A stretch of 64,000 bases of DNA from positions 124,001 to 188,000 of the forward strand of contig NZ_MPOB01000004.1 in the NCBI RefSeq assembly GCF_002148795.1, written 5' to 3'. The translations under genes and the position numbers were made by a program. The notes beneath the pieces were generated by a model. It was not told the origin of the DNA. It worked only from the letters and a program-made list of their open reading frames with translations, and made no database searches. Shown in pieces: positions 1-64,000 of this stretch; position 1 is the first letter of the stretch; each line of letters opens with the position of its first letter. Source of the stretch: Oceanibaculum nanhaiense (GTDB lineage: Bacteria > Pseudomonadota > Alphaproteobacteria > Oceanibaculales > Oceanibaculaceae).

Positions 1-1519
1 GCGCGCGCTTGGCCAGCGGCACGCGGCGCTGCGCCGGGGTCAGGGCCGGCTGCGGCATGGTGGTTTCGCGCGGCAGCGGCTCGACTGGGATGTTGTCATA
101 GCCGTGGATGCGCAGCACCTCTTCCACCAGATCGGCCTCGCCGATGATGTCGCCGCGCCAGGGCGGCGGGGTGACGGAGAACACGCCATCTGCCTTCGGC
201 TCCGCCTCGAAGCCAAGGATGTCGAGGATGCGCAGCGCCTCGCCCTGCTTCACGGCGACGCCGCCCAGCTCGGCGATGCGGCCGATGCGCAGATCGTAGC
301 TGCGGCGCCATTCCGGCTCCGTGCCCTCGACAACGATATCGCTGCATTCGCCGCCGCAGAGTTCGAGGATCAGCCGGGTGGCGACGTCGGTGCCCCAGAA
401 CGGCGAGGTCTGGTCCAGCCCGCGCTCGAAGCGATAGCGCGCGTCCGACAGCAGGTTCAGCTTGCGGCCGGCCATGGCGACGCGGATCGGGTCGAAGATC
501 GCGGTTTCCAGGAACACGCTCGTGGTCTCGTCCGACACGCCGGTGCGCTCGCCGCCCATCACGCCGGCAAGGTCGTCCACGCCGTGATCGTCGCCGATCG
601 CGACGATCTCGCTGTCCAGCGTGTATTCCTTGCCGTTCAGGGCCTGGAACTTCTCGCCGTCCTTCGCAAAGCGGATGGTGAGGTGGCCGCCCTCGATCTT
701 GTCGGCATCATAGACATGCAGCGGGCGGCCAAGGTCCATCATCACATAGTTGGTGATGTCCACCAGCGCCGAGATCGGGCGCAGTCCAACCGCCTTCAGC
801 CGGTCCTGCAGCCAGCGCGGGGAGGTGGTGTTCTTCACATTGCGGAAATGCCGGCCGACCACGATGGGGCAGGCATCCATGGCATCCGCCGGGAAGTCGC
901 GGCGCCAGACGACCGGGCTCGGATAGCTGCCGTTGCGCTTGGAGGTGTCCAGCTTGCGCAACGTGCCGAGGCCGGCCGCCGCCAGGTCACGGGCCACGCC
1001 GCGCACACCCAGGCAATCGGCACGGTTCGGCGTGATGGCAATGTCGATCAGCGGATCGTCGAGCCCGGCATATTTCGCGAAGGCGAGACCCAGCGGCGCA
1101 TCTTCGGGAAGCTCAATGATGCCGTCATGCTCGTCCGAAAGGCCAAGCTCGCGCTCGGAGACCAGCATGCCATTGGAGTCCTGGCCGCGGATCGTGCCCT
1201 TCTTCAGGTCGATGCCGGTGCCGGGAACATGGCTGCCCACCGGCGCGAACACGCCCTTCATGCCGGTGCGCGCGTTCGGCGCGCCGCACACCACCTGCAC
1301 CACTTCGGTGCCGGTATCGACCTTGCAGACGCGCAGCCGGTCGGCGTCGGGGTGCTGCTCGGCGGAGATGACATGAGCGACGGTGAAGGGGGCGAGGGCG
1401 GCGGCGCGATCCTCCACGCCTTCGACCTCAAGGCCGATCATGGAGAGGGTGCGGACGATCTCCTCCAGCGGCGCATCGGTGTCGAGATGCTCCTTCAGCC
1501 AGGACAGGGTGAATTTCAT
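1..1519 (-). CDS. pheT: Phenylalanine-tRNA ligase beta subunit (3'-truncated by window)
   Basis: Beta chain of the heterotetrameric PheRS, which charges tRNA-Phe in the cytoplasm. About 506 N-terminal residues of an expected ~800 are present; the rest lies left of base 1. The protein opens [13 protein letters not shown], then shows the tRNA-binding OB-fold segment (roughly residues 40-150) and the B3/B4 editing-region motif [18 protein letters not shown], as in bacterial PheT. The start ATG at 1519 overlaps the pheS stop in an ATGA junction, so the two are translationally coupled. The long open frame on the opposite strand is a composition shadow. Identity is very secure; only the truncation limits it. 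Confidence 0.97.
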
Positions 1520-2592
1520 CGGGCCAGCCCCCCGGTCAGCGTCGGTACGTCCAGCGGCACGAAGCCGTAATGTTTCAGCCAGCGCAGATCGCTGTCATAG
1601 AAGGTGCGCAGGTCGGGAATGCCGTATTTCAGCATGGCGATGCGCTCGATCCCCATGCCGAAGGCGAAGCCCTGGTACTTGGTGGAATCGATGCCGCAAT
1701 TCTCCAGCACGCGCGGATGCACCATGCCGGAGCCGAGGATTTCCAGCCAGTCGTCGCCGGCGCCGATGGTCAGCTCGCCACCCTTGCGGGTACAGCCGAT
1801 ATCGACCTCCGCCGAGGGTTCGGTGAAGGGGAAATAGCTCGGGCGGAAGCGCACCGGCAGATCGTCCACGCCGAAGAAGGCGCGGCAGAACTCGATCAGG
1901 CAGCCCTTCAGATGGCCCATATGGGTCTTCTCGTCGATCACCAGCCCCTCGACCTGATGGAACATCGGCGAATGGGTGGCGTCGTGGTCGCTGCGGTAGG
2001 TGCGGCCGGGGGCGATGATGCGGATCGGCGGCGTGGTCTTCTGCATGGTGCGGATCTGCACCGGCGAGGTGTGGGTGCGCAGCACCATCTTCGCCCCGTC
2101 TGCGCGGTCCGGCAGATAGAAGGTGTCGTGCTCCTGCCGGGCGGGATGTTCCGGCGGAATGTTCAGCGCCCCGAAATTATGGAAATCATCCTCGATGTCC
2201 GGGCCTTCGGCGACGGCGAAACCCATTTCGCCAAAGATCGCCGTCAGCTCGTCCATCACCTGGCTGATCGGGTGGATGAAGCCGCGCTGCTCCGGCCGGG
2301 GCGGCAGCGACACGTCGATGCGCTCAGCGGCGAGGCGGGCGTTCAGCGCGGAATCGGCGAGCCCGGTCTTGCGCTGCTCGATGGCTTCGGCCACCGCATC
2401 CTTCACCTGGTTCAGGTCCTGGCCGGCCTGGCGGCGGGCATCGGGGTCGAGGCCGCCCAGCTGTTTCATCAGCTCGGTGATGCGGCCCTTCTTGCCAAGG
2501 GCGGCGACGCGGGCGCGGTCCAGCGCCTCCAGATCGGTGGCCTGGCCCACTTCGGCCAGCAATTCGTCGCGCAGTCGGTTGAGGTCTTCCAT
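1516..2592 (-). CDS. pheS: Phenylalanine-tRNA ligase alpha subunit
   Basis: Catalytic class II subunit of PheRS, 358 aa, the usual length. An N-terminal coiled-coil arm (residues ~1-90) precedes the catalytic core. Class II motifs are visible: [14 protein letters not shown], the motif 2 region [16 protein letters not shown], and motif 3 [21 protein letters not shown] chose the ATG at 2592 ([12 protein letters not shown]), which matches family N-termini. The frame stays open about 35 codons further upstream, but that stretch runs through the intergenic hairpin and has no conserved features. It overlaps pheT by four bases and follows rplT, the classical operon order. Confidence 0.97.
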
Positions 2593-2618
2593 CGTTCGTC
2601 CCGTCTTCCCGATACGAA

Positions 2619-2650
2619 AAGAGGGCCGGCCCCGCAGGACCGCCCCTCTT
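2619..2650 (-). terminator. Hairpin between rplT and pheS, possible attenuator or terminator
   Basis: Read on the minus strand, a GC-rich stem with AAGAGGG / CCCTCTT outer arms and imperfect inner pairing is followed by a short T run. It lies between the rplT stop and the pheS start, where E. coli has the pheST attenuator. No phenylalanine-rich leader peptide is visible here, so a Phe-sensing mechanism is not supported. A partial terminator that sets the ribosomal-protein to synthetase ratio is the simplest reading. Confidence 0.45.
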
Positions 2651-2706
2651 ATCACTTTAATCGCCGGCACGGCCCCTGATGGGACCGCAGGCGACACAAC
2701 GGTTGG

Positions 2707-3072
2707 TCAGCCGTTGCTGGCGAGGGCGGCCTGGGCCTGCTCGACCAGCGACTTAAAGACGTCCGGCTCGCGCGTGGCGATGTCCGACAGGACCTTGCGG
2801 TCGATGTCGATGCCGGCCTTCTTGATGCCGTCCATGAACTGCGAATAGGGCAGGCCGTGCATACGCGCGGCTGCGTTAATGCGCTGAATCCACAGGCCGC
2901 GGAAGTCGCGCTTCTTGTTGCGACGGTCGCGATAGGCATATTGCAGCCCCTTCTCGACCTTCTCCAGCGCGATGCGGAAGCTGCTGTTGCCCCGGCCGCG
3001 ATAGCCCTTGGCGAGATCCAGAACCTTCTTGTGACGGGCGTGGGAAGTGACGCCCCGCTTGACGCGTGCCAT
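2707..3072 (-). CDS. rplT: 50S ribosomal protein L20
   Basis: L20, 121 aa, binds 23S rRNA early in large-subunit assembly. The N-terminus [19 protein letters not shown] and the basic segment with [21 protein letters not shown] are diagnostic. In enterics and Bacillus, L20 represses its own operon by binding the mRNA leader; whether that holds here cannot be seen. It lies 11 bases downstream of rpmI on the minus strand, in the standard infC-rpmI-rplT order. Confidence 0.98.
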
Positions 3073-3083
3073 CTAGCTTCTCC

Positions 3084-3284
3084 TTACCCGTTCGGAAGAA
3101 AGAATTTTTTGACGCGTGCAGCATCCTGCGCGCTCATGATCTTGGTGCCGGTGTGCTGACGCAGCATCTTGGTCGGACGCTTGCGCATACCGTGGCGCTT
3201 GAAAGCCACGGCCATCTTCACCTTGCCGCTGCCGGTCAGGCGGAAGCGCTTCTTGGCTCCGCTCCGGGTCTTCATCTTGGGCAT
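3084..3284 (-). CDS. rpmI: 50S ribosomal protein L35
   Basis: L35, 66 aa, the normal size. The sequence [20 protein letters not shown] and the central [14 protein letters not shown] are characteristic of this small basic protein. It lies between infC and rplT on the minus strand, as in most bacteria. A gap of about 158 bases separates it from infC; I see no gene there, and that is where an L20-type regulatory leader would sit if one exists. Confidence 0.98.
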
Positions 3285-3442
3285 TTCAACCTCACAATAT
3301 TACGGGTTCACATTGGCCAGCCAGGCATGCCCTACAAGCCATGGCGCGGCCTTTCCCCATCAGGCCGGAGCCTGAGGGAAGGCGGTTTATACAGAGTGCT
3401 TGGCCGGAAAGCAAGGCCGTGCGGTGCGGTTTTCGGCGCGCC

Positions 3443-3979
3443 TCAGCGCGGCGCGATCACCATCACCATCTGGCGGCCTTCCAGCTTCGGATACTGTTCG
3501 ACCTTGGCCAGTTCCTCGACATCGTCCTTCACCCGCATCAGCACATTCATGCCGATATCCTGGTGGGCCATCTCGCGGCCGCGAAAGCGCATGGTGACCT
3601 TCACCTTGTCGCCATCGGTCAGGAACTTGTTCACGCTGCGCATTTTGACGTCGTAATCATGATCGTCGATATTCGGACGCATCTTGATTTCCTTGACCTC
3701 AATGATCTTCTGGTTTTTGCGCGCTTCGTTGCGCTTTTTCTGCGCCTCGTACTTGAACTTGCCGTAATCGAGAATCTTCACGACCGGCGGTGCGGCGCCG
3801 GGCGAAATCTCGACCAGATCGAGACCCACATCTTCGGCGGCGCGCAATGCGTCCCGCCGGGACATCACCCCGAGATTCTCCCCATTCTCGCCAATCACGC
3901 GCAGCGTGTCGGAAGAAATATCTTCATTGACCCGCGGACCATCCTTGCTGGGCGCGGCGTCTGGTTGGAAACGAGCTAT
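3443..3979 (-). CDS. infC: Translation initiation factor IF-3, apparent AUA start
   Basis: IF-3 binds the 30S subunit and discriminates against non-canonical start codons. From the AUA at 3979 the product is 178 aa, the normal family size, beginning [19 protein letters not shown] after the initiator. Family landmarks are [20 protein letters not shown], the lysine-rich linker with [16 protein letters not shown], and the C-terminal [18 protein letters not shown]. No ATG, GTG or TTG lies in frame before the internal GTG at 3898, which would remove the conserved RVNE block. A stop codon directly precedes the AUA. A rare start codon fits the known IF-3 autoregulation of AUU-started infC in E. coli. 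Confidence 0.95.
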
Positions 3980-3990
3980 TTAACACCTCC
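3977..3990 (-). promoter_or_regulatory. Shine-Dalgarno and AUA start of infC
   Basis: On the minus strand a perfect GGAGGT (3990-3985) is followed by five bases (GTTAA) and then ATA (3979-3977). The in-frame TAA immediately before the ATA rules out any upstream start. Another possible rare start, ATT at 3919, has no comparable ribosome site. The strong Shine-Dalgarno at ideal spacing is what decides the start. Confidence 0.8.
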
Positions 3991-4067
3991 GTCTGATCGG
4001 GAAGGCAAAACGAACCACGTTGCCGCCTTCCCATACGGCAACGGGCAATCGCAACCATGACCGGCCA

Positions 4068-5981
4068 TCATGCCGGCGGCTGCGTTTCCTCTTTAAGTCT
4101 ATGAAGTGCGTCCTCAAGCGCAAGCACTTCTTGCTTGTCGCCGCCAAGACGCCGCATCGCGACCTTGCGTTCTTCCGCCTCGCGGCGGCCGACCACCAGC
4201 AAAATCGGCACCTTAGCCAGGCTGTGTTCGCGCACCTTATAGTTGATCTTCTCGTTACGCAAATCGGTCTCGACGCGCAGGCCGGCCGCTTTCAGCGTGG
4301 CGGCGACCTCCTCGGCGTAGGGATCGGCCTCGTTGGTGATGGTCGCGACCACCGCCTGCACCGGGGCGAGCCAGAGCGGGAATTTGCCGGCATATTGCTC
4401 GATCAGGATGCCGAGGAAGCGCTCGAAGGAACCCAGAATCGCCCGGTGCAGCATGACCGGCCGGTGCTTCTGGCTGTCTTCGGCGATATAGGAGGCGTCG
4501 AGGCGCTGCGGCAGCACGAAATCGACCTGCAGCGTGCCGCACTGCCAGTCGCGGCCGATGGCGTCGCGCAGCACGAATTCCAGCTTCGGGCCATAGAAGG
4601 CGCCTTCGCCGGGGTTCAGCGTGTAGGGCAGGCCGGCGGCTTCCACCGCATCCTTCAGCGCGCCTTCGGCGCGGTCCCAGGTGGCATCCTCGCCGGCGCG
4701 GACTTCCGGCCGGTCGGAAAATTTCACCTTCACATCGGTGAAGCCGAAATCCTTGTAGACGCTCTGCAGCAGGGCGCAGAACCGGATCGTCTCGTCGGTG
4801 ATCTGGTCTTCCGTGCAGAAGATGTGCGCATCGTCCTGGGTGAAGGACCGCACCCGCATGATGCCATGCAGCGCCCCCGACGGCTCGTAGCGGTGGCAGG
4901 CGCCGAATTCCGCCATGCGGATCGGCAGCTGGCGATAGCTGGTCAGTCCCTGGCGGAAGATCTGCACATGGCCGGGGCAGTTCATCGGCTTCAGCGCCAG
5001 GATGCGGTCATCCTCGGTCTCCACCGTGAACATGTTCTCGCGGAACTTCTCCCAATGGCCGGAGGCTTCCCACAGCGCGCGGTCAATCAGCTGCGGCGTC
5101 TTCACCTCGACATAGCCGGCGGCGTCCAGCTTGCGGCGCATATAGGCTTCGACGGCGCGGTACAGCGTCCAGCCCTTGGGGTGCCAGAACACGCTGCCAA
5201 CGGCCTCTTCCTGAATATGGAACAAATCCATCTCGCGGCCGATGCGGCGATGGTCGCGCTTCTCCGCTTCTTCGACCTGCAGCAGATAGGCCTCCAGCTC
5301 CTCCTTCGTTGCGAAGGCGGTGCCATAGACGCGCTGTAGCTGGTCGTTATTGGCGTCACCGCGCCAATAGGCGCCAGACACTTTCAGCAGCTTGAAGGCC
5401 TTGCCCAGCTTGCCGGTGGAGGGCAGATGCGGGCCGGTACACAGATCGGTGAACGCACCTTGCGTATAGACTGAGATGTCCTCGTCCGCCGGGATGTTGC
5501 CGATATGCTCGGCCTTGTACTTCTCGCCGATGGACTCGAAATAGGCGACCGCCTGGTCGCGGCTCCAGACATCGCGGGTGATCGTCTCGTTGCGCTCGAC
5601 GATCTCGCGCATCTTCGCTTCCAGCGTCTCAAGGTCTTCCGGCGTGAACGGCTCGGCGCGCGCGAAATCGTAATAGAAGCCGGTCTCTGTCGCCGGTCCG
5701 AACGTCACCTGCACATCCGGATACAGCTCCTTCGCCGCTTCGGCCAGCACATGGGCGGCGTCATGGCGCAGCAGTTCCAGCGCGTCGGGATGCTTGGTGG
5801 TGACGATCTCGATCCGGGAATCGGTGGTGATAGTGCTCGCCAGGTCCTTCACGTCGCCGTTGATCTTGATGGCGAGCGCGGCCTTTGCGAGGCCGGCACC
5901 GATTGACGCAGCGACGTCCGCGCCCGTGACCGGGCCCTCGAACTGCTTGACGCTGCCGTCGGGGAGCGTGATGGAAACCAT
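4068..5981 (-). CDS. thrS: Threonine-tRNA ligase
   Basis: Class II synthetase charging tRNA-Thr, 637 aa, full length. An N-terminal TGS domain begins [16 protein letters not shown]. The editing domain carries [18 protein letters not shown]. The catalytic core has MNCPGH (zinc cysteine and histidine region) and [18 protein letters not shown], with the C-terminal anticodon-binding domain after about residue 530. It is the first gene of the minus-strand operon thrS-infC-rpmI-rplT-pheS-pheT. A plausible sigma-70 promoter lies about 80-100 bases upstream. I see no T-box-like leader. Confidence 0.98.
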
Positions 5982-6057
5982 GATCTGTCGCGTTCCGATT
6001 GGGTTGCGGTGAACACACTATATGGGGCTTCTGCCGCAGCGCGGCAAAAGGGCTGCA

Positions 6058-6085
6058 ACTCTAATGCGCCGCCTTGGCGTGTCAA
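6058..6085 (-). promoter_or_regulatory. Putative sigma-70 promoter of the thrS operon
   Basis: On the minus strand TTGACA (6085-6080) is followed by a 16-base spacer and TAGAGT (6063-6058), giving a leader of roughly 70 bases before the thrS ATG. The -35 is a perfect consensus and the -10 matches 4 of 6. Confidence 0.6.
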
Positions 6086-6238
6086 GCGGGCGTGGCGTCG
6101 CGCCTGGCAGCATCGCGATTTGGCGCCGCGATTTGCCCTCTTGCGGGTCGCCGGGCGGCGCGGCACTATCCGCCGCGGTCGCAATATCTTGCGCAACCTC
6201 CACTTTGAGAAACCCCTAGGCAATAGAGGCTGCGGGCC

Positions 6239-6529
6239 ATGCCCGTTCCGTTTCTCTCTCCCGAATTGGTCGAACTGGTCGGCGGCATCGCCGCCGTGCT
6301 GACCACGATCTCCTTCCTGCCGCAGGTGCTGAAGGCCTGGCGCAGCCGCTCGGCGCGCGACGTGTCGCTGGCGATGCTGCTGCTGTTCCTGGCCGGCGTG
6401 CTGCTGTGGCTGTGCTATGGGCTGGCGCTGGAGTCGCTGCCACTGATCCTGGCCAACGCGGTGACGGCGGTGCTGATCCTGGCGATCCTGGCAGCGAAGC
6501 TGCGCTTCCGCACGCCGGGTCCGGTGTAA
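6239..6529 (+). CDS. SemiSWEET-type small sugar transporter (PQ-loop)
   Basis: 96 aa with three predicted membrane helices (about residues 8-27, 38-58 and 63-86), the size of bacterial SemiSWEETs, which act as dimers in the inner membrane to move sugars by facilitated diffusion. The PQ motif is clear in SFLPQVLKAWRSRSARDVS. It is divergent from thrS and convergent with the MFS gene that ends six bases downstream. The substrate cannot be read from the sequence. Confidence 0.85.
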   Translation: MPVPFLSPELVELVGGIAAVLTTISFLPQVLKAWRSRSARDVSLAMLLLFLAGVLLWLCYGLALESLPLILANAVTAVLILAILAAKLRFRTPGPV

Positions 6530-6535
6530 CCCGGC

Positions 6536-7795
6536 CTATTTCACGCCGGGTTCCGAATCGTCCTTGCCCATCGGCATGCGCGGATCGAGCTTCATCGCCT
6601 GCGGGCTGCTGGCCGGCACATTCACGAATTTCCCGCGCAGATCGGCCGGCTTCGAGGCGCGGCGGGTCATGCGGTAGGCAACGAAGCCCCCGGTCGCGGC
6701 GGAAATGACGGCGGCGTAGAAGAACAGGCCGGCCGGGCCGATCAGTTCCATGACCAGCGTGGCGAGCAGCGGGCCAATGGTCGAGCCGATGGCCCAGGAC
6801 AGCAGCAGTGTGCTGGTCAGCGGCACCATCTGGCCGGGTTCGGCGAAGTCGCTGGCATGCGCGATGCACAGCGCATAGATCGACAGGCCGGTCGCGCCCC
6901 AGATGCCGAACAGCGCATAGAGCATCCACACCGGCAGGATGGGGCCGAGAAGGGCAATCGCCAGCGACACCGCGAGGACGACCGCCAGCCCGCCGACGAT
7001 TACCCGGCGGCGGTCGATGCGGTCGGACAGCCAGCCCATCGGCCATTGCGCGAACAGGCTGCCGATCTGCATGACCGAGACCAGCGCCGCGATGGGGCCG
7101 GCGGCCAGCCCGATCTGCAGGCCATAGAGCGGCGTGATGCCGATCACCGCCGCGTTCATCAGGCCGGTCGCCACACAGCCGATCAGCGCCGCCGGCGCGA
7201 TGGCATACAACTCCTTCAGCGACATGGTGGCGACGGTCGGCGGCGGCGGGGTGACGGCGCGGGTCAGCGCCACCGGGATCAGCGACAGCGAGGCGCAGGC
7301 GCTGATCAGCAGGAAGAACCCCGTGCCCATCGGATCGCCGATGGCCAGCAGCATCTGCCCGCCGGCCAGCGTCAGCTTGTTGGAGATCATGTACAGTGAC
7401 AGCACGCGGCCGCGGATCGGCTGCGGCGCCTGTGCCACGATCCAGCTTTCTGCCACGCTGAACAGACCGGCCATGCAGATGCCCATCAGGAAGCGCAGGC
7501 AGCCCCATAGCATCCAGTCGATGCCGAGCGTCAGGCCCAGCGTCGAGGCGGAGACGGCGGCGGCGAACACGGCGAAGGTGCGGATATGGCCGATGCCGCG
7601 TACCAGCCTGGGCATCAGCAGGCAGCCGATCAGGAAGCCGAAGGAATAGAAGGTGGCGACGACGCCGATCATCGTCGGCGACAGGCCTTCCAGGCCCATG
7701 CGCAACGGCACCAGGACGCCGATCAGGCCGTTACCGAGCTGCAGGATCATCACGCCCAGAACGATGGCCAGGATCGCCGGGATGGCGTCACGCAT
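6536..7795 (-). CDS. MFS transporter (YcaD-like)
   Basis: 419 aa with about 12 hydrophobic helices in two six-helix halves. The N-terminal half has the loop GFLIGCLLMPRLVRGIGHIR and the second half WPMGWLSDRIDRRR, the MFS loop 2-3 and 8-9 signatures. Sequence style resembles the YcaD-like group of the major facilitator superfamily. It lies 94 bases downstream of the LysR gene on the same strand, so the two may be co-transcribed. The substrate is unknown. Confidence 0.85.
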   Translation of the reverse strand: MRDAIPAILAIVLGVMILQLGNGLIGVLVPLRMGLEGLSPTMIGVVATFYSFGFLIGCLLMPRLVRGIGHIRTFAVFAAAVSASTLGLTLGIDWMLWGCLRFLMGICMAGLFSVAESWIVAQAPQPIRGRVLSLYMISNKLTLAGGQMLLAIGDPMGTGFFLLISACASLSLIPVALTRAVTPPPPTVATMSLKELYAIAPAALIGCVATGLMNAAVIGITPLYGLQIGLAAGPIAALVSVMQIGSLFAQWPMGWLSDRIDRRRVIVGGLAVVLAVSLAIALLGPILPVWMLYALFGIWGATGLSIYALCIAHASDFAEPGQMVPLTSTLLLSWAIGSTIGPLLATLVMELIGPAGLFFYAAVISAATGGFVAYRMTRRASKPADLRGKFVNVPASSPQAMKLDPRMPMGKDDSEPGVK

Positions 7796-7889
7796 GAGGG
7801 GCTCCGGCCTTGTTAGCGGTTCTTGCTTGGCGGTTATTCTGGGATAGATGCCAGAAGGTTACAAGAAGGTGTCTGGGCGGATGTTTGGG

Positions 7890-8795
7890 CTATTCGACGA
7901 TGCGCATCCCGTCATTCTCCGCCTCGGCGAACAGCCAGTCGCGGAAGGCGGTGATCTTCGGCCGCTCGGCTGATGCCTCGGGGCAGACGAAGAAATAGGA
8001 GTGATAGGCGTTCAGCGCGAATTTGAAGGGCTGCACCAGCGTGCCGTCGGCAATTGCGTCGCGCACCAGGGGGCTGCGCCCCAGCGCCAGCCCCTGGCCG
8101 TTGATCGCGGCCTGGAACACCATGCTGGAATGGCTGAAGGAGGGACCGCGCGTCGGGTCCACATCGTCGATGCCGGCGGCCAGCAGCCACATCCGCCAAT
8201 CCTCGTGCATATGGTCGTGCAGCAGCGTGTGGTGCTTCAGATCCTCCGGCGTGCGCAGCGGGTGCGGCCCGTCCAGCAGTTTCGGGCTGCATACCGGGAA
8301 CACGCTCTCGGTCATGAAGCGCACCGCCTTGACACCCGGCCAGCCGCCGGTGCCGTAGCGGATCGCGCAATCCACGTCTTCCTGGTTGAAGTCCACGATC
8401 TTGTCGTTGGCGGCGACCCAGACATCGATCTCCGGATGCTGCGCGCGGAACCGGCCGAGGCGCGGCACCAGCCAAGTCGCGGCGAAAGACTGGAAGGTGG
8501 AGACGGTCAGCCGGCCGGCGCGGTCGCGCGCCAGCAGCCGCCCGGTGCCCTCGGCCAGCCGGTCCAGAGAGTCGCGCGCCACGGCAAGGTAGCTCTGCCC
8601 CTCCTCGGTCAGGAACAGCGCACGGCTGCCGCGCCGGAACAGCGGCAGGCCCAGCCAGGTTTCCAGCGACTTCACCTGATGGCTGATCGCCGCCTGCGTC
8701 ACATGCAGCTCGTCGGCGGCCTTGGTAAAGCTCAGATGCCGGGCGGCGGCCTCGAAGGCGCGGACGGCGGTCAGCGGCGGCAGGCGGCGGGACAT
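7890..8795 (-). CDS. LysR-family transcriptional regulator (GcvA-like)
   Basis: 301 aa. The N-terminal winged helix (residues ~1-65) reads SRRLPPLTAVRAFEAAARH, then FTKAADELHVTQAAISHQ, the GcvA-type LysR signature. The C-terminal effector domain follows, with WLVPRLGRFRAQHPEIDVWV. I prefer the ATG at 8795, which matches GcvA-like N-termini, although the frame also has an ATG at 8810. It is divergent from the first DUF1127 gene. A perfect TTATCA-N3-TGATAA palindrome lies just upstream and could be its autoregulatory site. The likely targets are the DUF1127 genes or the downstream MFS gene, by position only. Confidence 0.9.
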   Translation of the reverse strand: MSRRLPPLTAVRAFEAAARHLSFTKAADELHVTQAAISHQVKSLETWLGLPLFRRGSRALFLTEEGQSYLAVARDSLDRLAEGTGRLLARDRAGRLTVSTFQSFAATWLVPRLGRFRAQHPEIDVWVAANDKIVDFNQEDVDCAIRYGTGGWPGVKAVRFMTESVFPVCSPKLLDGPHPLRTPEDLKHHTLLHDHMHEDWRMWLLAAGIDDVDPTRGPSFSHSSMVFQAAINGQGLALGRSPLVRDAIADGTLVQPFKFALNAYHSYFFVCPEASAERPKITAFRDWLFAEAENDGMRIVE

Positions 8796-8826
8796 GATCT
8801 CGATATCCATTCAGCATTAGAAAATC

Positions 8827-8841
8827 TTATCACCATGATAA
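8827..8841. promoter_or_regulatory. Perfect palindrome upstream of the LysR gene
   Basis: TTATCA-CCA-TGATAA, a perfect inverted repeat with 6-base arms; its inner part fits the LysR-type T-N11-A pattern. It lies 32 bases upstream of the chosen LysR ATG, where autorepression sites of this family usually sit. Confidence 0.6.
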
Positions 8842-8911
8842 AAAACTATCCTTTGTCAGCTTCAAAGAAAAGGCAGATATAAGCATCATCTCAATAATTT
8901 GACGGTCTGGG

Positions 8912-8928
8912 ATTGTCATTAGGACAAT
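8912..8928. promoter_or_regulatory. Shared palindrome ATTGTC-N5-GACAAT, copy 1
   Basis: ATTGTC ATTAG GACAAT, a perfect 6-base inverted repeat ending 22 bases before the ATG of the first DUF1127 gene. The same element, with a different spacer, precedes the second DUF1127 gene at almost the same distance. It is too AT-rich and short to be a terminator and has no T run. A regulator binding site overlapping the core promoter is the best guess. Confidence 0.65.
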
Positions 8929-8950
8929 TTGGCCGTTCGAGGAGAGTGCC

Positions 8951-9199
8951 ATGTCTGCTGTCAATACCGGCCTTCCGTTATCCGCCACCGCTGTCTCCGG
9001 GGGCGTCTCCCAGCGTGGTTTCGGCATCCCTACCGTCCGCGTCCTGCTGATCGGCTTGGTCGATCTGCTGATTGCCTGGCAGGAGCGCGCGATACAGCGC
9101 CACCGTCTGGCGGGCCTCGACGAGCGCGGGCTGAAGGATGTTGCGCTGAGCCGCGCCGATATCGCCCCGGAGGTCGCCAAGCCGTTCTGGCGGGCCTGA
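8951..9199 (+). CDS. DUF1127 protein, copy 1
   Basis: 82 aa. The C-terminal half holds the DUF1127 (YjiS-like) core, with an Arg-rich helix and RLAGLDERGLKDVALSRADI followed by the typical terminal FW. The N-terminal ~35 residues are variable. Small DUF1127 proteins of alphaproteobacteria have been linked to RNA turnover and to phosphate and stress physiology; the role here is not known. A Shine-Dalgarno GAGGAG lies at ideal distance. It is followed by an intrinsic terminator, so it is monocistronic, and it has a paralogue at 9454. Confidence 0.88.
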   Translation: MSAVNTGLPLSATAVSGGVSQRGFGIPTVRVLLIGLVDLLIAWQERAIQRHRLAGLDERGLKDVALSRADIAPEVAKPFWRA

Positions 9200-9270
9200 A
9201 GCACCCGTCAGATGCCTTGGCCGCGTGGCTTGCCCGCGGCCGGCTCCTCTGCTTCACCAACCCCGCCTTG

Positions 9271-9301
9271 CGCCTCCGGTTTCGACCGGAGGCGTTTTTT
9301 T
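9271..9301 (+). terminator. Intrinsic terminator after DUF1127 copy 1
   Basis: A perfect 10-bp stem, CGCCTCCGGT / ACCGGAGGCG, closed by a TTCG tetraloop and followed by seven T residues. About 70 bases after the stop codon at 9199. Confidence 0.93.
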
Positions 9302-9412
9302 GCGGGCTTGTTTCAACATCAATTTAACTAATCCGATGATGAAAAAGCGTCGTTTGTGATCTCGCTCTAAGTAAATGAATATACAGGAAACAGGGAAGGC
9401 GAACGTCTCCAT

Positions 9413-9429
9413 ATTGTCATGAAGACAAT
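9413..9429. promoter_or_regulatory. Shared palindrome ATTGTC-N5-GACAAT, copy 2
   Basis: ATTGTC ATGAA GACAAT, identical arms and spacer length to the element at 8912-8928, ending 24 bases before the preferred ATG of the second DUF1127 gene. The arms are conserved while the surrounding DNA is not, which argues for function. Confidence 0.65.
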
Positions 9430-9453
9430 TCAGCCTTAGCGATGGAGGGTCGA

Positions 9454-9690
9454 ATGGCCACTGTTATGATGAAAACTCAGCCGGCTTCCGCCCGTATGCC
9501 GGCCCGGATGCCTCGGATCGGTGTGCGCAGCCTGATTTTCGGCCTGCTGTCCTGGCTGGCCGATGCCCAGTCGCGTGCGTCATCCCGGTACGAATTGCAG
9601 GAACTCGATGCCCGGCAATTGCGCGATGTCGGGCTGACACGCGCGGAACTTGACCGTGCCTTCGGTCCCACTTTCTGGATGATCCGCTAG
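9454..9690 (+). CDS. DUF1127 protein, copy 2
   Basis: 78 aa from the ATG at 9454, preceded by GGAGGG; an in-frame ATG at 9442 is less well placed. The C-terminal core RYELQELDARQLRDVGLTRA ends in the family FW (TFWMIR). It is a paralogue of the gene at 8951 with the same upstream palindrome. Its stop codon lies inside the left end of the structured repeat at 9687-9827, so the insertion or expansion of that repeat may have set the C-terminus. Confidence 0.87.
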   Translation: MATVMMKTQPASARMPARMPRIGVRSLIFGLLSWLADAQSRASSRYELQELDARQLRDVGLTRAELDRAFGPTFWMIR

Positions 9691-9827
9691 AGTGCGATCG
9701 CTTTAAATGCGATCACCTAAGTGATCGATTTAAAGCGTGAATCGCCCTCTATGGTATTGATTAGAGGCGGATTCACGTTTCAGCCTGAATCAGATATCCG
9801 ATTCAGGCTGAAACGATCCGGCTCTAG
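9687..9827. repeat. Structured repeat with three tandem hairpins and terminal inverted repeats
   Basis: Three adjacent inverted repeats: 9699-9737 (17-bp arms, one bulge), 9737-9776 (15-bp arms, two mismatches) and 9776-9815 (perfect 16-bp arms). They are enclosed by imperfect 14-base terminal repeats, CTAGAGTGCGATCG at 9687-9700 and the complement of CTAGAGCCGGATCG at 9814-9827. The whole could fold as a cloverleaf. No transposase is present. It resembles a palindromic MITE or REP-type element and may also act as a terminator for the DUF1127 gene. Confidence 0.7.
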
Positions 9828-9916
9828 AGTCTATGGTGCGGGCTTTCGTAAACCGGATGGTGTTGCGCGCTGCATGACGCCGTCCGGTTTTTCCCGTTGC
9901 TGTGAGGATCCCGTTC

Positions 9917-10846
9917 ATGACGGTGAAGCCGCTGGCTGACGCCGCTGCCCCGGAAACTGCCGCCGCCCGGCGTGAAAGCCTGATCGGCGTCGGTTACGGG
10001 CTGGCCGCCTTCCTGTTCTGGGGCGTGGCACCGGTGTATTTCAAGCTGGTGGCGCATGTCGCAGCGATTGAGATTCTGGCGCACCGCATCGCATGGTCGG
10101 CGGTTTTCCTGGTGCTGCTGGTCGGGCTGCTGCGCCGCTGGCACGGCGTCGTCGCGGCCCTCACATCCTGGCGGTTGTTCCTGCCGCTGCTGCTGTCGGC
10201 GGCGATCCTGTCGGCGAACTGGTTCACCTACATCGTCGCGGTGAACAGCGGGCAGGTGCTACAGGCCAGCCTCGGTTATTACATCAACCCGCTGGTCAAT
10301 GTGCTGCTGGGTATGGTGTTCCTGAAGGAAAGGCTGCGCCCGGCGCAGATCGCGGCGGTGGCGCTGGCCGCCATCGGCGTTGCGGTCATGGTCGGCGCGG
10401 CCGGACAGATTCCCTGGATCGCCCTGTTCCTCGGCTTTTCCTTCGGTTTCTACGGGCTGATCCGCAAGATGGTGCCGGTCGATGCGATCAGCGGCTTGTC
10501 CGTCGAGGCCGTGGCGCTGACGCCTTTCGCGCTCGGCTATATCTTCTGGCTGGGCAATGCCGGCAGTTTCGGCGCTGTCGGCCTTGCCACCGACCTGCTG
10601 CTGGTGGCGGCGGGCCTTGTCACGCTGCTGCCGCTGCTGTGGTTCAATGCGTCGGCCAAGCGGCTGAAACTGTCCACGGTCGGTATCCTGCAATATGTGG
10701 CACCCACCGGGCAATTCCTGCTGGCGGTGCTGCTGTTCGGTGAGAATTTCACGCCGGTTCACATGGTGACATTCGCCTGTATCTGGGCCGGGCTCGCGCT
10801 CTACACGGCGGACGCGCTGCGCGGCAGCAAGGGGAGGGAGAGATGA
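9917..10846 (+). CDS. rarD: RarD-type EamA family permease
   Basis: 309 aa, ten predicted membrane helices, two EamA repeats. The N-terminal GVGYGLAAFLFWGVAPVYFK and EILAHRIAWS are typical of RarD (chloramphenicol-sensitivity protein family, inner membrane drug/metabolite transporter superfamily). The start ATG at 9917 is preceded by GAGG. The stop overlaps the DinB-family ATG in an ATGA junction, so the pair is coupled. The substrate is unknown. Confidence 0.88.
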   Translation: MTVKPLADAAAPETAAARRESLIGVGYGLAAFLFWGVAPVYFKLVAHVAAIEILAHRIAWSAVFLVLLVGLLRRWHGVVAALTSWRLFLPLLLSAAILSANWFTYIVAVNSGQVLQASLGYYINPLVNVLLGMVFLKERLRPAQIAAVALAAIGVAVMVGAAGQIPWIALFLGFSFGFYGLIRKMVPVDAISGLSVEAVALTPFALGYIFWLGNAGSFGAVGLATDLLLVAAGLVTLLPLLWFNASAKRLKLSTVGILQYVAPTGQFLLAVLLFGENFTPVHMVTFACIWAGLALYTADALRGSKGRER

Positions 10847-11346
10847 CCGACAAGACCTATTTTGCCACGCTGGCGGCCTATAATCGCTGGGCCAACGGGA
10901 GACTCTACGCCGCCGCCGAGGCGCTGGGCGAGGCGGCCCGAACCGCCGACCGGCAGGGCTTCTTCGGTTCCATCCACAACACGCTGAACCACATCATGGT
11001 CGGCGACCGGCTGTGGCTGTCACGCTTTCCCGGCCAGCCGGCCTATCGCTACAAGCTGGACGATGTACCCTATCCGGACTTCGACGCGCTGAAGGCGGCG
11101 CGAGTGGCGCAGGATCAGGTCTTTATCGATTTCCTGGCGGCGATGACTCCGGAGTATCTGGCCGGCGACCTCAGCTACACCAACACGCGCGGCGAAACCT
11201 TCACCATGCCGGTGCGGCTGGTGCTGGGCCATGTGTTCAACCACCAGACCCACCATCGCGGGCAGGTGCACCATATGATCGGGATGGCGGGAACAGAACC
11301 GCCTTCGATCGACCTGATCTATTACCTGCGCGAAGTGGGCATCTAG
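10843..11346 (+). CDS. DinB-family protein
   Basis: 167 aa, four-helix-bundle DinB/YfiT-like fold. Candidate metal ligands are the His in NTLNHIMVGDRLWLSRF and the His cluster in FNHQTHHRGQVHHM. Family members are often metal-dependent thiol-S-transferases or of unknown function. It starts within the end of rarD by a four-base overlap. Its stop TAG shares a CTAG palindrome with the convergent asparaginase gene. Confidence 0.85.
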   Translation: MTDKTYFATLAAYNRWANGRLYAAAEALGEAARTADRQGFFGSIHNTLNHIMVGDRLWLSRFPGQPAYRYKLDDVPYPDFDALKAARVAQDQVFIDFLAAMTPEYLAGDLSYTNTRGETFTMPVRLVLGHVFNHQTHHRGQVHHMIGMAGTEPPSIDLIYYLREVGI

Positions 11347-12398
11347 AGGCTAAGGTCCGGGGCCGGACGGATCACGCCGCAGCCATAGCCTTCCCAGTTG
11401 GTGACCGGAACGGTCAGCTGGCTGGCCAGCGCCTCCCGGTCGGCCTGCTTCAGCACGCCAAGCTGGGTGAGGATCCAGCCCAGCGCCACGGTAGAGGCGC
11501 GGCCATGGCCGTCATCGACCTTCAGCGCGATGCCGAGGCCCAGTTCGGGGATCGCGGCGGTATAGACGCCCTCCGCCCCGGTCTTCAGTAGGATGCGCTC
11601 GCCCAGCTGCTGCAGCACCAGGCTGCCGAAGCGGCCGGTGCCGGCAATCATCAGCGGCTCGGCCGCCACCGCCTTGCGGATGCGCAGGATCGCCTCGCGG
11701 CGTTTGGCAGATAGTTCCGCCGGGTCGGCCATGCGCGCCATCGCCACCGCCATCGCCTTCAGCGACATGCCGAAGACCGGGATGCCGCAACCATCGATAC
11801 CGCGCGGCGTGGCTGACAGATCCTCGCCGCCCAGCTCCTCGCAGAGTTTGATGAGGCGCTTCTGCACCGGATGGTCGGCGCGGATATAGCCCTTGGTCGG
11901 CTCGCCCAGATGCTTCGCCGTGCTGAGGAAGCCGCAATGCTTGCCCGAACAGTTATTATGGATGCGGCAAGCGCTTTCGCCCTTGCGGATCATCGCATGC
12001 GCCGTCGGCTCATGGCTCGGCAGCTGGTTGCCGCATTCCAGATCGTCATTGCCGAGGCCGAGCTGCGACAGCCAGGCATCCACCGTTTCGGTGTGCATCG
12101 TCTCGCCGCTGTGCGAGGCACAGGCCAGCGAGATGTGGCGGTCGGCCAGCCCATAGGCGTCGGCGGCGCCGCTTTCCACGAAGGGGATCGCCTGCAGCGG
12201 CTTGATCGCGGAGCGGCCATAGACCAGCCTGTCAGCGTCGCCCCAGGCATGGCGCAGGCTGCCCGAGGCGTCCGCCACGGCGGCGATGACCCGGTGGAAG
12301 CTCTCGACCATGCCGCCGCGCGTCACCTCGACGGCGATGGGGGCGGCGCTGCCGGCTCCGGCAGTGTTGGTCTGGACGCGGAGAATTTCTTCTGTCAT
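11343..12398 (-). CDS. L-asparaginase II family protein (Rhizobium etli type)
   Basis: 351 aa cytosolic enzyme of the R. etli asparaginase II family, predicted to hydrolyse asparagine to aspartate and ammonia. Family residues are visible: the SxxK motif in RSAIKPLQAIPF, the second serine in CASHSGETMH, and the metal-site Cys and Lys in HNNCSGKHCGF with a further Cys in GIDGCGIPVFG. I chose the ATG at 12398 (MTEEILRVQ). Two codons more (ATG 12407) or a longer extension are possible, but neither has a good ribosome site. It is divergent from the SpoU methylase and convergent with the DinB gene. Confidence 0.88.
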   Translation of the reverse strand: MTEEILRVQTNTAGAGSAAPIAVEVTRGGMVESFHRVIAAVADASGSLRHAWGDADRLVYGRSAIKPLQAIPFVESGAADAYGLADRHISLACASHSGETMHTETVDAWLSQLGLGNDDLECGNQLPSHEPTAHAMIRKGESACRIHNNCSGKHCGFLSTAKHLGEPTKGYIRADHPVQKRLIKLCEELGGEDLSATPRGIDGCGIPVFGMSLKAMAVAMARMADPAELSAKRREAILRIRKAVAAEPLMIAGTGRFGSLVLQQLGERILLKTGAEGVYTAAIPELGLGIALKVDDGHGRASTVALGWILTQLGVLKQADREALASQLTVPVTNWEGYGCGVIRPAPDLSL

Positions 12399-12499
12399 TG
12401 GGGGCATCCGCAAAAAAAAGCTGGTGGGAACTCCGATGCCGGCAACCTTGCCTTGCCGCTCCGGCGCTGGCAAGCAGGAGGGAAGGAGAAGGAGAGGTC

Positions 12500-13078
12500 A
12501 TGAAGGGCTATTTCGCCATCGGCGTTCAGGGGCTGAGCAAGGCGCAGAACGCGGGGACGCTGTTCCGCACCGCGCACGCCTTTGGCGCCAACTTTGTGTT
12601 CACCATCGGCGAATCCTACGACCGGAAGAAGCTGAACCAGAGCGACACCTCCAATACGCTGCGCAATCTTCCCTATTACCGGTTCGACGGTGCGCGCGAT
12701 TTCCGCCTACCGGAGGGTTGCGCGCTGGTCGGGGTGGAGCTCGTCGAGGATGCAGTGGCATTGCCCAGCTTCCGGCATCCGCGCCAGGCCGCCTATATAT
12801 TGGGGCCGGAACGCAACAGCCTAGACCCGGAAATCGTCGGGCTGTGCGACCATGTGGTGCAGATACCGATGAAATTCTGCGTCAATGTCGGCATTGCCGG
12901 CGCCATCGTGATGTATGACCGGCTCATCAGCCTGGGACGTGCCGCGCCGCGCCCGACCATGCCGGGCGGACCTGTCGAGCCGCTGCCGGAACCGGTCTTC
13001 GGCGCGCCGCTGTGGGCCAAGAAGCAGCGCCGGCGCGAACGCCTCGCCGCGGAGGAGAATGTTGGCCGCACGGATTAG
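12500..13078 (+). CDS. SpoU/TrmH-family RNA 2'-O-methyltransferase
   Basis: 192 aa SPOUT enzyme using SAM on rRNA or tRNA. The knotted domain motifs are NAGTLFRTAHAFGANFVF (motif 1), AAYILGPERNSL (motif 2) and VVQIPMKFCVNVGIAGAIVM (motif 3). A basic C-terminal tail (KKQRRRERLA) could bind RNA. There is no N-terminal L30e-like domain. The start ATG at 12500 has GGAGAGG just upstream. The RNA target cannot be assigned. Confidence 0.85.
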   Translation: MKGYFAIGVQGLSKAQNAGTLFRTAHAFGANFVFTIGESYDRKKLNQSDTSNTLRNLPYYRFDGARDFRLPEGCALVGVELVEDAVALPSFRHPRQAAYILGPERNSLDPEIVGLCDHVVQIPMKFCVNVGIAGAIVMYDRLISLGRAAPRPTMPGGPVEPLPEPVFGAPLWAKKQRRRERLAAEENVGRTD

Positions 13079-13167
13079 GCCGGGTAGCGGCTGTATCTGT
13101 TACAGGCTGATTTTTGGACTGGGCGTACCTATCTGTTGATCATTCAAGATTGAACCGGGACCAGATA

Positions 13168-14157
13168 ATGTCGGGCGATGAGACGCGGGACGAATTTCCC
13201 TATGACGAATATTCCGCCCCGCGCAGGCGGGTGACACAGTGGCTGCGCCGCATCCCGCTGGTGCGCAGCCTAGGTGTGCTGGTTCTGCTCGTCCTGCTCT
13301 ATTACGGTGCCGGCGCCGCGATCATCAACAAGATCGACGCCGATCCGGATTTCGCGCCGCCGACAGTGGCCGAGGGCAGCAGCAACGCGATTGCGGCGGC
13401 GGCGGCGATGGTCAGCCGCGAGGTGGACCAGAATGGCTGGACCGCCAACGACCCGTTCTTCATGCCCTCCGTCATTCTGGACAATATGCCGAACTACCAG
13501 CAGGGCATCCTGAAGGCGGTTTCGCGTTTCAGCGTCGAGATGATGGACCATATCGGCCGCATACGGGGCACCAGCCAGATCGACAAGGATCTGGAGCGCG
13601 CCGCCGGCCTGCTGAAATATCCAGGCAATGTCTGGGTCTGGGACCCCTCGGTCTCGCTGGCGCCGACGGCGACCTCCGAATCGCAGTACCGCGCGGCTGC
13701 GCGGGCGCTGATCTCCTATAATGACAGGCTCTCGACCGGGCAGGCGGTGTTCGACCGGCGCGGGGACAATCTGATGTCGATGCTGGAACGGATCGCTTCC
13801 GATCTCGGCTCCGCCTCGGCGCAGATCGACTCCCATATCCTGAGCGCACCGTTCTGGCTGATCGACACCAGGGTCGATGATCTGTTCTATTCGACCAAGG
13901 GGCAGCTTTACGGGCATTACATCATGCTGCGCGAGCTGGGCCGGGATTTCGCGCCGATCCTGCGCGAGCGGCAGCTCGATGGCGTCTGGCAGCAGATGCT
14001 GGACAGCCTGCGCGAAGGGTCCCAGCTGGAACCGCTGGTTGTCATCGGCGGTTCGCCGGATGCGCTGATCCTGCCGAACCATCTCACCGCCCAGGGCTTC
14101 TATCTGCTGCGCGCCCGCACGCAGCTCTATGAGGTGGTCAACATCCTGTTGAAATAG
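13168..14157 (+). CDS. DUF2333 family membrane-anchored protein
   Basis: 329 aa from the ATG at 13168. A cytoplasmic N-terminus of about 35 residues precedes one membrane helix (SLGVLVLLVLLYYGAGAAII) and a long soluble helical domain outside the cytoplasm, with NAIAAAAAMVSREVDQNGWT, NDPFFMP and GNVWVWDPSVSLAPTA. These mark DUF2333, found mainly in alpha- and gammaproteobacteria and of unknown function. The gene is followed on the same strand by a helical protein of unknown family, 81 bases downstream. A TTG at 13114 in the same frame is a weaker start. Confidence 0.83.
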   Translation: MSGDETRDEFPYDEYSAPRRRVTQWLRRIPLVRSLGVLVLLVLLYYGAGAAIINKIDADPDFAPPTVAEGSSNAIAAAAAMVSREVDQNGWTANDPFFMPSVILDNMPNYQQGILKAVSRFSVEMMDHIGRIRGTSQIDKDLERAAGLLKYPGNVWVWDPSVSLAPTATSESQYRAAARALISYNDRLSTGQAVFDRRGDNLMSMLERIASDLGSASAQIDSHILSAPFWLIDTRVDDLFYSTKGQLYGHYIMLRELGRDFAPILRERQLDGVWQQMLDSLREGSQLEPLVVIGGSPDALILPNHLTAQGFYLLRARTQLYEVVNILLK

Positions 14158-14238
14158 AACGAAGAGTCTGGTCAGGATTAAGCGGCGCCGGTACGGTACT
14201 GGGCTGCATGCGCTAATGCATCATCGTTACAATCTGGG

Positions 14239-15012
14239 ATGGGGCTGACTGGGGCGATGACGGCTGAACACACAGCTGAACAGAGTGAGACGGATGTCGC
14301 TGACAGCGAGGCGTTGCTGGAGAGTCTGCTGTCGTCGCATCGCGCTGTCATGCAGATGGAGATGGGCGTCGAACGTTTCCGGGCGATGAACACCCTGTTC
14401 GACGAAACGCGCCAGACCCTTCGGACGATCGATTCGCGGATGTCGAGGCTCAGCCAGGAGCGTAACGGCTTTCGTGACGAGATTGCCTTCATCCGCCGCC
14501 ATCGTTCCCGCCTGGCGACCCTGCGCGGATATCTGTCGGCGACCTATCGCAGCGCCGACCGGGCGATCGCCAATCTGGACGGTTTCACCCTCAATCACGA
14601 TCCGGCGAAGCTGAAGATCATGCTGAAGGATCCCGACCGGCTGGGGATCGTCCGCGGTACAAGCTTCCTGGGCCTCATCAAGAATGGCGAACGCAAGGAA
14701 GCGGTCGATAACTACAACAAGAACGTCCTGAAGGCGCTTGACGGGCTGCTCGCCGATCATCGCGCCTTTCTGCACAGCATCGCCACCGACTGGCAGGCGA
14801 AGCAGGATGAAACCAGCCATGTGCTGGACCGGATTTCCGAGATCAAGAAGACCATCGGCTTCTTCATGAAGGAATTGCAGGTCGAGCACGTCCGCATCGG
14901 CAAGAACCTCCTGCCCGAGCATATCGATCAGTTGCAGGTAGCGGAAAAGAAGCTGGTTGACTGGCTGCAAGGCCAGAAGGAAAGCATCGCAGTGCCAAAG
15001 GTGGAGGAGTAG
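14239..15012 (+). CDS. Hypothetical helical protein
   Basis: 257 aa, not recognised. There is no signal peptide or membrane segment. It is strongly helical and charged, with likely coiled-coil stretches around residues 25-95 (ESLLSSHRAVMQMEMG; DETRQTLRTIDSRMSRLSQE) and 190-250 (HVLDRISEIKKTIGF; QLQVAEKKLVDWLQG). An ATG at 14257 is an alternative start. It lies directly behind the DUF2333 gene and may form a two-gene unit with it. Codon use looks like the neighbours, so there is no sign of recent transfer. Confidence 0.7.
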   Translation: MGLTGAMTAEHTAEQSETDVADSEALLESLLSSHRAVMQMEMGVERFRAMNTLFDETRQTLRTIDSRMSRLSQERNGFRDEIAFIRRHRSRLATLRGYLSATYRSADRAIANLDGFTLNHDPAKLKIMLKDPDRLGIVRGTSFLGLIKNGERKEAVDNYNKNVLKALDGLLADHRAFLHSIATDWQAKQDETSHVLDRISEIKKTIGFFMKELQVEHVRIGKNLLPEHIDQLQVAEKKLVDWLQGQKESIAVPKVEE

Positions 15013-15019
15013 CGGCTTT

Positions 15020-15685
15020 CTACTCCTGGTCTTTGTTCTGCTTTGCGGCGGCGGCCTTCATCGCCTCCGTCTGCATGCGGACCATCGCCTCGATCTGATG
15101 CTGCAGATTGTCGATCTGCTCCTTCATCGCGCTCACCATGGGGTCACCGGCGGGCGGCGTTTCGGATTTCGGCGTGCTGGACGAAGCGTTGGTGTCCCGG
15201 TTGGCCGCGCCTTCCGCGCCGAAGGGCGAGAACATGCGCATGGCGCTGTCCAGCATGGCCATGTTCTGCTTGCCCATCTCCTCCAGATTGGAGCCGAAAG
15301 GGAAGATTCCGCCGAACGTGTTGTCCATATAGGAGCGCATGCTGTCCTGATTCCGCGAGAAGGAGGACATGCTGTGTTCAAGATATTTCGGCAGCACCCA
15401 TTGCAGGCTGTCGCCATAGAAGCTGATGAGCATCCGCAGGAAGCCGATCGGTAGCAGATTCTGCCCCTTCGATTCCTCCTCGACGATGATCTGGGTCAGC
15501 ACGGCGTGGGTGATATCGTCGCCGGTCTTGGCGTCATAGACCTGAAACTCGACGCCGTCCTTCACCATCTGGCACAGATGGTCGAGGGTCACATAGCTGC
15601 TGGTCGCGGTGTTGTAGAGCCGTCGGTTCGCGTATTTCTTGATAGTGACGGGCTCGCCTTCCCCTTGCTTCTTCTTATCGGCCAT
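15020..15685 (-). CDS. phaR: Polyhydroxyalkanoate synthesis repressor PhaR
   Basis: 221 aa. The N-terminal DNA-binding domain carries VTIKKYANRRLYNTATSSYV and TLDHLCQMVKDGVEFQVYDA. The second domain has EEESKGQNLLPIGFLRML and FYGDSLQWVLPKYLEHSM, both hallmarks of PhaR, which represses PHA and phasin genes and is released by the polymer. The C-terminus is low-complexity then helical. The ATG at 15685 gives the family N-terminus MADKKKQ; the open frame continues further but without family similarity. It is divergent from the PHA synthase genes. Confidence 0.95.
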   Translation of the reverse strand: MADKKKQGEGEPVTIKKYANRRLYNTATSSYVTLDHLCQMVKDGVEFQVYDAKTGDDITHAVLTQIIVEEESKGQNLLPIGFLRMLISFYGDSLQWVLPKYLEHSMSSFSRNQDSMRSYMDNTFGGIFPFGSNLEEMGKQNMAMLDSAMRMFSPFGAEGAANRDTNASSSTPKSETPPAGDPMVSAMKEQIDNLQHQIEAMVRMQTEAMKAAAAKQNKDQE

Positions 15686-15798
15686 TAGGGACCTTTCCGG
15701 TTGTCTCCCCCTGGCGTCAGACTCGCTCTTCGGCGTGTCTTTCCGCCCAAAATCGCCTTTAAGGTCAGGCTTCTGTTTTTGCTTTGCAACAGAAATCT

Positions 15799-15810
15799 TG
15801 CTGCGCAGCA
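15799..15810. promoter_or_regulatory. Candidate PhaR operator in the phaR/synthase intergenic region
   Basis: TGCTGCGCAGCA is a perfect 12-base palindrome, with a further CCGCAGCA nearby (from 15816). PhaR proteins of alphaproteobacteria bind TGC-rich sites, and this lies midway between the two divergent genes. The spacer does not exactly match published CTGC-N3-GCAG sites, so the assignment is an inference. A related CTGCACTGCAA lies before phaA at 17424-17434. Confidence 0.45.
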
Positions 15811-15888
15811 TAATCCGCAGCATTGTCGCCAGTCGGGCAGGCAAACCGGCGTCTGGCGATCCGGTGAGAGGGCTTTTATAGTGTGGCC

Positions 15889-16362
15889 ATGGCAGACGAT
15901 ACCGACGCAAAAGAAATCGACGCGAAAGAACTGGCCGAGCAGTTTCTCGACCTCTGGCAACAGCAACTCGGCGCGCTGTCCCGCGACCCGGAATTTGCCC
16001 GCGCGGCGGGGCAGGGGATGCAGCTCTGGTCCCGCATGCTGGCCGGGATGGCCGCTGGATCGGCCGCTGGGGCAACCGGCACTCCGGGTACCGTTCCGGC
16101 GCCGTTCGACGCCTTTTTCAACGCGATGAGGTCTGCTGGTGATGCCGGAAAAGCACAGTCCGCCACCGCAGATGCAGGCGGAAACCAGGCTGGGGCCAAG
16201 ACCGCTGCCGCTGCATCTGGCGATTGCGGCGATGACCCTGCTGACCTCGCGCGGCGCCTTGCCGCTCTTGAGGAAAGGCTCGCTCGACTGGAGGCCGGAA
16301 CTGGCGGAGACGGCGGAAAGACTCCGCCAAAGCGCCGCAGCGCTCGACGAAAAGCAGGTTGA
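15889..16362 (+). CDS. Small PhaE-like synthase partner protein
   Basis: 157 aa, acidic, with ELAEQFLDLWQQQLGALSRD at the N-terminus and a short C-terminal coiled coil (LARRLAALEERLARLEAG) before a basic tail (PPKRRSARRK). The layout recalls the accessory subunits of class III/IV PHA synthases (PhaE, PhaR-type), but it is shorter than PhaE. Its last 224 bases overlap the start of the synthase gene in another frame. Both reading frames encode plausible family-specific sequence there. A GTG at 15883 is an alternative start. The assignment rests on context and general character, not on a diagnostic motif. Confidence 0.65.
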   Translation: MADDTDAKEIDAKELAEQFLDLWQQQLGALSRDPEFARAAGQGMQLWSRMLAGMAAGSAAGATGTPGTVPAPFDAFFNAMRSAGDAGKAQSATADAGGNQAGAKTAAAASGDCGDDPADLARRLAALEERLARLEAGTGGDGGKTPPKRRSARRKAG

Positions 16363-17392
16363 GCGGGCGCTAGACGCAGCTGCAGCAAAACGCTGGGGCG
16401 CGTTCCTGGACGGCGTCCTGCGTTACCGTCGGCACCCCTACCGGCGCGCCCTGCCGGCCGCGCGGCTGGCCTGGCAGGATGGCACCACCCGCTTGCTGGC
16501 CTATGCGCCGAAACGTCGCCGCACCGGCCGCCCGGTGCTGGTCGTCCCATCGCTGATCAACCGCGCCTACATACTGGACCTCACGGAGCAGCGCAGCTTC
16601 ATGCGCGATCTGGCGGCGCGCGGCTTCCGGCCCTATCTGGTCGATTGGGGCCAGCCGGGCGATGCCGAGCGCGGGTTCACGCTGACCGACTACATTACCG
16701 GTCGGCTGGATGCGGCGCTGGAGGCCGTTCTGGATGATGCCGGCGCGAAACCGGCGCTGGTCGGCTATTGCATGGGGGGCACCATGTCGGTGGCGCTGAC
16801 GCAGTGCCGCCAGGCCGACCTATCGGGCCTTGCCCTGCTGGCGGCTCCCTGGGATTTCCTGGCCGATCCGACGCCGATGACGGCGGCGCTGCCGGGTATC
16901 CTGCCGAGCCTGAACGCTGCAATCGGGACGCTGGGTGAACTGCCGACCGATATGATCCAGGCGCTGTTCCTGGGGCTCGATGCCCATCTGGGATACCGCA
17001 AGTTCCGGGCGTTCGCCGCACTCGACCCGGCATCGGAAAAGGCCCATGCCTTCGTGGCGCTGGAGGATTGGCTGAACGACGGCGTGGCGCTGGCCGGCCC
17101 GGTCGCCCGCGAATGCATGGAGGGCTGGTACATCCGCAATGACCCGGCCCTGGGTGCGTGGCGGGTGGCCGGAGAGGCCGTCGATCCTGCCGCTATCCGC
17201 CTGCCGGCGCTGGCCATGGTCCCGGCGGGCGACCGGATTGTTCCGCCGGCCTCGTCGCTGGCCCTGGCTGCGGCGCTGCCGAACGCCACAACGCTGCGCC
17301 CGGCGCAGGGCCATATCGGCATGATGGCCGGCGGTGCGGCGGCGAAACAGGTGTGGGGCCCCCTGGCCGATTGGCTGAAAAATCTGGACTGA
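16139..17392 (+). CDS. phaC: PhaC-like polyhydroxyalkanoate synthase (alpha/beta hydrolase fold)
   Basis: 417 aa, shorter than class I PhaC (about 600) and closer to class III. The lipase-like box is GYCMGG with nucleophile Cys211, as in PHA synthases. A catalytic Asp in VPAGDRIVPP and His in GHIGMMAG complete the triad. Synthase-type motifs VVPSLINRAYILDLTEQRSF and PYLVDWGQPG are present. The N-terminal GPRPLPLHLA marks a Rhodospirillales-type PhaC-like family. The start is GTG 16139 (GAGG at good distance) or ATG 16142. It is followed by phaA and phaB. A depolymerase role is less likely because the nucleophile is Cys. Confidence 0.85.
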   Translation: MMPEKHSPPPQMQAETRLGPRPLPLHLAIAAMTLLTSRGALPLLRKGSLDWRPELAETAERLRQSAAALDEKQVERALDAAAAKRWGAFLDGVLRYRRHPYRRALPAARLAWQDGTTRLLAYAPKRRRTGRPVLVVPSLINRAYILDLTEQRSFMRDLAARGFRPYLVDWGQPGDAERGFTLTDYITGRLDAALEAVLDDAGAKPALVGYCMGGTMSVALTQCRQADLSGLALLAAPWDFLADPTPMTAALPGILPSLNAAIGTLGELPTDMIQALFLGLDAHLGYRKFRAFAALDPASEKAHAFVALEDWLNDGVALAGPVARECMEGWYIRNDPALGAWRVAGEAVDPAAIRLPALAMVPAGDRIVPPASSLALAAALPNATTLRPAQGHIGMMAGGAAAKQVWGPLADWLKNLD

Positions 17393-17500
17393 CAACCGCT
17401 TAATCGGACCGTTTGCGCCTTCGCTGCACTGCAACTATGGTAGCCGAAAAGCAATCGTTCCGGCGGACCACCAGCCGCCCTGTTCCAGGAGGAGTAAGCC

Positions 17501-18673
<1,173 letters not shown>

Positions 18674-18696
18674 GCCGGCAGCACTATTTTCAAACA

Positions 18697-18726
18697 GCCG
18701 CCCCGGACATCCGGGGCGGCTTTTTT
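18697..18726 (+). terminator. Intrinsic terminator after phaA
   Basis: A perfect 10-bp GC stem, GCCGCCCCGG / CCGGGGCGGC, around an ACAT loop, followed by six T residues. It separates phaA from phaB transcriptionally. Confidence 0.94.
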
Positions 18727-18833
18727 GTGGCTTTTGACCTCCGTCAATTGAAAGCTGCCGAACTCGTGTCATGATTAATGGGTAAATACCGACAGGGCGA
18801 AATCAAACCGTCGGACAACACAGGGAGGATGGC

Positions 18834-19556
18834 ATGGCGCGTGTGGCAATCGTGACGGGTGGAACGCGGGGCATCGGCAAGGCGATCTGCCTGGCGCTGA
18901 AGGACAAGGGCTACAAGGTCGCGGCCAATTATGGCGGCAATGACGAGCGGGCGAAGCAGTTCACCGACGAGACCGGCATCGCCGCCTACAAATTCGACGT
19001 GTCGGACTTCAAGGCCTGCCAGGAAGGTGTGGCGAAGGTCACGGCCGATCTGGGGCCGGTCGATATTCTGGTGAACAATGCCGGCATCACCCGCGACGGC
19101 ACCATGCACAAGATGTCCCACGAGATGTGGCAGGATGTCATCGACACCAATCTCGGCTCCTGCTTCAACATGTGCCGCGCCGTCATCGACAGCATGCGCG
19201 AGCGCAATTTCGGCCGCATCGTAAATATCGGCTCGATCAACGGCCAGGCCGGCCAGTACGGTCAGGTGAACTACGCCGCCGCCAAGTCGGGCATCCACGG
19301 CTTCACCAAGGCGCTGGCGCAGGAAGGGGCGGGCAAGGGCATCACCGTGAACGCCATCGCCCCCGGCTATATCGACACCGACATGGTCGCCGCCGTGCCG
19401 GCCAATGTGCTGGAGAAGATCGTCGCCCGGGTGCCGGTCGGCCGTCTCGGCAAGGCCTCGGAGATCGCGCGTGGCGTGGTGTTCCTGGTCGATGACGAGG
19501 GCGGTTTCATCACCGGCTCGACGCTATCGATCAATGGCGGCCAGCATATGTACTAA
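18834..19556 (+). CDS. phaB: Acetoacetyl-CoA reductase
   Basis: 240 aa SDR enzyme that reduces acetoacetyl-CoA to (R)-3-hydroxybutyryl-CoA with NADPH, the monomer for PHB. It has the nucleotide-binding TGGTRGIG, NNAG at 81-84, and the catalytic Ser134, Tyr147, Lys151 set in NIGSINGQAG and NYAAAKSG. The C-terminus SINGGQHMY is typical of PhaB. AGGGAGGATGGC precedes the ATG. A small inverted repeat TTGAC-N4-GTCAA at 18734-18747 lies in the upstream region. Confidence 0.96.
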   Translation: MARVAIVTGGTRGIGKAICLALKDKGYKVAANYGGNDERAKQFTDETGIAAYKFDVSDFKACQEGVAKVTADLGPVDILVNNAGITRDGTMHKMSHEMWQDVIDTNLGSCFNMCRAVIDSMRERNFGRIVNIGSINGQAGQYGQVNYAAAKSGIHGFTKALAQEGAGKGITVNAIAPGYIDTDMVAAVPANVLEKIVARVPVGRLGKASEIARGVVFLVDDEGGFITGSTLSINGGQHMY

Positions 19557-19562
19557 GGCGGC

Positions 19563-20318
19563 CTAGCCGTCCAGCATTTCCCCCACCGTCCGGCGCAGCA
19601 GGGCGATATCCTGTTCGCGCGAGAGGCGGTGGTCGCCATCCTTCACCAGCGCGATGCGCACATCGTCCGTCTCCAGCGCTTCCGCCAGCCGGATAGAGAC
19701 CTGCCAGGGCACGTCCGGGTCGCGCATGCCGTGCAGCAGCCTGACCGGGCAGGACAGCCGGATCGGGTCGCGCAGCAGCAGATGGTCGCGGCCATCTTCG
19801 ATCAGCCTGCGGGTGATGATGTAGGGATCGTCGCTGTAGGAAGAGGGTTCGGCATAGGACCCCTCGCGCAGGATTGTCTCGCGGACCTCATGCGAGAACT
19901 TCTCCCACATCAGATCTTCCGTGAAATCCGGTGCGGCAGCGATGCCGACCAGGCCGGCGACGCGCTGCGGCCGCGCCAGGGCAGTCAGCAGCATCAGCCA
20001 GCCGCCCATCGAGGAGCCGACCAGGATCTGCGGCCCCTCGGTCAGCGCGTCCAGCGCCGCGATGGCATCCGCCGCCCAGGTGCCGATGCAGCCCTCCGTG
20101 AATTTGCCGTCCGACGCGCCATGGCCGGAATAGTCGAACCGCAGGAAAGCCTGGCCGCGCGCCTTTGCGAATTCCTCCAGCGCCAGCGCCTTGGAGCCGG
20201 TCATATCCGACTTGAAACCGCCCAGAAACACGATGCCCGGAGTCTTGCCAGCCGTGCGATGATACGCGAGGCATTCCCCGGCGGGGCGGACTAGGGTATC
20301 GAAGGGTGTTTCGGTCAT
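19563..20318 (-). CDS. ABHD10-like alpha/beta hydrolase
   Basis: 251 aa serine hydrolase. The nucleophile elbow is VGSSMGGWLMLL (Ser103), with the oxyanion region GIVFLGGFKSDMTGSKALA, FDYSGHGASDG, and a catalytic His in VKDGDHRLSRE. The overall pattern, including PVRLLHGMRDPDVPW, is strikingly close to the mitochondrial ABHD10 thioesterase/esterase, so a depalmitoylase or acyl-ester hydrolase role is plausible. I chose the ATG at 20318 (MTETPFD); the open frame runs much further but overlaps the glycosyltransferase on the other strand. It is convergent with phaB. Confidence 0.88.
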   Translation of the reverse strand: MTETPFDTLVRPAGECLAYHRTAGKTPGIVFLGGFKSDMTGSKALALEEFAKARGQAFLRFDYSGHGASDGKFTEGCIGTWAADAIAALDALTEGPQILVGSSMGGWLMLLTALARPQRVAGLVGIAAAPDFTEDLMWEKFSHEVRETILREGSYAEPSSYSDDPYIITRRLIEDGRDHLLLRDPIRLSCPVRLLHGMRDPDVPWQVSIRLAEALETDDVRIALVKDGDHRLSREQDIALLRRTVGEMLDG

Positions 20319-20384
20319 GACTTGGACCATCCTTACGGGGACCATTGTTGCGGAAGGGACGGCAGAAGGCCGTGACGGGAGAGA

Positions 20385-21605
20385 ATGACGGACAGCGACC
20401 ATAACATTGATGGCCCCAGCGCGGGAAACCCGGAAGGCAGCCCGGCGGAAGCCGCGCCCGAACCCCGCCGCCCGACCGTGCTGCAGGTTCTGCCCGGGCT
20501 GGTGACCGGCGGGGTGGAGCGCGGCACCGTCGATATGGCGGATGCGCTGGTGCGTGCCGGCTGGCGCGCGATGGTCGCCTCCAGCGGCGGGCCGATGGTG
20601 CGCGAGCTGGAGCGCGTGGGTGGCGAGCATGTCACCCTGCCGCTGGCCAGCAAGAACCCGATCCGTATGCGCAAGAACGCCAAGGCGCTGGAAGAACTGA
20701 TCGCGATGGAGGGCGTGGACATCGTGCATGCCCGCAGCCGCGCCCCGGCCTGGAGCGCCTGGTGGGCGACACGGCGCACCGGCACGCCCTTCGTCACCTC
20801 CTTCCATGCGCCCTACAGCCTCGGCGGGCCCCTGGGCGGGCCGCTGAAGCGGCTCTATAATTCGGTGATGACGAAGGGCGACCGCGTTATCGCCATCTCG
20901 GAATTCATCAGCCGCCACATCCTCGACAATTACCCCGTCGATCCCGAAAAGCTGCGCGTCATTCCGCGCGGCGCCGATGTGGCCATCTTCGATCCCGAGC
21001 GGGTGAGCGCCGAGCGCATGATCCAGCTGAGCGAGGCCTGGCGGCTGGAGGATGGCGTGCCGGTGGTCATGCTGCCGGGCCGGCTGACGCGCTGGAAGGG
21101 GCAGGGCGTGCTGATCGAGGCGATGGCGCACCTGCGCGACCTGCCCGTACTGTGCGTGCTGGTGGGCTCCGACCAGGGCCGGGTGCGCTACCGCGAGGAG
21201 CTGGAAGCGCTGACCGAGCGGCTGAATCTGAAAAGCGTGGTGCGTTTCGCCGGCGAGTGCCGCGACATGGCGGCGGGCTACATGCTGGCCGATGTGGTGG
21301 TCTCCGCCAGCATCGAGCCGGAAGGGTTCGGCCGCGTCTCCGTCGAGGCGCAGGCGATGGGCAAGCCGGTGGTGGGATCCAACCATGGTGGCGTGGCCGA
21401 GACCGTGCTGCCCGGCCAGACCGGCTGGCTGGTGCCGGCCGAGGACCCGGCGGCGCTGGCCGCTGCCCTGCGCGCGGCACTGACGCTCGACAATGGCCAG
21501 CGCGAGCAATGGGCCGCCCGCGCCATCGCCCATGTGCGCGACAACTACACCAAGGATTTGATGTGCGACCGCACGCTCGCCGTCTATGCGGAGCTGCTGG
21601 GGTAG
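20385..21605 (+). CDS. GT-B glycosyltransferase, family 4
   Basis: 406 aa. An N-terminal acceptor domain (VLQVLPGLVTGGVERGTVDM) is followed by the donor domain with LPGRLTRWKGQGVLIEAM and the E-x7-E signature EPEGFGRVSVEAQAMGKPVV. It is a GT4 enzyme, probably acting on cell-envelope glycan or lipopolysaccharide at the cytoplasmic face. It stands alone, divergent from the ABHD10-like gene, with no other glycan genes nearby, so its acceptor is unknown. The N-terminal 25 residues are acidic and low-complexity. Confidence 0.9.
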   Translation: MTDSDHNIDGPSAGNPEGSPAEAAPEPRRPTVLQVLPGLVTGGVERGTVDMADALVRAGWRAMVASSGGPMVRELERVGGEHVTLPLASKNPIRMRKNAKALEELIAMEGVDIVHARSRAPAWSAWWATRRTGTPFVTSFHAPYSLGGPLGGPLKRLYNSVMTKGDRVIAISEFISRHILDNYPVDPEKLRVIPRGADVAIFDPERVSAERMIQLSEAWRLEDGVPVVMLPGRLTRWKGQGVLIEAMAHLRDLPVLCVLVGSDQGRVRYREELEALTERLNLKSVVRFAGECRDMAAGYMLADVVVSASIEPEGFGRVSVEAQAMGKPVVGSNHGGVAETVLPGQTGWLVPAEDPAALAAALRAALTLDNGQREQWAARAIAHVRDNYTKDLMCDRTLAVYAELLG

Positions 21606-21659
21606 GGGGGCGTCGCGCTAACCATTTCAGTCTTCATTTCTTGTCTCTCACGCCTTGAT

Positions 21660-21673
21660 GATATATGTATATC
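21660..21673. promoter_or_regulatory. Palindrome upstream of vapB, probable VapBC operator
   Basis: GATATA-TG-TATATC, a 6-base inverted repeat 32 bases before the vapB start. VapBC pairs are usually autoregulated by the complex on such AT-rich palindromes over the promoter. An ATATCC direct repeat follows in the same stretch. Confidence 0.6.
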
Positions 21674-21705
21674 CAATAGGCATATCCCATAGTCGGGAGG
21701 GAGGC

Positions 21706-21939
21706 ATGACCAGTTCGACCGTCTTTACCAGCAACCGCAGCCAGGCCGTTCGGTTGCCGAAGGCCGTGGCGTTCCCTGAGGGCGTTCATCAGGTCGATAT
21801 CCTGAAGATTGGATCCAGTCGTGTAATTGTGCCCCGGGGCAGGCGCTGGGACGATTTGTTCCTGCATGGGCCACGGGTCAGCGACGACTTCATGAGTGAG
21901 CGCGAACAGCCCGCCTTGGAAGACCGCGAGCCCTTCTGA
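21706..21939 (+). CDS. vapB: VapB-type antitoxin (AbrB-like)
   Basis: 77 aa. The SpoVT/AbrB-like DNA-binding domain reads TSNRSQAVRLPKAVAFPEGV and HQVDILKIGSSRVIVPRG, the standard VapB form. The acidic C-terminus should wrap the toxin. GGGAGGGAGGC lies before the ATG at 21706. The stop overlaps the toxin start by one base in TGATG, so expression is coupled. The open frame extends 17 codons upstream through the operator, but without family similarity. Confidence 0.92.
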   Translation: MTSSTVFTSNRSQAVRLPKAVAFPEGVHQVDILKIGSSRVIVPRGRRWDDLFLHGPRVSDDFMSEREQPALEDREPF

Positions 21940-22337
21940 TGCTCGCCTATATGCTCGATACCAATATCTGCATCTATGTGATGAAGACCTACCCGCCGGC
22001 CCTGTTGGAAAAGTTCAACGCGCTGGCCGAGCAGCTCTGCATATCGAGCATCACGCTGGGTGAATTCTGTTATGGCGCGGAGAAATCGATGCGCCGGGCG
22101 GAGAACCTGTTGGCCATAGAACATTTCGTGGCGCGGCTGGAGGTTCTGCCTTTCGCCGACAAGGCAGCCGCCCATTATGGACAGGTTCGAGCGGAACTTG
22201 AGCGCGCCGGAACGCCCTGTGGCCCGCATGACATGCAGATCGGCGCCCATGCCCGCAGCGAGGGGCTGATCATCGTGACGAACAACATGAGGGAGTTTAT
22301 CCGGATGCCCGGCCTTCGGGTCGAAAACTGGATTTGA
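21939..22337 (+). CDS. vapC: VapC-type PIN-domain toxin ribonuclease
   Basis: 132 aa PIN-domain nuclease. The acidic metal site is Asp7 (YMLDTNIC), Glu42 (TLGEFCYG) and Asp98 (CGPHDMQIGAHA), with the usual VTNNMREF near the end. It is the partner of VapB immediately upstream. Such toxins cleave tRNA or rRNA when the antitoxin is degraded. All catalytic residues are intact, so the toxin should be active. A strong sigma-70-like promoter lies about 30 bases after its stop. Confidence 0.94.
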   Translation: MLAYMLDTNICIYVMKTYPPALLEKFNALAEQLCISSITLGEFCYGAEKSMRRAENLLAIEHFVARLEVLPFADKAAAHYGQVRAELERAGTPCGPHDMQIGAHARSEGLIIVTNNMREFIRMPGLRVENWI

Positions 22338-22365
22338 ATGGCCGGATTGCCATCCGTTACCGCCC

Positions 22366-22394
22366 TTGACACAAAACCATCATAAGAATATTCT
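22366..22394 (+). promoter_or_regulatory. Sigma-70-like promoter with overlapping palindrome
   Basis: TTGACA (22366-22371), 17-base spacer, TATTCT (22389-22394). The -10 lies in AGAATATTCT, a perfect palindrome at 22385-22394. A near copy, TAAGAATATTTC, lies 41 bases downstream at 22424-22435, so a dimeric regulator could bind both sides of the start site. No gene follows in this direction before the hairpin at 22578. Confidence 0.55.
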
Positions 22395-22400
22395 GATAAT

Positions 22401-22610
22401 TACCGTTTCCTGCGGTATTTAAGTAAGAATATTTCGGAAAATGGCCGTGAACGCAGCAGGGAGGGTGTCGAAACGGACATGAATCCGCCTGACTAGCAAA
22501 ACCACATCACTGGATAGTTTTCCAAAGCACAGACCCGGATTTAGCACCGGGTGCCGGGATCAATCCCGAGCCATATGAAGCCCCGCCCTTTGCCGGCGGG
22601 GCTTCTTGTT
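22401..22610 (+). ncRNA. Candidate small RNA downstream of vapBC
   Basis: An intergenic stretch of about 200 bases runs from a good promoter to a strong hairpin, with no ORF of note. It has a 5' stem (ACCG / CGGT near 22402-22416), ACCCGG / CCGGGT at 22533-22552, CGGGA / TCCCG at 22555-22568, then the terminator. The chain of small hairpins looks like a structured RNA. I do not recognise 6S, SRP, tmRNA or RNase P motifs. It could also be a long 3' tail of vapC. Confidence 0.4.
22578..22610. terminator. Bidirectional hairpin terminator between vapC side and arsR
   Basis: A perfect 11-bp stem GAAGCCCCGCC / GGCGGGGCTTC with a 6-base loop. The plus-strand T run is short (TTGTT). Since arsR ends at 22625 from the other side, it may serve both directions. 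Confidence 0.75.
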
Positions 22611-22624
22611 AGGTGTCCCCCGCC

Positions 22625-22945
22625 CTATCTGTCGGACGGTTCCGCCGCGTCCAGGATGGCGTCGAGCAGGCCGGGGAAGCGGGCGTCGAGATCGTCCAGG
22701 CGCAGGCAGTTGGCATATTGCGTGCCCTCGCGCCGGCTGCACAGGATACCGGCCTCGCGCAAGATGCGGAAATGGTTGGAGAGCGTGGATTTCGCCATGT
22801 CCGGGCAGGGCATCGCCTTGTTGCAGGACAGGTCCGGCGATTGCCGCAGCGCACGCACGATGGCCAGCCGTGACGGGTCGCTCAACGCGTGCAGCAGGCC
22901 CTGCAGGGTGATGGCGTCTCTGTCGGGGTGAACCAGCGGGCGCAT
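22625..22945 (-). CDS. ArsR-family transcriptional repressor
   Basis: 106 aa winged-helix regulator. The HTH is ALSDPSRLAIVRALR followed by DMAKSTLSNHFRILREAG. Cys41, Cys47 and Cys69 are present, but the classical ELCVCDL metal box is not, so the ligand may be redox or a small molecule instead of a metal. It is divergent from an SDR gene with a 25-base inverted repeat between them, and probably represses both. It lies about 32 kb from the ACR3 gene, so an arsenic role is not indicated. Confidence 0.9.
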   Translation of the reverse strand: MRPLVHPDRDAITLQGLLHALSDPSRLAIVRALRQSPDLSCNKAMPCPDMAKSTLSNHFRILREAGILCSRREGTQYANCLRLDDLDARFPGLLDAILDAAEPSDR

Positions 22946-22983
22946 GCCGACCCATATGGCAGCTTAATCGCCTTAATTCAATT

Positions 22984-23008
22984 GTTCAATAATCTTGAAC
23001 TATTGAAC
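22984..23008. promoter_or_regulatory. Inverted-repeat operator between arsR-type gene and SDR
   Basis: GTTCAATA-N9-TATTGAAC, perfect 8-base arms, with a nested TTCAA-N5-TTGAA. It lies 39 bases from the ArsR start and 51 from the SDR start, ideal for an ArsR dimer controlling both divergent genes. Confidence 0.75.
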
Positions 23009-23058
23009 CTGATCGCCATCTTTTCCGCATCGACACATGTTTCGCTCAGGAGGATAAG

Positions 23059-23835
23059 ATGAGCAGCAAGATACTTGAGGGCAAGACCGCCCTCGTCACC
23101 GGCGCCAGCCGCGGGCTGGGCCGCGCCATTGCCGAACGGCTGGGGGGTGACGGCGCCCTCGTCGCGGTGCATTACGGCAAGAACCGCGAGGCGGCGGATA
23201 CCGTCGTCGGGCAGATCAAGGCGGCGGGCGGCGACGCTTTCGCCGTGCAGGCCGAGATCGGCTCGGTCAAGAGCATCGAGGACCTGTTCGCCACCCTTGA
23301 TAAGGAACTGACCACGCGCACCGGCGCCGCGCATCTCGACATTCTGGTGAATAATGCCGGCATCGCGCCGAACATCCCGATGGAGCAGACCGACGAGGAC
23401 ACCTTCGACCGTCTGTTCGACGTGAATGTGAAGGGCGTGTTCTTCGTCACCAAACATGCCATCGGCCGGCTGCGCGATGGCGGGCGGATCATCAACATCT
23501 CGTCGGGCCTGTCGCGGGCCGTCGGCGGCATGGACATCCCGGCCTATTCAGCCACGAAGGGGGCGGTGGATGTGCTGACCCGGCAATGGGCGGTGGCCTA
23601 TGGCGGGCGCGGCATCACGGTGAATGCGTTGGCGCCGGGCGCCATCGACACCGACATGAATGCCGGTTGGCTGCGCGACAATGCCGAATCGGAGGCAATG
23701 ATCAAGTCGGTTCAGGCGCTGAAGCGAATCGGCAAGGCCGAGGATATCGGCGATGCGGTTGCCTTCCTCGCCGGGCCGGACAGCCGCTGGGTCACCGGCC
23801 AGTATATCGAGGCGAGCGGCGGCTGGCTGATCTAG
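23059..23835 (+). CDS. SDR-family NAD(P)-dependent oxidoreductase
   Basis: 258 aa. The Rossmann motif is TGASRGLGRAIAERLG, then NNAG at 98-101, and the catalytic Ser148/149, Tyr163, Lys167 in NISSGLSRAVGG and YSATKGAV. The C-terminus GQYIEASGGWLI is typical of classical SDRs. The substrate cannot be read. It is divergent from the ArsR-type gene and shares an operator with it, so it is probably its regulated target. Its stop TAG shares a CTAG palindrome with the convergent DUF2254 gene. Confidence 0.9.
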   Translation: MSSKILEGKTALVTGASRGLGRAIAERLGGDGALVAVHYGKNREAADTVVGQIKAAGGDAFAVQAEIGSVKSIEDLFATLDKELTTRTGAAHLDILVNNAGIAPNIPMEQTDEDTFDRLFDVNVKGVFFVTKHAIGRLRDGGRIINISSGLSRAVGGMDIPAYSATKGAVDVLTRQWAVAYGGRGITVNALAPGAIDTDMNAGWLRDNAESEAMIKSVQALKRIGKAEDIGDAVAFLAGPDSRWVTGQYIEASGGWLI

Positions 23836-25130
23836 CCTGCTGAAGCAAGGCTCCCGGACAGGCGGCGGCGCGCCCGCATCGCCGCCTGTTCCAACACCTC
23901 GCGATCCTGCTTCAGGGGGAGCGCGTCTTCGGCATAGCCGATGGTGAGGTTCAGCATATCCATCAGGATGGGCTGGATTTGTGCCGTGTCGGCGGCCATG
24001 GCAATACGCTCCAGTGCCGCGATCTGGCGCAGCACCACCTCGATATCGGTCGCGCCATCGCGCGCAATGGAATGCATCGCCCGGTCCAGCATGGTCTGGA
24101 AGGTCAGTGCCGGCAGGGACAGCCGGTCGTGGCGCGGCACATCTTCCTGTTGGGGCGGTTGCGCCGCCTGCGACAGCAGCGCCTCCAGCCGGTCCAGGCA
24201 GATGATCGCGGTCTTCGGGTCGTTGATGCCGGGCGACAAAGCGCGGCTGGCGACCTCGCCCAGTATCTGTAATCCCAGCAGCGGATCCTGATGGTAGGAG
24301 CGCTCTTCTCCCAGCAGGAAGTAGCCGAGCAGCTTCTCCCGCAACCCGTCGTCCAGCCGTTCCTCACCGATATGGATGGCCATGGCCGGCCGGTCGCGGT
24401 GCAGGAAATCGCCGGGCCGGCACATCAGCTCGATGGTCAGGCCGTTGCGTGCGGCGATCTCCTGCAGGCCGTCCGTATCGATGCCGCACAGATAGGCGCT
24501 GCGCGTTGTGGCCAGCGTCGCCGTGCCATTTTCCGCTTCCCGCTTTCCCTCGACCGGGTGGGCGCCCAGATACGGATCGGCCAGGAACCGCGCCAGACTG
24601 TCCTGGGTGTCGGTATGCACCCGCGCGACGATGTTGCCCAGCCGTAGCGTGCTGGCGATATGGTGCATCCACTGCACCAGATAGCGCAGCGCCTGGACGG
24701 TCAATAACAGGCCGCAGCCGAATAGTAGGCTGAGGCCGCTCTTGTCATAGGCCTCCAGCGCCAGCCCCAGCATGCCGGCCATGGCAAAGACGAAGGTGGC
24801 GATGAAGGTGCTGAGCGCGTTCTGCGTCACCTCGTCCGCCATCAGGCCGGGCAGGGCGCGCGGTGAGGCCTGGCTGGCGGCCATGTTGAACACCAGCAGC
24901 AACGCCGACAGCGTCACCGTGGTCACGGTCAGCATGGCGCTGGCCAACAGCTTCAGCAGCTCCTTCACGCTGCCGTCATCGACCTCCGGTATGGCGATGA
25001 ATTCCGGCAGCAGCCGGTCGGTGCCGGCCAGGATCAGGGCCAGTGCGGCGGCACCGATGGAGGCGATTGTCGGCCGGAACCACAGGGCGGAGCGCAGGCG
25101 GATGACGAAATTATGCAGCCTGGTGATCAT
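23832..25130 (-). CDS. DUF2254 membrane protein
   Basis: 432 aa. The N-terminal membrane part has about four helices (ALWFRPTIASIGAAALALIL; LLKLLASAMLTVTTVTLSAL; TFIATFVFAMAGMLGLAL; LLFGCGLLLTVQALRYLVQW). A cytoplasmic region follows. The phrases VFNMAASQASPRALPGLM and ASRALSPGINDPKTAI are characteristic of DUF2254, a family of unknown function. The gene follows the TTC38-like gene on the minus strand by 25 bases, so the two are likely co-transcribed. Confidence 0.88.
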   Translation of the reverse strand: MITRLHNFVIRLRSALWFRPTIASIGAAALALILAGTDRLLPEFIAIPEVDDGSVKELLKLLASAMLTVTTVTLSALLLVFNMAASQASPRALPGLMADEVTQNALSTFIATFVFAMAGMLGLALEAYDKSGLSLLFGCGLLLTVQALRYLVQWMHHIASTLRLGNIVARVHTDTQDSLARFLADPYLGAHPVEGKREAENGTATLATTRSAYLCGIDTDGLQEIAARNGLTIELMCRPGDFLHRDRPAMAIHIGEERLDDGLREKLLGYFLLGEERSYHQDPLLGLQILGEVASRALSPGINDPKTAIICLDRLEALLSQAAQPPQQEDVPRHDRLSLPALTFQTMLDRAMHSIARDGATDIEVVLRQIAALERIAMAADTAQIQPILMDMLNLTIGYAEDALPLKQDREVLEQAAMRARRRLSGSLASAG

Positions 25131-25155
25131 CCGCTCGCCTGTTCCGTCTCATGGG

Positions 25156-26541
25156 TCAATGAAGCCGCACCGTATCGGCGCGCTGTCGCGCTTCGGCTGC
25201 CTGCGCGGTGTCGCCGGCCATGTACAGCACATCGCCATAGCGCTGCCAGCTATACAGGCTGTTCGGCTTGGTCTGGCTGCGTTCGGCCAGCAGCAGCCGG
25301 GCCAGCGGAATGCGTCCGGCGCCGATGGCGGCCTCAATGACGATCTGCTGGAACAGGTCGCGCTGGGCATGGCTGGCGCCGAGTTGCTGCCAGTCGTAGC
25401 GCAGCGGCAGCAGGATATCGAGCGCCCGGTCATGGCGCTTCTCGGCAAAGGCCAGGATCGCCTCGGAGATTGGCGCGGTCAGCGGCAGCGCCACCTTCGC
25501 CGCGCTGTTGTCGCCGGGATTGGCACCGAACGACCGCAGCGAGCCGATCAGCCTGTTCGCCTCCTCGCTGCGCCCGCCCTTGGCCAGCGCCAGGGCGAAA
25601 TGCGTGTCGGTGAAGGCCAGCACATGATCGTCCAGCCGCTTGCCGGAGACGCTGGCCAGCAATTCCCAGCGCTTGCCGACATCGACGCCGCAGAATTCCA
25701 GGCGCAGCAACATGGAGGCGGCGTTCTGCACATCGAGATAGAAGCCGTTCTCATCCACCTCTATCTCGGCATCGTAAAGTTCAAGCACGCGGTCGAAATC
25801 GCCGCCCTCCAGCGAATAGAGCGCGCGGTGCCACCACACATGATCCTTGAACGGGTTGCGGTCGGACCAGGTGCCGGCGGGCTGGTTCAGCCAGGCGATG
25901 CCGTCCTTCAGCCGCCCCTGCATTTCCAGCACATGGGCGACGGCGTGGATCGCCCACAGATCCTCGCCATTGTGATCGACGGCCGCGCGGCCGGCCTTCT
26001 CCGCCTCGGCATAGGCGCCGCATTCCTCCAGCCCGAAGGCCAGCATGCCCAGCACATTGCCATAGCCCGGCATGTCCGCGCTCCAGGCCGGCAGCACGCC
26101 GGCCGGCAGGTCGCGTAGCGCGGCGGAGCGGCCGAGCCAGAAGCTGGCGAAATGCTGTAGCCGCAACGCCAGCATGTCGGTCGGATACTCGGCCAGAAGC
26201 TGTTCCCACACCGCGCAGGCCTTGATGGTGTCGCCGGCGGCCCAGGCTTCCAGCGCCGCCAGATGCAGCGCCTCACGCGGGGTGATCCCGGCGGCGAGGG
26301 CCTTCGCCTGCACCAGCGCCTTCTGTGCCGCCGGCAGAGTGGCGTTGGAGCCGATCAGCAGCATGAAATAGCCGCGCAGGATGTGCCCCATCGCGAAATC
26401 GGGGTCGGCGGCCAGCACCTGCTTCACCTTCTCGCCGGCCGACAGCCGGTATTCCAGATAATCGGCAATGGCGGCGTTGAAGGCGGCGGCTGCCTCGGCG
26501 CTGTCGGTCGAAAGGGCAAGGCCGCGAACATCGTGCTGCAT
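25156..26541 (-). CDS. TTC38-like tetratricopeptide protein
   Basis: 461 aa, soluble and almost wholly helical, built of TPR-like pairs. It resembles the tetratricopeptide-repeat protein 38 family shared by bacteria and eukaryotes: RGYFMLLIGSNATLPAAQKA, PREALHLAALEAWAAGD, HAVAHVLEMQGRLKDGIAWL and HVWWHRALYSLEGGDFDRVL. The function of the family is unknown. It lies first in a possible two-gene unit with the DUF2254 gene. Confidence 0.85.
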   Translation of the reverse strand: MQHDVRGLALSTDSAEAAAAFNAAIADYLEYRLSAGEKVKQVLAADPDFAMGHILRGYFMLLIGSNATLPAAQKALVQAKALAAGITPREALHLAALEAWAAGDTIKACAVWEQLLAEYPTDMLALRLQHFASFWLGRSAALRDLPAGVLPAWSADMPGYGNVLGMLAFGLEECGAYAEAEKAGRAAVDHNGEDLWAIHAVAHVLEMQGRLKDGIAWLNQPAGTWSDRNPFKDHVWWHRALYSLEGGDFDRVLELYDAEIEVDENGFYLDVQNAASMLLRLEFCGVDVGKRWELLASVSGKRLDDHVLAFTDTHFALALAKGGRSEEANRLIGSLRSFGANPGDNSAAKVALPLTAPISEAILAFAEKRHDRALDILLPLRYDWQQLGASHAQRDLFQQIVIEAAIGAGRIPLARLLLAERSQTKPNSLYSWQRYGDVLYMAGDTAQAAEARQRADTVRLH

Positions 26542-26617
26542 GGGTTCCTCCGGTTATTCTTTGGCGGCAGGGTGCCGGGCGGAGGATGGGCCTGTCCAGT
26601 GGATTGTTCGGCAGTGG

Positions 26618-27466
26618 CTATGCGCGCCGGCGCAATCCGTGGCCCCTGATCTTGCGCAGGATCATGATGATCTCCCCGCCGCCGCTTTTGCGGATATCCG
26701 CCAGCCAGCCACCATGCGTGGCGCAGAAGACGATGCCGAGCGTCAGAAAGGAGACCGGGCTGAAAGTGAAATAATGGATGTCGTAGATGCGGTTGATCGC
26801 CGCGATGTGGGCCGCGAACAGTTCCCCGCCATTCCGTGCTGCCTGCAACCGGGTGCCGAGATCGTCAATGCGACCCTTGGTGAAATTTTCCTGTTCGGCG
26901 GGGTCGCCCGGCGGCAGGTGGTTGTCTCGGCGGATATTCGCATCGCTGATGGTGATGAACTCGCGCAGCCTGCGGGACGTCTCGGCGATCATGGCGTCCC
27001 GGTCCATCCGGACGAAGTTGCGGTGGGCGCGCCGTATCTCGCGCAGGCTGGATATCGGCCGCCCCCGGTCGAAACATTTATCGGCGGCCGGCACGGTGAC
27101 GTAGAGCACGCCGCCCTGTCGCAGCTTTGCCCACCATGTCTCCAGCGTTCCCCACGGATCGGGCGAATGCTCAAGCGCATGGTTGGCGATCACGAAGTCC
27201 TGGCTTTCTCTAGCGATGAAATCCAGCGAAAAGCCGTCGCCGACATGATGCGTCTCGACAATCGTCTCGCCGGCCAGTTCGGGGTAGGTCTTCTCGTTCT
27301 CGGCCCTGGTCTTGTAATCGACATAGGCGACTGACGCGCCCTCGGGCAACGGTGTCGGCTTGTGCAGGGCGCCGATCTCCAGCCCGTTGCCTTTCAGCCA
27401 GCGCATCGCCATCGCCGGACGATGATCGAGATGATGACGCGGCATCCAAGGGCGATTGAGGATCAT
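26618..27466 (-). CDS. Class I SAM-dependent methyltransferase
   Basis: 282 aa. The SAM-binding motif I is KGNGLEIGALHKPTPLPEG near residue 25, and the later VIANHALEHSPDPWGTLETW matches the methyltransferase-11 type. The second half is longer than the minimal fold and carries an Arg-rich tail (LRKIRGHGLRRRA). Similar proteins act in polysaccharide or small-molecule methylation; the substrate is not identifiable here. It is divergent from the dehalogenase-like gene. Another ATG at residue 8 is possible. Confidence 0.83.
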   Translation of the reverse strand: MILNRPWMPRHHLDHRPAMAMRWLKGNGLEIGALHKPTPLPEGASVAYVDYKTRAENEKTYPELAGETIVETHHVGDGFSLDFIARESQDFVIANHALEHSPDPWGTLETWWAKLRQGGVLYVTVPAADKCFDRGRPISSLREIRRAHRNFVRMDRDAMIAETSRRLREFITISDANIRRDNHLPPGDPAEQENFTKGRIDDLGTRLQAARNGGELFAAHIAAINRIYDIHYFTFSPVSFLTLGIVFCATHGGWLADIRKSGGGEIIMILRKIRGHGLRRRA

Positions 27467-27599
27467 TGAGTCTTACAAGATATGAATTTCAGTATTCCTT
27501 ATATTGAATTTTGCTTTCGTCTGTCTCCTGGCGAAAGCGGCGCCATCTTGGCTGTTGGAATATTTTCCGCAATTCTATCCGCATACAGGGAGGCGGATC

Positions 27600-28487
27600 A
27601 TGTTCCACGGCTTCGGGGAAGGCACGGCGCGTCTGGGCGAGGCGGAGATCTATTATCGCAGCGGCGGCAGCGGACCGCCGCTGCTGTTGCTGCACGGTTA
27701 TCCGCAGACCCATCATGCCTGGCACAAGGTGGCCCCGGCGCTGGCCGAACGCTTCACGCTGGTGCTGCCGGATCTGCGCGGCTATGGCCGCAGCCGGGGA
27801 CCGGCGCCGGATGTAGTGCGCGACCCCGATCATCTGGCCTATTCCAAACGCGTCATGGCCGCCGACATGGTGGCGCTGATGGAAAGCCTCGGCCATTCGC
27901 GCTTTGCGCTGGCGGGTCATGATCGCGGCGGGCGCGTCGGCTACCGGCTGTGCCTCGACCATCCCGAACGGGTGATGAAATTCGCGGCGCTCGACATCAT
28001 CCCGACCCTGGAGAACTGGGAACGGATGAACGCCGACAATGCCATCGCCACCTATCATTGGCCGTTCCTGGCGGTGCCAGCCCCGGTGCCGGAGAAGCTG
28101 ATCGGCGGCGATCCGGATTTCTATTTCAGCCATCTGCTGGAGCGCTGGGCGGTCTATCGCGACCGGCTGGACCCGGCGGCGGTGAAGGAATATCTGGGGC
28201 AGTTCCACGATCCCTACGTTATCGCCGCCACTTGCGAGGATTACCGCGCCGGTGCCGGTATCGACCGCCGCCAGGATGCCGAGGACCGCGCCGCCGGGCG
28301 GAAGATCGTGTGCCCGGTTTTGGTGCTGTGGGCGCGCGGCTATCTCGGGCCGAAAGCGTCCTCGCCGGCGGATATCTGGCGCGGCTGGGCCAAGGATGTC
28401 TCCGAGGTGGCGCTGGAGTGCGGCCATTTCGTTGTCGAGGAGGCGCCGGAGCAGGCGGCATCCGCGCTGCTGGATTTCTTCAGCTGA
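27600..28487 (+). CDS. Fluoroacetate dehalogenase-like alpha/beta hydrolase
   Basis: 295 aa. It keeps the whole active-site set of the Rhodopseudomonas fluoroacetate dehalogenase: nucleophile Asp108 with Arg109 and Arg112 (GHDRGGRVGYRL), Asp132 (LDIIPT), His153-Trp154 (TYHWPFL) and Tyr215 (CEDYRAGA) of the halide pocket, and His276 (CGHFVVEEAPEQ). It is predicted to be a haloacetate dehalogenase that cleaves C-F or C-Cl. ATG 27600 follows AGGGAGG. An in-frame extension upstream lacks family similarity. Activity needs testing, since close relatives are sometimes annotated only as epoxide hydrolases. Confidence 0.87.
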   Translation: MFHGFGEGTARLGEAEIYYRSGGSGPPLLLLHGYPQTHHAWHKVAPALAERFTLVLPDLRGYGRSRGPAPDVVRDPDHLAYSKRVMAADMVALMESLGHSRFALAGHDRGGRVGYRLCLDHPERVMKFAALDIIPTLENWERMNADNAIATYHWPFLAVPAPVPEKLIGGDPDFYFSHLLERWAVYRDRLDPAAVKEYLGQFHDPYVIAATCEDYRAGAGIDRRQDAEDRAAGRKIVCPVLVLWARGYLGPKASSPADIWRGWAKDVSEVALECGHFVVEEAPEQAASALLDFFS

Positions 28488-28573
28488 TCCGACCAATCGA
28501 CCGCATGGTCCGGATGGGCGGGCAGGGCGGTTTCGGCTATGCTCCCGCCGGTTTCGCGGAAGGGGAAAATGTC

Positions 28574-29185
28574 ATGCCGATCATCGCTACCGTCGAGGAA
28601 TTGCACGCGCTGTATGGCGAGGCGTCCGAAGCCTCGCTGGTGAAGGAGGTGGACCGGATCACCCCGGACTATCGCCGCTTCATCGAGGCCTCGCCCTTCG
28701 TCGCACTGGCCACATCCGGACCGGAGGGGCTGGACTGCTCGCCGCGCGGCGACAGGGCGGGCTTCGTGCGCATCGCCGATGAGCAGACGCTGCTGATGCC
28801 GGACCGGCGCGGCAACAACCGCGTCGATTCGCTGGTCAATATCGTGCGCGATCCGCGCGTGGCGCTGCTGTTCCTGATCCCCGGTTCCGGCACCACGCTG
28901 CGGGTGAACGGAACGGCGCAGCTCTCGACCGATCCGGAACTACTGGACAGCTTCGCGGTGGAGGAGAAGGCACCGCGCAGCGTCATCGTCATGAAAGTGG
29001 GGCGCGTCTATTTCCAATGCGCCCGCGCCATCGTGCGATCCGAGCTGTGGAACCCGGAGCGCCATGTCGATCCGAAGAGCCTGCCGACGCCGGGCCGCAT
29101 CCTCGCCAATCTGTCGGAGGAGACGGTGGGCGGCGACGCCTATGACAGGGACTGGCCGGAGCGTGCCCGCAGGAGCATGTGGTAG
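28574..29185 (+). CDS. Pyridoxamine 5'-phosphate oxidase-like flavoprotein (MSMEG_1061 type)
   Basis: 203 aa. A split-barrel FMN-binding fold is suggested by ASPFVALATSGPEGLDCSPR, FVRIADEQTLLMPDRRGNNR, DSLVNIVRDPRVALLFLIPG and TLRVNGTAQL. These are diagnostic of the PNPOx-like MSMEG_1061 group. The C-terminal FQCARAIVRSELWNPERHV is also conserved in it. It is probably a flavin-dependent oxidoreductase; the substrate is unknown. It lies 86 bases behind the dehalogenase-like gene and may be co-transcribed with it. Confidence 0.88.
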   Translation: MPIIATVEELHALYGEASEASLVKEVDRITPDYRRFIEASPFVALATSGPEGLDCSPRGDRAGFVRIADEQTLLMPDRRGNNRVDSLVNIVRDPRVALLFLIPGSGTTLRVNGTAQLSTDPELLDSFAVEEKAPRSVIVMKVGRVYFQCARAIVRSELWNPERHVDPKSLPTPGRILANLSEETVGGDAYDRDWPERARRSMW

Positions 29186-29206
29186 TCGGCTAGCAGGCGG
29201 GGCGGG

Positions 29207-29542
29207 CTATTGCGTCAGGTTCGGCACGAACATGCAGCGCACATGCCCTTTCCAGAAGCACAGCCAGAAGCGCTCGTCGATCGAGGTGTAGATGCCGCGG
29301 TTGCGGTCCGGCCGCACCACCTGCCCGGTCGAGGTGATGACATAGCCGCTCTCGAAGGCGACGACCTCGCCCTTGCGCGCTGGCCGGCAATCATCCACGC
29401 CGCAGCAATGCAGGCCATCCGTGCCCATGTAGCGCGGGTCGCTCTGTATCCAGTAGGCATCGCCATGCACCAGCGTCAACAGTCCCATGCCGGCGGCGAG
29501 GGACGGCGTCAGGCCTGCGAGGGCGGACAGCGGACCGATCAT
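29207..29542 (-). CDS. Small cysteine-containing hypothetical protein
   Basis: 111 aa with a hydrophobic N-terminus (LSALAGLTPSLAAGMGLLTL) that may be a weak signal peptide. The rest carries a conserved-looking LHCCGVDDCRPARKGEVV and a late FWLCFWKGHVRCMFVP, five Cys in all. This matches a small family of secreted alphaproteobacterial proteins with CC-x3-DC and C-x6-C motifs and no known function. It is convergent with the PNPOx-like gene. The start is not certain. Confidence 0.65.
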   Translation of the reverse strand: MIGPLSALAGLTPSLAAGMGLLTLVHGDAYWIQSDPRYMGTDGLHCCGVDDCRPARKGEVVAFESGYVITSTGQVVRPDRNRGIYTSIDERFWLCFWKGHVRCMFVPNLTQ

Positions 29543-29756
29543 GTTCAGTTCCAGCCGGTTTTTCTAATGAACCATGGCATGGAAAGGCGTGGCGCGCCAA
29601 CTTTGCACGTGCCCTGGGCCACCAACCAAGCAGTTGGCTTTGTCGCCAAGAAATCGAAGTAAATTACCTGATATTTTAACTAACTATCGGCATAACCTTT
29701 TGTTAATTACTTGGGAATAAGAAGAGGCGGTAATCATAATCCATAAGGATATCGCC

Positions 29757-31847
29757 ATGTTCGCCAAGGGCATTCGCATTGCCAACCTGCTGACCGGCCT
29801 GTTCGCCGTGCTGCTGGTCTTCCTGCTTACTTTCTGTATCCGTGAAATGATCACGGCCGTCTCCGACCAGCGTCAGGCTGGCGAGGTCCTGATCCAGGCC
29901 AATGCGGCCCGTGACGTGTTCAATGCGCTGCAGAACACGCGGCTCGAGCGCGGTCCGGTAACCAGTGCGCTGAAGGCGGACGCGTTGGCGGGTAACGGGT
30001 TGCTGGAAACGATCACAAAGGTGCGCGGCCTGTCCGGCCCGGCAACCGACGCGGTCATCAAGGCCTGTGGCGAGATCGATTGCGGCGCCGATGTCTCTGT
30101 GCAGAAGCTGACGGCGGCGCTCGACAAGCTGAAGGCGCTGCGCACCGAGGTCGATCCTGGCCTGCGCGGCCCGCTCGCCAATCGCCGTGCCGGTCTGGCC
30201 GATGAGTGGCAGAAGAGTGCTACCGTCATGGTGAAGCTGCTTGAATCCATCAACGATCATCTGGGCACCGAAATGCGCCTTGCCGGCTCGATCAGCGCCG
30301 AGCTGATCGCCATCAAGGATGCCGCCTATCTGACCCGCGATGCGGTCGGGCTGGAGCGTGTCGTGGTCGGCGACGCCATCGACGCCGGCAGCGTGAAACC
30401 GGCTCAACAGGCGCGCATGCTGGTCTGGCGTGGTCAGGCCAAGGCGGGCTGGAGCCAGCTGGCGATGCTGGTGTCGCGCGATGGGGTTGATCCCCAGGTC
30501 GCGGCGGCCTTCGCCAAGGCGAAGACGATCTACATCGATACGCTGATCCCGGCCCGCGACAAGATTGATGCGGCCCTTGCGGCGGGCACTGCCTCGCCGG
30601 TCTCCAAGGCGGAATGGGGCAAGATCAGCGTCGCGGCGCTGGACGATATGGTCGGCGTTTCCACCACCGCGCTCTCCTCGCTGGCGGATTACGCGGCGGA
30701 CCGCAATGCCGACGCCCAGATGAAGCTGGCGATGAATGCCGGCCTGCTGCTGCTGGCCCTGGCCATCGGTGTTGCCGGTCTGCTGATCGTGCGCGGCCGG
30801 GTGACCCGGCCGATGGCCGGAATCACCGAGGCCATGCTGCGTGTTGCCGAGGGCGACCTCGACGGCGAGATTCCCTACAAGGACCGCAAGGACGAGATTG
30901 GCGATCTGGCTGGCACGCTGGTGGTGTTCCGCGACAATGCGGAGGCCCGGCGCCGGATGGAAGCCGCGACTGCCGAAGAGCAGCGCAAGCGCACTGAGCG
31001 TCAGCAGGTGATCGAAAACCTGCTGGTCAATTTCGACAACAGCGTGTCGGGCGTGCTGGGCGCCGTCGCTGCCGCCGCGACGGAGCTGGAACGCACGGCC
31101 ACCAGCATGACCGACGTTGCTCAGGTCACCAGCGACCAGGCACTGGCGACATCGGAGGCGGCGCAGCAGACCTCGGCCAATGTGCAGACCGTGGCGGCCG
31201 CGACCGACGAGATGTCCAGCTCGACCGCCGAAATCGCCCGTCAGGTCGAGGAAAGCACCAAGGTTGCCCGTCAGGCTTCGCAGGAAGCCGAGCAGACCGG
31301 CACGATTGTCGAGGAGCTGTCCAATTCGGCCAAGCGCATCGGCGAGGTTATTGGCCTGATCAACGACATTGCCGAACAGACCAACCTGCTGGCGCTGAAC
31401 GCGACCATCGAAGCGGCTCGCGCCGGTGAGGCCGGCAAGGGCTTCGCGGTCGTTGCCTCGGAGGTGAAGAATCTGGCCAGCCAGACCGCCAAGGCGACCG
31501 AGGATATCGTCGCGCAGGTCAATGCCATGCAGTCGGCGACCGGCTCCACGGTGCAGGCCATCGCCTCCATCGCGGCGGTTATCGCCCAGGTGAACGAAAT
31601 CTCCGCCACCATCTCCGCCGCCGTCGAGGAGCAGAATGCGACCACGGCGGAAATCGCCCGGAATGTGCAGCAGGCGGCCTCCGCGACCGAGGGCGTGACC
31701 GGGAATATCGGCAAGGTGAGCGAGGCGGCCGAGCAGACCGGTGCCGCCGGGGCCGAGGTGCTGGGTGCGGCCCAGGAGCTGTCGGAAAAGTCGGAGCAGA
31801 TGCGCCGCGAGATCGAGACCTTCCTGACCGATATCCGCGCCGCCTGA
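29757..31847 (+). CDS. Methyl-accepting chemotaxis protein
   Basis: 696 aa. TM1 is at residues ~8-28 and TM2 at ~323-343 ([18 protein letters not shown]), with a ~295-residue periplasmic sensor between them. It has a HAMP domain (~345-400) and a signalling domain (~440-690) with the hairpin tip [20 protein letters not shown]. The ligand cannot be inferred, since the sensor region has no recognisable motif. It is an orphan; no che genes are nearby. It is followed by a clear terminator. Confidence 0.94.
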
Positions 31848-31871
31848 TCCGGGCAGCAGTGACTACAGGAG

Positions 31872-31902
31872 ACGCCGGGCCTCGTGCCCGGCGTTTTCTT
31901 TT
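31872..31902 (+). terminator. Intrinsic terminator after the MCP gene
   Basis: Stem ACGCCGGGC / GCCCGGCGT with loop CTCGT, followed by a T-rich tract (TTTTCTTTT). It lies 24 bases after the stop codon. Confidence 0.9.
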
Positions 31903-31972
31903 GCGCGCCCTCTTTCCCCGGTGGCGGGCCATGCTATCGTCCGGTTACGTCCTGTGACCGTTCCGGATTCTC

Positions 31973-33208
31973 ATGCCGACACCGCCTGACGCCGCATCGC
32001 CGACGCCGCTCCGCTGGCTTGTCCTGTTCGGCGTGTGGATCGTCTATTGCTGCTTCGGCCTGACCATCGCCGGGCTGGCCCCGCTGATCGGGCCGATCAC
32101 CCGTGACCTGTCGATCAGCAACACGGCGATGGGCGGCGTGCTGGGCATCTGGCAGCTGGTCTATATTGGCGCCGCCATTCCCTGCGGTGCGCTGCTCGAC
32201 CGTATCGGCGCGCGCTGGGCGCTGCTGCTGGGGGCGGGCATCATCGCCTTGTCGGGTTATCTGCGCGGCATGGCGGAGGGTGCTGCGCTGCTCTATCTGG
32301 CCGTGGCCCTGTTCGGCATCGGCGGTCCCATCGTCTCCGCCGGTGCGCCGAAGGTGATCGCACGCTGGTTCACGGGGTCGGAGCGCGGCTTTGCCATGGG
32401 CATCTACATTACCGGGCCGAATATCGGCGGCATCATTGCCTTCTCGCTGACCAATTCCGTTCTGATGCCGGCCTTTGGCGGCGACTGGCGCGCCGTGTTG
32501 TGGCTGTGGGCGACGGTATCGGTGGCGGGCGGGCTGCTGTGGCTGGCGATTGCCAGCCTGCCGGCGGTGCGCGCACGGGACGATGCGGCGGAAGCCGAGG
32601 CGCGCCGCGACGGGCAGGGCGGCGGCGTGGCCGAACTGCTGCGTATCCCGGCGGTGCCCATCATCCTGATCATGAGTGTCGGCATCTTCACCTATAATCA
32701 CGGCCTGAATAACTGGCTGCCGGAATTGCTGCGCGTGTCGGGCATGACACCGGCCGAGGCCGGCTACTGGGCGGCGGTGCCGACGCTGGTCGGCATCCTG
32801 GGGTCGCTGGTCATCCCACGCCTTGCGACACCGGCGCGGCGGCTGCCGATCCTGGCCGTGCTGTTCGTCCTTGCCTTCCTGTCCTGCCTGCTGATCGGTA
32901 CGGTGTGGCAGCCGGGCCTGATGACCGGCCTGGTGCTGCAGGGCATCGCGCGCTCCTCCCTCATGACCATTGCCATCCTGATCCTGGTGGAAACGCCGGG
33001 CATCGGCACAAGGCGGGCCGGGGCGGCCAGCGGGCTGTTCTTCGCCGCCGCCGAGGTGGGCGGGGCGGGCGGCCCCTTCGCGCTGGGGTTGCTCTACGAT
33101 GCGACGGGCGGCTTTCAGGCCGGCCTCACCCTGCTGGCGGCGCTGTCCGCTGCGATGCTGCTGTGCGTCGCGCTGCTGTACCGTCTGGCCCGGCGACAGG
33201 CCGCCTAG
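31973..33208 (+). CDS. MFS transporter (CynX/NimT-like)
   Basis: 411 aa, about 12 helices. N-terminal WIVYCCFGLTIAGLAPLIGP and the loop GALLDRIGARWALLLGAGI match the MFS 2-3 signature. The overall form resembles the CynX/NimT or oxalate/formate-type antiporters. The substrate is unknown. Its stop TAG shares the CTAG palindrome with the convergent membrane hydrolase gene. It stands behind the MCP terminator and probably has its own promoter. Confidence 0.87.
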   Translation: MPTPPDAASPTPLRWLVLFGVWIVYCCFGLTIAGLAPLIGPITRDLSISNTAMGGVLGIWQLVYIGAAIPCGALLDRIGARWALLLGAGIIALSGYLRGMAEGAALLYLAVALFGIGGPIVSAGAPKVIARWFTGSERGFAMGIYITGPNIGGIIAFSLTNSVLMPAFGGDWRAVLWLWATVSVAGGLLWLAIASLPAVRARDDAAEAEARRDGQGGGVAELLRIPAVPIILIMSVGIFTYNHGLNNWLPELLRVSGMTPAEAGYWAAVPTLVGILGSLVIPRLATPARRLPILAVLFVLAFLSCLLIGTVWQPGLMTGLVLQGIARSSLMTIAILILVETPGIGTRRAGAASGLFFAAAEVGGAGGPFALGLLYDATGGFQAGLTLLAALSAAMLLCVALLYRLARRQAA

Positions 33209-34746
33209 CCGGCGCTGAACAGCGGGAAAGTGACTCCCAGCGACCAGGCGAGACAGAGACCGAGGCCGATTCCCGCGGACACCGGCCCGCTGCGCTGTCC
33301 GATCCATCTTCCCATCAGGCCGTGCATGAGCAGGAACAGGAGCAGCACCGGCAGGATGATAAACAGGAACATCAATCTCTCCGGGTCCAGAAGGGCCGCT
33401 CCGGCCAGCGACAGGAGCAGGGCGGTCCGTGCGGCGATGCGCTGCCACCAGCGCCCGCTGCCGGCACCGGTCAGCACACTGTCCGCCACCATGAACGGAA
33501 TGGTGCCAATACACAGGATGGCGATGATCGTCAGCCGTTCGGCATTCGGCACGAAGCTCGCCGCATAGCGGTCCATCGCGAATCCGAAGACGGCGATACC
33601 CCAGATTGCGAGCAGCAGGATGGCGGGGATCGACAGCGCCCGTCCGGCGATCCGCCAGACCAGTATGAGTTGCAGCCCGCCATAGACCGCCAGATGGGCC
33701 ATCAGATAGTCGGCCACCAGCACCGGCATGAACGGCACATAGACCGCCGTGCCAACCAGCGGCACCAGAAAGGCGGGAAGCAGAAGTGCCATCCAGAATC
33801 GCCGCGCCGGGATGGCGATGGCGGGCTGCGGCCGGCGCGGCAGCAGACGCGAGAGCGGGTGCAGCAGGGCGACGATTCCGCCCAGCAACAGCACGATCCA
33901 CAGGCCAGGCTGGACAATGGGGCCGTCGCTCTTCCGTCCGAACGCATCATCCAGCCAGGCGCGCGCCTCGCGCAGTGCGGTGGCGCTGAACAGCACACCG
34001 ACATGTTCGACGGCGGGGGCGACGACGGCCCGGCGCACGATGCCGCCGGCGCTGACACTCTCGCCTTCGCCGGCATCCGGCCGGAGCTGCCGCAGATTGT
34101 CGAGTGCGACGCTGCGCAGGGCGCCTTCCCACTGGCCACTGATCATGAGCAGCCGGTTGGGTTCGGTCGCAGTTACTGCACCGGAGAACATGGAGATTGC
34201 AACAATGGCGGCGATGGGCGTTCCGGCGGCGCGCTCGGCGATCGCGGCGCGCACGATGATGTCGGTCGCCATCGAATGGCCAAGCAGGGCGACGGCGCCG
34301 GTAACGTTAGGCAGGGTGCGCCCGGCGGCGATCACACGGCGCGTCTCGGCGACAAGAAGCGCGGTCGTGCCGTCGATCGAGGTCACGTCCCCGGACATCG
34401 GCACCGGATTGCGCCCATGCCCCTCGAAATCAAACGCCAGGACGGTATAGCCCGATTGCGCCAGCGTCAGCGAATAAGCCTGCATCAGCTGGCGGGAACC
34501 GGCGAAGCCGTGCGCCACCACGACCAGCGGGCTGCTGGCCTCCCCGGTATTGCCGGCCTTGCGGTACAGGGTGGCGGGCGTGGTGCCGATGCGCATCTCG
34601 GATATATCGAGACCCGACCGTCCCTGCTCCAGCTGGACAATGGAAACACAGATAGCAACCAGCGCGACGAGCGCGAGCAGCCAGTGTCCCGCAATTCTTC
34701 CGGTTTTCGGCGGCTGGCCGGCTTTTGGGGGAGTGTCGTGGCTCAA
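33205..34746 (-). CDS. Membrane-fused alpha/beta hydrolase
   Basis: 513 aa. One N-terminal membrane helix (HWLLALVALVAICVSIV) precedes an alpha/beta hydrolase domain with VVVAHGFAGSRQLMQAYS, FDFEGHGRNPVPM and the elbow LLGHSMATDIIV. The last small residue of the G-x-S-x-G box is Ala. From about residue 275 six to eight helices follow (LWIVLLLGGIVALLHP and on). This two-part layout suggests a membrane serine hydrolase of unknown substrate. It is convergent with the MFS gene and divergent from the bciA-like gene. Confidence 0.8.
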   Translation of the reverse strand: MSHDTPPKAGQPPKTGRIAGHWLLALVALVAICVSIVQLEQGRSGLDISEMRIGTTPATLYRKAGNTGEASSPLVVVAHGFAGSRQLMQAYSLTLAQSGYTVLAFDFEGHGRNPVPMSGDVTSIDGTTALLVAETRRVIAAGRTLPNVTGAVALLGHSMATDIIVRAAIAERAAGTPIAAIVAISMFSGAVTATEPNRLLMISGQWEGALRSVALDNLRQLRPDAGEGESVSAGGIVRRAVVAPAVEHVGVLFSATALREARAWLDDAFGRKSDGPIVQPGLWIVLLLGGIVALLHPLSRLLPRRPQPAIAIPARRFWMALLLPAFLVPLVGTAVYVPFMPVLVADYLMAHLAVYGGLQLILVWRIAGRALSIPAILLLAIWGIAVFGFAMDRYAASFVPNAERLTIIAILCIGTIPFMVADSVLTGAGSGRWWQRIAARTALLLSLAGAALLDPERLMFLFIILPVLLLFLLMHGLMGRWIGQRSGPVSAGIGLGLCLAWSLGVTFPLFSAG

Positions 34747-34852
34747 TCCGGTGGCTTTCCTGCCCTATGGCTTCCCTGCGACGAGTCGATATCGCTGCGC
34801 GTTCCGGTTACTCTCTGCGACACAGGCGTCCAAATCAACGTGCCGGTTGCTC

Positions 34853-35890
34853 ATGGTCCCGACATCGCCGACTGTTCCATCCGCGCAAACGCGATCCCCG
34901 CGGCCGCGCCGCGTGTTCGTGCTGGGCGCGACCGGAACCATTGGACGGGCCACGGTGCGCGCGCTCGTTGACCGGGGGCATGAGGTGGTCTGTTTCGTGC
35001 GCCCGCGTGCCGGGCCGGGTGGCGCGCTGGGCCCCGGCGACATCGCGGAACTTCTGCCGGGCGCCAGCCTGCGTTATGGCGATGTGACGGATGCCGGCTC
35101 AATCGCGCGCGACGGCTTCCGCGGCGAGGCGTTCGATGTGCTGGTCTCCTGCCTCGCCTCGCGCACCGGCAGGGCCCGCGATGCCTGGAAGATCGATCAT
35201 CAGGCCCATGTCGATGCCCTGGCTGCCGCGAAACAGGTGGGCGTTGCGCACATGGTGCTGCTGTCGGCGATCTGCGTGCAGAAACCGCTTCTGGCCTTTC
35301 AGCACGCCAAGCTCGCCTTCGAGCAGGAACTGATCCACTCCGGACTGACCTATTCCATCGTGCGGCCCACCGCCTTCTTCAAATCGCTGTCCGGGCAGGT
35401 CGAACGCGTAAAGCAGGGCAAGCCGTTCCTTGTCTTCGGCGATGGCCGCCTGACCGCGTGCAAGCCGATCAGCGATGGCGACCTCGGCCGCTATCTTGCC
35501 GACTGCCTGGACGATGAAGAGCGCTGGAACCGTATTCTGCCGATCGGTGGGCCAGGCGATGCGATCACGCCCCGGCAGCAGGGCGAGATGCTATTCGCCC
35601 AGCTGGGCCGCGAACCCCGGTTCCGGCAGGTGCCGCTGGCGCTGCTCGGGGGCATCCGCTGGGTGCTGGCCACACTCGGCAGGGTAAGTCCGAAAATGGC
35701 GGACAAGGCGGAACTCGCCGGCATCGGCCTCTACTATGCCAGCGAATCGATGCTGGTCCTGAATCCAAAGACCGGGGCGTATGACGCGGACGCGACGCCC
35801 TCCACCGGAACGGAGACGCTGGCCGGGCACTATGTGCGCCTGATCCGCGGCGAGACCGGGGACGATCGGGGCGATCACGCGGTGTTCTGA
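34853..35890 (+). CDS. bciA: Divinyl chlorophyllide a 8-vinyl-reductase-like (BciA)
   Basis: 345 aa NAD(P)-binding enzyme. The N-terminal RVFVLGATGTIGRATVRALV, ASRTGRARDAWKIDHQAHVD, LLSAICVQKPLLAFQ and YSIVRPTAFFKSLSGQVERV, and the very end GDHAVF, are close to BciA, which reduces the 8-vinyl group in bacteriochlorophyll synthesis. No other bch, puf or crt gene is in the window, so a phototrophic role is not proven. I chose the ATG at 34853; the frame is open upstream, opposite the hydrolase, but without family similarity there. Confidence 0.82.
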   Translation: MVPTSPTVPSAQTRSPRPRRVFVLGATGTIGRATVRALVDRGHEVVCFVRPRAGPGGALGPGDIAELLPGASLRYGDVTDAGSIARDGFRGEAFDVLVSCLASRTGRARDAWKIDHQAHVDALAAAKQVGVAHMVLLSAICVQKPLLAFQHAKLAFEQELIHSGLTYSIVRPTAFFKSLSGQVERVKQGKPFLVFGDGRLTACKPISDGDLGRYLADCLDDEERWNRILPIGGPGDAITPRQQGEMLFAQLGREPRFRQVPLALLGGIRWVLATLGRVSPKMADKAELAGIGLYYASESMLVLNPKTGAYDADATPSTGTETLAGHYVRLIRGETGDDRGDHAVF

Positions 35891-35990
35891 TCCGATCTCA
35901 GATCGCCGTGTCCCGCCGGGATCCGGCCTGACCCGCTTCATATAATCGCACTGAAGGCTTGCGCTTCACGCCGTCTGTCTTTACAGAGAA

Positions 35991-36013
35991 ATGATAATTA
36001 GTCGCATTATTAG
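35991..36013. promoter_or_regulatory. Fur-like box upstream of the TonB receptor
   Basis: The AT-rich ATGATAATTAGTCGC then ATTATTAG holds ATAAT-N7-ATTAT and resembles a Fur or Irr site. It lies 65 bases before the ATG at 36079. Iron-responsive repression of a siderophore receptor would be expected. Confidence 0.55.
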
Positions 36014-36078
36014 TTGGGTCGGATACATCTCCGGCGCGGCTAAGGCCATTGTTTTTCAAGTCTTCACGGAGCGTAGCG

Positions 36079-38277
36079 ATGATCGAGGGCAAGGGGGTTG
36101 TCTGCAGCGGCTATGGCCGCGCGGCGATGCTGGGGATGCTGCTGGCGACGACGGCCTTGGTGGCGGGCGCTGTTCCGGCTCAGGCGCAGCAGTCCGGGTC
36201 GGGCGGTGCTGTACAGCTGTCGCCGGTCGTGGTCGAAGGCAAGGGCGGCGATGCGAAATCCAGCGTCGGCGCACCGCCGCCAGCCTATGCCGGCGGCCAG
36301 GTCTCGCGCGGCGCGCGGGTCGGCGCGCTGGGCAACCGCGACATCATGGATGTGCCGTTCAGTGTGACCTCCTACACCGAGGAACTGATCCAGAATCAGC
36401 AGGCCGAGACGCTGGCCGATGTGCTGGAGAACGATCCGGGCGTTCGCAGCACCTACGGTTTCGGCAATTTCGCGGAGCTGTTCGTGATCCGTGGCTTCCC
36501 GATAAGCGGCGAGGACATCACCGTGGACGGGCTGGCCGGCATGGCGCCGCGCCAGGTCAGCTCCGCCGAGACGCTGGGCCGGGTCGAGGTGCTGCGCGGT
36601 TCCAACGCCTTCCTGAACGGTATCGGGCTCAGCAGCTCCGGCATCGGCGGCGGCATCAACTTGGTGCCGAAGCGCGCCGGGGACGAACCGCTGACGCGCC
36701 TGACCCTGGGCTGGGAACAGGAGAGCCGCATCGGCGCCCATCTCGATGTCGGCCGCCGCTATGGCGAGAACAAGGAATTCGGCGTGCGCGCCAATGTCGC
36801 GCTACGCGACGGTGAGACCGCCATCGAGAACGAACAGCGCGAGACGATGCTGGGCGCGCTGGCGCTGGATTATCGTGGCGAGCGGTTCCGCGCCTCGCTG
36901 GATCTGTCCAACCAGCGCCTGCGGGTCGATCAGGGCCGCCCCACGGTGCAGCTGAACGGCACGTCGGTGCCCGGTGCGCCGGATTCGGACATCAATTACG
37001 GCCAGCCCTATTCCTATACGGAATTGCGGGAAACCACGGCGCAGACCCGCATCGAGTACGATTTCGCCGATAATCTGATGGGCTATGCCGCCTTCGGCGT
37101 CCGCGACACGCGCGAGGATGGCGAATACGCATCGCCGACCGTGGATGGCAATGGCAACGGCACAATCGGCCGCATGTACGTCCCGCGCGAGGATATCACG
37201 ACCAGCGGCATCGCCGGCCTGCGTGGCGAGGCGGTGACCGGTATGGTCGCCCATCGCCTGGATGGCGGTGTCTCCGGCGCGCGCACGGAGAACCGCAATT
37301 CCTACGATCTCAGCTCCTCCAACCCGACCAGCATCTATAATCCGGTCGATCACCCGATGCCCGGGTCGCTGTTCGCGGGCGGGTCGCAGACCGACCTGCC
37401 GAAGGTCAGCCAGACCGAACTGCGCAGCGTCTTCCTGTCTGACACGCTGTCGGTGTACGAGGACCGCGTGCAGCTGACGCTGGGCGCCCGGCACCAGTGG
37501 CTGCAGGTCGAGAATTTCGACCGTACCAGCGGCGCCCGCACCAGCAATTACGACGAATCGGAAACCAGCCCGGTCGTCGGCCTGGTGGTGAAGCCGCTGG
37601 ATTACCTGTCACTCTACGCCAACCGCATCGAAGGCCTGTCGCAGGGTGACAGTGCGCCGTCCACGGCGATCAATGTCGGCGAGGTGCTGCCGCCCTATGT
37701 CTCGACCCAGTATGAGGTCGGCGCGAAGCTCGATTTTGGCCGTGTCGGCGCGTCGGTGGCGGTGTTCCAGATCGAGAAGCCGAACGCGGTGCTCGATCCG
37801 ACGACGCAGTATTATGGCGTTTCCGGCGAGCAGGAGAATCGCGGCATCGAGCTGATGCTGTTCGGCGAGCCGATGAAGGGGCTGCGCCTGCTGGGCGGCG
37901 TCACCTTCATCGAGGCGGAGCTGAACGGCACCGCCGGCGGCGCCAATGACGGCAACACCGCCGTCGGCGTGCCGGAATTCCTGGCCAATGCCGGCGTGGA
38001 ATGGGATGCGCCCTTCCTGCGCGGCCTCACCCTGTCCGGCCGGGTGATCCATACCGGCTCGCAATATGTGAACGACGCCAACACGCTGGAAATCCCTGAC
38101 TGGACGCGCCTCGACATCGGCGCGCGCTACGCCACCATGATCCACGCGCAGCCTGTGGTGTTCCGCGCCAATATCGAGAATGTGACGGACGAGGCCTACT
38201 GGTCTTCCGCGCAGGGCGGCTATCTGGTGCAGGGCCGGCCGCTGACGGCGAAACTCTCGGTCGCCATCGACTTCTGA
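36079..38277 (+). CDS. TonB-dependent siderophore receptor
   Basis: 732 aa outer-membrane receptor. A signal peptide (LGMLLATTALVAGAVPAQAQ) is followed by a plug domain (DIMDVPFSVTSYTEELIQNQ; ADVLENDPGVRSTYGFGNFA; FVIRGFPISGEDITVDGL) and a 22-strand barrel that ends in the canonical aromatic C-terminus (TAKLSVAIDF). It resembles catecholate or ferric-siderophore receptors of the FhuA/FepA branch, but the ligand cannot be chosen. ATG 36079 fits GGAGCG. It is a lone receptor with no siderophore synthesis genes here. Confidence 0.92.
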   Translation: MIEGKGVVCSGYGRAAMLGMLLATTALVAGAVPAQAQQSGSGGAVQLSPVVVEGKGGDAKSSVGAPPPAYAGGQVSRGARVGALGNRDIMDVPFSVTSYTEELIQNQQAETLADVLENDPGVRSTYGFGNFAELFVIRGFPISGEDITVDGLAGMAPRQVSSAETLGRVEVLRGSNAFLNGIGLSSSGIGGGINLVPKRAGDEPLTRLTLGWEQESRIGAHLDVGRRYGENKEFGVRANVALRDGETAIENEQRETMLGALALDYRGERFRASLDLSNQRLRVDQGRPTVQLNGTSVPGAPDSDINYGQPYSYTELRETTAQTRIEYDFADNLMGYAAFGVRDTREDGEYASPTVDGNGNGTIGRMYVPREDITTSGIAGLRGEAVTGMVAHRLDGGVSGARTENRNSYDLSSSNPTSIYNPVDHPMPGSLFAGGSQTDLPKVSQTELRSVFLSDTLSVYEDRVQLTLGARHQWLQVENFDRTSGARTSNYDESETSPVVGLVVKPLDYLSLYANRIEGLSQGDSAPSTAINVGEVLPPYVSTQYEVGAKLDFGRVGASVAVFQIEKPNAVLDPTTQYYGVSGEQENRGIELMLFGEPMKGLRLLGGVTFIEAELNGTAGGANDGNTAVGVPEFLANAGVEWDAPFLRGLTLSGRVIHTGSQYVNDANTLEIPDWTRLDIGARYATMIHAQPVVFRANIENVTDEAYWSSAQGGYLVQGRPLTAKLSVAIDF

Positions 38278-38489
38278 CGGCAGGCGTACGGCGGGATTCA
38301 CTGACGGCCAGAGACGGCATGCGCGAGGTCTAAAGGCCAGGCGCGTGCCGTTTCTCTGTGCGCCGATGATAAGACGAACAGCCGTTTGCTTGTTGCCGTT
38401 GCACGGAATAGCCGGTGTTAGGCTTGCGGACCGGCCTGCCGTCATGGTTGTTTCTGGGTGGACCGGTTTTGCTCTTCCCGCAGACGGAC

Positions 38490-39395
38490 ATGTCGATGCC
38501 CGCTATTGCCCGCTATTTGCCGCTTGCGACAAAGATCGCGCTGCTCGTCTGCCTGGCGGTTCTGCCGGGCGAGGCGGCGGCCGAATCCGTGCTCGACCGG
38601 GCGGAACGCACCGGCGTGCTGAACGCCGGAACGCGCGACCATATCCGGCCTTTCGCCTTCCGGCAGGAGGATGGCAGCTTCATCGGCTTCTCGGTCGATA
38701 TCATCCGCCATATCCATGCCGCGCTGGAGGCGAAGCTTGGCCGCAAGATCGAACTGCGGCTGGAGGAGGTCGATTCGCAAACCCGGATCGACCGGGTCGC
38801 CGACGGCACGCTCGACTTCACCTGCGATATTGCCAGCAAGACCTGGGTGCGCGACCGGCTGATCGATTACAGCCTGACGATATTTTTCAACGGCACGCGC
38901 ATCCTGACCGAACGACAGATCGGGCTGGAGGGGCTCGGCGGGCTGGAAGGCAAGAAGATCGGCGTGATCGCCAACAGCGCCACCATTTCCGTGCTGCGCC
39001 GTGGCCTGCCGGCATCGGAACTGGCCGAGTTTCCCTCGATGAATGCGGCGATGGCGGCGCTGGAGGCGGGCGAGGTCTCCGGCATCTCCAACATCTCCAT
39101 CGTGCTGCGCGATCTGCAACGCCAGGCGGCGCAGCCGGGGCGCTACATCATCCTGCCGCGTGCCGGCTATCTGAACGCGGAGCCGATGGCCTGCATCCTG
39201 CCGCAGGACGATTCGCGCTGGCGCGATTTCGTCAATCACACGCTGGTGCGCCTGCTGAAAGGCATCGAGGAATATCGCGGCCCCTATTTCGAGACCTACC
39301 AGAAATGGTTCGGCCCGAACGGCGATCTGCACTATCCGCTGAACCGCGACGCCATCAATCACTTCAACCAGATTCGAGGCTGGATCGATGATTGA
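38490..39395 (+). CDS. Amino-acid ABC transporter substrate-binding protein
   Basis: 301 aa with a signal peptide (YLPLATKIALLVCLAVLPGEAAA reads as the core helix and cleavage region). The mature part is a polar amino-acid binding fold of the HisJ/GlnH type: VLNAGTRDHIRPFAF, GFSVDIIRHIHAALEAKLG, DSQTRIDRVADGTLDFTC. The last eight bases overlap the next gene, which carries its own binding domain fused to a permease. Two binding domains thus serve one transporter. ATG 38490 or 38496 are both possible. Confidence 0.88.
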   Translation: MSMPAIARYLPLATKIALLVCLAVLPGEAAAESVLDRAERTGVLNAGTRDHIRPFAFRQEDGSFIGFSVDIIRHIHAALEAKLGRKIELRLEEVDSQTRIDRVADGTLDFTCDIASKTWVRDRLIDYSLTIFFNGTRILTERQIGLEGLGGLEGKKIGVIANSATISVLRRGLPASELAEFPSMNAAMAALEAGEVSGISNISIVLRDLQRQAAQPGRYIILPRAGYLNAEPMACILPQDDSRWRDFVNHTLVRLLKGIEEYRGPYFETYQKWFGPNGDLHYPLNRDAINHFNQIRGWIDD

Positions 39396-41076
39396 TCCGG
39401 TCGGCGGGAAGTTCGGCCGCCTGTTTTCCTGCCTGCTGGCGCTTGTCGCCCTGATCTCGGCCCTCACCTCGGCCATGACCGGGCCGGCGCTGGCTGCCGA
39501 CGACATCGACGAGCTGCGCGCCAAGGGCCATGTCGTGATTGCCGTGAAGGCGGATTATCCGCCCTGGGGTTTCCGCGACCCGCAGGGGCAACTGATCGGC
39601 ATGGAGATCGACCTGGCCGAGGACATTGCCCGGCGCATCGGCGTGCCGGCGCGTATCGTCGCCGTGCAGTCCGCCAACCGGCTGGAGGTGCTGCGTCAGC
39701 ACCAGGCCGATATCGTGATCGCCACCATGGGCGACAATACGAGCCGGCGGCGGATCATCGGCATGGTGGAGCCGCACTACTACGCGTCCGGCGTCAATCT
39801 GCTGTCGCGCAAGGAGCTGCGGATCGAGCGTTGGGAGGACCTGCGCGGCATGCCGGTCTGCGCCAAGCAGGGTGCCTATTTCAACAAGTCGGTGGCGCGC
39901 CGCTACAATCTCGACCTGCGCATCTTCAAGGAAACCCGCGAGGCGAAACTGGCGCTGCGTGACCGGCGTTGCGTCGGTTTCCTGTTCGACGATTCCGCCA
40001 TCGCCGCCGATCTGCTGCAGCCGGAATGGCGGGGCTACACCATGCCGCTGCCGACGCTGGACGAGGCCGGCTGGGCCATCGGGCTGCGCCAGCAGGCGAT
40101 GGGCGGCGATCTGGACCGGCTGCTGTCCGATGCCGTGGCGGATTGGCATCGAAGCGGGCTGTTGCTGGAGCTGGAGGAGAAGTGGGGCATCAAGCGGACC
40201 GGCTTCTTGGTCGGAATGAACCGGCTGTGGAGTGCGCGCGACAGCGCTGGCGACTTCCTGTGCCGGCGCGGGCCGGACGATAAATTCCCCGATGAGTGCC
40301 GGCCAACCCGGGTCGAGGCGCAGCAGGCCGCGCCGCGTCAGCCGGGCGCGCTGGAGGTCTGGTTGAAATCGGCGGGGATCAATCTCTCGATTCTCTATGA
40401 TCCCTATGACCGCGCCCAGTTCCTGCGCGGCCTCGTCAACACCATCCTGCTGGCGCTCGGCTGTATCGTGCTCAGCGTCGTCATCGGCATCACCGGCGCC
40501 TGGCTGCTGGGTGTCGGCTTCGCGCCGGTGCGCTGGCTGGCGACCGGCTATGTCGAGTTCTTCCGCTACACGCCGCCGCTGGTGCAGCTCTATTTCTTCT
40601 TCTTCGGGATCGGCGCCATGTTGCCGCTGGTCACCGCGGCGAACGGCGTGGAAACGCCGCTGATGGGCGGCTTTGCCTGGGCGGTGATCGCGCTCGGTGT
40701 CTATGCCGGTGCCTCCAACACGGTGATTTTCCGCACCGGCATCGACGCGGTGCCGATGGATATCCGCGATTCCGCCGCCGCTTTGGGCTATGGCCCCTTG
40801 CAGGCCTATGTGCGGATCATCCTGCCGCTGGCGCTGCGCAACTGCCTGGCGGCACTGAACGCCAATCTGGTGAATATCGTGAAGGCAACCGGCTTGGCCT
40901 CGGCCATCGCCGTGCCGGAATTGCTGTACGTCACCAATCAAATCTGGCCGGAGGAGGGCAACACGGTCGAGATGATGAACGTGCTGCTGGTGATCTTCTT
41001 CCTGCTGGTCTCGGTGCTGGTCTATGGCATGCACCGGCTGGAGAAGCGATTGCGGATTCCGGGGCAGGGGGCCTGA
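39388..41076 (+). CDS. Substrate-binding/permease fusion of amino-acid ABC importer
   Basis: 562 aa. A signal anchor (LLALVALISALTSAMTGPAL) is followed by a HisJ-type binding domain (residues ~40-275: VVIAVKADYPPWGFRDPQGQ; IVIATMGDNTSRRRIIGM). A short linker leads to a HisM/GlnP-like permease with about five helices (LVNTILLALGCIVLSVVIGI; VEFFRYTPPLVQLYFFFFGI; the EAA loop DSAAALGYGPLQAYVRIILP). Such fusions are known in the polar amino-acid uptake family, where a membrane-bound binding domain feeds its own channel. It overlaps the upstream binding protein and is followed by a second permease 7 bases on. Confidence 0.9.
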   Translation: MIDPVGGKFGRLFSCLLALVALISALTSAMTGPALAADDIDELRAKGHVVIAVKADYPPWGFRDPQGQLIGMEIDLAEDIARRIGVPARIVAVQSANRLEVLRQHQADIVIATMGDNTSRRRIIGMVEPHYYASGVNLLSRKELRIERWEDLRGMPVCAKQGAYFNKSVARRYNLDLRIFKETREAKLALRDRRCVGFLFDDSAIAADLLQPEWRGYTMPLPTLDEAGWAIGLRQQAMGGDLDRLLSDAVADWHRSGLLLELEEKWGIKRTGFLVGMNRLWSARDSAGDFLCRRGPDDKFPDECRPTRVEAQQAAPRQPGALEVWLKSAGINLSILYDPYDRAQFLRGLVNTILLALGCIVLSVVIGITGAWLLGVGFAPVRWLATGYVEFFRYTPPLVQLYFFFFGIGAMLPLVTAANGVETPLMGGFAWAVIALGVYAGASNTVIFRTGIDAVPMDIRDSAAALGYGPLQAYVRIILPLALRNCLAALNANLVNIVKATGLASAIAVPELLYVTNQIWPEEGNTVEMMNVLLVIFFLLVSVLVYGMHRLEKRLRIPGQGA

Positions 41077-41083
41077 GCGCGGC

Positions 41084-41761
41084 ATGGGCACGATTCTGGA
41101 AACCCTGATCGTCTGGACGCCGGCGCTGGCCGAAGGCTTCCTGATGAACATCATCATCAGCATCGGTGCGATGAGTATCGGCACCGTGCTGGGCATGCTG
41201 GTCGGGCTGGGCCGCAACTCGACGCGGCAATGGCTGCGCCGCTCCTGCTGGGGTGTGACGCAATTCCTGCGCAACACGCCGTCGCTGGTGCTGCTGTTCT
41301 ATCTCGCCTACATGCTGCCCTATGAGATTCATGTGGCCGGCATGACGATCCCGCTGCCGGGCTGGCTGAAGGCGGTGGTCGGGCTGTCGATGCCGGTGAT
41401 CGGCTTCATGTCGGACAATGTCTATGGCGCCGTGCGCAACATCCACGCCGATCAATGGGACGCGGCGGCGGCGCTGCCGCTCAGCCGCTACCAGACGATG
41501 AGTTCGGTGATCCTGCCGCAGGCGACGCCGATGCTGCTGCCACCCTGGATGAGCTATTTCGCGGTCATCGTCATGGCCTCCTCCACGGCCTCCATGGTGG
41601 GGGTGAAGGAGATATTGTCGAGCGCCACCGTGGCGATGGAATCGGTCAGCGATCCGGCGCTGATCATCCCGATGTATTTCTACGTGCTGTGCTGGTTCTT
41701 CGTATTCTGCTACCCGTTCTCGCACATCACGCGCTGGCTCGAGAAACGGCAGTGGCGTTAG
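41084..41761 (+). CDS. Amino-acid ABC transporter permease
   Basis: 225 aa, five membrane helices, HisM/GlnP type. The EAA loop is DAAAALPLSRYQTMSSVILP, and FLRNTPSLVLLFYLAYMLPY is typical of polar amino-acid permeases. It pairs with the fused permease to form the heterodimeric channel. ATG 41084 is 7 bases after the preceding stop. It ends six bases before the convergent DUF3108 gene. The matching ATPase is not in this operon but on the opposite strand at 43081-43800. Confidence 0.9.
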   Translation: MGTILETLIVWTPALAEGFLMNIIISIGAMSIGTVLGMLVGLGRNSTRQWLRRSCWGVTQFLRNTPSLVLLFYLAYMLPYEIHVAGMTIPLPGWLKAVVGLSMPVIGFMSDNVYGAVRNIHADQWDAAAALPLSRYQTMSSVILPQATPMLLPPWMSYFAVIVMASSTASMVGVKEILSSATVAMESVSDPALIIPMYFYVLCWFFVFCYPFSHITRWLEKRQWR

Positions 41762-41767
41762 GGCGCG

Positions 41768-42565
41768 TTACGGCGTCACGTCGAGGCGGGTGAGGTAGGC
41801 CAGCACCCAGCCCAGGGAATGTTCCGCCTCGAAGCGCACGGGCACCCACAGATCGGTCCCCTCGGGCTTGGCGAACCAGACATGCGAGGGGGGCATCGGC
41901 TCGCTGCTGGTGCGCCAGCGGGTGCCGGTATAGCGGCCGGCGATGCTGTCGTAATGCACCCGGCACTTGATGGCGGGGCCGGCATAGACGCCATGCCGCC
42001 CGGCGGGCAGGTTTTCTTCGGCAAGCCGTTCGAAGCGCAGATTGTAGCGCCGCCGCCCGTCGAACACCGGCACTGTCCAGTCGCAGGCTCCGGCCTGTGC
42101 ATAGGCCGGCTGGTTGACGAACAGGATGGCGCTCAGGGGATCGACCGTGCCGCGCCACAGCGGTTCGGGCACTGGCTCGCGGTCCGACGGGTCCTCGACC
42201 GGCTCGACCGTCACATCGACCGGGCCCTGTGCGCCATAGCGCATTTCGATGCGCCGGGTATCGCCGCGCCAGATGCCCCTGTTCAGATGGGTGGTTGGCT
42301 GCAACTCCCCGTCGGCGATGCGTCCCTCGGACAGGGTATGCTGGGAGAAGCCCGAAACCCAGCCGACGAAGCCGCGGCTGTCGAGCTGGGTCTCAAGATT
42401 ATAACCATCCGGTTTCAGGCTGGTCCGGCTGTCGATGGTCAGTACGTGGAAACCGCCGGCAAAAACATCGACGCCGATAGAAATCTCGCGGGGCTGTTCC
42501 AGCGGCGCGGCGAGGGCGGGCGCGGCCAGCAGGAAGGCGGCGAAGCCAGGGATAAGCGGGCGCAT
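41768..42565 (-). CDS. DUF3108 periplasmic protein
   Basis: 265 aa. A signal peptide (PLIPGFAAFLLAAPALA) is followed by a beta-rich domain with SIGVDVFAGGFHVLTIDS, DSRGFVGWVSGFSQHTLSEG and FNLRFERLAEENLP-like sequence (here YNLRFERLAEEN), which identify DUF3108, a probable outer-membrane-associated lipid-binding or calycin-like family of unknown role. It is the last gene of the minus-strand signalling cluster, 80 bases after the RsbW-like gene. ATG 42565 gives the signal peptide. Confidence 0.83.
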   Translation of the reverse strand: MRPLIPGFAAFLLAAPALAAPLEQPREISIGVDVFAGGFHVLTIDSRTSLKPDGYNLETQLDSRGFVGWVSGFSQHTLSEGRIADGELQPTTHLNRGIWRGDTRRIEMRYGAQGPVDVTVEPVEDPSDREPVPEPLWRGTVDPLSAILFVNQPAYAQAGACDWTVPVFDGRRRYNLRFERLAEENLPAGRHGVYAGPAIKCRVHYDSIAGRYTGTRWRTSSEPMPPSHVWFAKPEGTDLWVPVRFEAEHSLGWVLAYLTRLDVTP

Positions 42566-42645
42566 GGGGCAAATCTCCGTTCCCGCTAGATATCGGGCGG
42601 TCCGGCGCGACTTCAAGCGGCAGGTTTTGCCTGCCCGTGCTTCTG

Positions 42646-43074
42646 CTATTCCGCCGGCTGTCGCCGCTTGATGCAGGTCAGCCGGTTTTCCCCCTCCCGC
42701 CGTTCGTAGACGACCTCGTCCATCATGGCTTCCACCAGATGCAGGCCGAGACCGCCAATCGGCCGATCCTCGACATCGCCCTCCAGCGTTGGCGCGGGCG
42801 CTTGCGCGAGCGGATCGAAGGCGATGCCATCGTCACGCACGATCAGCATGACGCGGTCGCTGTCGATGGAGACCTCCACCGTCACTTTCCCGCTGCCGCC
42901 ATCCGGATAGCCGTAGGAGATCGCGTTGGTCACCAGCTCGTCGATGGCGAGTTCCAGCGCATAGGCGATTTCGGGGGCGAGGCCGTTCTCTTCGATAAGT
43001 CCGGTGACCGCGGCGACGATCTCCGGGATGGCCTCCCGGTCGTTCGCGACGGAGATTTCCAACCGGGCCGCCAC
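42646..43074 (-). CDS. RsbW/SpoIIAB-type anti-sigma factor serine kinase
   Basis: 142 aa GHKL ATPase. The N box is LELAIDELVTNAISYGY (Glu46 and Asn50 match the catalytic base and Mg ligand of SpoIIAB), the G1 box is VRDDGIAFDPL, and the G2 box is IGGLGLHLVEAMMDEVVY. It is predicted to phosphorylate the STAS protein encoded at 46676. GTG 43074 is used as start, 6 bases behind the ABC ATPase stop. No sigma factor is adjacent, so the downstream target is unknown. Confidence 0.9.
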   Translation of the reverse strand: MAARLEISVANDREAIPEIVAAVTGLIEENGLAPEIAYALELAIDELVTNAISYGYPDGGSGKVTVEVSIDSDRVMLIVRDDGIAFDPLAQAPAPTLEGDVEDRPIGGLGLHLVEAMMDEVVYERREGENRLTCIKRRQPAE

Positions 43075-43080
43075 GGCGCG

Positions 43081-43800
43081 TTACGGTCCCGTCGCCGGAG
43101 GAGGCTGCAACGGTGCGAGCCGGCCCCGGTCCAGCTGCGCCAGCAGATCGGCGCACAGGGTGGCGAAACGCATGTCATGGCTCGATGCCAGGATGGTCAT
43201 GCCCGCCGCCGCCATCTGACGGATCAGCTCCGCCACCTTGTCCACCATGCGCGGATCGAGGGCGGCCGTCACCTCGTCCAGCAGCAGGATTTTCGGATTC
43301 ATGGTCAGGGCACGCACCAGCGCCACCCGTTGTTGCTGGCCGGCCGACAATTCGCCGGGATAGCGGTCGCGCAACTCCGCCACTTCCAGCCGGGCGAGCA
43401 GGTCGATGGCCTGCTCCTCGGCCTCCGCGCGCGGCCGGCGGAGCACCTGGCGCGGCCCCATAGTCAGGTTTTCCAGCACGCTCTTGTGCGGAAACAGGCT
43501 GTAGCGCTGGAACACCATGCCGACATACCGGCGCAGCGCCTGCAGGTCGGTGCCGGGCTGCGTCACCGTGAACGGGCCGACCTGGATATGCCCCTGATCG
43601 GCGGGGGTGAGCGCATTGACCAGACGCAGCAGCGTGGTCTTGCCGGTGCCCGACGGGCCGGCGATGCACACCACCTGGCCCGGTAACACGGTGAAGGAGA
43701 CCGCATCCAGCACGGGCGTCTCGTCGAACCGCTTGCTGACAGACTCGAAGCGGAGTGCAGCTGCCGTCACAGGTTCCGTTGCCAAGACTGCTTCCCTCAT
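43081..43800 (-). CDS. ABC transporter ATPase, polar amino-acid type
   Basis: 239 aa. Walker A GPSGTGKTTLLRLVNALT, Q-loop MVFQRYSLFPHKSVLEN, signature LSAGQQQRVALVRAL, Walker B ILLLDEVTAALDP and the H-loop SSHDM are all intact. It is of the HisP/GlnQ group and is the only ATPase in the window that fits the amino-acid permeases at 39388-41761. The start is ATG 43800 (TGATG with the methyltransferase stop) or GTG 43803. It is encoded between a methyltransferase and an anti-sigma kinase, an odd place for a transporter ATPase. Confidence 0.92.
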   Translation of the reverse strand: MREAVLATEPVTAAALRFESVSKRFDETPVLDAVSFTVLPGQVVCIAGPSGTGKTTLLRLVNALTPADQGHIQVGPFTVTQPGTDLQALRRYVGMVFQRYSLFPHKSVLENLTMGPRQVLRRPRAEAEEQAIDLLARLEVAELRDRYPGELSAGQQQRVALVRALTMNPKILLLDEVTAALDPRMVDKVAELIRQMAAAGMTILASSHDMRFATLCADLLAQLDRGRLAPLQPPPATGP

Positions 43801-44627
43801 CACCCTGTTCCTGCCGTCGCCAGAATGCCATAGCCGAGGCCCGCCGGGGTTACCGGCCGTATCAGCCTGTCGAGCGCGGCCAGCGTGCCGGAGCGGGTAA
43901 CGCCGGATTCCGGCCAGACGCTCTCCGCCTGCAGCCTGATGCCCTTGAAGCCGGCATCGCGCAATTCGCCGGTCAGCATCTCCGGGCTGTACAGATGATA
44001 GAACAGCTCGATCTGCTCGCCCCCATGCTGGCGGCTGTAGAGAATATCGCCTTCCTCGCGGGCGGGCGGGCGCGGCGTGCCGGCTGCCAGGGCCGCCCGA
44101 TGCTCCTGCTGTTCCGCCCGGAACCGCCGCGCGGCGTTGGGCACGCTGACCACCAGATGTCCGGCGCCGTCCCGCGTCAACAACTGGTGAATGCGGCGCA
44201 GCGTCGCCACCCGGTTGGCCCGGCCCGGAATATGCCCCAGCACACCGAACATGATGAGCGCCAGATCGACCGGCGCGCCGCCGGTATAATCCTCGCGCGG
44301 CCCGAGGATCGCCTGCACCCGGTCGCGCCCTGGCTCGCCGGCGATGCGGCGTTCCAGGCTGGTGAGTGCCACCGGGCAGATGTCGTAGGCAAATATCCGC
44401 GCCGCGGTGGTGTGTAGCAGAGGCAGGACATAGCGCCCGTCGCCGCAGCCGAAATCCAGGATGGCGCGGGCATCCCTGCCAACCTTCAGGATGGTCGCCA
44501 GGCTCTGCGCATTGTGGCGGGGATAGCGCTGGTCGTAGAAGCCGCTGGCGAAATAGCGCTCATAGGCCCGCGCGATGGTCGCCACCTCACTGTCGGTCGG
44601 GTTTTGTATGGCCGCAAGGTCACTCAT
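43800..44627 (-). CDS. Class I SAM-dependent methyltransferase in the signalling operon
   Basis: 275 aa. Motif I is AILDFGCGDGRYVLPLL near residue 57, followed by the acidic loop FAYDICPVALTSLERRI and LALIMFGVLGHIPGRANRVA. It belongs to the methyltransferase-11/25 group; its substrate is unknown. It lies between the SpoIIE-type phosphatase (32 bases upstream) and the ABC ATPase (overlapping start), so it is clearly part of the same transcript. A role in modifying a signalling or envelope component is possible but not shown. Confidence 0.85.
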   Translation of the reverse strand: MSDLAAIQNPTDSEVATIARAYERYFASGFYDQRYPRHNAQSLATILKVGRDARAILDFGCGDGRYVLPLLHTTAARIFAYDICPVALTSLERRIAGEPGRDRVQAILGPREDYTGGAPVDLALIMFGVLGHIPGRANRVATLRRIHQLLTRDGAGHLVVSVPNAARRFRAEQQEHRAALAAGTPRPPAREEGDILYSRQHGGEQIELFYHLYSPEMLTGELRDAGFKGIRLQAESVWPESGVTRSGTLAALDRLIRPVTPAGLGYGILATAGTG

Positions 44628-44658
44628 ACGGTCAGTCTTTTCTCGTCTGCGGGGTCAA

Positions 44659-46626
44659 TCATGTCAGCCCGTTTCCCCCATGCCCGGCATAACGCAGCGC
44701 CAGGCATGTCAGGTCGTCGGATTGCGGCGCGGTGTCGCTGAAGCTGTCCACACTGTCCACCACGCGCTGTGCGAGCGCCTCGATGGCAAGGGAATGGCTG
44801 CCCTGCAGGGCAGCTTCCAGCCGGGTCTCGCCATATTCCTGGTTGGCAGGGTCGAAGGCCTCGGTCACGCCATCGGTGAACAGGAACAGCGAATCGCCGG
44901 GGCGCAGGGTCACGCTCTTTTCCGCGTAGGGCAGCTCGTCCAGGATACCCAGCGCCATGCCGCCGGTGGTTTCCAGCGCCGTCACCATGCCGTCGGCGCC
45001 GATCAGATAGGGCGGGTTGTGCCCGCCATTGGCAAAGCGGAATTCGCCGGTGCGGGCATCCAGAATGCCGTAGAACACGGTGACGAACAGTTCCAGCGGG
45101 TTTTCCTGGCACACCAGATCGTTGGCGCGGGCGAGGCAGTCGCCCGGTCCGTCCGCTTCCCGCGCGACGCTCTGGATGACGGTGCGCGACACCGCCATGA
45201 AGAAGGCCGCCGGCACGCCCTTGCCGGACACGTCGGCCATGACCACGGCGATCCGGTCCTCGTCCAGCATGAAATAATCGTAGAAATCGCCGCCGACATG
45301 GCGTGCCGCCTGCATCATCGCATAGCCGGTGAAGCGCGGATCCTGCGGGAAGGCCGCCGGCAGGATGGCGGTCTGCATCGCCTGGGCGAGGGTGAGTTCC
45401 TGATTGATCTGCGCGTTCGCGGCCTCCAGCTGCTCGTTCTTCTGTTCCAGCTGAAGGGTGCGTTCCTTCACCAGCGCGTCCAGCTCATCCTGGCGGGCGA
45501 AGACCTGCTTGGCCATCGCCTCGAACACGCGGGCGAGGTTGCCGAACTCGTCACGCCGGGCCGCCACGGCCTGCAGCTGGCCGCGGACATAGCGCTGCTG
45601 CTCCACCGCCTGGGCCGCCTCGCCGATACTGTAGAGCGGGCGGGTCAGCCGGTGCGAGAACCAGGTTGCCGTCAGCAGGCTGGCGGCCAGCACCAGCCCG
45701 GCGACGATAGCGGTATAGATCAGGCTGGACTGCATCAGCTTCTGCAACCCGTCAGTCGGCAGGCGCAGCAGAGTGGCGCCGATCGGGCCGCCATCGGGCC
45801 CGGGAATCGGGGTCACGACAACCATGTCGCGCCCGGCCAGCCAGCTTGCCGTGCTGCCGGTGCGGATGCTGTCGTCCAGCGCCTCCTGCTCCCGGCTGTC
45901 CGGCGGCTGGTTCACCTCCTCGCCGAAGACCGTGCCCTGGGCGAGCGGCTGGAACTGGTAGTCGAACACCCAGATCGCGTTCACGCGGCCGCTGTCCAGC
46001 AGGCTGCGCACCACCTGCACGAGGCCGATCCGGTCCACGATCCCGCCAATGAAGTCAAAATCATAGCCGACAAGCGCCGCCCCCGGCGTGCTGACGCCGC
46101 GCACGCCGGCATATTTGAAGCGCCTTCCATCGAGATCGCGGTCGATTCCGGGACCGACGACGGAGAATTTCTCGCCGGAGAGCAGATGCCAGAAGCGTGA
46201 CAGGACCGGGCTGCGCTCCGGATCGGGGAAGATCTGCAGGCTGACATCCGGCAGGCTGCCATAGGTCGTAGTACCGCTGCCGTCGAAGCCCCAGATTTCC
46301 GAGATTTCGCTCCGCGCCGTGATCTCCATCAGCCGGGCATTGACCTCCTCGACAGAGATACCGGCCTGCTCCGCGATGTCGAACAGATGCGCGGTCAGCA
46401 GCGCCTCGGAGACCATCTGCCGGCCGATCACCTGCTCGATTTCCGCCGGCACCGTGTTGGCGACGGAGGCCGCCTGCGCCAGCACGCGGGCGATGCGCGT
46501 GCCGTCGGATTCCGCCTGCAGCAGGATCGCGTTGCGCGCCTGCCAGCCGAGCGAGACCGCCAGTCCAAGGATGGCGGCGCTCAGCAACCCGACGATCAGC
46601 AGGAGAAGACGGAACTTCAACGACAT
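44659..46626 (-). CDS. SpoIIE/RsbU-type PP2C phosphatase with sensor and HAMP domains
   Basis: 655 aa. TM1 is at residues ~5-25. A periplasmic sensor of about 270 residues follows, then TM2 (AIVAGLVLAASLLTATWF), HAMP, and a coiled coil (LVKERTLQLEQKNEQLEAAN). The C-terminal PP2C domain has RHVGGDFYDYFMLDED, VVMADVSGKGVPAAFFMAVS, NGGHNPPYL, LFLFTDGVTEAFDP and SDDLTCLAL, with all metal-site Asp intact. It is predicted to sense an external signal and dephosphorylate the STAS protein at 46676, opposing the RsbW-type kinase. The sensor's ligand is unknown; an amino-acid link is suggested by the ATPase in the same operon. Confidence 0.92.
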   Translation of the reverse strand: MSLKFRLLLLIVGLLSAAILGLAVSLGWQARNAILLQAESDGTRIARVLAQAASVANTVPAEIEQVIGRQMVSEALLTAHLFDIAEQAGISVEEVNARLMEITARSEISEIWGFDGSGTTTYGSLPDVSLQIFPDPERSPVLSRFWHLLSGEKFSVVGPGIDRDLDGRRFKYAGVRGVSTPGAALVGYDFDFIGGIVDRIGLVQVVRSLLDSGRVNAIWVFDYQFQPLAQGTVFGEEVNQPPDSREQEALDDSIRTGSTASWLAGRDMVVVTPIPGPDGGPIGATLLRLPTDGLQKLMQSSLIYTAIVAGLVLAASLLTATWFSHRLTRPLYSIGEAAQAVEQQRYVRGQLQAVAARRDEFGNLARVFEAMAKQVFARQDELDALVKERTLQLEQKNEQLEAANAQINQELTLAQAMQTAILPAAFPQDPRFTGYAMMQAARHVGGDFYDYFMLDEDRIAVVMADVSGKGVPAAFFMAVSRTVIQSVAREADGPGDCLARANDLVCQENPLELFVTVFYGILDARTGEFRFANGGHNPPYLIGADGMVTALETTGGMALGILDELPYAEKSVTLRPGDSLFLFTDGVTEAFDPANQEYGETRLEAALQGSHSLAIEALAQRVVDSVDSFSDTAPQSDDLTCLALRYAGHGGNGLT

Positions 46627-46675
46627 GCGAATGGGATATGCGGTGCGAGAAAAGGGCGGGCCGGGGGAATCCCGG

Positions 46676-47011
46676 CTACTTGCTGCCGGCCAAGGCGGCG
46701 CCGCTGTCCGGATATATCGTGAAGATCGCCAGAAAACCGCTGATTTCGAAGACTTTGGCGATATTGTCGTTGAGCGCGCACAGGCAGAGCCGGCCCTTGC
46801 CGGCCTTCACCCGCTTTGCCGCCATCAGCATGACGCGCAGGCCGGCACTGGAGATGAATTCCAGGGCCTCAAAATCGATCACTACGTCGTTCCGGCCGTT
46901 TTCGATTTTTCCGATGATGTGCCGTTCGAACTCCGGCGCTGTCGTGCTGTCCAGCCTGCCGGATATTGCCACGACCAGCGTGTTGCCGTGATCGCTTTCC
47001 TTGATTTCCAT
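46676..47011 (-). CDS. STAS-domain anti-sigma factor antagonist
   Basis: 111 aa. SpoIIAA/RsbV-type fold with VVAISGRLDSTTAPEFERH and the phosphorylation site FISSAGLRVMLMA (Ser55 is the expected acceptor). It ends with KVFEISGFLAIFTIY. It should be phosphorylated by the kinase at 42646 and dephosphorylated by the phosphatase that follows. First gene of the STAS-phosphatase-methyltransferase-ATPase-kinase run; the 278 bases before it hold nothing but a probable promoter. Confidence 0.92.
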   Translation of the reverse strand: MEIKESDHGNTLVVAISGRLDSTTAPEFERHIIGKIENGRNDVVIDFEALEFISSAGLRVMLMAAKRVKAGKGRLCLCALNDNIAKVFEISGFLAIFTIYPDSGAALAGSK

Positions 47012-47289
47012 AACCCTCTACCGATTGATTGCAGTTGGGTGCTTCCGCTTGGGCGCCCGCCTGTTCAGGCGCTTTCCCGGAGATTTGAACTCAAAGCTAG
47101 CATATCCGGCTTAACCGTAGGAACCGCCATTGCTGCCGTCGGGGACCGGGATCATCGTGAAAAATCCGATAGCATCGTTGTGGCTTTCACCTTCCAGACC
47201 ATGCCCATCAACCGTTCTGCGGGCGGCTCTAGAGGCGACAAGGACGTGCCCTTCATGGACTAGGGACGTTTCTATGCGCGGCGGCCGGT

Positions 47290-48408
47290 TTACGACGGGA
47301 TGATCTGGACGAGCGGCTTTTCGAAATCAGCGGTGATCGCTTCGAGCAGGGCCAGCTTTTCGGTGACAGGCGGTTCGGCGCCGTCACGGCAACGGCTCCG
47401 TGCTTTTGTCTGCAGGCCATAGACCCGCTGCATGCCCTGCTCATAGATACCGCTGGCCTTTGCCTGCCCACCCTGACGGGCAAGCCCGCGCAGCAACCGC
47501 AATGTCATGCCGGCATGCGTCGAGAATATCCGGAACGTGTCCGCGCTGACCTTCGGGGTATCGATTCCACGCTCCAGGGCGCGCAGATAGTAGGACAGCA
47601 GCGCGCCAAGGTCGGCCAGATTGGCGATGGCGATCTGTTCGCCGAGCGACAGGATGAAGGGGTGCGCGGCCCCCTTGTTTTTCTCTTCCTTCGTGGATTC
47701 CAGGACGCGCAGCACCGCGACGATCAGATCCTCGACATACAGCAGCACGGCCGAGACATCGAAATGCCGCACCATGTCGCTATCCGAGAGGAAGCCTTGG
47801 ATGGTGCGGCTGACCGAGCGCACGATACTGCGGGCGAGGCGTGCCGAAGCGGCCTGCAACTCCGCCATCTTCTGGCCCTGGCCTAAGCCTTCCAGCAGCC
47901 AGGTAGTGGCGTCGAGCTGCAGGATCAGCGCGCCGGCCTGCGGCATTTCCGCATAGTCCGCCTTGTCCAGCCGCTGGATGAAGGCGGCGGTCTGCTGCTG
48001 CATGTCGGTGAAGAGCTGGTCGGCGAGGCGCTGGCGGAAGCGCTGTATCTCGAAACCGGATTCCGAGCGCGCCTCCCAGGCGGCGAGGGCATTCAGCAGC
48101 TCGACCAGATCGAGCAGGTTTGCCGGCCCGCCAGTGACGTCGCGCCGCGGCAATCTCTGTTCGATGGCCGGAAGGATCTTCGTCGTCAGCAGCTTGTGAA
48201 AATCCTGCGCATTGCCGTCGACGCCGACGATTCCGGACACCTTGTCCAGCGCGCGGATCGTGTTGCAGATATGGGCATGTTCCTGCAATTCGGCGATCAG
48301 GTCGGGCAGGTTGGAGTCCGCGCTATCTTGCAGAAACAGGGACAGCGTATCGGCCAGACTGTCGTGCAAGACCGTCAATCTTTGCGTCCTTGCCGAAAGC
48401 TTCGCCAT
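47290..48408 (-). CDS. Hypothetical helical protein upstream of the STAS gene
   Basis: 372 aa, not recognised. It is soluble and all-helical by eye, with no signal or membrane segment. Segments such as NLPDLIAELQEHAHICNTIR, LLDLVELLNALAAWEARSES and DVSAVLLYVEDLIVAVLRVL suggest a helical bundle or repeat. There are no catalytic motifs. It lies on the same strand as the signalling operon but 278 bases apart, so a shared transcript is uncertain. It may be a local scaffold or regulator, by position only. Confidence 0.65.
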   Translation of the reverse strand: MAKLSARTQRLTVLHDSLADTLSLFLQDSADSNLPDLIAELQEHAHICNTIRALDKVSGIVGVDGNAQDFHKLLTTKILPAIEQRLPRRDVTGGPANLLDLVELLNALAAWEARSESGFEIQRFRQRLADQLFTDMQQQTAAFIQRLDKADYAEMPQAGALILQLDATTWLLEGLGQGQKMAELQAASARLARSIVRSVSRTIQGFLSDSDMVRHFDVSAVLLYVEDLIVAVLRVLESTKEEKNKGAAHPFILSLGEQIAIANLADLGALLSYYLRALERGIDTPKVSADTFRIFSTHAGMTLRLLRGLARQGGQAKASGIYEQGMQRVYGLQTKARSRCRDGAEPPVTEKLALLEAITADFEKPLVQIIPS

Positions 48409-48777
48409 ATGGTCGTCACCTGCTTCATGCTCTTCACGATTACGCTCTGGATGCAGGAATCATGAAATGATCCTCTGCCGACGAGGTCACCGCGACTGCC
48501 GCTGCAGTCCAGGTGACGTTATTATCATCGTGCCAGATTATTATCGTGCCAGTCGAGGGTAGCAGTTCGAGGGTAGCAGTCCCGCCGGAATCTGACGATA
48601 GACGTATCGGCGAGGCGCCGTCATCGCCGGCCCCGGCCAGCGAATTTCCTTTATCCCTACACTCTGAGCGTCAGCTTGCCGGATTGTCATAAGACGGGCT
48701 GGACTCAGGTGCTGGAACGAAACTACCTTCGCTATCAGCCATATAATGGCGATTAGGGCAAACGGGCGGGGAGCTGA
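48409..48777. other. Gene-free stretch with tandem direct repeats
   Basis: 369 bases between two divergent genes. I see no ORF with a ribosome site. The only clear structure is the pair of tandem duplications at 48521-48580; the rest presumably holds the divergent promoters, which I could not place. Confidence 0.6.
48521..48580. repeat. Two adjacent tandem duplications
   Basis: ATTATCATCGTGCCAG (48521-48536) is repeated with one change at 48537-48552. It is followed directly by two perfect copies of TCGAGGGTAGCAGT (48553-48566 and 48567-48580). Such stacked short duplications suggest recent slippage, or iterated binding sites. Confidence 0.85.
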
Positions 48778-50397
48778 ATGCAGGCAGCCTGGACCATTGC
48801 GACGATTCTGGGCGGCCTGGGGCTGTTCTTTGCCGGCAGCGAGATGCTGACCGGCAATCTGCGCAGCCTTGCAAACCGCCGCATCCAGATGGAAATTGCG
48901 CGGGTCGCTTCCTCGATTCCAGCCGGCCTGATGTGGGGCGCCATCCTGGGCGCGATTACCCAGAGCACGCAGATCGTCACCTTCATCCTGGTCGGGCTGT
49001 TGATGGCGCGGATGATCGATGCGCGCCGCGCCCTGCCGATGATCGTGGGCGCCAATGTCGGCTCCTCCCTCATCATCTTTGTGGTCACGCTGGATATCGA
49101 GATCGTGGTGCTGCTGGCGCTGGGCGGCAGCGGTATCCTGATGACCATGCATCGTTTCCAGAACTGGCAGGTGGCGCTGCGCGCGATCTTCGGCCTGTGC
49201 CTGCTCTATTACGGCCTTGTGCTCCTGAAAATGGGAGCGGCGCCAATCGCCGAGGAACCCTTCTTCAAGGAACTTATGGCAGGGGCTGGCGGATCTCCGA
49301 TGGCGGCGCTTGCCATCGGTGCGGTTCTGACGGTGATCAGCCAGTCCTCCGTCAGTGTCTCGCTGCTGGCCATCGCCTTCGCCGCGAGCGGTCTGTTGAG
49401 CTTCGAGCAGACCGTGATGGTGGCTTATGGCACCAATCTGGGCAGTTCCATCGCCACCTGGCTGCTGTCCGGTCAGATCAGGGGGACCGCGCGCCAGGTC
49501 GCCATGTATCAGTTTGCCTTCAACATCGTCGGCTGCATCGTGCTGATTCCGTTATTCTATACGGAAGTTGCCTTCGGCTTTCCGCCGTTCATGGCGGCTG
49601 TGCAGTCATTGTCCGACGATGTCGGCCAGCAGATCGCCTTCGCCTATCTGTTCTTCAACATGATTGCCGGACTTGTATTGCTGCCGCTGATCGGCCCGTC
49701 GGAAAGGCTTCTGGCCCGCCTCTATCCGCCGACCGAGCAGGAGGATGAATCGCGCCTCGCCTTTCTCAGCGAACATGCCGCCGCCAATCCCGAGATTGGC
49801 GTCATCATGGCGGAGAAGGAGCAGCTGCGCCTGCTGGGCCGCCTGCCACGCTATGTGGAGCTGGCACGGGCCGGAGGATCGGCGGCGCAGGGCCTTGCCC
49901 TGAAGACATTGCGCGAAGGGTTCCGCTCGGTGCACAAGCAGGCCGCGCTTTATATCGACGATATGTCGGATTACCGGCTGACGGCGGAGAATCAGGAACG
50001 CGTGTACCGTATCCTCGACCGGCACAGCCGGCTGGATTCGCTGGAGGCGGCATTCGCGGAATTCGCCCTGGCCGCCCCGCTGATGCAGGCAAGTGACGCG
50101 CTGGAAAACACCCGTGTCGCCCTGATCGAGGGGCTGGATGCCGTGCTGTTGTCCTTCATCGAGGCGATGGCCAGCGGCGATCCCGAGGATATGGCGCTTG
50201 TCGAGAGCATCACCGGCGACCGCGGCGCCCTGATGGAAGGGGTGCGCCGGCAGTTCCTAAGCGACGAGACACTGACCCTGGGCCGGGAGGAGAAGCTGGG
50301 GCTGCTGCAGCTGACCGGCCTGTTCGAGCGGCTGATCTGGATGCTGCGCGAAATGGCGCAGAAGGCACCGCTCGACACGCTGCGGGAAGAATCCTGA
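48778..50397 (+). CDS. Na/Pi cotransporter family protein
   Basis: 539 aa. Two inverted sets of membrane helices carry the family Gln-Ser motifs (GAITQSTQIVTFILVGLL and VLTVISQSSVSVSLLAIAF). The C-terminal ~200 residues are cytoplasmic and helical, as in YjbB/NptA-type proteins with a PhoU-like tail. It is predicted to move phosphate or another anion with sodium. GGGGAG lies just before the ATG. It is a single gene, divergent from the helical hypothetical protein. Confidence 0.9.
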   Translation: MQAAWTIATILGGLGLFFAGSEMLTGNLRSLANRRIQMEIARVASSIPAGLMWGAILGAITQSTQIVTFILVGLLMARMIDARRALPMIVGANVGSSLIIFVVTLDIEIVVLLALGGSGILMTMHRFQNWQVALRAIFGLCLLYYGLVLLKMGAAPIAEEPFFKELMAGAGGSPMAALAIGAVLTVISQSSVSVSLLAIAFAASGLLSFEQTVMVAYGTNLGSSIATWLLSGQIRGTARQVAMYQFAFNIVGCIVLIPLFYTEVAFGFPPFMAAVQSLSDDVGQQIAFAYLFFNMIAGLVLLPLIGPSERLLARLYPPTEQEDESRLAFLSEHAAANPEIGVIMAEKEQLRLLGRLPRYVELARAGGSAAQGLALKTLREGFRSVHKQAALYIDDMSDYRLTAENQERVYRILDRHSRLDSLEAAFAEFALAAPLMQASDALENTRVALIEGLDAVLLSFIEAMASGDPEDMALVESITGDRGALMEGVRRQFLSDETLTLGREEKLGLLQLTGLFERLIWMLREMAQKAPLDTLREES

Positions 50398-50524
50398 GGC
50401 TTCGGTATGGCTGGCCCGCTATCCGCGCAGTCCCGAAGGGCGGGTTTAGGCTGGTCCTGACATGCCTGGGCGTTAGGATGGGGTTCCATCCTCTGGCGAT
50501 CCACCGGCGAACAGGCAGGACGAT

Positions 50525-52228
50525 ATGACCGATTCAGGCTGGCGCGCCCGCGCCGGAACCCGCTTCGAGTGCGAGAAGACGCCGGTGACCGCCGCGCGCG
50601 GCATGGCGGTGACGAACCACCCGCTGGCCTCCGCCGCTGCCGCCGAGATGTTCGCGCTGGGCGGCAACGCCATCGATGCCGCGATCTCCGCCCTGTTCAC
50701 CCTCACCGTGGTCGAGCCGATGATGGTCGGCATCTTCGGCGGCGGCACGGCGGTGCTGCATCTGGCGGATGGGCGCGAGACGGTGATCGACGGCCTCGCC
50801 ACCGCGCCGATGGCGGCGAAGCCTGACAGCTTCAAGCCGATCTCCGACAGCTGGCCGGACTATATGGAGGCGGAAGGGCGGCGCAACCGCGTCGGTCCGG
50901 CCTCGGTCGCCGTGCCGGGCAATCTGAAGGCCTGGTGCGAGACGCTGGAGCGCTTCGGCAGCCTGCCGCTCGACACGGTGATGGAACCGGCGATCCGCCA
51001 TGCCGCGCGCGGCTTCCGCGTCACCAATTACCTGGCCTCCTGCATCGATGAAATCTCTGACGATCTGAAGCTCGATCCGGCAATCGCCGCCATCTTCCTG
51101 CCCGGCGGCAAGCCGCTGGCGGAGGGCGCACTGCTGGTGCAGCGGGATTACGCTCAAACCCTGCGGGAAATTGCGGAGAAGGGGCCGGATCACCTTTATG
51201 GCGGCGCGCTCGGCAAGCGGATCGCCGATTATCTGCAGCAGGCTGGCTCCTACGTTGCGCTGGCGGACCTTGCCAATTACCGCACGGTGGAACGCCAGCC
51301 GGTGCGCGGTATCTATCGCGGGGTGGAGATCGTCGGCCCGCCGCCACCCTGTTCCGGCGGCGTGCATATCGTGCAGATGCTGAATTTGCTGGAGAAATTC
51401 GACATCGCCGGCATGGGCTTCGGCACCACGGAGACGCTGCATCTGATGGCCGAGGCGCTGAAGATCGCGGCGGCCGACCGGCGCGCCACCACCGCCGACC
51501 CGGCCTTTGTTGATGTGCCGGTGGAACGGTTGATCTCCAAGGAATATGCCGACGAACGACGGCCGGAAATCAGCACGGACCGGGCCAGCGCCTTCGAGGC
51601 GAAGATCCTGAATGTCGAATCGGCGAACACCACGCATCTGACCGTGGCCGATGCGGCGGGCAACATCGTCACCTCGACCCAGACCATCAACAGCCTGTTC
51701 GGCGCGCGCATCATGATTCCGGGCACCGGCATCATCCCGACCAACTACATGTATCTGTTCGATCCGCATCCGGGCAACGCGCTGTCGCTGCAGCCGGGCA
51801 AGCGCATCACCAGCGGCATCTCCGCGACCATCGGCAAGCGCGACGGCAAGCCGATCTTTGCAGTGGGCCTGCCGGGTGCGCACCGCATCCCGTCGGCTGT
51901 GTTCCAGTTCATCCTGAACCGGGTCGATCACGGCATGAGCCTGCAGGAGGCGGTGGAGGCGCCGCGCCTGTTCACGCAAGGCCAGGAGGTCGAGATCGAG
52001 AATGCGGTGCCGGCGGATGTCCGCGCCCGCTTCGAAGCGCTGGGGCACACGGTGACCGTGTCCGACCATGTCGCGGGTGGCATGGGCGCCATCGCCTTTA
52101 ACGCGGATGGCACGATGGAAGGGGCGTCCTGCTGGCGCGCCGATGGCGTGCCGATGGGCGTTGGTGGCGGCCTCGCCCGGCGCGGCACCTCCTTCTGGCC
52201 CGACCCGAGACGCGGCCGGAAATATTAG
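50525..52228 (+). CDS. ggt: Gamma-glutamyltransferase
   Basis: 567 aa Ntn-hydrolase precursor. The autocleavage and catalytic site is NTTHLTVADAAGNIVTSTQT (Thr369 as nucleophile). It has GGNAIDAAISALFTL and GGGTAVLHL near the N-terminus and the small-subunit GMGAIAFNADGTMEGA near the end. No signal peptide is visible, so it should be cytoplasmic, unlike E. coli GGT. It probably acts on glutathione or gamma-glutamyl compounds. It is a single gene, with the nuclease gene convergent 6 bases downstream. Confidence 0.93.
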   Translation: MTDSGWRARAGTRFECEKTPVTAARGMAVTNHPLASAAAAEMFALGGNAIDAAISALFTLTVVEPMMVGIFGGGTAVLHLADGRETVIDGLATAPMAAKPDSFKPISDSWPDYMEAEGRRNRVGPASVAVPGNLKAWCETLERFGSLPLDTVMEPAIRHAARGFRVTNYLASCIDEISDDLKLDPAIAAIFLPGGKPLAEGALLVQRDYAQTLREIAEKGPDHLYGGALGKRIADYLQQAGSYVALADLANYRTVERQPVRGIYRGVEIVGPPPPCSGGVHIVQMLNLLEKFDIAGMGFGTTETLHLMAEALKIAAADRRATTADPAFVDVPVERLISKEYADERRPEISTDRASAFEAKILNVESANTTHLTVADAAGNIVTSTQTINSLFGARIMIPGTGIIPTNYMYLFDPHPGNALSLQPGKRITSGISATIGKRDGKPIFAVGLPGAHRIPSAVFQFILNRVDHGMSLQEAVEAPRLFTQGQEVEIENAVPADVRARFEALGHTVTVSDHVAGGMGAIAFNADGTMEGASCWRADGVPMGVGGGLARRGTSFWPDPRRGRKY

Positions 52229-52234
52229 GGGGCA

Positions 52235-53191
52235 TCAGTGTTTGAAACAGTTCTCACGATGCCACGAAAGAAAACTAGTATGCGGGCGGTCGGCAGCGCA
52301 CAATGGCATGATGGCTTTGCTAGTTCCATCGATGAGTCTCTCTATGCTTCGCGGGTCATTTACCTGTCTTGAGATGAGGATGTCCAAATCATCCGAAAGG
52401 CTGATGAGGCCACGGTCAAACATCCAATGGGCCGTGCCCGAAAGGGCAATACCGTTATTCACGATATCGGGGCCGCCATATTGGACTGGTCGAATATGAG
52501 CGGCATTGGCTTCCGCCCGTCCACCCCCATTGATGAACTTCAATCCGGTGATCGCGCAGCGCTCTCCATAGGCACGAAGTACAACTCGACGGAATATCCT
52601 GTCACGCACCATGCGATTGGTTAGTTGTTGAAGGCGCGTTCGCGTTGTTTCGAATTCATAAGGTCGCTGGTCTTCAGCAAGCCCAGGTATGGTTGTGTCT
52701 GTCTCAAGGCGCGGCAACAAGGGAGCACTATCGGTCAAACCGTTTTCAATGATACGCATGAAATCTGCTGTTGAAATTGGTCTTACGGCCGCTTGGGCAC
52801 GACCTGATAGACGCCCTTCATCATTGAGCAGTCCGCGTTCAATGGGACCGCTATCATCGTTGAATGGCACAGGCTCAGCGAAGTCGAGATAACTTCCAGG
52901 CTCAATCAAGGCATAAAACATGCCGGGCGCCATTGGATCTGGAATGATTTTATGGACACGGGCTATCCCAAAGTAACCGCGCGTTTCACGCAATTTTTTG
53001 GGCTCTAAATAAACGATCCAGTCGCCAACGGAGCCGCTTGCCCGTTGCAGATATTGCTTTGGAAACTGGTACTGTATTGCGGGACTGTCATTATAGATCG
53101 AGTCCGGTCGCAGCATGAATACACAGTGGCTCATACGATAGACTATTCTGTAAGAAGCTTTTGCATTCAGAAGCTTAGCAGCCATCATCAT
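52235..53191 (-). CDS. HNH endonuclease with N-terminal PUA/SRA-like domain
   Basis: 318 aa. The C-terminal half is an HNH nuclease with ERCAITGLKFINGGGRAEAN, AAHIRPVQYGGPDIVNNGIA and LSGTAHWMFDRGLISLSDD (His, Asn, His set). The N-terminal half, with GDWIVYLEPKKLRETRGYFG and IARVHKIIPDP, resembles the PUA/EVE/SRA-like readers of modified DNA. That makes a type IV-like restriction enzyme likely. The region (about 52230-53340) is visibly more AT-rich than its surroundings, consistent with transfer. The start could also be the ATG near 53134. Confidence 0.78.
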   Translation of the reverse strand: MMMAAKLLNAKASYRIVYRMSHCVFMLRPDSIYNDSPAIQYQFPKQYLQRASGSVGDWIVYLEPKKLRETRGYFGIARVHKIIPDPMAPGMFYALIEPGSYLDFAEPVPFNDDSGPIERGLLNDEGRLSGRAQAAVRPISTADFMRIIENGLTDSAPLLPRLETDTTIPGLAEDQRPYEFETTRTRLQQLTNRMVRDRIFRRVVLRAYGERCAITGLKFINGGGRAEANAAHIRPVQYGGPDIVNNGIALSGTAHWMFDRGLISLSDDLDILISRQVNDPRSIERLIDGTSKAIMPLCAADRPHTSFLSWHRENCFKH

Positions 53192-53399
53192 GGCATGTCG
53201 TTGCTAAAATGTGATTGTGTTGATTTTGTCGAATCAGCCACTGGCTTGCTGTTTTTGCGTCTCTTGGTCCCGCTGAGTTTATCGGAAGCTTTTGAACCGT
53301 GGTGGAGATGACGAAGTGCGTTTTGGCTTCCTAACTAGTTCGTCTGGACAAGCCGGCCCTTATGACGTGTGATTCAGCCTCACGGTCAGGAAGGGTGCC

Positions 53400-54359
53400 A
53401 TGCAGGATCAAGACGCCGACAGGAAACTGATTGCCGATGCGCTGGGGGCTGCGCCCTATCCGCGCGACCTGAAGGGCTATGGCCCGACCCCGCCTGACCC
53501 GCGCTGGCCCAATGGGGCGAAGATCGCCCTCAGCTTCGTGGTGAATTTCGAGGAAGGCGGCGAGCGCAGCATCCTGCACGGCGATCCCATCTCCGAAGTC
53601 TTCCTGCATGAAGTGCCGGGCGGCACCCCGCGCGAGGGGCTGCGCGACGAACAGGTCGAATCGGTCTATGATTACGGCATGCGCGCCGGGCTGTGGCGGC
53701 TCATGCGGCTCTTCGCTGAGCGCAATATCCCCTTTACATCCTGGGCTGTCGGCATGGCCGTGGCACGCTATCCCGAGGCGGTGCGCGCAATGCATGAGGC
53801 CGGGCACGAGATCGCCAGCCATGGCTGGCGCTGGATCGACTATAGCGGCATGCCCATTGAGACCGAGCGCCAGCACATGCGCCTCGTTATCGCGGCGATC
53901 CGGCAGGCGACCGGCGAGCGGCCGCTGGGCTGGTATACCGGCCGGCTGTCGTCCAATACCCGCCAGCTGGTCGCCGAGGAAGGCGGCTTCCTCTACAGTT
54001 CCGACGCCTATGATGACGACCTGCCGCATTGGTCGATTGAGGCCGGCAAGCCGCAGCTGATCATTCCCTACACCATCGACAATAACGACATGAAGTTCGG
54101 CCAGATCCACGGCTTCGCCACCGGGACGGATTTCTTCGACTATCTGAAGGACGCCTTCGACGTGCTCTACCGCGAAGGGGCCGAGGGCGCGCCGAAGATG
54201 ATGAGCATCGGCCTGCATCTGCGTCTCGTCGGCCGGCCTGGCCGGGCGGCGGCGCTGGCGCGCTTCATGGATTATGTGCAGAAGCATGACGGCGTCTGGC
54301 TCACCCGCCGCATCGATATCGCCCGCCACTGGATGGCGACGCATCCGTATAAAGGTTAA
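53400..54359 (+). CDS. puuE: Allantoinase PuuE (polysaccharide-deacetylase fold)
   Basis: 319 aa. The NodB-like fold shows YPRDLKGYGPTPPDPRWPNG, ALSFVVNFEEGGERSILHGD, HEAGHEIASHGWRWIDYSGM and GWYTGRLSSNTRQLVAEEGG, which define PuuE, a metal-free allantoinase that opens allantoin to allantoate. It pairs by function with allA, which is convergent and overlaps by four bases at a TTAA. No uricase, hiuH or uraD gene is in the window. Confidence 0.92.
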   Translation: MQDQDADRKLIADALGAAPYPRDLKGYGPTPPDPRWPNGAKIALSFVVNFEEGGERSILHGDPISEVFLHEVPGGTPREGLRDEQVESVYDYGMRAGLWRLMRLFAERNIPFTSWAVGMAVARYPEAVRAMHEAGHEIASHGWRWIDYSGMPIETERQHMRLVIAAIRQATGERPLGWYTGRLSSNTRQLVAEEGGFLYSSDAYDDDLPHWSIEAGKPQLIIPYTIDNNDMKFGQIHGFATGTDFFDYLKDAFDVLYREGAEGAPKMMSIGLHLRLVGRPGRAAALARFMDYVQKHDGVWLTRRIDIARHWMATHPYKG

Positions 54360-54817
54360 CCCGCCACCATCACCGGCTGCGCCAGGGTGTGGAACTCGTC
54401 ATTGCGGCCATCCTCGGCGCACCACATGATGATGGCGAAGCGGCCGGGTCGGTCGAGTGCGACCATGCCGTGATGCCAGGTTGCCGGCGCATAGACCAGC
54501 GCCTGCCCGGCGGAGCCGATGAAGGCCTGCGCCCGGCTCATATCCGGTCCGCCCTCAGTTGGCGCGACAATCACCAGAAACCGCGCCACATCCAGCGCCA
54601 GGAAGGCCTGCGACGATACCGGGTGGCGTTCCATCAGCTTTGCCTCGAAGGGCAGGGTGCTGGCGGCGGTGTGGGTCAGCGAGAAATCGAGCGCGGCGCT
54701 GTCGCGGCGGTTTTCGATCAGCTGCCCGAGAAAGGCCCGGCCCGGTTTCTCTGGTGCGGCGATGACCCGCCCGAAAGGTGCGAAAGTCTCGGCGGTCAGG
54801 GGCTGGGCGATCAGCAT
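54356..54817 (-). CDS. allA: Ureidoglycolate lyase
   Basis: 153 aa cupin-type enzyme that cleaves ureidoglycolate to glyoxylate and urea. Characteristic stretches are QPLTAETFAPFGRVIAAPEK, LMERHPVSSQAFLAL and YAPATWHHGMVALDRPGRFA. It works downstream of PuuE in allantoin use, so the pair supports purine-nitrogen scavenging. The stop overlaps that of puuE. Confidence 0.93.
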   Translation of the reverse strand: MLIAQPLTAETFAPFGRVIAAPEKPGRAFLGQLIENRRDSAALDFSLTHTAASTLPFEAKLMERHPVSSQAFLALDVARFLVIVAPTEGGPDMSRAQAFIGSAGQALVYAPATWHHGMVALDRPGRFAIIMWCAEDGRNDEFHTLAQPVMVAG

Positions 54818-54890
54818 GACGGCACCGTTCGGGCGGCACGGATGCCGGGGGTGGCGGAATGATCCAGCGCTATCAATACAGCGAGAAGCA

Positions 54891-55967
54891 TCATTTCTGT
54901 TCCGTCGTTCGGGGCGCGCGGATCGAGGTTTCCTCGGCCGGAAACCAGTGCGTCGTGCGGTTGGCGAACCAGACCAGAGACAGCATCACCGGCACTTCGA
55001 CCAGCACGCCGACCACCGTGACCAGTGCTGCGATGGAATTCAGCCCGAACAGCCCGATGGCCACGGCAACGGCCAGCTCGAAGAAGTTGGACGTGCCGAT
55101 CATCGCACAGGGGGCAGCCACATTGTGCGGCACACGCCAGGCCTTTGCCGCCCAATAGGCGACCGCGAAGATGCCATAGGACTGGATAAGCAGCGGGATC
55201 GCGATCATCACGATCACCAGCGGCTGGCTCAGGATCACCTCGCCCTGGAAGCCGAACAGCAGAACCACAGTGGCGAGCAGGCCCAGAACCGAAAGCGGTT
55301 TCACCCTGGCTGTGAACGCGCCCACCGCCGCCTCGGCCTGCGCGGGGCCTGCAGCGCCGCGCGTCATGAGCATCCGTGTGGCGACACCTGCCGCCAGCGG
55401 GATCACGACATACAGGCCAACCGACAGGACCAGCGTTGTCCAGGGCACGGTGATGTCGGTGACGCCCAGCAGCAGGGCGACGATCGGCGCATAGGCAAAG
55501 ACCATGATCGCGTCGTTGAGCGACACCTGCGCCAGCGTGTAGTTCGGGTCGCCTTTGGTCAGTTGCGACCAGACAAACACCATTGCCGTGCAGGGGGCGG
55601 CCCCCAGCAGGATCAGGCCCGCGATATACTGGCCGCTCGTTTCCGGCGCGATGAAGGGGGCGAATATCCACTCGAAGAAGAGCACGCCAAGGGCGGCCAT
55701 GGTGAAGGGCTTGATCAGCCAATTCACGGCAAGTGTGATGATCATGCCCTTGGGGCGTTCATGGATGCGCATGAGGCTGGAGAAATCCACCGCCACCATC
55801 ATCGGATAGACCATGAACCAGATCAGGATCGCGACGACGAAGTTGACCGATCCGTATTCGAGGCTTGCCAGGAACCCGACGAGCCCCGGTGCGATCTGAC
55901 CGAGCGCCAGCCCGCCGACAATCGCAAGCGCGACCCAGATCGAAAGATACCGTTCAAATGCAGACAT
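54891..55967 (-). CDS. arsB: ACR3-family arsenite efflux protein
   Basis: 358 aa, ten membrane helices. It has the conserved Cys of the ACR3 pump in [20 protein letters not shown], plus [20 protein letters not shown] and [20 protein letters not shown]. It exports arsenite using the proton gradient. ATG 55967 gives the family N-terminus [11 protein letters not shown]; an open extension upstream is not conserved. No arsR, arsC or arsH is adjacent, so it is an isolated pump. Confidence 0.93.
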
Positions 55968-56209
55968 GGGCGAAATCTCTGTTCCGGGTTCAGGCAATCG
56001 CCGGTCGTGCCGGGCAACCAGCGCCGCGAAGCCGCCCCGCACCGGGCGGCAGGCTCGCAGTGACCATATGCCTCTCGTCCTGCAACGCCCGCGCGGCCGC
56101 TGCAAGCCATAAACGCCGTTTGTGAGGAAATCACCAGGATGGAACGCAGGATGGGGTGTGATTCCCATCCGGCAAAATAAATCGTGAAATTAATGCTTTA
56201 AAAGAAAAC

Positions 56210-56299
56210 TGGCGGAGGGGGAGGGATTCGAACCCTCGGTACGCTTGCACGCACAACGGTTTTCGAGACCGTCCCATTCAACCACTCTGGCACCCCTCC
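56210..56299 (-). tRNA. tRNA-Ser (anticodon CGA)
   Basis: On the minus strand, acceptor GGAGGGG pairs with CCCCTCC, and the anticodon loop CTCGAAA gives anticodon CGA for codon UCG. There is a long variable arm as expected for a class II tRNA, and a T loop TTCGAAT. The discriminator G is followed by an encoded CCA (56212-56210). Confidence 0.96.
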
Positions 56300-56327
56300 G
56301 AAGGATCGCCGTGGGACGAGCGGGTGA

Positions 56328-56356
56328 TGTCTAACCATCCGGTGCGCGGATTGCAA
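56328..56356 (-). promoter_or_regulatory. Putative promoter of tRNA-Ser
   Basis: On the minus strand TTGCAA (56356-56351), 17-base spacer, TAGACA (56333-56328), about 30 bases before the tRNA. It is a reasonable but imperfect sigma-70 match. Confidence 0.45.
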
Positions 56357-56461
56357 GACACATCTGCCTTTTTTCGCCGCCCGCGTTGGGCTAGGATGCG
56401 GCTCTTGGCCCAGTGCCGTGAACGGCGCCGCAAAACCGTGCACATACCAGCGATTCCGCCG

Positions 56462-56489
56462 TTGACATACGAAAGCCCATAGGTATAGT
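56462..56489 (+). promoter_or_regulatory. Putative sigma-70 promoter of the rplU operon
   Basis: TTGACA (56462-56467), 16-base spacer, TATAGT (56484-56489). A perfect -35 and 5 of 6 in the -10. It should drive rplU-rpmA and, past the hairpin at 57283, obg and the rest. Confidence 0.72.
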
Positions 56490-56642
56490 GCGCGCCTCTC
56501 CTGACGACCGCAATCGCCGGGAGGTGCTTTCATACGCGCGCACTGCCGGCCCGGCTGGGATTGGCGGACGCTGCTGCGGAAGCGGGTAAAAACAGCTTCG
56601 CGTGTCATCAGTTTCGTATTCGGATATCAGGCGGTTAGTCCC

Positions 56643-56963
56643 ATGTTCGCAGTCATCAAGACCGGCGGTAAGCAGTATAAAGTGGCCAAGAACGACGTGA
56701 TCGTCGTTGAAAAGCTGCTCGGTGAGGCCGGCGCCAAGGTTGCGCTCGACGAGGTGCTGCTGGTCGGCGGCGAGGGCGACGCCAAGGTCGGCGCCCCGAT
56801 GGTCGCCGGTGCCAGCGTGGCCGCCGAGATCATCGAGCAGACCCGCGGCGACAAGGTCATCATCTTCAAGAAGAAGCGGCGCAAGAATCATCGCCGCAAG
56901 AACGGTCATCGCCAGGACCTGACGGTGCTGCGCATCACCGACATCAATGCCGGCGCGAAGTAA
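56643..56963 (+). CDS. rplU: 50S ribosomal protein L21
   Basis: L21, 106 aa, normal length. [20 protein letters not shown] and the basic [19 protein letters not shown] are diagnostic. It binds 23S rRNA together with L20. It is first in the rplU-rpmA-obg operon, the standard bacterial order, behind a long leader. Confidence 0.98.
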
Positions 56964-56978
56964 GAGGAGCAGCAATCC

Positions 56979-59549
<2,571 letters not shown>

Positions 59550-59613
59550 AGGCCCGGTCACAGGGTTATGAAGAGGCCAAAGACACGGCCCCGTGCGGCA
59601 AGTGGAGGATAAG

Positions 59614-60903
59614 GTGAGTGCGCTGAAAGAGACGCCTGCGGCGATCGACACGACCGCGCGCACCATGGAGTGGATCGGCAGTGCCGCCAAGGAGGCTGCG
59701 GCCGCGCTGGCGCAGGCCGATGGCGCGACCAAGAACCGTGCGCTGCGCGCCGCCGCGCAGTCGGTCCGGGAAAACAGTGCCGCCATCCTGGAAGCCAACG
59801 AACGCGACATGCAAGCCGCCGAGGCCAAGGGGCTGATGCGCGCCATGCTCGACCGGCTGGCGCTGACGCCGGAACGCATCGAGGCGATTGCCAGCGGGCT
59901 GGAGGAGGTGGCGGATCTGCCCGACCCCGTCGGGCGCGTGCTGGCCGAGTGGGAGCGTCCGAACGGCCTCCGGATTTCCCGGCAGTCGGTGCCGCTGGGC
60001 GTCATCGGCATCATTTACGAATCGCGGCCGAATGTGACGGCGGATGCCGGCGGGCTGTGCCTGAAGGCCGGCAATGCGGCGATCCTGCGCGGCGGCTCCG
60101 AAAGCTTCCATTCCTCGACCGCCATCGTCGCCTGCCTGCAGGCCGGGCTGAAGGCGGCGGGCCTGCCGGAGACGGCGGTGCAGGCCATGCCCGGCACGGA
60201 GCGCGAACTGGTCGGCGCCATGCTGCGCGCCAATGCCTATATCGATGTCATCGTGCCGCGCGGCGGCCGCTCGCTGATCGAGCGGGTGATGAATGAGAGC
60301 CGGGTGCCGGTGATGGCGCATCTGGACGGCATCTGCCATGTCTATGTCGATGGTGCCGCCGATGCGAAGAAGGCACGCCGCATCGTCCTGAACGCCAAGA
60401 TGCGCCGGCCCGGCGTGTGTGGCGCCATGGAGACGCTGCTGATCGACGCACAGGCGATGGTGGGCATGCTGCCCTCGATACTGGACGACCTCATCACCGA
60501 AGGCTGCGAAGTGCGCGGCGATCCGGCGGTCTGCGGGCTTGACCCGCGCGTCCTGCCGGCGACCGAGGACGACTGGTCCATCGAATATCTGGATGCCATC
60601 CTCTCGGTGAAGGTGGTGAGCGGCGTCGAGGCGGCGATCCGTCACATCAACCTGTATGGCTCGCACCATACCGACAGCATCGTGACCGAGGATGCGGCGA
60701 CGGCGGAACGGTTCCTGGCCTCGGTGGACAGCGCCATCGTGCTGCACAATGCCTCCACCCAGTTTGCCGATGGCGGCGAGTTCGGCATGGGGGCGGAGAT
60801 CGGAATTTCCACGGGAAAGCTGCATGCGCGGGGGCCGGTGGGGGCGGAACAGCTCACCAGCTACAAATATATCGTGCGCGGCGACGGCCAGATCCGGCCT
60901 TGA
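59614..60903 (+). CDS. proA: Gamma-glutamyl phosphate reductase
   Basis: 429 aa, second step of proline synthesis, NADPH-dependent. An aldehyde-dehydrogenase-like fold with [20 protein letters not shown], the catalytic Cys in [13 protein letters not shown], and [23 protein letters not shown] 59614 has GGAGG at ideal distance; a GTG at 59593 is in frame but poorly placed. The stop overlaps the nadD ATG in TGATG. It follows proB as in most alphaproteobacteria. Confidence 0.96.
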
Positions 60904-61607
60904 TGCCGGCCCTGATCCCTTGCGGAAATATTCCCGTGCAGAAAATCTGGCATAAAAGCGGCCGCGCGGCGCGCATCGGTCTGCCGGGCCCGATCGACCG
61001 GCGACGGCAGACGGTCGGCCTGATGGGCGGCTCGTTCAATCCGGCGCATGAAGGGCACCGCCATCTGGCGTTGCTGGCGCTGCATCGGCTGGACCTCGAC
61101 GAGGTGTGGTGGCTGGTCGCCCCGCAGAATCCGTTGAAGCCGAACAATGGCATGGCGCCTTTTGTCGAACGGCTGGCCAGCGCCAGAAGGGTTGCCCGCC
61201 ACCCCAGGCTGCAACCGAGCGATATCGAGGTCAGGCTTGGCACGCGCTATACGGCGGATACATTGCAGGCGCTGCAGCGGCGGTTTCCAACCCGCCGTTT
61301 CGTCTGGATCATGGGGGCGGACTGTCTGGCGGAATTTACGCGCTGGAAGGATTGGCAGCATATCTTTCGCATGATGCCGGTTGCGGTGTTCGACCGGCCT
61401 TCCTATTCTTTAAGGGCGTTGTGGAGCTTGGCGGCGCGGCGGTTCGCAAGGGTCCGGCTGAAATCCGGATCGGCGCGGGGGCTGGCCCATAGGCAGCCAC
61501 CGGCGTGGGTGTTCCTGCACACCCGATTGCATCCCGCCTCAGCGACACAAATCAGGACCGGTACTCTGCCGGAAAGCCATTGGGGCAAGAGTCGGGCGGG
61601 TAATTGA
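60903..61607 (+). CDS. nadD: Nicotinate-nucleotide adenylyltransferase
   Basis: 234 aa. The nucleotidyltransferase motif is GLMGGSFNPAHEGHRHLALL, followed by WWLVAPQNPLKPN and the late SATQIRTG, the family's ISSTxIR-like site. It makes NaAD from NaMN and ATP in NAD synthesis. An N-terminal extension of about 35 residues (with a Cys and Arg-rich stretch) precedes the core and is unusual but common in this lineage. ATG 60903 overlaps the proA stop. Confidence 0.93.
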   Translation: MPALIPCGNIPVQKIWHKSGRAARIGLPGPIDRRRQTVGLMGGSFNPAHEGHRHLALLALHRLDLDEVWWLVAPQNPLKPNNGMAPFVERLASARRVARHPRLQPSDIEVRLGTRYTADTLQALQRRFPTRRFVWIMGADCLAEFTRWKDWQHIFRMMPVAVFDRPSYSLRALWSLAARRFARVRLKSGSARGLAHRQPPAWVFLHTRLHPASATQIRTGTLPESHWGKSRAGN

Positions 61608-61615
61608 CTGCGAGG

Positions 61616-62035
61616 ATGATGCAAGAAGTAAAAGCGACGCGAAAGTCTTCCAAGAAGAAGCTTTCCGATAACGGGGCGGCGCAGCTGCTCGCTCTCGTTG
61701 AAAAATCCCTGGACGACGACAAGGCGGAAAACGTCATTGTCATCGACCTTGCCGGGAAATCCAGTTTTGCCGACTACATGGTGATCGCTTCCGGCCGCTC
61801 CTCGCGGCAGGTCAGCGCGATTGCCGAGCATCTGCGCGAGCGGCTGAAGGCCGCCGGCGTGGCGCAGGTCGGTGCCGAAGGGCTGGGCCAGGGCGACTGG
61901 GTGCTGGTCGATGGCGGCGATATCGTCATCCATCTGTTCCGCCCGGAAGTCCGTGCCTTCTACAATCTGGAGAAGATGTGGGGGCTGGAGGTGCCGGCCG
62001 CGGCGGAGGTCAATACCGTAGCGGTCACGGCCTGA
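61616..62035 (+). CDS. rsfS: Ribosomal silencing factor RsfS
   Basis: 139 aa. The DUF143 core reads KAENVIVIDLAGKSSFADYM, VIASGRSSRQVSAIAEHLRE and GLGQGDWVLVDGGDIVIHLF. It binds L14 and blocks subunit joining in starvation. The exact start (61616, 61619, or TTG 61604) is uncertain because several lie behind one weak Shine-Dalgarno. It lies between nadD and rlmH as usual. Confidence 0.95.
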   Translation: MMQEVKATRKSSKKKLSDNGAAQLLALVEKSLDDDKAENVIVIDLAGKSSFADYMVIASGRSSRQVSAIAEHLRERLKAAGVAQVGAEGLGQGDWVLVDGGDIVIHLFRPEVRAFYNLEKMWGLEVPAAAEVNTVAVTA

Positions 62036-62043
62036 GCGACTAG

Positions 62044-62502
62044 GTGCGCGTCACCATCGCCGCCATCGGCAAGGCGAAGCCGGGTATCCTGCGCGATCTT
62101 TATCGGCAGTATGTGGAACGCTCGCGCTGGCCCGTCGTTCTGAAGGAGATGGAGGTGAAGGCGAAGCTGCCGGCGCCGGAGATGATGACGCGCGAGGCGG
62201 CCCTGCTGCTGGAAGCGGTGCCGGCGGGCGCCCGGCTGGTGGCGCTCGACGAACGCGGGCGCGATCTTGCCAGCGCCGATTTCGCAGCGCTGCTGGGCGG
62301 TTGGCGCGATGCCGGGACCAGTGACATCGGCTTTGTCATCGGCGGCGCGGACGGGCTGGACGAGAGTGTCCGGCGGCGCGCCGACCTGCTGCTGGCCTTC
62401 GGGCGGGCGACCTGGCCGCACATGATGGTGCGCGGCATGCTGGCCGAACAGCTCTACCGGGCGCAGCAGATTTTGGCGGGCCATCCTTATCACCGGGAAT
62501 AG
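62044..62502 (+). CDS. rlmH: 23S rRNA pseudouridine-1915 N3-methyltransferase
   Basis: 152 aa SPOUT methyltransferase of 23S rRNA helix 69. FVIGGADGLDESVRRRADLL and the C-terminal HMMVRGMLAEQLYRAQQILA with GHPYHRE are diagnostic. The start is GTG 62044, eight bases after rsfS. It is followed by gpmI after 103 bases. Confidence 0.96.
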   Translation: MRVTIAAIGKAKPGILRDLYRQYVERSRWPVVLKEMEVKAKLPAPEMMTREAALLLEAVPAGARLVALDERGRDLASADFAALLGGWRDAGTSDIGFVIGGADGLDESVRRRADLLLAFGRATWPHMMVRGMLAEQLYRAQQILAGHPYHRE

Positions 62503-62605
62503 GGCACCGGATCAGGAGAAAACGCCGGAAAAGCCTTGTTTTTGTGACAGATTGCCCCAGAGATTGCCCCTGTGCGGGGGCGCTGCAGAGGCCTATATTG
62601 ACGCC

Positions 62606-64000
62606 ATGAACGATATGATTTCTTCCGCCGATTCCCGCCGCTTGCCGAAACCGCGCGGCCCCGTGGTCCTGTGCATCCTCGATGGCTGGGGCTATCGCGA
62701 GGAGCGCGAGAATAACGGCATCCTGCTGGCCGAAACGCCGGTCTGGGACCGGCTGATGGCAAGCTGCCCGCGCGCGCTGCTGAATGCGTCGGAACTGCAT
62801 GTCGGCCTGCCGGCCGGGCAGATGGGCAATTCCGAGGTCGGGCACATGAATCTGGGTGCCGGCCGCAAGGTGATGCAGGAACTACCACGCATCGACCAGG
62901 CCATCCTGGACGGCTCGCTGGGGCAAAACCCGGAACTGGCAAAATTCGCGGCTTCGCTGAAGCAGAGCGGCGGCGCCTGCCATTTGCTGGGTCTCGTCTC
63001 GCCGGGCGGTGTGCATTCGCACCAGGACCATATGGTGGCGCTGGCGAAGCTGCTGGCGGCTCAGGGCGTGACGGTGAAAATCCACGCCTTCCTCGATGGC
63101 CGCGACACGCCGCCGAAGAGCGCACTCGGCTATATGAAGAAATTCCTCGCCGATCTGGGCGATGCGGCGACCATTGCCACCGTGTCGGGCCGTTTCTTCG
63201 CCATGGACCGCGACAAGCGCTGGGACCGGGTGGAGCAGGCCTATGACGTGGCCGTCGATGGCAAGGGCGCGGCTGCGAAGAGCGCCCTGGCGGCCATTGA
63301 GGCGGCCTATGAAAGGGACGAAACCGACGAGTTCGTGGCCCCCTCGGCCATTGCCGGCTATGCCGGCATGCAGGATGGCGACGGTGTGCTGATGGCGAAT
63401 TTCCGCGCCGACCGCGCGCGCGAATTGCTGACCGCGCTGCTGGACCCGGCCTTCGACGGTTTTGCGCGCGGGCGCACCATCCGCTTCGGCGCGGTCCTCG
63501 GCATGGTCGAATATTCCACAGCACTGGCGAAGTTCATGCCCTCGCTGTTTACCTCGGCGGCGCTGGAGAATGTGCTGGGCGCGGTCCTGGCCAAGGCCGG
63601 CATGCGCCAGCTCCGCATCGCCGAGACCGAGAAATACGCCCATGTCACCTTCTTCCTGAATGGCGGCGTGGAGCAGGAATTTCCGGGCGAGACCCGCATT
63701 CTGGTGCCGTCTCCGAAGGTGAAGACCTACGACATGCAGCCGGAAATGTCGGCGCCGGAACTGACCGATAAGCTGGTGGCGGCCATCGGCTCGGGCGATT
63801 TCGACCTGATCGTGGTGAATTACGCCAATGGCGACATGGTCGGCCATACCGGCAATCTGCAGGCGGCGATCCAGGCGGCGCAAACCATCGATGCCAGCCT
63901 CGGTCGGCTGGAAGCGGCAGTGCAGCAGGCCGGCGGCGTCATGCTGGTGACCGCCGACCACGGCAATATCGAGATGATGCAGGACCCGGACACGCATGAG
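62606..64000 (+). CDS. gpmI: 2,3-bisphosphoglycerate-independent phosphoglycerate mutase (3'-truncated by window)
   Basis: 465 residues of an expected ~510 lie in the window; the gene runs off the right edge. The alkaline-phosphatase-type core shows VVLCILDGWGYREERENNGI (Asp26 metal ligand), AGQMGNSEVGHMNLGAGR (phosphoserine Ser76), LVSPGGVHSHQDHMVAL and, near the edge, NYANGDMVGHTGN and TADHGNIEMM. It interconverts 3- and 2-phosphoglycerate in glycolysis. ATG 62606 gives the known N-terminus. Lack of a stop here simply reflects the window end. Confidence 0.96.
   Translation, partial: MNDMISSADSRRLPKPRGPVVLCILDGWGYREERENNGILLAETPVWDRLMASCPRALLNASELHVGLPAGQMGNSEVGHMNLGAGRKVMQELPRIDQAILDGSLGQNPELAKFAASLKQSGGACHLLGLVSPGGVHSHQDHMVALAKLLAAQGVTVKIHAFLDGRDTPPKSALGYMKKFLADLGDAATIATVSGRFFAMDRDKRWDRVEQAYDVAVDGKGAAAKSALAAIEAAYERDETDEFVAPSAIAGYAGMQDGDGVLMANFRADRARELLTALLDPAFDGFARGRTIRFGAVLGMVEYSTALAKFMPSLFTSAALENVLGAVLAKAGMRQLRIAETEKYAHVTFFLNGGVEQEFPGETRILVPSPKVKTYDMQPEMSAPELTDKLVAAIGSGDFDLIVVNYANGDMVGHTGNLQAAIQAAQTIDASLGRLEAAVQQAGGVMLVTADHGNIEMMQDPDTHE

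Follow-up and report, generated by a model that had tools for sequence, protein, structure and literature searches.

Why is the ATPase of an amino-acid importer encoded among the genes of a partner switch? The question is raised by one locus of an Oceanibaculum genome, within the 64,000-nucleotide stretch of DNA analysed here (the window). A sequence-only reading of this DNA had proposed that uptake and signalling may be linked, with the importer either as sensor input or as controlled output. To our knowledge, it is mostly unknown how partner switches take in outside signals through their membrane phosphatases and kinases, and here a candidate input is encoded together with the switch. We consider it likely that an amino-acid ABC importer was recruited as the ligand-sensing input of the switch, with its ATPase kept in Oceanibaculum and shed elsewhere.

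Genes of the locus

The five minus-strand genes and the importer genes first read from the sequence are real, with open reading frames at the coordinates below and domain matches far above cut-off. The minus-strand run starts with a STAS-only, RsbV-type substrate (46676..47011; Pfam STAS 78.6 bits; TIGR00377 87.1 bits, cut-off 53.45), whose candidate phospho-acceptor Ser lies in FISSAGLR. This is the one stand-alone STAS protein of the genome, the remaining two STAS matches being inside ORFs of 585 and 587 aa. Upstream of it, by 278 nt, the ORF at 47290-48408 has no Pfam match.

Next comes a membrane SpoIIE/PP2C phosphatase (44659..46626, minus strand; Pfam SpoIIE 178 bits; HAMP match just below its own cut-off). 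According to hydropathy and Pfam, it has a transmembrane segment at residues 7-25, an extracytoplasmic part of about 275 residues, a second transmembrane segment at 302-320, the HAMP region and SpoIIE at 455-646. Its best NCBIfam match is NF038263 (SiaA), which at 116.4 bits does not reach the cut-off of 700. A predicted structure of the extracytoplasmic part was set aside, with a mean pLDDT of 54 and 3 sequences.

The run continues with a class I SAM methyltransferase (43800..44627, minus strand; Pfam Methyltransf_23/12/25), with orthologues within the operons of loci L020, L022, L024, L025 and L086, and a GlnQ/HisP-type importer ATPase (43081..43803, minus strand). The latter is assigned from domain matches and kept catalytic motifs, including the Walker A/B, Q-loop and H-loop residues, and its signature is LSAGQ, not LSGGQ, in 4/4 Oceanibaculum. 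The last gene encodes an RsbW-type kinase or anti-sigma-like protein (42646..43074, minus strand; HATPase_c_2 96.9 bits), the sole strong HATPase_c_2 match of the genome. Since it scores below the cut-offs of the curated RsbW equivalogs (61 bits against 145 for NF003144 and 55.5 against 155 for TIGR01924), it is a relative and not the sigma-B RsbW itself. The gaps along the run, from STAS to kinase, are 49, 31, -4 and 6 nt, in agreement with the overlaps and small gaps described before.

As for the plus strand, SBP1 (38490..39395) was assigned by domain match and profile A1 as a family 3 periplasmic binding protein that belongs to this system alone, and its nearest solved structure is the periplasmic binding protein 2ia4/2vha. 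It is followed by a fused binding protein and permease (39388..41076; Pfam SBP_bac_3 and BPD_transp_1), with an intact EAA coupling loop in the loop alignment, and by a second permease (ORF 41024..41761; Pfam BPD_transp_1 67 bits), for which comparison with L024/L025 favours a start at 41084. This permease also has the EAA loop, with Pro replacing the usual Gly. All three genes converge on the signalling run, as had been proposed, and a DUF3108 gene (41768-42616) lies between the two strands.

The window thus encodes together the phosphatase, STAS protein and HATPase_c_2 kinase of an RsbUVW-type switch, as well as a complete PAAT-type importer set (SBP_bac_3, two BPD_transp_1 permeases and a GlnQ-type ATPase). 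Inspection of the called genes on either side of the locus, by eye only, showed no evident gene for a sigma factor, and no cyclase gene was called in the locus. The genome has 116 ABC matches, and the importer may be served by another ATPase elsewhere.

Layout within Oceanibaculum

In O. pacificum and another Oceanibaculum the same genes form one co-directional run of eight, in the order STAS, SpoIIE, methyltransferase, SBP, SBP-permease, permease, ATPase and RsbW, with gaps of -10 to +48 nt and several 4-nt overlaps. The split layout, with the ATPase in the signalling run and the permeases converging on it, is found in the window's species and one sister (G001, an independent assembly). The split is a local rearrangement derived within the genus, and the link of importer and switch is older than this layout. 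The placement of the ATPase inside the signalling run, which the sequence-only reading took as a meaningful arrangement, was consequently rejected as the functional one.

That reading was to fall if the ATPase adjoined the permeases elsewhere and sat beside the kinase only in this genome. The former is the case, since in the two unsplit operons the ATPase gene has the permease on one side and the kinase on the other; the latter is not, since it lies beside the kinase in 4/4 Oceanibaculum.

A layout that is not conserved even inside the genus would suit a chance neighbourhood or a mis-assembly of unrelated genes. G001 has the split layout too, and the same gene set recurs in five genera with different flanks, while it is missing around 38 ordinary importers (see below), so that we find this explanation barely credible.

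Linkage beyond Oceanibaculum

SBP1, the SBP-permease fusion, the permease and the SpoIIE phosphatase are found together in four more genera, which belong to four other alphaproteobacterial families. The proposed link between uptake and signalling genes is therefore conserved, in five genera of five families, and this is far better evidence than the window's locus alone. The phosphatase adjoins the SBP-permease and permease in 16/16 linked loci with a long enough contig, and alignment A2 gives its orthologues in all linked loci of sufficient length. The genes flanking the locus differ between lineages.

The system is rare. Among 385 genomes of the class, profile A1 matches only Oceanibaculum and four others (G150, G171, G262 and G290), and it also matches 10 further relatives of these. 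A phylum-wide draw of 398 genomes gave no further member, and the plasmid collection searched with SBP1 gave only relatives at 30-33%. Relatives of the SBP-permease were not accepted wholesale as members, most being ordinary importers. The DNA fetched around such ordinary relatives contains SpoIIE, RsbW or STAS in 0/38 loci.

In the tree, which has long branches and no outside root, the signalling set is split from ordinary importers at 100/100, and a further branch with 100/100 separates off the ATPase-less set. The genomes of f16 and g224 have RsbW outside the locus, with 2-5 RsbW-type genes elsewhere, so coupling to RsbW is supported in some lineages and not in every one.

Loss of the ATPase and coupling loops

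A cognate ATPase is missing from the locus in the four non-Oceanibaculum genera. Neighbouring ATPases belong to polyamine-type (L020, L086), zinc-type (g224) or molybdate-type (L085) gene sets, going by the order of the genes and the starts of their sequences; they were ruled out as partners by this context and by identities of about 30-38%.

The EAA loop, which docks the ATPase, is lost from both permeases in every ATPase-less locus (12-13). In the fusion permease it measures 48 residues in 4 Oceanibaculum and 38 ordinary importers, and 31-39 in 13 ATPase-less loci, a shortening of 9–17 residues. In permease 2, the 4 Oceanibaculum and 36 ordinary importers share a loop length of 42 residues, and 11 ATPase-less loci have 22, which is 20 residues shorter; for the twelfth (L022) the loop was assessed by a separate spacer count. 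The ATPase-less permeases have conserved membrane segments, and their fused SBP domain keeps the ligand-binding RR and D motif.

Conserved membrane segments and ligand residues are also what one would expect if the ATPase-less permeases moved ligand without ATP, in a facilitator-like manner, and the intracellular ligand drove signalling. This leaves the permease-RsbW fusion described next and the standing link to the phosphatase unexplained, and we regard it as very improbable.

In 3/3 loci of one genus, g43, the permease and the RsbW kinase are a single ORF of 384 aa. The linker spans 42 codons with no indels, with synonymous/non-synonymous codons of 8/4, 12/11 and 12/11. The fusion is the only RsbW-type match in each of the 3 g43 genomes at E<=1e-12.

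Sensor input or controlled output

The partner switch could instead regulate an ordinary pump, through its protein or its genes, for example by RsbW acting on the neighbouring ATPase. In Oceanibaculum, the ATPase with its catalytic motifs lies beside RsbW and both permeases retain their coupling loops. The window's system may, given these retained parts, be a plain working importer, whose activity or expression may be controlled by the switch. Against this, the linkage persists in four genera with neither locus ATPase nor coupling loops, which leaves no ordinary pump for the switch to act on, and even in Oceanibaculum the LSAGQ signature departs from LSGGQ (4/4). We judge control of a pump to be unlikely. 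Of the two roles left open at the start, the ATPase-less relatives favour sensor input over controlled output.

In the favoured reading, with the importer as input, ligand-loaded SBP1, the SBP domain of the fusion, or both would dock on the permease pair. The conformational change would then pass to the cytoplasmic RsbW-type kinase and/or the neighbouring SpoIIE phosphatase, and the resulting shift in STAS phosphorylation would free or capture a target. The Oceanibaculum complex, including that of the window, may still transport, as sensor and pump at once. In the other alphaproteobacteria the complex, with ATPase and docking loops gone, is most readily understood as a receptor only, and in g43 the kinase would be fused to the permease within it. 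From these sequences, the importer of the distant relatives probably works as a receptor for nutrients, either in place of pumping or in addition to it. The SpoIIE phosphatase could also sense alone, with its own extracytoplasmic part.

If true, the receptor reading would permit a direct test of whether docking of a binding protein alone signals through the permease. The proposed conversion from importer to receptor can be read stepwise, from ordinary importer to switch-tied importer with ATPase, then to ATPase-less complex and finally to permease-kinase fusion. On balance, we lean towards a bacterial receptor family descended from amino-acid ABC importers of type I, in which binding protein and permeases were kept and ATPase and coupling loops were lost. 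The signal would cross the membrane and reach an RsbW-type kinase, fused in one genus, and a SpoIIE phosphatase without a go-between, and Oceanibaculum would preserve the ATPase-bearing intermediate.

Comparison with known systems

The sequence-only reading knew of no standard description of this arrangement, and our literature search likewise found no published precedent for an importer with a partner switch. In terms of the switch, the locus shares a SpoIIE-type phosphatase, STAS and RsbW-type kinase with RsbU/RsbV/RsbW of B. subtilis sigma-B and RbaV/RbaW/RbaY of R. capsulatus. Inspection showed no evident sigma gene beside the locus here, and Rhodobacter capsulatus RbaVW also lacks one (PMC3999984). 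The known switches take their input from RsbT/stressosome or through a REC domain of the phosphatase (PMC3999984), whereas here it would be an ABC importer with binding proteins, kinase-fused in one genus. The HAMP and SpoIIE membrane phosphatase resembles SiaA of Pseudomonas SiaABCD, but its match scores 116 bits where the cut-off is 700, and no cyclase gene was called in this locus.

As for the importer, a family 3 SBP, two HEQRo-type permeases and, in Oceanibaculum, a GlnQ-type ATPase are shared with PAAT importers (GlnHPQ, HisJQMP, 4yms). Unlike these, it has the extra SBP1 and the linkage to SpoIIE, and outside Oceanibaculum the ATPase is absent and the EAA loops are deleted.

Finally, in BceAB-BceS an ABC transporter that keeps its ATPase is the sensory partner of a histidine kinase, for antimicrobial peptides (PMC3023708; as cited in PMC11109136). 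The present system would share this sensory partnership, but with an importer and RsbW/SpoIIE/STAS, and ATPase-less forms exist. Prokaryotic transceptors are known from the ECF S-component fold, which is present in 5TMR receptors, and some of these receptors carry fused PPM/SpoIIE domains (PMC11109136). As in those, a transporter membrane fold would serve here as receptor without its ATPase. The term transceptor may apply here if receptor function has replaced transport; homology to a transporter and the loss of coupling parts are seen in the relatives, and the window's version retains its ATPase. If true, prokaryotic transceptors, so far of the unrelated S-component fold (PMC11109136), would extend to ABC importer permeases. 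In contrast to the 5TMR receptors, this system combines type I importer permeases with binding proteins, has a homology visible in sequence, and includes an ATPase-bearing intermediate.

Gene content and layout of the locus

An ORF listing and domain searches of the window bear out the genes and domains that the sequence-only reading had assigned to this locus. The minus strand carries a STAS protein (46676-47011), a HAMP-SpoIIE phosphatase (44659-46626), a methyltransferase (43800-44627), a GlnQ/HisP-type ATPase (43081-43803) and an RsbW-type kinase (42646-43074), followed by a DUF3108 gene (41768-42616). On the plus strand are SBP1, a stand-alone family 3 binding protein (38490-39395), a fused binding protein and permease (SBP-permease, 39388-41076) and a second permease (permease 2), ending at 41761. 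The genome has a single strong RsbW-type match and a single stand-alone STAS, which leaves this locus as the one obvious partner switch of the genome.

In O. pacificum (L025) and a related Oceanibaculum MAG (L024), one strand reads STAS, SpoIIE, methyltransferase, SBP1, SBP-permease, permease 2, ATPase and RsbW, with gaps of -10 to +48 nt, several being 4-nt overlaps. In the window and in a second Oceanibaculum genome, G001 (L005, L088), the SBP1, SBP-permease and permease 2 block lies outside the signalling run, convergent with it and beyond DUF3108. Mis-assembly is ruled out as the cause, because these two independent assemblies agree. Since only the unsplit order matches ordinary importers, with the ATPase after permease 2, we infer that it is the older one; the split layout of the window is derived. 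The ATPase does sit inside the signalling operon, as proposed from the sequence, but it was not inserted there: the other importer genes were moved out.

An additional four-gene block separates RsbW from DUF3108 in G001 (L005:4461-12304). Judged by sequence starts and one ABC match, it resembles a peptide secretion system, with peptidase/ATPase exporter, membrane fusion and outer-membrane proteins. The 372-aa product of 47290-48408 in the window matches nothing in Pfam or NCBIfam. L024 and L025 each carry a 34% relative downstream of the RsbW gene and on the opposite strand.

Distribution of the importer-switch link

Among 385 genomes of the class, the SBP1 profile (A1) matches only four Oceanibaculum genomes and G150, G171, G262 and G290. 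Searches around the latter gave further genomes in genera g43 (two), g144 (one) and g224 (seven), with no additional members in 16 genomes from the order to which G262 belongs or in 398 genomes of the phylum. SBP1 is thus present in 18 genomes, from five genera and five families. It adjoins SBP-permease and permease 2 in 17 loci, and SpoIIE is also present in all 16 of these with a long enough contig. The genes flanking the linked loci vary between lineages. Ordinary relatives of the fusion permease show no SpoIIE, RsbW or STAS match in 38 loci, mostly with at most 10 kb fetched per side. The link is old.

At L094 and L096, SBP1 occurs without the permeases. The gene at L096:9896-11575, a second SBP1 paralogue in G428, has as neighbours a GPP34-domain gene and an ORF resembling a response regulator, which is truncated by the contig end.

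Loss of the ATPase and of its docking loop

In the four genera outside Oceanibaculum no cognate ATPase is found near the locus, and the ATPase genes nearby belong, by their gene context, to other transporters. In type I importers, the cytoplasmic EAA loop carries the coupling helix, the docking site for the ATPase. We aligned permease 2 to the solved importer permease 4yms. Between fixed alignment columns, its loop has 42 residues in 4/4 Oceanibaculum and 36/36 ordinary importers, and 22 in all 11 ATPase-less loci; in the G262 locus (L022) the shortening agrees by spacer count. The fusion permease loop has 48 residues in 4/4 Oceanibaculum and 38/38 ordinary importers, and 31 to 39 in 13/13 ATPase-less loci. 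The loop being shortened in both permeases, the permeases themselves argue that the ATPase loss is real.

The SBP domain of the fusion retains, in the ATPase-less set, the Arg and Asp of the ligand site, which we take to hold the ligand carboxylate and amino group in this family. With these residues kept and the EAA loops shortened, energy coupling appears to have been lost outside Oceanibaculum while the ligand site was kept. SBP1 retains the Arg and has no evident Asp, so it may bind a different ligand from the fused domain.

The Oceanibaculum ATPases retain the Walker A Lys, Q-loop, Walker B Asp-Glu and H-loop His. Their signature is LSAGQ in 4/4 genomes, whereas ordinary relatives have LSGGQ, a possible change in ATPase behaviour. 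In the EAA motif of Oceanibaculum permease 2, Pro stands where Gly is usual.

To follow descent, we built a tree from the two permease domains (48 rows, 410 columns), using columns with at least 90% of rows occupied, which leaves out the deleted loops. The signalling set is divided from 32 ordinary importers with support of 100/100, and the ATPase-less set is likewise set off by a branch of 100/100. The tree is unrooted, with long branches, and its simplest reading would be an ordinary importer, then a switch-tied importer as in Oceanibaculum, then an ATPase-less receptor.

Permease-kinase fusion

A single reading frame of 384 aa spans permease 2 and RsbW at each of the three g43 loci. The 42-codon linker between them has no indels or stops, and its synonymous/non-synonymous codon differences (8/4, 12/11 and 12/11) are similar to those of the RsbW part. 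Ahead of the kinase part there are five hydrophobic segments, a number consistent with a kinase in the cytoplasm if the topology is the usual one. All three frames also contain an internal ATG, from which RsbW could possibly be translated separately. At E<=1e-12, none of the three genomes has an RsbW-type match other than the fusion. In family f16 and genus g224, RsbW-type genes are located elsewhere in the genome.

Two g43 loci (L084:1267-4269, L085:14847-19899) have STAS abutting SpoIIE tail to tail; after STAS come genes for a xanthine/uracil-type permease and a carbonic anhydrase.

Proposed role

The SBP-permease complex is most likely the ligand-sensing input of the partner switch, rather than its output, because the gene link outlasts the loss of the pump. 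Docking of the SBP would alter the permease pair, which would act on RsbW, the SpoIIE phosphatase or both; STAS phosphorylation would then shift, and with it the state of a target.

At the G262 locus (L022:2290-7913), one strand up to SBP1 encodes RsbW, STAS, a GPP34-domain protein, an ammonium transporter, a second STAS and a type III glutamine synthetase. The transporter and synthetase raise the possibility that the signal in G262 relates to amino acids or nitrogen. These nitrogen genes are not general, with different neighbours in other lineages.

Relation to known systems

The phosphatase, STAS protein and kinase at the core of the locus fit partner switching of the RsbU/V/W type. Inspection of the called genes flanking the locus shows no evident sigma gene; R. 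capsulatus RbaVW has none alongside, and the phosphatase RbaY bears a REC domain (PMC3999984). Signalling ABC transporters are known in the BceAB type (PMC3023708), which differ in retaining the ATPase and in having histidine kinases as partners. The ECF S-component fold is a transporter fold used as receptor, termed the first prokaryotic transceptor case, and includes fusions to SpoIIE-type domains (PMC11109136). In the literature searched, with most subscription journals outside its scope, we found no account of RsbW being coupled or fused to the permeases of an ABC importer. We regard the locus as a variant of partner switching; a receptor family derived from importers would be the more novel reading.
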